A stretch of 21,092 nt of DNA, from positions 1-21,092 of the IMG/VR virus record IMGVR_UViG_3300030099_002376. One strand, given 5' to 3'. The position numbers and the translations under genes were made by a program. The notes under the pieces are model-generated. The model was given only the letters and a program-made list of their open reading frames with translations. It ran no database searches and was not told the origin of the DNA. This document shows positions 1-21,092 of the stretch, piece by piece. The DNA comes from a virus. Position 1 is the first letter of the stretch, and every line of letters starts with the position of its first letter.

Positions 1-617
1 TTGTCATGTTGGATAGTGGCGAACTGTCCACGGCCCCTGCTGTTATTACCCAGATGTTGCGCTTGCAACAGATACTATCGGGACATTTGAAAACCGACGA
101 TGGTGAAACAATATACTTCGATTCCAAACGTATGGATGCGTTGAAAGAAATAATCGAAGAACACGACGGCAAGGCTATCATTTGGTCACGCTTTCGATAC
201 GACATTCAACAGATCACCAAGATGCTAAACGAAACCTTTGGCGAAGGTTGTGCGGCCTCGTTCTATGGGGACACCCCAGACGACGAGCGGCAAAGGATTG
301 TTGAGAAGTTTCAAGATAAGAACTCCAAACTAAAGTTCTTCGTAGGCAACCCCGCTACAGCGGGATATGGATTGACCCTGACCGAGGCAGATCTCGTGGT
401 GTATTATGCCAATGACTTCAACCTCGAGACCCGATCACAGTCGGAGGATCGAGCACATCGCATTGGACAAAAGAACAACGTGACCTACGTTGATCTTATT
501 ACAGACGGAACCATCGATGAAAAGATTGTCACCTCACTACAATCCAAGATCGATATCAGTGCAAAAGTATTAGGTGAAGAGGCTAGAGATTGGCTGACTT
601 TGACCCCGAAGAAATAA
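1..617 (+). CDS. SNF2-type DNA helicase, C-terminal part (5' truncated)
   Basis: This is the second RecA-like (helicase C) lobe of a superfamily 2, SNF2/Rad54-like ATPase. The frame is open to the window edge, so the gene begins upstream and the ATP-binding lobe is missing only because of the cut. Visible motifs: GKAIIWSRF (motif IV region), YGDTPDDERQ, then AGYGLTLTEAD (motif V) and QSEDRAHRIGQ (motif VI, with the RAHRIGQ signature typical of SNF2 proteins) about 50-65 residues from the end. Phage SNF2-like helicases usually sit in replication or recombination modules and translocate on double-stranded DNA; the precise role here is unknown. The last 28 bases overlap the next gene. Family call is confident, function is not. 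Confidence 0.93.
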   Translation, partial: VMLDSGELSTAPAVITQMLRLQQILSGHLKTDDGETIYFDSKRMDALKEIIEEHDGKAIIWSRFRYDIQQITKMLNETFGEGCAASFYGDTPDDERQRIVEKFQDKNSKLKFFVGNPATAGYGLTLTEADLVVYYANDFNLETRSQSEDRAHRIGQKNNVTYVDLITDGTIDEKIVTSLQSKIDISAKVLGEEARDWLTLTPKK

Positions 618-799
618 CCAAGCTGCTCGAAGAACGATGCACTGGTTACGCATCCGAAGAAACAACAGCAAAAGAAATCGCAAAGCTAACTGGTCTCGAC
701 ATCGATGTCGCTCGAGCATTCTCTCGAGGATGGTCTCGAATGACAGCAGCGCAAGTGCGCGGTTATAAAAAGAAAGAGTTTCCTAAAAAGAAAAAGTGA
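590..799 (+). CDS. small basic hypothetical protein, TTG start
   Basis: A 69-residue protein starting inside the helicase gene. No ATG is available before residue 51, so the TTG at 590 is the likely start; GAAGAGG lies 7 bases upstream as a ribosome binding site. The N-terminal half is helical (EEITKLLEERC, AKEIAKLTGLDID, resembling a small helix-turn-helix) and the tail is strongly basic (GYKKKEFPKKKK), which suggests nucleic-acid contact. Translational coupling with the helicase suggests a partner in the same replication module. No family recognised. Its stop codon forms part of the left arm of an inverted repeat that begins at 798. Confidence 0.72.
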   Translation: MADFDPEEITKLLEERCTGYASEETTAKEIAKLTGLDIDVARAFSRGWSRMTAAQVRGYKKKEFPKKKK

Positions 800-897
800 C
801 CCCGACGTGGACAGTGCTACATTTTTTCCTAACCAGTCGGGGTCTAGTCGTATGTAAGGCACAGGAAAAAAAGACTTTGGATTTAAAATGCCTTACA
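798..897. repeat. three interleaved 9-bp inverted repeats between convergent genes
   Basis: Three perfect 9-bp inverted repeats overlap in a chain: GACCCCGAC 798-806 with 836-844; TTTTTTCCT 822-830 with AGGAAAAAA 863-871; TGTAAGGCA 853-861 with TGCCTTACA 889-897. Each stem crosses the next, a pseudoknot-like topology. The site lies between the end of the plus-strand helicase unit and the end of the minus-strand operon, so a bidirectional terminator or 3'-end structure is the plain reading, but none of the stems is a canonical GC-stem-plus-U-run terminator. Confidence 0.7.
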
Positions 898-951
898 AGA
901 TCCGAATTGAGTCACAGGCGTGAACCCATTCGAGCAGTGTAATTTATTTTA

Positions 952-1122
952 TCACGCAGCCTTTTGTTCTGCAACAGCTTTTCTAATTAAAACAGATAGC
1001 TGTCGCGCCATGGACCTCTGTTCTTTGTCAGCAAGTTTTCTCAGTAGCTTGATGTCATCTTTAAACACCCCCACATTCTGAAACTTCTTTTCTTCTTGCT
1101 TTTTACTAGCCATTCTCTCCAT
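952..1122 (-). CDS. ribbon-helix-helix (Arc/CopG-like) protein, 56 aa
   Basis: A short gene with AAGGAG six bases before the ATG at 1122 (a second ATG at 1113 is possible). The protein has a lysine-rich start, a strand (FQNVGVF), a helix (KDDIKLLRKLADKEQ) and a second helix (RSMARQLSVLIRKAVAEQ): the strand-helix-helix order and spacing of Arc/MetJ-type dimeric DNA-binding proteins, where the strand pairs between subunits and enters the major groove. It is the last gene of the long minus operon, 21 bases after the preceding stop. It could be a repressor for one of the repeat-bearing control regions in this window (inference). No toxin partner is adjacent, so an antitoxin role is not supported. 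Confidence 0.75.
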   Translation of the reverse strand: MERMASKKQEEKKFQNVGVFKDDIKLLRKLADKEQRSMARQLSVLIRKAVAEQKAA

Positions 1123-1143
1123 TTTACTCTCCTTGTTTGCAGC

Positions 1144-1755
1144 TTACATATTGACTGCGGTCTGACTGTGCACTTCCACAGCCTCATCTATTTCATTCTC
1201 CTCCATGCCATAAGTAAAAGCATGGAGCGTGTAAGCCCACAGAGTAAGCGAAACACGCTTCTGATTTTCCGTGGATTTTATATCAGCTTTTACAATTTTA
1301 CCAGACTTGTGTAATCTAGACAATTCATCTCGAATATCTGCGGCTACACCATAGCCACTTCCTAACTCATCACAAATCTGACGTGTTGTCATCGGAATCC
1401 AGTCTCCATTGTCGTCACACCAACCGTCGAGAACATCCATTATTTTTTCCTCGAGCGTCGGTTCCTTGTTGACTTGCACGATATTTTCAGGCGTAGATGC
1501 TTCCAGAGAACATATAAATTTACAAGACACAGCTTTGAAATCTGTCTTGTCTCTATGATCTGGGTGGTTTGGCACAATGATTAGCTCCACTGTGTCACCC
1601 ACTTCAGGCACATAACCCTCCCTGTAATTCCTCGGGCTAATGAAAACTTTAGTTCCGTCTTCGAGCAATCCAAACGCTGCGCCTGGACCCTCCGTATATT
1701 TTGAGTAGATTACATTAACTACTCCGGCTGTAACTTTTTGCAATAATCCATGCAT
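1144..1755 (-). CDS. hypothetical protein with OB/cold-shock-like N-terminus and winged-helix-like C-terminal half
   Basis: 203 residues. Residues 8-75 look like a small beta barrel: AGVVNVIY, then AAFGLLEDGTKVFISPRN and VGDTVELIIVPN, the rhythm of a cold-shock/OB fold that binds single-stranded nucleic acid. Residues about 100-160 look like a winged helix (MTTRQICDELGSGYGVAADI then DELSRLHKSGKIVKADI), the pattern of HTH modules that read dsDNA. Both are fold impressions, not family assignments. A protein of this kind could regulate transcription or load replication proteins. The start at 1755 has GAAAGGAAAG 13 or more bases upstream, farther than usual, so the start is less sure than the frame. 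Confidence 0.8.
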   Translation of the reverse strand: MHGLLQKVTAGVVNVIYSKYTEGPGAAFGLLEDGTKVFISPRNYREGYVPEVGDTVELIIVPNHPDHRDKTDFKAVSCKFICSLEASTPENIVQVNKEPTLEEKIMDVLDGWCDDNGDWIPMTTRQICDELGSGYGVAADIRDELSRLHKSGKIVKADIKSTENQKRVSLTLWAYTLHAFTYGMEENEIDEAVEVHSQTAVNM

Positions 1756-1778
1756 CTTATTCTATCTTTCCTTTCATT

Positions 1779-1946
1779 CTAAGTTTCTAAACGTGCGGCA
1801 TCGTTATCCGCGTCTCTTAAATCTGTGTCCTCATCTTCCTCCTCTTCCCATGGTGCTTCTTTCAATGACACCTCATGTTTTTTATTCGCAAGCTTGCGCT
1901 TGTAACCGTTCATTTCTTTTTGCAAGTCTGTCCAACGTCTCATCAT
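1779..1946 (-). CDS. small acidic-tailed hypothetical protein, 55 aa
   Basis: The first ATG (1946) overlaps the stop of the preceding gene in the string ATGATGA, a common coupling arrangement; a second ATG follows at once at 1943. The N-terminal half is basic (RRWTDLQKEMNGYKRKLANKK) and the C-terminal half very acidic (WEEEEDEDTDLRDADND). The frame is uninterrupted between two confident genes and leaves no other gap filler. No family recognised. Confidence 0.65.
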   Translation of the reverse strand: MMRRWTDLQKEMNGYKRKLANKKHEVSLKEAPWEEEEDEDTDLRDADNDAARLET

Positions 1947-2146
1947 CTACCACCGTTGTGAATTGCTATACCAACTTTCTTGAGTTGCCTGACGTAATCG
2001 TTAAGCTCTTCCCTTGCGGCCCACAGCTCTCGCTTTATTCCAGGCCGTGCGTCCGACTTGTATTGTTCCTCTTGTAAATTATCCACCTGTCTTTTTAGCC
2101 AGTGCAACTGTGCGGCTTGCCACGTTGATAACTGCTCATTGCCCAT
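1943..2146 (-). CDS. small coiled-coil hypothetical protein, 67 aa
   Basis: A strong AGGAGG six bases upstream of the ATG at 2146 fixes the start. The sequence is almost entirely helical with heptad-like spacing (QLHWLKRQVDNLQEEQ; LWAAREELNDYVRQLKK), so a short dimeric coiled coil is likely. It overlaps the next gene by four bases. No enzymatic motif is visible and no family was recognised. Confidence 0.78.
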   Translation of the reverse strand: MGNEQLSTWQAAQLHWLKRQVDNLQEEQYKSDARPGIKRELWAAREELNDYVRQLKKVGIAIHNGGR

Positions 2147-2147
2147 A

Positions 2148-2387
2148 TCAATCCTCCTTTCTGGGTCTCAACTTCGGTTTGATTAACTTCGATACTTTGT
2201 CCGTCGGATAGCATCCCATCGAAATGTCATTGCCATACAAGTCAAACAAATAATCGTACATGAAGTCTGCACTCCTGTTGTTCATGGCCCTCGAACAATG
2301 CTTCTCGCTCTCGAACCATACAGCCGTTTCGATCTCGTGACCGTGTAAAGTGTACGCGATCACGAGTGCCGTGAAGTATTCGATCAT
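2148..2387 (-). CDS. small phage protein with paired cysteines, 79 aa
   Basis: The ATG at 2387 overlaps the upstream stop (ATGA). The layout is a hydrophobic N-terminal segment (MIEYFTALVIAYTL), then VWFESEKHCSRAM and a late cysteine (SMGCYP), ending in a basic tail. A protein of the same plan lies in the late operon at 19293-19466 (YVLVFLHFIS, TYSDKEQCLEEA, VTCLEV). Both could be anchored or exported small domains with one disulfide (inference). Function unknown. Confidence 0.75.
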   Translation of the reverse strand: MIEYFTALVIAYTLHGHEIETAVWFESEKHCSRAMNNRSADFMYDYLFDLYGNDISMGCYPTDKVSKLIKPKLRPRKED

Positions 2388-2629
2388 CCTTTGACAACTT
2401 CCCAGATGCTCTCGTCTCCTGCATCCTTTCCAGTGTCCTTGATCTTCCCTGCCTTTTTCAATTGAGACAGCGTCGTGCGTACAATCGTTAGTTTGATACC
2501 CGACCTGTCAGCAATCTGCTTTGCGGTTCCAACCCCTCGATCAAGCTCCGCCAAGATCTGTTCCTTGCGGGTAAGCTTTGCGCCTGTCCGCTGTTTGCGT
2601 TTGATCCGTGCCCATAATTCTTTAAACAT
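2384..2629 (-). CDS. winged-helix / HTH DNA-binding protein, 81 aa
   Basis: The frame can start at 2659, but the internal ATG at 2629 has AGGAG five bases upstream and overlaps the end of the previous small gene (2622), so 2629 is preferred (81 rather than 91 residues). The core RKEQILAELDRGVGTAKQI, ADRSGIKLTIVRTTLSQL, KKAGKIKDTG is a recognisable winged helix: helix, turn, recognition helix, beta wing. These proteins act as transcription regulators; being inside the operon, autoregulation is possible. No effector domain is present. Confidence 0.82.
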   Translation of the reverse strand: MFKELWARIKRKQRTGAKLTRKEQILAELDRGVGTAKQIADRSGIKLTIVRTTLSQLKKAGKIKDTGKDAGDESIWEVVKG

Positions 2630-2786
2630 CTCTTCTCCTAAACTCATAAAAGATTTCATTTATCACAGCCCGATACTCTTCTTGATTGTCGAACTGATCG
2701 ATTGCCAGTGATCCTACTACATCACACAGTAAGTTTAACTCTTCTTCCTTTTTTTCTTCAAGCTTAGATAAATCCCACTTAACCAT
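2622..2786 (-). CDS. small hypothetical protein, 54 aa
   Basis: The ATG at 2786 comes one base after the stop of the 317-aa gene, and its TAA (2624-2622) lies inside the start of the winged-helix gene (ATGTTTAA), giving coupling on both sides. The product is charged and helical (MVKWDLSKLEEKKEEELNLL; then DQFDNQEEYRAVINEIFYEF). The gap would otherwise be unexplained in a gene-dense operon. No family recognised. Confidence 0.7.
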   Translation of the reverse strand: MVKWDLSKLEEKKEEELNLLCDVVGSLAIDQFDNQEEYRAVINEIFYEFRRRDV

Positions 2787-2787
2787 G

Positions 2788-3741
2788 TTACGCTACCTTC
2801 CCTATTGTGGGAGCATGATACCCCTTTTTAATTCCATACGCAGGATGCCCAGACCAAAACCCTTCGATCCATTTGTACGGCTTACCGTCTTTACGCCAAA
2901 CAATATCCTCCCAATGTGGTTCTGCTTTCCTGAAATGACCTCTCGTATAATGCAAAGGCATATGCCAACCACCACGATCACCGTTGTTGACTTCGATGCT
3001 ATCGTCGTCAACGTTCCATGTGATTTTATGCCACGCTTCCAAAGCAATGTCCTGTTCACGTTTCATTTGTTTTCTTTGCGCTCTCGTACCTATGTCTGTA
3101 GACATAACAAACCTAGGATTATTGATTAATTCGAACGCCCCTGCAATCATCATGATTACGTTTGCATTAAAGGCTATCTTGTCACTTACATGTGTATCGG
3201 GGTGACCATCTATTTCATCTTTATTGAAAAGAATACCTTTCTGTGGATGGTATGCACCTACTAGAAAAGGTGAAGCAAACGGGGCGCACATTGTAATTTT
3301 GGTGACTTTGTCCTCAAAATATTCCGTAACAAACCCCATGTTTTTTTCGTGATCGTAATCAAGATATTTTTCTAGCGCATTAAGACGAATATAACATTTT
3401 CTTGAAGGCGGTCTGGTAAACTCACTAAATCTACATTCAGAAAAATGCATTTCATCGTACTGCTTGCCGTATTCGGTTAGTATGTCTCCAAACTCATCTC
3501 CTAAAACATATAGGTCGGAACGTTTAAGATCTTCAACTATTGATCGTAATAGCATTTGTTCCTCAAATGGTATGCTAGTATCTCCCTCAGAGACCATGTC
3601 AATCGCGCCTCTATAAAGTTTTAAAGTATCGTCAATAGTTTCAATAAACCCCATGCGTTTCCCTGTGTCTGGGTTAGCATTCGCGAGTTTTACAGCAGTG
3701 GGTTCTCTACCACTGTGTCCCAAGTGTGGTTTATCACTCAT
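2788..3741 (-). CDS. conserved-looking phage hypothetical protein, 317 aa, with C-terminal RGHFR region
   Basis: The largest gene of the minus operon. The ATG at 3741 overlaps the preceding stop by eight bases (ATGAGTGA). Residues about 45-200 are a mixed alpha/beta region with no motif I recognise (SIPFEEQMLLRSIVEDLKRS, FLVGAYHPQKGILFNKDE, AFNANVIMMIAGAFELINN). After a basic linker (RAQRKQMKREQ) the C-terminus has PLHYTRGHFRKAEPHWED, WRKDGKPYKWIEGFWSGHP, a histidine/arginine/tryptophan-rich module reminiscent of an H-x-R-G-H-x-R module seen at the ends of other phage proteins. It may bind nucleic acid, but I know no established role. Confidence 0.85.
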   Translation of the reverse strand: MSDKPHLGHSGREPTAVKLANANPDTGKRMGFIETIDDTLKLYRGAIDMVSEGDTSIPFEEQMLLRSIVEDLKRSDLYVLGDEFGDILTEYGKQYDEMHFSECRFSEFTRPPSRKCYIRLNALEKYLDYDHEKNMGFVTEYFEDKVTKITMCAPFASPFLVGAYHPQKGILFNKDEIDGHPDTHVSDKIAFNANVIMMIAGAFELINNPRFVMSTDIGTRAQRKQMKREQDIALEAWHKITWNVDDDSIEVNNGDRGGWHMPLHYTRGHFRKAEPHWEDIVWRKDGKPYKWIEGFWSGHPAYGIKKGYHAPTIGKVA

Positions 3742-3952
3742 ATCCCCAATCCTTCCTGTCTTCCTCGTTGCGCCATCCTTCCCAGTACGCTTCGATCTCG
3801 TTCTCCGACATCTTGTCCTCGGTCACAAAGTTCACGCCCAAGTTGTCCAACCACATATGCGGCACTGGCTGTCTCCCATAGTATCGATCAGCCGAGCCGC
3901 GATCTGCGGCCCTCTGCTCTCGGTCCATCATCCAATCCTTTACTCTACCCAT
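3734..3952 (-). CDS. small hypothetical phage protein, 72 aa
   Basis: Two starts are possible: GTG at 3955 or ATG at 3952. The ATG is better, with GGAGG seven bases upstream and a TGATG junction with the preceding stop. The protein opens with MGRVKDWMMDREQRAADRGS, has a YYGRQPVPHMW centre and ends DKMSENEIEAYWEGWRNEED. The charged helical ends and short middle resemble small phage proteins of unknown function. No catalytic motif seen. Confidence 0.8.
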   Translation of the reverse strand: MGRVKDWMMDREQRAADRGSADRYYGRQPVPHMWLDNLGVNFVTEDKMSENEIEAYWEGWRNEEDRKDWGYE

Positions 3953-4143
3953 CACTTCACCTCCATGGTTAGGCCGCGATCACAGCTCTCTGTTAAAAAA
4001 TAATTCGGATCTTTGTCCTTGATCCATTGCTCAATTACAGGAGCACACAAACTGTACAGTTCTTCGTCCGCAAAGGTCGCTAGAATAGATGCGCCCTTGC
4101 CGTCCTCCAGATATGCAATTGTATCAATGTATACTTCTTCCAT
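3952..4143 (-). CDS. small hypothetical protein, 63 aa
   Basis: The frame is open to a TTG at 4149, but the ATG at 4143 has AAGGAGG seven bases upstream and forms a TAATG junction with the preceding short ORF, so it is chosen. Product: MEEVYIDTIAYLEDGKGASI, then ATFADEELYSLCAPVIEQWI, ending acidic/basic. It looks like a small alpha/beta domain. The stop overlaps the next start by one base. No family recognised. Confidence 0.72.
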   Translation of the reverse strand: MEEVYIDTIAYLEDGKGASILATFADEELYSLCAPVIEQWIKDKDPNYFLTESCDRGLTMEVK

Positions 4144-4211
4144 TACCAATCCTCCTTGAATACTTTACGGAATATCTCATCCAACATATCTTCCATCTCA
4201 CGATCCGTCAT
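4143..4211 (-). CDS. possible micro-ORF, 22 aa
   Basis: ATG at 4211 (or 4217) with GGGAGG six bases upstream of the inner ATG, and a TAA that overlaps the next gene's start as TAATG. The product is a single acidic/amphipathic helix (TDREMEDMLDEIFRKVFKED). It fills the only gap in this part of the operon and the start and stop signals are good, but length alone cannot prove coding. It may be a leader that couples translation of the next gene. Confidence 0.4.
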   Translation of the reverse strand: MTDREMEDMLDEIFRKVFKEDW

Positions 4212-4332
4212 CTTCATCCTCCCAATAACTAATTTGCGGTTTGTTTTCTGTAGCCTCACTGACCTCAACATAAATAGTAAAACCATTTAGTTTTATGTAA
4301 GCAGACACAGGACTTCGAACGTCAACTATCAT
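4198..4332 (-). CDS. small hypothetical protein, 44 aa
   Basis: The frame extends upstream to 4380, but that part overlaps the preceding gene; ATG 4332 with GGAGG six bases upstream is the likely start. Product: MIVDVRSPVSAYIKLNGFTI, YVEVSEATENKPQISYW, then an acidic tail. The alternating hydrophobic pattern suggests a small beta sheet. Overlaps neighbours by 11 and 14 bases. No family recognised. Confidence 0.62.
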   Translation of the reverse strand: MIVDVRSPVSAYIKLNGFTIYVEVSEATENKPQISYWEDEDDGS

Positions 4333-4525
4333 CTTTATCCTCCAATATCTCCACGTCTGTACCCCAGACCCAATCGCCATCTAATTCGTTTGGTTCATAA
4401 AAATCACCACCATCGATGTTGTTCTTGATCCAATACCAAATCTCATCCTCTGGAATGTCGTCGGGCACATCGCCCTCCCACTCCATAAACGAAATCATAT
4501 CCGCCTTCGCTCTAACTCTAGGCAT
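4322..4525 (-). CDS. small acidic hypothetical protein, 67 aa
   Basis: An open frame runs upstream to 4630 inside the YubB-like gene, but ATG 4525 has GGAGGAGGAAG before it and overlaps that gene's stop, so 4525 is chosen. The product is very acidic and tryptophan-rich (FMEWEGDVPDDIPEDEIWYW; ELDGDWVWGTDVEILED). Net negative charge and small size are features of DNA-mimic or partner-binding phage proteins, but this is only a suggestion. No family recognised. Confidence 0.72.
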   Translation of the reverse strand: MPRVRAKADMISFMEWEGDVPDDIPEDEIWYWIKNNIDGGDFYEPNELDGDWVWGTDVEILEDKDDS

Positions 4526-4979
4526 CGACTTCCTCCTCCTCGAACTCTGGTTGCCAACAATTGTCTTCGCCATTCTGATACTCACCTTCGAACATCCCAC
4601 CCTCGTCCTGATAATCAGCAGAAATATCAAAGCCCATCTCGTGAAGCTTCTCCCAAATTGGAATGGGTGGTGCCCATGCCGTCCAACAACGGAACGAAAA
4701 GTATTTTATATCGCCCTCAACAGTAGGCTCTTCAATAATCTCAGGAGAACAGATGTCCCACTTCGTATCCCAGTTTTCAATTCGCCAATCATACCAGTTC
4801 GGACGACCCTCCGCCTCGCACATCTTGCGCTCTTCCTTGCCCAAATTACCATGGAACATGTTACTCGGTTCTGGGATCACGGCACTCAAAAACTTCTGTT
4901 CCTTGACCGCCTCGTAAAGACGGTCAATTTCTTTTGGGTTACCTGCTAGGTAAACACCCTGATAACAATGATTTGGCAT
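4518..4979 (-). CDS. YubB/Api92-like ferredoxin-fold protein, 153 aa
   Basis: The frame reaches 5054, but the N-terminus MPNHCYQGVYLAGNPKEI at ATG 4979, directly after the preceding stop and after GGAGGGAG, matches the usual start of the Api92/YubB (DUF1281-type) family, whose members begin MPNxC. A second family-like stretch is SFRCWTAWAPPIPIWEKL followed by YQDEGGMFEGEY. Members occur on phages and plasmids with unknown function and a predicted ferredoxin-like fold. The C-terminus is very acidic (FEEEEVDA) and overlaps the next gene. Confidence 0.87.
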   Translation of the reverse strand: MPNHCYQGVYLAGNPKEIDRLYEAVKEQKFLSAVIPEPSNMFHGNLGKEERKMCEAEGRPNWYDWRIENWDTKWDICSPEIIEEPTVEGDIKYFSFRCWTAWAPPIPIWEKLHEMGFDISADYQDEGGMFEGEYQNGEDNCWQPEFEEEEVDA

Positions 4980-4980
4980 T

Positions 4981-5331
4981 TTACACTCCCTCCACTTCAT
5001 CATGTAACCGACTGATAATCGCACCCAGTGCAGAACCCAAATGCTTGCGGTCACAGTTCAAGACCACATCCCGAACGTCATAGTTGCTCGGATCTCGGTA
5101 CTCATGGTTGGCACTGCATGACTGAGGGTGAGACTTGACCTCCGTCACTGGTCCATCTGTTGGGAACTGAACAGTGTTCAGGTCCGTCAAACAATTGTGT
5201 AAGTTCAAGAACTCAAGAAGCTCGGCCTTCGAGGTGGGAACATCGATCTCCCACCAGTCTTTACCAAAAGCTTTCTTCGCATCAGCTTGGGTCCCTGCCC
5301 AATTACCTTTTTGATCATAGTATAATCTCAT
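4981..5331 (-). CDS. phage hypothetical protein, 116 aa
   Basis: Starts at ATG 5331 after GGGGGAAG, ten bases after the preceding stop. The N-terminus MRLYYDQKGNWAGTQADAKK with WWEIDVPTSKAELLEFLN looks like a small phage domain with an RLYYD strand followed by a helix that I have the impression recurs in marine phages; the C-terminal half contains three cysteines (HPQSCSANH, LNCDRKH). Function unknown; ends one base from the next start, so it is co-translated with the YubB-like gene. Confidence 0.8.
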   Translation of the reverse strand: MRLYYDQKGNWAGTQADAKKAFGKDWWEIDVPTSKAELLEFLNLHNCLTDLNTVQFPTDGPVTEVKSHPQSCSANHEYRDPSNYDVRDVVLNCDRKHLGSALGAIISRLHDEVEGV

Positions 5332-5340
5332 AACTTCCCC

Positions 5341-5661
5341 CTACTCAGTAAAGCATAAATCAAAACTGTAGTACGGCTCACAATAACCCCACTTACAATT
5401 AGGCATTTGAAGTGACGTATGTATGCCCCACTCGAATGGCCCTGCCTCAAAACAAACACGCCAGTTCCTACCGTAACCTCGAGCCTCGTTCTGCTCTGGG
5501 TTGTCAATACGAACCTCAATGTCAGGGTCATACCCAACATCCTCACACCACTTACGCAATGCCTTGTACAAACCCTTTGCCGCATTGGCCTTGGTCTTGT
5601 ATTTCTCGGGGTTCCAATCTAGGACCATGGTCCCCTCTTCCATGCAATCAATATGTAACAT
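5341..5661 (-). CDS. phage hypothetical protein, 106 aa, first gene of the minus operon
   Basis: The frame reaches a GTG at 5694 but ATG 5661 follows AAAGGGAAAAATA, a reasonable ribosome site, so it is preferred. The protein has a beta start (MLHIDCMEEGTMVLDW), a helix (ANAAKGLYKALRKWCED), a charged EVRIDNPEQNEARGYGRNW segment and a tail with paired cysteines (PNCKWGYCEPYYSFDLC). No enzyme motif recognised. As the promoter-proximal gene of a 16-gene operon it is likely expressed from the AT-rich region at 5662-5800. Confidence 0.8.
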   Translation of the reverse strand: MLHIDCMEEGTMVLDWNPEKYKTKANAAKGLYKALRKWCEDVGYDPDIEVRIDNPEQNEARGYGRNWRVCFEAGPFEWGIHTSLQMPNCKWGYCEPYYSFDLCFTE

Positions 5662-5694
5662 TATTTTTCCCTTTGATTTGTTTTCTACAAACAC

Positions 5695-5713
5695 TTTACT
5701 TGTGTTTTACACA
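5695..5713 (-). promoter_or_regulatory. shared upstream element TTTACTTGT-N2-TTTACACA (copy 1)
   Basis: On the minus strand this reads TGTGTAAA-N2-ACAAGTAAA, 34 bases before the first minus-operon ATG (5661). The same two half-elements, with N4 between them, occur upstream of the 230-aa gene at 7662. Two occurrences at equivalent places suggest a promoter element or operator. No consensus -35/-10 pair is obvious. Confidence 0.45.
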
Positions 5714-5808
5714 CAACACAATACTTTTTTTGTTTGAGGACAGAAAATACATATAAGCCACACAGCCAGAAATTTTTTATTTTTTATTTTTTTGCATTCA
5801 AATTTAGT

Positions 5809-5894
5809 GTCCTCAGCGTCCTCAAACGTCCTCAGTTCAAGTATACTTGAGAAAAACTGCCCTGAATTGAGGACAACGCGAGGACAGTGAGGAC
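5809..5894. repeat. symmetric GAGGAC iteron array around a 14-bp palindrome
   Basis: GTCCTCA at 5809-5815, 5818-5824 and 5828-5834; palindrome TCAAGTATACTTGA at 5837-5850; then TGAGGAC at 5868-5874, CGAGGAC at 5879-5885 and TGAGGAC at 5888-5894. A seventh copy is at 5735-5741. Units within each arm are 9-11 bases apart, about one helical turn, so a protein would meet them on one face of the DNA. The rightmost unit covers the place where a -35 box would sit relative to TATATA at 5915. Confidence 0.85.
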
Positions 5895-5982
5895 ATTTCT
5901 GTAGAGAAAACCCCTATATAGAACTGATTGATAAAAAATATTTCTTGGATTAGTTTGTGATAAACATACAAATGAGGATCGT

Positions 5983-6519
5983 ATGTCGAGCATAAAAAAG
6001 AAAGTTGAAGAAGAACACGGACGGCAACTAACAAACCGACAGATGACTTTCGCCAGACACATTGTGGAAGGCATCTATTCGAACGCCGAATGTGCAAGGA
6101 AGGCAGGGTACGCTCCCGAACTGGCAAAGAAACAAGCATCGGTATTGTTGAACGGTCGAGACTACCCCCATGTTCTGGAATATATCCAAGAGATCAGAGA
6201 AGAAAGAGAACGCAGATACGGTGTGTCCACCATCGGTCAGCTTGAACGATTGCATAAGTTGTCACTGGGGGCCGAAGAGGCAGGGCAGTTTTCTGCCGCA
6301 ATCAATGCTGAAAAAATTAGGTCGGCCTTGGGTGGTCTGACCATTGATCGAAGAGAAACAATCAACACCATCGATCAACTATCTCGAGATGAAATCACAG
6401 CCAGACTGGCTATTTTGCAGAAACAATATCCTCAAGCATTTGTAATCGATGGAACAGCGGAGGATGTAACAGATGAGCAAGGGACCAGAGTCGAACTTCT
6501 GGAAGCAGATACGCAATAA
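5983..6519 (+). CDS. terS: terminase small subunit
   Basis: 178 residues. The N-terminal half LTNRQMTFARHIVEGIYSNA, ECARKAGYAPELAKKQASVL, LNGRDYPHVLEYIQEIREER is the typical small-terminase DNA-binding region: a helix-turn-helix in which the phrase 'A-x-x-A-G-Y' marks the recognition part, followed by a long helix. The central part (LERLHKLSLGAEEAGQFSAAINAEK) matches the oligomerisation region. It recognises the packaging site and feeds the large subunit. GAGGAT lies just before the ATG. It overlaps the nuclease gene by 47 bases. Its partner, the large subunit, is 8.0 kb downstream rather than adjacent. Confidence 0.85.
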   Translation: MSSIKKKVEEEHGRQLTNRQMTFARHIVEGIYSNAECARKAGYAPELAKKQASVLLNGRDYPHVLEYIQEIREERERRYGVSTIGQLERLHKLSLGAEEAGQFSAAINAEKIRSALGGLTIDRRETINTIDQLSRDEITARLAILQKQYPQAFVIDGTAEDVTDEQGTRVELLEADTQ

Positions 6520-6922
6520 CCTACCAGAAAAATGTTTTGCCACACGGATTGAGAACAAGCATGGGGGCGGTGTTCCTGATGTTCACATGGTCTGGGATGG
6601 CAAAGCCTTTTGGTTCGAGTTGAAAGTAACCAAAGGGAACGCAGTTAACATCAGCCCTCAACAAGTTGCTTGGAATATGGCTTATTACGCTCGAGGAGGC
6701 TCAAATTTTTACTTAGTAAAGAGGGCCGTGGACAACCATCTATTTTTATTTGAAGGTGATCAGGGGCCATCTCTGAGCCAGAACGGAGTATCGGGGGCCG
6801 AGGGCCATGACTTTGCGGATCTTGCGGCTCTATGGAATTTTCTTGCGGCTCGACTTGCGGCTCGAGGTGCGGCTTTTATATCTTGCGGCTCAACTGGCTT
6901 AATAAAAACCGCTCGAGTTTGA
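6473..6922 (+). CDS. VRR-NUC-like PD-(D/E)xK nuclease
   Basis: GGAGG lies about nine bases before the ATG. The core is GGGVPDVHMVWDGKAFWFEL followed by KVTKGNAVNISPQQVAWN: D36, E49 and K51 give the D...ExK active site and Q63/Q64 the downstream helix of VRR-NUC/Hjc-like nucleases, which cut branched or flapped DNA. Such genes are common near phage packaging modules and may resolve branched DNA before packaging. The last 35 or so residues (LAALWNFLAARLAARGAAF and onward) are encoded by CTTGCGGCTC repeats and run into the terminator, so the C-terminus looks like a late extension. Confidence 0.85.
   Translation: MSKGPESNFWKQIRNNLPEKCFATRIENKHGGGVPDVHMVWDGKAFWFELKVTKGNAVNISPQQVAWNMAYYARGGSNFYLVKRAVDNHLFLFEGDQGPSLSQNGVSGAEGHDFADLAALWNFLAARLAARGAAFISCGSTGLIKTARV
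6811..6891 (+). repeat. CTTGCGGCTC repeat cluster inside the nuclease 3' end
   Basis: Perfect copies of the 10-mer CTTGCGGCTC at 6821-6830, 6842-6851, 6854-6863 and 6882-6891, with degenerate copies near 6811 and 6866. Related units (CTTTGCGGCC, CTTGCGGCC) recur at 7744-7761, on the far side of the 230-aa gene. Confidence 0.85.
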
Positions 6923-6934
6923 GTGATCGAGCGG
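6909..6934 (-). terminator. terminator for the minus-strand 230-aa gene
   Basis: Stem CCGCTCGA 6909-6916 with TCGAGCGG 6927-6934, ten-base loop. Read on the minus strand it is followed by TTTTTATT (the plus-strand aataaaaa at 6901-6908), a standard intrinsic terminator for transcripts from 7662. The stop codon of the plus-strand nuclease lies in its loop. Confidence 0.8.
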
Positions 6935-6941
6935 CTGTTGT

Positions 6942-6970
6942 CCAGGCGGTTAACCGCCTGGAATGTTTTT
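6942..6970 (+). terminator. terminator for the terS-nuclease operon
   Basis: A 20-bp perfect palindrome at 6942-6961 (8-bp stem CCAGGCGG, TTAA loop) followed on the plus strand by AATGTTTTTTAA. Standard intrinsic terminator, 20 bases after the nuclease stop. Confidence 0.85.
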
Positions 6971-7662
6971 TAATGTTTTACTATCGCAATTGATTTCCCT
7001 TTACTCGATCCTTTGCAAAGTTTGCAAGCGGTGCATTGTACCCGTCGGCCAGCTTCCTTAGAAGCTGGACACAATGCTTCGTTTTGTTTGTCGATGTCGC
7101 CAAGGTCCGCAATAACTCGAAATGTTCGGTTGCCTTGTTTCCATTGTGCAATGGCTTGCTCGTGATTGTCTGCGCTTTGCATTGCTATATCTGGTCGCCA
7201 GTTTGACTGGTGCGTGTAGGCGGTCCATGTTGTTGCGTTTGTTAGTAGCTGTTCCCAAACATGATTTGGGACGGCTGCCGGATCACCATAGGTTCCAATT
7301 CTTACAAAGCGATTAAGGCCCAGTAAAATTCTTGACCATTGAAAATCTGCTTTTGGATATATGCCACGAACAAAAGCTTTATAAACGATTGTCGGGCCTT
7401 GCCCCAAGTTAACGTAGCAATCTCTTTTCTTGGCTTGCTTGCGGTCGGGGTCCGTTGTTGGCGTCCCTCTAAATTTGCAATCCCCACAAATAGAAAAGTC
7501 TTCACCGTTTTTGGATGCGTCGAGCGGTGATATATCCGACCTAATAATATAAGTTTGTAAGACTTTACCAGTCTTTGTGTTGCGGTCGCTATAGGTTGCG
7601 ATTGCAACGATTGGTTTACCATCCAATAGGCTAGGCCCCTTGTATATGATACCGTTTTTCAT
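6970..7662 (-). CDS. cysteine-rich phage protein of unknown function (DUF7227-like), 230 aa
   Basis: Starts at ATG 7662 after AAAAGGGAAAAC. N-terminus GKPIVAIATYSDRNTKTGKV, then LQTYIIRSDISPLDASKNGE and ICGDCKFRG. Seven cysteines: C59/C62 (CGDC), C82, C198 and C210/C213/C216 (CTACKLC). This arrangement (CxxC...C...CPAS...CxxCxxC) is one I associate with a conserved phage family of unknown function, DUF7227 by memory. Clustered cysteines point to zinc or an iron-sulfur cluster. It is a single-gene unit on the opposite strand from its left neighbours, with its own upstream element and terminator and with CTTGCGGC repeats on both sides, so it may be an acquired accessory gene. Confidence 0.83.
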   Translation of the reverse strand: MKNGIIYKGPSLLDGKPIVAIATYSDRNTKTGKVLQTYIIRSDISPLDASKNGEDFSICGDCKFRGTPTTDPDRKQAKKRDCYVNLGQGPTIVYKAFVRGIYPKADFQWSRILLGLNRFVRIGTYGDPAAVPNHVWEQLLTNATTWTAYTHQSNWRPDIAMQSADNHEQAIAQWKQGNRTFRVIADLGDIDKQNEALCPASKEAGRRVQCTACKLCKGSSKGKSIAIVKH

Positions 7663-7686
7663 TTTGTTTTCCCTTTTCTGTTAATG

Positions 7687-7724
7687 TTTACTTGTACCAT
7701 TTACACAAGTTTAACACAAGTAAA
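7687..7724 (-). promoter_or_regulatory. shared upstream element (copy 2) with inverted ACTTGT/ACAAGT sites
   Basis: TTTACTTGT (7687-7695), TTTACACA (7700-7707) and ACAAGTAAA (7716-7724). The outer 9-mers are exact inverted repeats and an inner ACTTGT/ACAAGT pair spans 7690-7710. It lies 25 bases before the ATG at 7662, the same place as the element before the minus operon. Likely promoter/operator; the half-site TACTTG also forms the palindrome at 5837-5850. Confidence 0.5.
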
Positions 7725-7761
7725 TTGCTCTTCGATCTTGCGACTTTGCGGCCTTGCGGCC

Positions 7762-7800
7762 CGACGGCGCGCCGTCGCGCCACGGACCGAAGGTCCGTGG
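7762..7800. repeat. GC-rich palindrome and adjacent UUCG-capped hairpin
   Basis: CGACGGCGCGCCGTCG (7762-7777) followed after two bases by CCACGGACC-GAA-GGTCCGTGG (7780-7800). On the minus strand the second stem is closed by cUUCGg. No T-run follows on either strand, so a simple intrinsic terminator is not supported. Confidence 0.75.
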
Positions 7801-7916
7801 CAAACAAACATGTGTGCGCTAGCACTCCATTCAAAACAATAGGACCCAAGACCTTGTGTCGTGGGTCACATAGAGTATCCGAAGGATTCTATTTGACAGT
7901 CGACTAAGCGGTAGAA

Positions 7917-7938
7917 CCCGCCCCCCCGAGGGGGAACG
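7917..7938 (-). terminator. GC hairpin downstream of the 71-aa zinc-ribbon gene
   Basis: On the minus strand the hairpin is CCCG-tt-CCCCC-tc-GGGGG-gg-CGGG, followed by TTCT, about a dozen bases past the stop of the 71-aa gene at 7950. It is a likely terminator or 3'-end stabiliser, though the U-run is poor. Confidence 0.5.
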
Positions 7939-7949
7939 GGCAGGAGGTA

Positions 7950-8165
7950 TTAGATAATCCCCATCAGTATAGCCGCTGAAGACAACGAGTTGGTGTTACA
8001 GTTTTCACACCAGCCTCGATCTTGATCAGGCTCCATTTCGGTTGAGTAGTTACAACCTTTGTTCATACATATCGCTGGATATAATCCCTCGTGCATGTAA
8101 TCTGTCATGAGGTCGAGGGCACTTTCGTACCCCCAGTCCTCAGTTAGTGTGCGTAGTTTACTCAC
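7950..8165 (-). CDS. small zinc-ribbon-like phage protein, 71 aa
   Basis: GTG start at 8165, overlapping the upstream stop, with AGGAG nine bases before it. After a helical N-terminus (LRTLTEDWGYESALDLMTDY) come CMNKGC and, 15 residues later, CENC: a four-cysteine knuckle pair able to hold one zinc. The end, SLSSAAILMGII, is hydrophobic and short. Proteins of this plan occur in phage accessory regions; function unknown. Confidence 0.78.
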   Translation of the reverse strand: MSKLRTLTEDWGYESALDLMTDYMHEGLYPAICMNKGCNYSTEMEPDQDRGWCENCNTNSLSSAAILMGII

Positions 8166-8340
8166 GATACCATTCTCCTTTCCAAGGTTGATAATAAAAG
8201 CTATCGGGTGTGGTCATGGTGTACAGCATACCATCGCCAACCCAAGTTTTACTGAGTTCTAAGAGTTGCATTATCTTTGCTTCTCCGATCAGTTCTTCTT
8301 CTCTCTCCTCCCAGAGAGGTCTTTCACTTTCTATCTTCAT
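8158..8340 (-). CDS. small hypothetical protein, 60 aa
   Basis: ATG 8340 with AAGGA seven bases upstream. Charged helical N-terminus (ESERPLWEEREEELIGEAKI) followed by MQLLELSKTWVGDGMLY and an aromatic end (DSFYYQPWKGEWYRE). Overlaps the zinc-ribbon gene by eight bases, so the two are translated together. No family recognised. Confidence 0.7.
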   Translation of the reverse strand: MKIESERPLWEEREEELIGEAKIMQLLELSKTWVGDGMLYTMTTPDSFYYQPWKGEWYRE

Positions 8341-8361
8341 CTGACGTTCCTTCTGTTTGAG

Positions 8362-8383
8362 GCCGGGGCCACTTAGCCCCGGC
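8362..8383 (-). other. intercistronic GC hairpin
   Basis: GCCGGGGC 8362-8369 pairs with GCCCCGGC 8376-8383 around a six-base loop, between the stop at 8391 and the ribosome site of the 60-aa gene. No U-run follows. It may limit read-through, set a processing site or protect the upstream 3' end. Confidence 0.7.
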
Positions 8384-8390
8384 GTTTGAT

Positions 8391-8747
8391 CTAGTCGTTA
8401 ATCGTAATCGTAGCGGAGAAGTCTTTCTGATTTATCCACTGAGAAAACTTATCATCAAAGTCATAATCTCCAATGTAATCAGAGATGATGTCCTTGATTT
8501 GCCAATCCCAATCAGAGATATCAAAGGCTGATATCTTTTCTTCGACTATCATCTCGATGTCATAAGAATGATCATTGATGTCAAACTCAGGTGAGTGAGT
8601 GTCCATCTTGGCTTCGACCGCATCATCCACTAGCTTCTGGATGGACGGTGCGATAAGTTTTAAGACGTACTCTCCGAGATGTTTCTCGAACTCCACTTTG
8701 TTGGATGCGGCGTCTTCGATTAGATTAGTTGTGTTTAGATCTGACAT
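8391..8747 (-). CDS. acidic hypothetical protein, 118 aa
   Basis: The frame reaches 8783 but AAGGAGG five bases before ATG 8747 fixes the start (MSDLNTTNLIEDAASNK). Helical centre (HLGEYVLKLIAPSIQKLVDD) followed by a strongly acidic, aspartate-rich half (DWDWQIKDIISDYIGDYDFD). No family recognised; no catalytic motif. It stands alone between two GC hairpins. Confidence 0.78.
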   Translation of the reverse strand: MSDLNTTNLIEDAASNKVEFEKHLGEYVLKLIAPSIQKLVDDAVEAKMDTHSPEFDINDHSYDIEMIVEEKISAFDISDWDWQIKDIISDYIGDYDFDDKFSQWINQKDFSATITIND

Positions 8748-8769
8748 GTTTACCTCCTTGTCAGTTAGT

Positions 8770-8792
8770 GGCGGGAACACCATGCCCCCGCC
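8770..8792 (-). other. intercistronic GC hairpin
   Basis: GGCGGG 8770-8775 pairs with CCCGCC 8787-8792 across an 11-base loop, between the stop of the 98-aa gene (8801) and the ribosome site of the next gene. Same position in the unit as the hairpin at 8362-8383. Confidence 0.6.
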
Positions 8793-8800
8793 GATAGAAA

Positions 8801-9097
8801 TTAGTATGGGATCTCATCATCGAGCAGGTCTTCGACACTCTCGACAACTTTTGGTTTGACTTTGTATTTGACCACCTCGTCAAACTCACTACTGGTGTAC
8901 TGACCTTCAGTTACTAGATCACGTCCGACACTACGTAGCATGTCGCGAATCTGCCTGTGCAACTCCAGCAGAGAACTGTACTTCTGCCAGTCCTCCCCAT
9001 GTTCGACCATGAGTCCGTCCAGGTCCTTCAGTTCCCTGATGGTGAACCTGCATGAGATCTCAGTTGATGATAGATCGGTATAACCAATTTTAGCCAT
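8801..9097 (-). CDS. hypothetical protein, 98 aa
   Basis: Excellent AGGAGG six bases upstream of ATG 9097, preceded by an A/T run. The protein is mostly helical (ELKDLDGLMVEHGEDWQKYS, then LLELHRQIRDMLRSVGRDL) with a mixed-charge tail ending DDEIPY. First gene of the small minus-strand cluster 9097-7950; its promoter must lie in or near the structured region 9100-9250. No family recognised. Confidence 0.8.
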   Translation of the reverse strand: MAKIGYTDLSSTEISCRFTIRELKDLDGLMVEHGEDWQKYSSLLELHRQIRDMLRSVGRDLVTEGQYTSSEFDEVVKYKVKPKVVESVEDLLDDEIPY

Positions 9098-9241
9098 AAT
9101 AGCCTCCTGTAAAAAAAATTAAAATGAAACGACCACACACAGAATAACCGTGCCAGCCGTGCCTCAGTCTTTCCCCTGAGCAGGACCGTGTGTCAAAAAT
9201 CGTCCTCCAGTATGGACGACCGTCAAGAAAGACCTGTGCAA

Positions 9242-9285
9242 AGAAGTGTCGTAGCGTCCACATGCGTTGACGCAACGATACTTCT
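9242..9285 (+). other. hairpin within structured region
   Basis: AGAAGTGTCGT 9242-9252 pairs with ACGATACTTCT 9275-9285 (11 pairs, one of them G9248-U9279), then an A-A mismatch, then GCGT 9254-9257 with ACGC 9270-9273 and a 12-base loop. Confidence 0.75.
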
Positions 9286-9317
9286 CCTTTGTTTCCGAGG
9301 CTAAGCTCTATGCCATC

Positions 9318-9361
9318 GTTTCGTCCCATGTAAAAGAGTGCGAAGCCCCATCGGACGAAAC
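9318..9361 (+). other. hairpin within structured region
   Basis: GTTTCGTCC 9318-9326 pairs perfectly with GGACGAAAC 9353-9361 around a 26-base loop. A short hairpin (CTCC/GGAG with CAG/CTG, 9361-9381) follows directly. Confidence 0.65.
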
Positions 9362-9450
9362 TCCAGTGTATTACCTGGGAGTGACCGTCTTTCTTGCATT
9401 TTTTATACGCTGTTCTGAACAGGGTTAGACCTGTGGTCGGCCCGCACGGT

Positions 9451-9456
9451 TATAAT
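9451..9456 (+). promoter_or_regulatory. perfect TATAAT box upstream of the three-way junction
   Basis: TATAAT with only a weak TTAGAC at 9425-9430 (20-base spacer, longer than ideal). A start near 9463 would put the first base of the three-way-junction closing stem about nine bases into the RNA. A second TATAAT with the same CGGkTATAAT context lies at 9913-9918. Confidence 0.4.
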
Positions 9457-9471
9457 GTGTGTTGTTGTTTG

Positions 9472-9608
9472 ATACCCGATGCCCGCGCAAGAACTACCCA
9501 GCCGGGGGGCCAACATCTGCAATCCATACACAACGGTCGGCTGGAAGTTCTTAGGATGATTCGGAGTCGTCTTCCGAATTATCCGGCGCGGAATAAGACA
9601 TCGGGTAT
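9472..9608 (+). ncRNA. three-way-junction RNA element, 137 nt
   Basis: Closing stem ATACCCGATG 9472-9481 with CATCGGGTAT 9599-9608 (10 pairs); after an asymmetric internal loop, CCGCGC 9483-9488 with GCGCGG 9586-9591. The junction opens at once into arm A (AAGAACT 9489-9495/9546-9552, then CCAGCCG 9498-9504/9538-9544 plus G9505-U9537) and arm B (9554-9566/9572-9584, 13 pairs including two G-U, five-base loop). Single bases at 9553 and 9585 are the only junction spacers. About 44 base pairs in 137 bases is far beyond chance and the G-U pairs favour the plus strand. No known family recognised. Confidence 0.68.
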
Positions 9609-9648
9609 ACGATTGAAAGACAGACGCCGTAGACGTGAACTTCAAACA

Positions 9649-9733
9649 TGACTGCTTTGACTCAGAATAATCATTCGCCGCCCTGCTGACATAAGCCAAG
9701 GCATGATTATTCTGAGTCATTAGCGAGCAGTCA
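9649..9733 (+). repeat. long inverted repeat / extended hairpin
   Basis: A perfect 17-bp inverted repeat, 9658-9674 with 9703-9719 (TGACTCAGAATAATCAT and its complement), enclosed by an outer 8-bp stem TGACTGCT 9649-9656 with AGCAGTCA 9726-9733. The 28-base loop has GCC/GGC and GCT/AGC pairings. Forms an extended hairpin in RNA or a cruciform in DNA; it has no T-run and is not a terminator on the plus strand. Confidence 0.9.
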
Positions 9734-9762
9734 CAAAGAAATGCTTCGCGTCTATCAAGGAT

Positions 9763-9793
9763 ACTTAATCGTGGCTCGATGCCTCGATTAAGT
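9763..9793 (+). other. 12-bp hairpin within structured region
   Basis: ACTTAATCG 9763-9771 pairs with CGATTAAGT 9785-9793; a T-T mismatch; then GGC 9773-9775 with GCC 9781-9783 and a five-base loop. The T-T (U-U) mismatch is better tolerated in plus-strand RNA than A-A would be on the minus strand. Confidence 0.75.
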
Positions 9794-9831
9794 AGGGGTT
9801 ACTGTTCCCTGGCGCAACGGTGCAAGGTGCG

Positions 9832-9878
9832 AGTCGACATGTGCACCCCCCCGTAGAACGGGTAGCTGCGTGTCGACT
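9832..9878 (+). other. hairpin within structured region
   Basis: AGTCGACA 9832-9839 pairs with TGTCGACT 9871-9878; inside, GCA 9843-9845 with TGC 9867-9869 and CCCGT 9850-9854 with ACGGG 9858-9862 around AGA. Confidence 0.7.
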
Positions 9879-9899
9879 GTCTATAAAACATGGTATTTC

Positions 9900-9993
9900 A
9901 AATTCATTCGGGTATAATTTCATTGCACTTGTGTGCGGCAAACAACGGGTCCCTATGGCCCAGGAAAAATTGTGGGTGTAAATTCATTTGGGT
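9900..9993 (+). repeat. 14-base direct repeat upstream of the late operon
   Basis: AAATTCATTCGGGT at 9900-9913 and AAATTCATTTGGGT at 9980-9993, 13 of 14 identical, 80 bases apart in the leader of the first late gene. The first copy runs into TATAAT (9913-9918). Possible activator or late-promoter element; two copies only. Confidence 0.5.
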
Positions 9994-10027
9994 TTGTTGT
10001 ACAGTGATCTGGAAAGCAGGGTTTTGT

Positions 10028-13000
10028 ATGGCGAAACGATACTATAACAAAAATGATCCCATGTATTATATACCACCGAGAATGCGGGGTTTAGCCACTG
10101 ATGTTGGTATCTTTGGTCGTGTAGCATCTGACAATATTCTAGGTTTTCTTGACAATTATTTTCTTGGTAATCGATTTGATGACGACTATGAATCGACGGG
10201 CGAGATGCTTGGGACCGCGTTTCGGGAACAGCCTATTGAGACAGGCAAGGCCCTTGGCACTGGGATCTACGAGGCTGGCAAGGATATATACGAAGATCCT
10301 AAAGGGGCTTTTGATACTGCGCTTGAGGGGCTTGAGGGAGTTTTTGACAGGTTAAATACGCCTTATAATCAGTTAGATTTATCGACGGAGGAGGCGCAGC
10401 GTCAGAGGGCCGGGGATTTAGCAATTTTTGGCGAGGCTCTTAGTGGGACTGGCATAATAACCAAGAGTTTGGCTAAGGTAACCAAGAATCAGTTAAAGAA
10501 AAAAGTCATTGAGGAGAACCCTGGTTTAAACCAGGATCAGGTTAATTCGATTGTTGAGGACAGGGGTTATGATCCGAGTACTTATATTTCACCTCAACTA
10601 GATCCATTTAGAGATGTGTATGATCCGGGGGACGGTGATTTCATTGGTGATCCGACATCGGAGATAGATCAGGCGTACAATCGTGGTGAGTTAGTTCCGA
10701 TTGTTACCACGGCTGACGGTCCACCGGATACGTTAGACGAGGACGATTTATTTGCTGGCTTTGATGAGCCGCCTGATGTTGACGAGGACGAATTAAGGAT
10801 TCGTAGAGAAAACGAGGCCGACGCTGTAGGTATAGATGCGGCGTACATGGGTATGGAGCCGCCTGTGGATATGAACGATCCGGCTCCCCGGATTATAAAC
10901 CCTGCTCTTCTTGATGCTGAACCCTCTATGAATTATTTAACTGATGCTAGATCCGGTCAAGAGCTTAGTTTGCCGTATGGTGAGGCACAAACTCAAATGG
11001 TTGATATAGTGGGTAACGGCTATGATAGTTTTACAACGCAAAACATAGCTAATTTTCCTACGGCAATGATAATTAATGGTGAGAGAGTTGATGTTCAACC
11101 TTTTACAAATCTTGATGAAGACACGGTAAGACTCAGAACGATCAGAGACGTAGGCGATAGATATGTTATTGGTTACCAGGATGTGGATAGTCGAGGTCGG
11201 GATGTTTACACTGGCGAACAGCTTGAGGGGGCTACCGAAATTGACGACTTGGTGAACACGTTGAGGGAAAGGTTTGACAATATTGAAAATGACACAACGT
11301 ATGGCACCAATACTAACCAAGTTATGAATAACTCTGTAAGGGAGTGGATGGAAAGAATTGAAACCAATTCTCTTGGGGACGAAACACCGTTTTACGAATA
11401 TGCGGTTATACCTCCTAACTATACTTATGAAGACAATGCTATTAATGTATTGCAGTTTACCAAGGATTATTTACAGTCTAGAGGTTTGAGTAGAGACCAG
11501 GCGGGTATAGTAGCTCTTCAGATAAAACGTCGGGCCAGAGAGAATGAAAACCGTCGGGCCATACGTGCAGAGCAAGAATACGGGGATTATGAGGGAGCCG
11601 CTGCGTATTATGACGAATACGATCCGGTGATTACTGGTGAAGGTTATGATCCTGCGAACCCAGATACTGATTACGTGCCAGAATTTGATGAGGCTGCTTA
11701 TAATCAATCGCGTTATATCGACCGCGCTGGTGGCTATAATCAACCTGGATATGAAAGTTTTGCAGAGCAAATAAACATAGATTTGACTGCTAAACAAAGA
11801 GAACCTTTGGAAATAGAGGCTAGTGATGTTAGTTTAACGGGAGGTTCGAGTGCGTTAAGCAGTAAGTTGGACGATGCCCTTGACGATTTGATGAAGACTC
11901 AGACTAAGTTTCCTAGTCTTAATCAACTCATGAAAACTTTGGAAAACAAATACGGGATCAAAGAAGCCGAGTTTGAGGCTCGGAATATGGGCAGCATGAT
12001 TGCAGAATTTGGAGATCAGCCTATTAATTTAAAAGATATAAGTCCATTTGGTTTAGATCCATTTGTTGTTCGCACATTGGACGGTGCCGATGTTTCTTAT
12101 AGAGATTATTTTACCAAGGGTGCTACAAACTACAAAGAGACCCTGATAACTTTAAAAAACCCAAGTCTTCTTAGTCTGGGTGCCGGGGACAACAAACACT
12201 ATCAATACGCTCAAACAAAAATGCAAGCTCCTTTGGTTGTTCATATGCGAACTGGAAACTTTCCTATGGCTTCTAAACCTGGGGAGAATGTTAAAAAGAA
12301 AACTTTTCACTTAGGTGAGATACAAAGTCAGGGCACGCAGGACGCTACTATATCTCGTAAGCTTCGAAGGTCTGTGGAACAGTTTACGGAGGACTTGTTA
12401 AATCCATTTGCTGACGGAAAGTTTGTCGGTCTGTATGGAGAAACCAAACCGTTTGATATTGCAGATGTTCTTGAGGATCTGGACAAGGTCAGGGTTTTGG
12501 AAGATAAGATTGAAACTCTTGATGGTTTAAATAATCAGTATCGAATACGCAGCAGAAGATCCCGCTATGAGGATGAAAACTATGATATTCGTTTAAGACA
12601 AATTGATAAAGCACAGGCTGATGTACAAGCCATAAAAGACAAATACATGGTTTTTGATGCAGAGACAGGACGCACCGATGGATCTAGTTATCTCGATGAG
12701 ATGGAGCCTGGTTTTAGAGAAATACTTCAAGAACAGGGACTAATCAAAAAGAATGGCAGTTTTAAAATTAATTCTTTGAACTCGGCCACTGATCTTCACT
12801 CGTTAGTTGTAAATGCTCTTAATGAATCGGAAAGAATTAATGTAGACGACATGGGCGTTGGTTCTTTGTTTAACCAGAAACAAATTTTACCCTTGGCTAT
12901 AAAAGAATCTTTACAACAAGCTGCAAATTCTGATTCTGATTTTTTTACTCTAGGTTCACCGGAAATGGTTAAGAAGATGACTTTTGGAGAAATGGAGGGT

Positions 13001-13258
13001 CAAGAAGAATATTATGGTAAGTTTGTCCCAAAGGCTTTCGACAAAGTTATGGAGCAGCTTGAAAAACAAAACGATGTCAAGTTACCAAGATTATCGGAGC
13101 AGATTATAGAAACTTTTGACGATGATGGTAAAACACTCATTGAACAAAAGGTTCTGGGTATTGAGATCACGGATGAGTTACGTGAGGTATTCAAGTCTGG
13201 AAAGGTAGAGGCATTTCGCAAGGGCGGCTTAGTTACCTTGGCAAAAGAGGTATTATAG
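10028..13258 (+). CDS. large putative virion/polyvalent-type protein, 1076 aa
   Basis: The frame opens at 9890, but residues before MAKRYYNKNDP have odd composition and no ribosome site; ATG 10028 follows GCAGGG. The first 130 residues are helical with small-residue/acidic repeats (TGKALGTGIYEAGKDIYEDP), then a long acidic, proline/aspartate-rich middle. From about residue 690 the sequence resembles a domain I know from large phage polyvalent proteins: NYKETLITLKNPSLLSL, then LVVHMRTGNF and HLGEIQSQGTQ near 760, and a C-terminal EEYYGKFVPKAFDKVMEQLE with LGIEITDELREVFKSG near 990-1055. Such proteins can be carried in the capsid and injected. Placement just before packaging genes fits a virion component. 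Role uncertain. Confidence 0.82.
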   Translation: MAKRYYNKNDPMYYIPPRMRGLATDVGIFGRVASDNILGFLDNYFLGNRFDDDYESTGEMLGTAFREQPIETGKALGTGIYEAGKDIYEDPKGAFDTALEGLEGVFDRLNTPYNQLDLSTEEAQRQRAGDLAIFGEALSGTGIITKSLAKVTKNQLKKKVIEENPGLNQDQVNSIVEDRGYDPSTYISPQLDPFRDVYDPGDGDFIGDPTSEIDQAYNRGELVPIVTTADGPPDTLDEDDLFAGFDEPPDVDEDELRIRRENEADAVGIDAAYMGMEPPVDMNDPAPRIINPALLDAEPSMNYLTDARSGQELSLPYGEAQTQMVDIVGNGYDSFTTQNIANFPTAMIINGERVDVQPFTNLDEDTVRLRTIRDVGDRYVIGYQDVDSRGRDVYTGEQLEGATEIDDLVNTLRERFDNIENDTTYGTNTNQVMNNSVREWMERIETNSLGDETPFYEYAVIPPNYTYEDNAINVLQFTKDYLQSRGLSRDQAGIVALQIKRRARENENRRAIRAEQEYGDYEGAAAYYDEYDPVITGEGYDPANPDTDYVPEFDEAAYNQSRYIDRAGGYNQPGYESFAEQINIDLTAKQREPLEIEASDVSLTGGSSALSSKLDDALDDLMKTQTKFPSLNQLMKTLENKYGIKEAEFEARNMGSMIAEFGDQPINLKDISPFGLDPFVVRTLDGADVSYRDYFTKGATNYKETLITLKNPSLLSLGAGDNKHYQYAQTKMQAPLVVHMRTGNFPMASKPGENVKKKTFHLGEIQSQGTQDATISRKLRRSVEQFTEDLLNPFADGKFVGLYGETKPFDIADVLEDLDKVRVLEDKIETLDGLNNQYRIRSRRSRYEDENYDIRLRQIDKAQADVQAIKDKYMVFDAETGRTDGSSYLDEMEPGFREILQEQGLIKKNGSFKINSLNSATDLHSLVVNALNESERINVDDMGVGSLFNQKQILPLAIKESLQQAANSDSDFFTLGSPEMVKKMTFGEMEGQEEYYGKFVPKAFDKVMEQLEKQNDVKLPRLSEQIIETFDDDGKTLIEQKVLGIEITDELREVFKSGKVEAFRKGGLVTLAKEVL

Positions 13259-13295
13259 GCTAGAGTAGTTGTAAACAAGGTACGAGGACCGAGAT

Positions 13296-14501
13296 ATGGG
13301 ATTCTTTGCTGATTTAAAGATGGCGTTTAATCCATCTACACAAACCAAGGATTACGCTGCGCGGACGGCGAAAACCATTGCACGTCAGCAGGGCAAGAAG
13401 GTTTCTGATTCTAGGGAAGCCCAATTCTACATGAAGAAGAAGGGTATAACTTTAGATGATCTTGGTGACATGACGCTTGTAAGTGCCAAGTCTTCTCCGA
13501 GTAAGAAAAGTGCTCCAAGCACTGTTAAAAAAGTGCCCAGACCAAAACCAAAACCAAAACGCAAACCAGTTTCTTTCACAGAATTTGGAGATCCTATTTT
13601 TAAGGACGATATAAAATCATACACTCCGTTTGGAGATCCAATATATAGAGATATATACTCAAAACCAAAGCCTGAAAAAATTATTACGTCAAAGCCTGTA
13701 AAACAAAAGCGTGGTGACAAAAAACCAAATGCTTTGGGATATGGGTATTACAATCGTCAGAATGTTTGGATACCGCCTGATATAGATATGCAGGATGGCG
13801 GTGGTCCGGGTATTTCTGGTCAGGTTTTTGGATCTCGTGGTGGCGTGGAAGCCGATAAAGAGTTTGGTAACAACGACGGTTATGTTACAGCGAAAGAAGC
13901 GGCGGCGGCTGCGGAAGCTGGAAAATTTAAGTATGGCATTGGTCGGTTGTCCAATGCTGTGGGCGCAACACCGTTTGGATCAGGGGAAGCTCCAACTGGC
14001 ATTGCGGGAGTCGTAGCCCGTGGCGGGGTTTTTGGATCTTTGATGGGTAACGAGTACAAGCCAAGGACCAGAATGTTTGGTCCTGATGGTTTATCCATGA
14101 CCCAGGAGCAAGTTGATGCGTACATGAAGGAAGTTCAGGAAAGACGAGATGAAGCATTCATGGGTCCGCAATATAAATCTACGAATGACGGTTCGACTGC
14201 AACCGCAACGGAGGTTGTAAAAGCTCCAGACGATCCATGTCCAGAGGGATACATGATGGACCCGACTACCAAGCAGTGCGTTATAGATCCTTTCAAGACT
14301 CCGTTTCCTGATCCGGTTACTGGAGGCAGTATGCCAGTGGCAAGTGGGGTGGTATCTCCATATACACAAGTTGCTAACATGACCTTGGGTCAACTAAACC
14401 CAACGGTTGTGGCGAACATGAATCCATTGGCAATGCAACAGGCAAACATACCGCAGGGTGGTCTTGGGTCCTTGGCCCCTGTACTAAATAGAACAAGTTA
14501 A
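13296..14501 (+). CDS. hypothetical virion-module protein, 401 aa
   Basis: GAGGA seven bases before ATG 13296. Residues 1-60 are basic and helical (TAKTIARQQGKKVSDSREAQ). A lysine/proline linker (RPKPKPKRKP) leads to a tandem motif FTEFGDPIFKDD and YTPFGDPIYRD. The middle is glycine/alanine-rich (AKEAAAAAEAGKFKYGIGRL). Near residue 315 two cysteines bracket a short loop (DPCPEGYMMDPTTKQCVIDP). Low complexity and disorder suggest a structural or scaffold-like protein rather than an enzyme. Sits between the 1076-aa protein and the large terminase. No family recognised. Confidence 0.8.
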   Translation: MGFFADLKMAFNPSTQTKDYAARTAKTIARQQGKKVSDSREAQFYMKKKGITLDDLGDMTLVSAKSSPSKKSAPSTVKKVPRPKPKPKRKPVSFTEFGDPIFKDDIKSYTPFGDPIYRDIYSKPKPEKIITSKPVKQKRGDKKPNALGYGYYNRQNVWIPPDIDMQDGGGPGISGQVFGSRGGVEADKEFGNNDGYVTAKEAAAAAEAGKFKYGIGRLSNAVGATPFGSGEAPTGIAGVVARGGVFGSLMGNEYKPRTRMFGPDGLSMTQEQVDAYMKEVQERRDEAFMGPQYKSTNDGSTATATEVVKAPDDPCPEGYMMDPTTKQCVIDPFKTPFPDPVTGGSMPVASGVVSPYTQVANMTLGQLNPTVVANMNPLAMQQANIPQGGLGSLAPVLNRTS

Positions 14502-14507
14502 CGGATC

Positions 14508-15974
14508 ATGAACCTCCAAGCTCTCCCAGAGGAAGCACTGAAGGAGATCTTGGCACTTACTGAGGCCAAGAAAAAGTTAGATATACGCGAAGAGGCGACC
14601 GAAAAGTTTATGCCCTTTGCTCATCACGTCTATGATAACTTCATTGAGGGTCGTCACCACCGTATTATAGCCGAGAAACTTGAGCGTGTCGCACAAGGAG
14701 AACTCAAGCGATTGATAATTAACATGCCACCTCGGCATTCGAAGTCGGAATTTGCGTCATATTTGATGCCAGCATGGTTTTTGGGCCGTAATCCTAAGTT
14801 GAAAATCATTCAGGCGACGCACAATACGGAGTTGGCGGTACGATTTGGTCGAAAAGTGCGGGATTTGATTGATGATCCTGCGTATAAAGACATTTTTCCA
14901 GACACAAACTTGAAAGAAGACAACAAAGGTGCGGGAAAATGGCAAACAGACAGGGGTGGTGAGTACTTTGCTGCGGGTGTGGGTGCTGCGGTCACGGGTC
15001 GTGGCGCGGATTTGTTCATTATTGACGACCCACACTCGGAGCAAGACGCCATGAGCGAGAGTGCATTCGACAATGCATACGAATGGTACACCTCTGGACC
15101 CCGACAACGTCTCCAACCGGGTGGTGCAATCATCTTGGTTATGACAAGATGGGGTAAAAAAGACTTGACAGGGCGTTTGATGGCGGCACAGGGCGGTGAT
15201 TCGATGGCTGATCAGTGGGAAGTGGTGGAATTTCCCGCAATTATGCCGTCAGACAACCCATTATGGCCTGAATTTTGGGAAAAAGACGCATTATTGTCCA
15301 TTAAAGCGTCACTTCCTGTAGGAAAATGGAATGCACAGTGGCAACAGACGCCGACAGCGTCAGAAGCAGCCATAATCAAGCGGGAATGGTGGCAAGATTG
15401 GGACAAGGAGAAGACTCCACAACTAGATTACATTATTCAGGCGTACGATACAGCGTTTTCCAAGAAACAAACAGCCGACTATTCTGCAATTACGACGTGG
15501 GGTATCTTCAAACCAGAGGAAGGTGGGACAGATCACGCCATTTTACTGGATGCACGGCGGGGTCGGTGGAATTTTCCAGAATTAAAGGAGATAGCCTATG
15601 AAGAACACGAATACTGGGAGCCAGACATGGTGTTGGTCGAAGCGAAAGCGACGGGTACACCACTCATTGACGAGTTGCGGTTACGCGGTATTCCGGCTTT
15701 GGGATTTTCTCCGGGCAAGGGGAACGATAAAATAACAAGGATGCACATGGTTGCGCCATTATTTGAAGCTGGTATGATATGGGCACCGATGCATGAGAAA
15801 TTTGCTGATGAAGTGGTCGAAGAAGTTGTTTCATTTCCTAATGGCGATCATGATGACTTTTGTGATAGTATGACATTAGCACTGATGCGTTTTCGTCAGG
15901 GTGGGTTTATATATCTACGTGGTGAGAACGAAGACGAAACAGAATGGAGGCCCCGTAAAAGGGTGTATTATTGA
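14508..15974 (+). CDS. terL: terminase large subunit
   Basis: 488 residues, full length for the family. ATPase: Walker A MPPRHSKS at 73-80 (P-x-R-H-S-K form usual in large terminases), Walker B DLFIIDDPHS near 168-177 with catalytic acid after the aspartates, coupling motif VMTRW at 211-215. Nuclease (RNase H-like): AYDTAFSKKQTADYS with D314, LVEAKATG with E378, and HDDFCDS with D450/D453. It is the packaging motor that threads DNA into the prohead and cuts it at the end. ATG follows the previous stop by six bases. The small subunit is not adjacent (5983-6519). Confidence 0.96.
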   Translation: MNLQALPEEALKEILALTEAKKKLDIREEATEKFMPFAHHVYDNFIEGRHHRIIAEKLERVAQGELKRLIINMPPRHSKSEFASYLMPAWFLGRNPKLKIIQATHNTELAVRFGRKVRDLIDDPAYKDIFPDTNLKEDNKGAGKWQTDRGGEYFAAGVGAAVTGRGADLFIIDDPHSEQDAMSESAFDNAYEWYTSGPRQRLQPGGAIILVMTRWGKKDLTGRLMAAQGGDSMADQWEVVEFPAIMPSDNPLWPEFWEKDALLSIKASLPVGKWNAQWQQTPTASEAAIIKREWWQDWDKEKTPQLDYIIQAYDTAFSKKQTADYSAITTWGIFKPEEGGTDHAILLDARRGRWNFPELKEIAYEEHEYWEPDMVLVEAKATGTPLIDELRLRGIPALGFSPGKGNDKITRMHMVAPLFEAGMIWAPMHEKFADEVVEEVVSFPNGDHDDFCDSMTLALMRFRQGGFIYLRGENEDETEWRPRKRVYY

Positions 15975-18427
15975 TGGCATTACCACCTAACATGGTCACT
16001 CCAGGTTTAGATCTGGACGACACAGAAGGACTACCAGATGTAGAAATTCCTATCAACGCACCAGAAGAATTTGAAGGTGGTGCAGAAGTTATAGAGGATG
16101 GAATGGGTGGAGCTATAGTTCAGGCTCTGATGATGGCAGATGACATGCCGGAAGAAGAGTTGATACCGTTTGATGCCAATCTTGCGGAGTTTCTGGACGA
16201 CACAACACTTGGTTCGTTGTCTTCAGAACTGAGAGGATCATACAAAGATGATCTCGATTCAAGATCTGAGTGGGAAGAAACATATGTCAATGGCCTTGAC
16301 CTATTAGGTATAAAGACAGAGGACAGGACAACGCCGTTTGAGGGGGCAAGCGGTATTACCCACCCGATGGTAAGTGAGAGCGTCACACAGTTCCAAGCAC
16401 AAGCATACAAGGAACTGCTCCCGTCGGGTGGGCCAGTTAGAACTAATATCGTGGGTTTGAAAGATGCGGCAAGAGAGGATCAAGCTACACGTATTAAAGA
16501 TTTTATGAATTATCAGATTACGGAAGTCATGGAGGAATACGATCCTGATATGGATCAGATGTTGTTTTACTTACCGTTATCGGGATCAACGTTTAAGAAA
16601 GTATATTTTGATCCTACAAAGCAGAGGGCAGTATCGAAGTTTATTCCCTCACAAGACTTGGTTGTTCCGTATTCAGCTACGGATCTGGCGACGGCGACGA
16701 GGGTTACGCATGTCCTACGCATGGATGAGAACGAAGTTAAGAAGATGCAGTATGCGGGGATGTACCGTGATATTGATCTAAAAACATCAGAAGAAGTAGA
16801 GGACAGTGCTGTAAAACAAAAAGTCAACGAGCTAGAGGGTTTGTCAAAGAACTATAGCGACGATGTGTTGACGATTTTGGAAATCCATGCAGATCTGGAT
16901 ATAGAAGGATTTGAGGACAAGGATCCCACAACAGGAGAAACCACAGGCATAAAGCTTCCTTACATTGTTACGATTGACGAGAACTCCAACCAGATTTTGT
17001 CTATTCGTAGAAATTACAGGATGGATGATCCTATTAAAAAGAAAACTCAATTCTTCGTGCATTACAAATTCATGCCTGGTTTGGGTTTTTATGGGTTTGG
17101 TTTGATTCACATGATTGGTGGTCTGGGCAGAGCAGCTACCAGTTTGCTTCGTCAGTTGATTGATGCAGGTACTCTAGCTAACCTCCCTGCTGGTTTTAAG
17201 GCCCGTGGAGTGCGGGTACGCAACGATGATGAGCCACTACAGCCTGGAGAGTGGAGGGACATTGACGCCCCAGGAGGGAGCATCAGAGACGCTATCATAC
17301 CTTTACCGTACAAAGAACCGTCTGGTACTTTGGCCACAATGCTTGGCGGATTGGTACAGGATGGTCGTCGTTTTGTGGCGTTAGCCGATCAACAGATTGG
17401 CGATATGAATAATGAGATGCCTGTTGGTACGACCGTAGCTTTGATTGAACGTGGCATGAAAGTCATGTCTGCAATTCACAAACGTCTGCACTACGCACAG
17501 AAAACGGAGTTTCGTTTACTGTCGCGTATCTTCGCCGAGAACCTTCCTCCGATGTATCCGTACGCGGTCGCGGGTGCACCGTCACAGGTTAAGGCTGAAG
17601 ACTTCGATGGCCGGATTGACGTCCTCCCAGTCAGCGATCCGAACATCTTCTCCATGGCGCAGCGGGTGACTTTGGCTCAAACGCAGTTGCAGTTGGCGCA
17701 GTCTAACCCCCAGATGCACAACTTACATGCAGCCTACAGAAGAATGTATCAAGCATTGGAGGTGCAGAATATAGATGAGATCTTGCCGCCTAAACCACAG
17801 CCACAGCCGCAAGATCCAGCGACAGAGAATGCTGCTATGATTGGTGGTGCTACACCACAAGCATATCCGCAGCAGGACCACGATGCTCACATTGCAGCGC
17901 ACGTATCTCTGCTAGAGTTGAGTATACTACAGAAAACTCCTGCGGTACTGGCAGCATTGTTTAGTCATGTGTTGCAGCATGTTAATATGAAGGCAAGAAC
18001 CATGGTACAAGCTGAAATCCAACAACAGCAACAGCAGCAGATGGCATTGACGCAGGTTGGTGCACAACCACCCATGATGCAGCCTATGGCTCCTGATATG
18101 ATCGAAGCTCGTGTAGCGCAGATAGAAACACAGTTGCTACAAGAGATCATGCCGTTACTAACCTACCAAGGTCGAGGTGGTGAGAATCAAGATCCACTTG
18201 TTGCTATTCGTATGCAGGAACTGGCCATCAAGCAAATGGAGACGGAGCAGAAAGCATCGCTTGATCAAGCCAAGCTTGACTTGGAGCAAATGAAAATGGA
18301 ACAACAAGCTACAACAGATTCAGCTAGACTGGAGCTTCAGGAAGAGATTGCAGAAAATCGTAACGAAGTAAATCGTGAGCGTATCGATGTGCAACGTGAA
18401 GCCATGGCTCGTAGAGGATATAGATAG
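15974..18427 (+). CDS. portal protein
   Basis: Start at ATG 15974 (TGATG junction with terL), giving 817 residues. Acidic N-terminus, then the portal core: WEETYVNGLDLLGIKTEDRT, PFEGASGITHPMVSESVTQF, LPSGGPVRTNIVG and a long wing/stem region. LGFYGFGLIHMIGGLGRAAT, SLLRQLIDAGTLANLPAGFK is typical of the stem of large podo/sipho-type portals. The C-terminal 170 residues are glutamine-rich (IQQQQQQQMALTQ) and end in a long charged coiled coil (EMTEQ/ELQEE-type heptads), likely the barrel/crown. Forms the dodecameric DNA gate and docks the terminase. Directly follows terL, as in most phages. Confidence 0.9.
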   Translation: MALPPNMVTPGLDLDDTEGLPDVEIPINAPEEFEGGAEVIEDGMGGAIVQALMMADDMPEEELIPFDANLAEFLDDTTLGSLSSELRGSYKDDLDSRSEWEETYVNGLDLLGIKTEDRTTPFEGASGITHPMVSESVTQFQAQAYKELLPSGGPVRTNIVGLKDAAREDQATRIKDFMNYQITEVMEEYDPDMDQMLFYLPLSGSTFKKVYFDPTKQRAVSKFIPSQDLVVPYSATDLATATRVTHVLRMDENEVKKMQYAGMYRDIDLKTSEEVEDSAVKQKVNELEGLSKNYSDDVLTILEIHADLDIEGFEDKDPTTGETTGIKLPYIVTIDENSNQILSIRRNYRMDDPIKKKTQFFVHYKFMPGLGFYGFGLIHMIGGLGRAATSLLRQLIDAGTLANLPAGFKARGVRVRNDDEPLQPGEWRDIDAPGGSIRDAIIPLPYKEPSGTLATMLGGLVQDGRRFVALADQQIGDMNNEMPVGTTVALIERGMKVMSAIHKRLHYAQKTEFRLLSRIFAENLPPMYPYAVAGAPSQVKAEDFDGRIDVLPVSDPNIFSMAQRVTLAQTQLQLAQSNPQMHNLHAAYRRMYQALEVQNIDEILPPKPQPQPQDPATENAAMIGGATPQAYPQQDHDAHIAAHVSLLELSILQKTPAVLAALFSHVLQHVNMKARTMVQAEIQQQQQQQMALTQVGAQPPMMQPMAPDMIEARVAQIETQLLQEIMPLLTYQGRGGENQDPLVAIRMQELAIKQMETEQKASLDQAKLDLEQMKMEQQATTDSARLELQEEIAENRNEVNRERIDVQREAMARRGYR

Positions 18428-18838
18428 ATGTCTGATAAGCTACCAAAGGTAAGTATTGCTGTAGTCGGGGTTGTAATAGCCCAGATTGGTGGTTTTATAT
18501 GGTGGACGGCACAGCAAGCTAGTACGATAGCTAATCTTGAAGAGACTGTGAACGTCCTGACCGTAGAGAACAACGCTACGGACAGGACAAACTTGATTCG
18601 AGATGTTGAGCAAAACACTGAAAAACTTGATGAGATGATCGACATACTTGCAGAAATTTATGAAGATATGGAAGATGGCGATAACGAAATTTGGGAAGAT
18701 ATTGATCAAATACATGAGGACGTAGGAGGGATGGCCTCGCACATGATGGCGATTGTTAAGTTACAATCTAGAGTTAAGACGTTAGAGAATACGCTAGAAT
18801 ACTTAGCAAGACGACCCGCACTTTCTGATGGTAGATAA
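18428..18838 (+). CDS. single-TM coiled-coil protein, 136 aa
   Basis: ATG directly abuts the portal stop. One N-terminal membrane segment (residues 8-28, VSIAVVGVVIAQIGGFIWWT) followed by a long acidic coiled coil (LEETVNVLTVENNATDRTNL ... DEMIDILAEIYEDMEDGD) and KLQSRVKTLENTLEYLARR. The plan of a signal anchor plus extended coiled coil resembles the inner-membrane component of spanin-like lysis proteins, but no lipoprotein partner with a lipobox is visible nearby, so this is only one option. Confidence 0.75.
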   Translation: MSDKLPKVSIAVVGVVIAQIGGFIWWTAQQASTIANLEETVNVLTVENNATDRTNLIRDVEQNTEKLDEMIDILAEIYEDMEDGDNEIWEDIDQIHEDVGGMASHMMAIVKLQSRVKTLENTLEYLARRPALSDGR

Positions 18839-18840
18839 CA

Positions 18841-19296
18841 ATGGATCCCATTACACTTCTTGCTGGGCTAAAAACAGGCATAGCCGCCGGAAAATCCGTC
18901 GCAAGTTTATCCAAACAGATCGGTCAGTTTTTCGATGCAACCGATAGTGCCAAGAAAAAACTACAACAGAAAGGTGTTAGCGGTAAAAACGTAAATGCCA
19001 TTGCGATGGAAAGGTTTGCTAAACTGAGGCAAGCCGCAGAAGCTGAAGAAGAATTAAAAAAATACATATCTGAAACGCTGGGACCATCTCATTGGCAGAC
19101 GCTTTTAAAGATACGCAGAGAAGTGTTGCAGGAAAAAAGAGAAGCAGAAGCGCAAGCTCGAAGAGACGCTATCGCGCAACAAGAATTAATAATTACGATT
19201 GTGGGCATACTTGTGTTGTTAATTTTTACGTTTGTTGGGGCCGCTGGTTATCTTCACTACATGGAATGGATTGATGTGAGGGATTACTTTCCATGA
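18841..19296 (+). CDS. tail-anchored membrane protein, 151 aa
   Basis: Starts two bases after the previous stop. A charged, helical body (KQIGQFFDATDSAKKKLQQK; AAEAEEELKKYISETLG; REVLQEKREAEAQARRDA) ends in one membrane segment near residues 116-138 (LIITIVGILVLLIFTFVGAA) with an aromatic-rich exit. Overlaps the next gene by four bases (ATGA). Likely part of the phage head-lysis transition group of small membrane proteins; function unknown. Confidence 0.75.
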   Translation: MDPITLLAGLKTGIAAGKSVASLSKQIGQFFDATDSAKKKLQQKGVSGKNVNAIAMERFAKLRQAAEAEEELKKYISETLGPSHWQTLLKIRREVLQEKREAEAQARRDAIAQQELIITIVGILVLLIFTFVGAAGYLHYMEWIDVRDYFP

Positions 19297-19466
19297 TTTA
19301 TGTATTAGTTTTCCTTCATTTTATTAGCACAGACCGATTACAGTATTACCAAATCGGTACATATTCGGATAAAGAGCAATGCCTAGAAGAAGCAGAAAAG
19401 GCAAAGATCATGGTGACACACAACTCGATGAAAGTGACTTGCCTAGAAGTGAACGCCCAACAATAA
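19293..19466 (+). CDS. small phage protein with paired cysteines, 57 aa
   Basis: ATG 19293 overlaps the preceding stop. Hydrophobic start (MIYVLVFLHFIS), then YQIGTYSDKEQCLEEAEKAK and VTCLEV: two cysteines 20 apart. Same plan as the protein at 2148-2387 on the minus strand (hydrophobic start, Y/F-x-S-x-x-x-C, late C). Perhaps an exported or membrane-attached small domain. Function unknown. Confidence 0.68.
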   Translation: MIYVLVFLHFISTDRLQYYQIGTYSDKEQCLEEAEKAKIMVTHNSMKVTCLEVNAQQ

Positions 19467-19600
19467 TAGAACGTGGTAAAAAGTTTGCCGCTTACGATAA
19501 GAATGGACGACTGATTATTTTAGGGTATAATAGGCAAATAATACAGGAGTATGCAGATGCCCAAAGCAAAATACGACTTGAACGACAACGGCAAGATTGA
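19379..19600 (+). CDS. small hypothetical protein overlapping both neighbours, 73 aa
   Basis: ATG 19379 lies 88 bases before the end of the previous gene in another frame; its 3' end overlaps the next gene by 44 bases. It is the only ORF across 19467-19556. Basic start (MPRRSRKGKDHG), then PTIIERGKKFAAYDKNGRLI and ILGYNRQIIQEYADAQSK, which reads like a real small domain. No clear ribosome site, so the start may be internal. Moderately supported. Confidence 0.55.
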   Translation: MPRRSRKGKDHGDTQLDESDLPRSERPTIIERGKKFAAYDKNGRLIILGYNRQIIQEYADAQSKIRLERQRQD

Positions 19601-19862
19601 CCCCGAAGAGCGCGAAATCATGCTTGAAGATCGCCGTAGGATTATGATGGACGCGGACGCCAAGCGTGATGCACAAAGACGTATGGCTTGGTTCAGTTTG
19701 ACTGGGATGTTGCTGTTTCCGTTTGGTGTCGTTTTCACAGAGTGGATGGAATTACCGCAAGCTTCTGAAATGTTAAGCAGTATGAGCAATATATATTACG
19801 TCAGTATCGCTGCCATAGTAGCTGCTTATTATGGGTTTACAAACATGGGTAAGGGTCAATGA
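19557..19862 (+). CDS. EF-hand-bearing membrane protein, 101 aa
   Basis: CAGGAG seven bases before ATG 19557 supports this start over 19551. The N-terminus carries a canonical EF-hand loop, D7-L-N9-D-N11-G-K-I-D15-P-E-E18, with all calcium ligands in place. A charged helix (IMLEDRRRIMMDADAKRDAQ) leads to two membrane segments (about 44-62 and 78-95). Lies directly before the basic peptide, holin and endolysin, so a role in membrane or lysis control is likely; calcium sensing is an inference from the loop. Confidence 0.8.
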   Translation: MPKAKYDLNDNGKIDPEEREIMLEDRRRIMMDADAKRDAQRRMAWFSLTGMLLFPFGVVFTEWMELPQASEMLSSMSNIYYVSIAAIVAAYYGFTNMGKGQ

Positions 19863-19975
19863 CAAAATTAACTAAGTCAAAGAAAAAAAGCGTTAAGAAA
19901 GTTATCAAGGGTTTAAATAAAGCGTCTAAGCTACATGCTAGTCAGGCAAAGAAACTAAAGAAGGCTATCAAATAA
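19859..19975 (+). CDS. small highly basic peptide, 38 aa
   Basis: ATGA overlap with the preceding stop and TAATG overlap with the holin start. Sequence MTKLTKSKKKSVKKVIKGL, NKASKLHASQAKKLKKAIK: almost only lysine, small and hydrophobic residues, a cationic amphipathic helix. The tight coupling on both sides marks it as a real gene. Could bind DNA/RNA or acidic lipids. Position next to the holin suggests a lysis or membrane role, unproven. Confidence 0.72.
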   Translation: MTKLTKSKKKSVKKVIKGLNKASKLHASQAKKLKKAIK

Positions 19976-20358
19976 TGTTGGGACAATTACTAGGACCAGT
20001 AGCTGGTTTAGCTAGTAGCTGGCTAGATGCAAAGACTACCAAGCAAGCCGCAGAAGCAAAGTTAAAACTTACGGAGGCTGAAGCGAAGGCAAAGATATTA
20101 CTGTCAGAAAAAACTAGCGTTGCCGACTGGGAACGTATCATGGCGGAGAACAGCAAGACATCCTGGAAAGACGAATTTTTTGTTATTGTGTTGTCAATTC
20201 CATTAATTTTGGCCTTTATACCAGGTGCTGAGGGCATTGTAGACAGGGGCTTTGAACAACTTCACAAGGCACCGGACTGGTATTTTTACAGCTTGGGTAT
20301 TGCAATTTCAGCCTCTTTCGGTGTGAAAGGGTACAAACAGTTTGTGAGGAGAAAGTAA
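19975..20358 (+). CDS. holin, three-TM gene-transfer-agent type
   Basis: 127 residues. Hydrophobic N-terminus (GQLLGPVAGLASSWL), a charged helix (TTKQAAEAKLKLTEAEAKAK), then SWKDEFFVIVLSIPLILAF and PDWYFYSLGIAISASFG, ending in a basic tail. The W-x-x-E ... S-x-x-SWKDE ... P-x-WY pattern matches the 'holin of 3TMs, for gene-transfer release' family known from alphaproteobacterial GTAs and phages. It forms the inner-membrane pore that releases the endolysin. Coupled to both neighbours by TAATG junctions. Confidence 0.85.
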   Translation: MLGQLLGPVAGLASSWLDAKTTKQAAEAKLKLTEAEAKAKILLSEKTSVADWERIMAENSKTSWKDEFFVIVLSIPLILAFIPGAEGIVDRGFEQLHKAPDWYFYSLGIAISASFGVKGYKQFVRRK

Positions 20359-20831
20359 TGAGTTTCAAACTGAGTAGAAGAAGTCTTGATAGACTAGAGG
20401 GAATTGACGATAGCTTACAGGCTGTTGTTAAAATGGCAATAACACTGACCAAAACCGATTTCGGAGTGGTGCAGGGTATGAGAACTATCGAACAGCAAAA
20501 AGAGTTGGTAGCTTCTGGAGCAAGCCAGACTATGAAGTCGAAGCACCTTGAGGGGAAAGCTTTTGACATCATGGCGTTTGTAAACGGACGGGCATCGTGG
20601 GAGTTGAACTTGTACGATGATTTAGCTGATGCAATTAAAGAAGCGGCTATACAGGTAGGCGTTCCTATTTGCTGGGGCGCGGCATGGGCTGTCCCCGAAA
20701 AAGGTTATCCAATGGATATCCGCAAGTGGGAAGGCACTATGGAAGAAGCTATGAATGCCTATATAGATCTACGTCGATCTCAGGGTAAACGTCCATTTAT
20801 TGATGGTCCACATTTTGAACTTATAGATTAA
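20358..20831 (+). CDS. endolysin, M15-type L-alanyl-D-glutamate peptidase
   Basis: 157 residues, usual size for this family. Motifs: QGMRTIEQQ, SKHLEGKAFDI (zinc ligands H63 and D70) and DGPHFEL (third ligand H152), with the conserved G-W-W-type segment ICWGAAW before it. This is the VanY/M15 fold used by phage endolysins to cut peptidoglycan cross-peptides. It has no signal peptide or cell-wall-binding domain, so it depends on the holin upstream. Start overlaps the holin stop (TAATG). Confidence 0.92.
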   Translation: MSFKLSRRSLDRLEGIDDSLQAVVKMAITLTKTDFGVVQGMRTIEQQKELVASGASQTMKSKHLEGKAFDIMAFVNGRASWELNLYDDLADAIKEAAIQVGVPICWGAAWAVPEKGYPMDIRKWEGTMEEAMNAYIDLRRSQGKRPFIDGPHFELID

Positions 20832-20834
20832 TTT

Positions 20835-21047
20835 ATGGACGGTGTTGATTTCGCAAAATTTATGTATAAAGTGCTACGAGAGCGCGAACAAGATATTGCA
20901 AGTGCTCTCGCACATGATGCTGCCAAAGATTGGGAGCAATACAAACTCATGGTAGGTGAGATACGGGGCCTTACCTACGCCCGTGAGGAGATTAAAGCCC
21001 TGCTGGAGAACCACGTAGACGATGTCGAAGACCTTATATCTTCCTGA
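20835..21047 (+). CDS. small helical phage protein, 70 aa
   Basis: Starts three bases after the endolysin stop with a poor ribosome site, so coupling to the endolysin is likely. Fully helical and acidic (FMYKVLREREQDIASALAHD; WEQYKLMVGEIRGLTYAREE; IKALLENHVDDVEDL). This plan (membrane-free helical protein next to the lysis genes) is common in marine phage genomes; function unknown. Overlaps the next gene by 26 bases. Confidence 0.75.
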   Translation: MDGVDFAKFMYKVLREREQDIASALAHDAAKDWEQYKLMVGEIRGLTYAREEIKALLENHVDDVEDLISS

Positions 21048-21092
21048 ACATGTCGCGCAGAAAATGAACAAAGAACGGGAGGAGGCTAAAGA
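21022..21092 (+). CDS. start of a further gene, truncated by the window
   Basis: ATG 21022 opens MSKTLYLPEHVAQKMNKERE and remains open to the edge. It overlaps the previous gene by 26 bases. The beginning reads like a coding frame in the same late operon, but 23 residues are not enough to name a family. Confidence 0.5.
   Translation, partial: MSKTLYLPEHVAQKMNKEREEAK

Follow-up and report, generated by a model that had tools for sequence, protein, structure and literature searches.

A covarying, densely folded, probable RNA module upstream of the late genes in marine phages related to cultured SAR11 phages

Results and Discussion

The gap between the leftward genes and the late genes of a marine phage was found to hold a module whose fold is conserved across diverged phages by compensatory evolution. 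On balance, we favor the interpretation that this gap encodes a giant non-coding plus-strand RNA, free and stable, which is transcribed from near positions 9098-9126 and presents invariant loops. An earlier note on this DNA had suggested a candidate giant phage RNA, possibly of a new class, and the suggestion was supported by the present analysis. The module probably represents a new class of giant phage RNAs, akin to GOLLD and ROOL and a member of neither, because its fold is preserved by matched mutations, it matches no known family and, in nearly identical relatives, unrelated folded RNAs take its place entirely.

The phage and the locus

The analyzed DNA (the window) was a stretch of 21,092 nucleotides, IMG/VR record IMGVR_UViG_3300030099_002376, and represents part of the genome of a marine tailed phage. 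The large terminase of this phage shared 58% identity with that of Pelagibacter phage HTVC027P, a cultured SAR11 phage to which the module-bearing phages are related, and 61% identity with that of phage 023Pt_psg01. The leftward genes of the window reach up to 9097 and the rightward late genes begin at 10028, with the gap in between. The locus is bounded by a leftward gene of 98 aa (8801-9097, minus strand), which was present in all close relatives with 81-100% amino acid identity and had no match in Pfam or PHROG. Next to it lies a short A+T-rich spacer (9098-9126) that includes the RBS of the 98-aa gene. In the alignment, a conserved TATAGCCTCCTATAAAA-like anchor in this spacer lay at the left edge of every module type. 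The spacer is likely to provide room for a plus-strand promoter; no sigma-70 match was found within it, and neither a promoter nor a terminator was recognized at the module edges.

The variable RNA module spans approximately 9127-9794, and 9795-10027 is a separate constant leader, which is common to phages with other modules. The folded interval had previously been drawn at 9121-9889; its portion within approximately 9127-9794 was retained as the RNA module, but the interval also took in a part of the constant leader (9795-9889). The constant late leader (plus strand) was 92-97% identical among phages carrying the module types A, B and C described below, and it contains a hairpin at 9832-9878. 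It was also observed that two related repeats, ATTCATTYGGGT, are located in this leader at 9902-9925 and 9982-10005, 80 nt apart, and have counterparts in the relatives L039 and L041. These repeats are candidate phage late promoters or operators. The first late gene (10028-13258, plus strand) encodes a protein of 1,076 aa, for which no match was found in Pfam or PHROG. This protein is mosaic among relatives, high-identity blocks being separated by unrelated acidic stretches.

Folding strength and the lack of coding capacity

The gap had been described as densely folded and free of credible ORFs, and both descriptions were confirmed. Region 9098-9900 was folded along with dinucleotide-shuffled controls, which folded much worse: the z-score was -12.2 for the plus strand and -9.1 for the minus strand, and none of the 20 shuffles was equally low. 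The module alone gave -16.0 (plus) and -10.9 (minus). When the 21 kb were tiled in 600-nt segments, those over the gap reached -13.0, and those outside it ranged from +1.4 to -4.1 on either strand. Of 47 gaps taken from terminase relatives, most scored above -5, and all module family members tested gave plus-strand values of -11.6 to -16.8. The predicted fold of the window comprised ~19 helices of at least five pairs, exceeding the eight or more helices noticed initially. Elsewhere in the window, palindromic hairpins were observed between genes at 5807-5896 and 7771-7805. They lay in or near the next best folding segments (z about -3 to -4) and produced weak scores against unrelated Rfam models.

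Among close relatives (L010; L015 and L017), the ORFs in the gap, 9394-9651 (plus) and 9403-9720 (minus), acquired stop codons within the frame, and they were not maintained in L041. Since these stops interrupt the ORFs in relatives that are 94-97% identical, the gap was considered to be non-coding and its reading as a coding region was rejected.

Distribution among relatives

Close relatives were collected from IMG/VR by scans with the flanking proteins, and diverged lineages by a terminase scan and a scan for an invariant loop. The module was carried by four close relatives, with 94-97% identity, and by three more distant lineages (L041, L117/L118 and L119), always as one copy per record, the contigs being fragments, and always between a leftward gene and the late genes. 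The family is narrow, amounting to four lineages in IMG/VR; no further relatives were recovered by a broader profile search based on the 98-aa protein or from the INPHARED phage and PLSDB plasmid collections. The L041 module was about 70% identical where blastn aligned it. The plus-strand z-scores of the diverged modules were -16.4 for L041, and -16.8 and -11.6 for the L117/L118 and L119 lineages.

Among the close relatives, identity was 95-97% in the gap, 85-99% in the adjoining 98-aa gene (74-97% at third positions), and only 35-80% in segments of the first late protein. Compared with L017 and L015, the module (94.8-95.3%) was more conserved than the neighboring gene (85.5-87.2%; third positions 74-79%).

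Some other candidates were rejected or set aside. L021, which matched the constant-leader pattern, was a chance match with an unrelated sequence and a z-score of -0.4. Similarly, 14 matches of AAAGAGTGCGAAGCNCCA in bacterial genomes were taken as chance, since little beyond the pattern itself matched. The gap at the same position in HTVC027P (L027:12177-12724) was moderately structured (z -4.5) and had no similarity to the module, and that of 023Pt_psg01 scored -6.2. A terminase-related contig contained a 677-nt gap (L083:2945-3621, minus strand) with several strong hairpins and a z-score of -10.9, and its sequence looks unrelated. Another region, the 1,064 nt upstream of the terminase at L109:1084-2147, scored -7.6 and may hide short genes.

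Compensatory evolution of the fold

Covariation in homologous gaps, which had been put forward as a check of the RNA hypothesis, was strong. RNAalifold was applied to five sequences, stemming from few lineages, and predicted 219 pairs, 42 of which carried compensatory double changes. The corresponding number was 10.3 ± 2.6 for shuffled controls and 2-10 when the partners were slid. The paired state was retained in 97.4% of the cells of this structure. Because the counting drew on the very sequences that had yielded the structure, an independent test matters. The window and L041 were therefore folded separately, and 125 of 193 mappable pairs were found in common; of those, 28 showed changes at both positions and 6 at a single position. 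Further, in domain III, compared across seven sequences (L117 and L119 aligned poorly in domain I, and there is no single whole-family alignment), 13 of 32 pairs were double-changed and 99.1% of cells were paired, as opposed to about 40% or less when the partners were slid. In 0.96 Mb searched, a covariance model of domain III scored 102-113 bits on the family members, the only other hits being on their mirror strand.

The strand under selection

The strand was examined by using helices from folds without G-U pairs, which were required to occur on both strands. Across seven sequences, the single mismatches in these strand-neutral helices were G-U in 29 cases and A-C in 2 (p = 5e-7, an optimistic value given that the sequences are related). 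Due to this asymmetry, the selected molecule was concluded to be a plus-strand RNA. The same argument had been made in the earlier note from four G-U pairs of the window; all four were located in predicted helices, and the asymmetry extends to the relatives. The pair 9248-9279 was G-U in the window, A-U in L010 and G-C in L015 and L017, and 9558-9580 was G-U in the window and U-A in L041. The pair 9566-9572 was G-U in all five sequences, and 9505-9537 in four of five, L041 being gapped.

An element acting as DNA, with its inverted repeats extruded or single-stranded as in a replication origin, a packaging site or a recombination hot spot, would be in line with the strong fold of both strands and with the position of the locus as a recombination point between divergent gene blocks. 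However, DNA symmetry predicts equal numbers of G-U and A-C mismatches, and L039 does without the module. Such an element was regarded as improbable, and DNA-only symmetry was rejected as the main reading.

Very little weight was given to a minus-strand RNA, which would be the long leader of a leftward operon with the 98-aa gene as its first gene. The minus fold is also far below the shuffles and is even the better one in L119, where the G-U to A-C count taken alone was even (2:2). Nevertheless, the overall asymmetry and the lower z-score on the plus strand in all the other members speak against it, as does the domain III model, which scored 102-113 bits in the sense direction and 19-32 bits in the other, although it was built from the sense strand.

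Anatomy of the predicted RNA

The module is about 670 nt in the window and reaches about 1.2 kb in relatives. Read as a plus-strand RNA, it begins with domain I (9127-9470), a long interrupted stem of 59 pairs formed by 9127-9199 and 9399-9470. The base of this stem is A/C-rich on the 5' strand and G/U-rich on the 3' strand, and the domain includes internal hairpins; 16 pairs with double changes were counted here (helices 2-10). Domain II (9472-9608) is a stem with two hairpins, the invariant ATTCGGAGTCGTCTTCCGAAT being among them. Its stem is CCGCGC/GCGCGG in the window and CCGGGC/GCCCGG in L015, and 5 pairs of the domain (helices 11-14) were double-changed. Domain III (9627-9760) is a long hairpin with a core at 9649-9733, an invariant tip GCCGCCCTGCYGACAYARGCCAAGGC and a rewritten stem. 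Domain IV (9762-9794) is a hairpin with the conserved tip GGCTCGATGCC; its stem was largely replaced in L041, where 8 of 13 pairs were double-changed and the tip was kept, and the whole hairpin was not present in L117. Additional 3' hairpins without a counterpart in the window were found in L015, L017, L117 and L119, amounting to ~130 nt in L015 and L017.

In the proposed model, a promoter near 9098-9126 would drive transcription either during the late phase or shortly before it. The RNA would run the same way as the late genes and comprise at least four folded domains. As a free and stable molecule, it would use its long stems to hold up a few invariant loops, which may bind proteins, other RNAs or additional copies of the same RNA, similarly to GOLLD and ROOL. 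The module RNA is probably trans-acting and made in the late direction.

Comparison with known RNA families

Few giant phage RNAs are known, GOLLD and ROOL among them, and they have no established function. No GOLLD, ROOL, OLE or HEARO match was obtained for the module in Rfam 15, for GOLLD and ROOL even at E ≤ 10. Rfam gave chance microRNA and snoRNA scores only, and the assignment to a known RNA family was rejected.

GOLLD RNAs are giant (many over 800 nt), ornate, encoded by phages and prophages, found also in marine metagenomes, and composed of one conserved and another variable region (PMC12286853). The module is likewise giant, ornate, phage-borne and marine, with conserved and variable regions, but it differs in lacking an Rfam match at E ≤ 10 and in being replaced in its entirety between near-identical flanks. 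Additionally, GOLLD usually, although not universally, carries a tRNA or lies near one, whereas there is no tRNA near the module, and ARAGORN detected no tRNA genes in the 21 kb. GOLLD is a homo-oligomeric RNA cage. ROOL is about 660 nt long, phage-encoded and without a known protein partner (PMC12286853). The module is similar in size and also phage-encoded; however, it had no Rfam match to ROOL, its predicted fold of long stems and invariant tips is different, and it is not close to a tRNA island, whereas in phages ROOL usually, but not universally, is. OLE and HEARO are comparable as large structured bacterial RNAs and differ in that the module did not match them in Rfam.

The phi29 pRNA, a DNA-packaging RNA of 174 nt that serves virion assembly in phi29-type packaging, is a phage RNA too, but the phage of the window has a TerS/TerL pair of the ordinary type. 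Regarding the general kind of large structured phage ncRNAs, the module is long and non-coding and has a covariation-supported fold. No earlier description of it was found in the literature searched, and the main text of the HTVC027P transcriptome study makes no mention of non-coding or intergenic RNA (PMC12753301). The module adds a covariation-backed family in phages related to cultured SAR11 phages.

Exchange of modules at the locus

Three types of modules were found at the same address: type A in the window, type B in L013 and type C in L012, L016 and L018. Between the type A module of the window and the type B and C modules, blastn detected no similarity; the latter two folded strongly as well, with z-scores of -9.8 for type B, and -7.1 and -7.4 for type C. 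L015 (type A) and L016 (type C) carry unrelated modules, when their 98-aa genes are 99.7% identical and their leaders 96.7% identical. In L039, with a terminase 87% identical, there is no module and just the constant leader. The site was therefore regarded as a cassette locus, because left flanks that are 99.7% identical carry different modules and one relative carries none. At the start of all three types, an A/C-rich 5' strand pairs with a G/U-rich 3' strand, hence a remote common origin is possible. Type B also bears a ~130-nt 3' piece seen in type A relatives.

The main rival of the free RNA is a late-operon 5' leader of great length, which would act in cis on late transcripts in a riboswitch-like manner, by antitermination or by translation control. 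Indeed, the module lies directly upstream of the late genes on the same strand, with no terminator recognized between them. On the other hand, a separate and more constant leader with its own repeats is placed between the module and the gene, and it remains where modules were swapped or are absent, as in L039. To our knowledge, the length and fold complexity of the module are far beyond those of known phage leaders, and we consider a leader role unlikely.

The presence, absence and replacement of types at one address would also be expected from a selfish or mobile RNA-rich insertion without a phage function, such as a repeat element or an intron remnant. The probability of this was judged to be slight in view of the compensatory evolution across diverged phages, the single copy per record, the absence of an Rfam intron or repeat match and the lack of any protein encoded by the module.

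For the preferred free plus-strand RNA, the swapping speaks against an invariable part in the replication of the phage itself and in favor of a variable partner. It suggests that the partner differs between hosts, for example a host defence or a competing phage. We tentatively proposed, as one possibility, that the locus is an exchange site where phages swap whole, sequence-unrelated giant structured RNA cassettes while the flanks stay constant, as is the case for protein anti-defence or exclusion genes. If true, these RNAs would act, as a class, as specificity or counter-defence factors made of RNA. The natural swap series (A, B, C and none, with near-identical flanks) provides a comparative handle on function and links it to a factor that differs among hosts or competitors.

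In type C, the swapping takes place at the level of single hairpins too. One apical hairpin was exchanged for an unrelated hairpin between L012 and L016, the remainder being about 96% identical. It was also observed that the type C RNA of L016 (5160-6000, minus strand) presents the loop GCCUAUC on two hairpins with different stems, at gap positions 86 and 342. This loop is the exact complement of an unpaired GAUAGGC toward the 3' end, at gap position 524, and a kissing or pseudoknot contact between them is possible.
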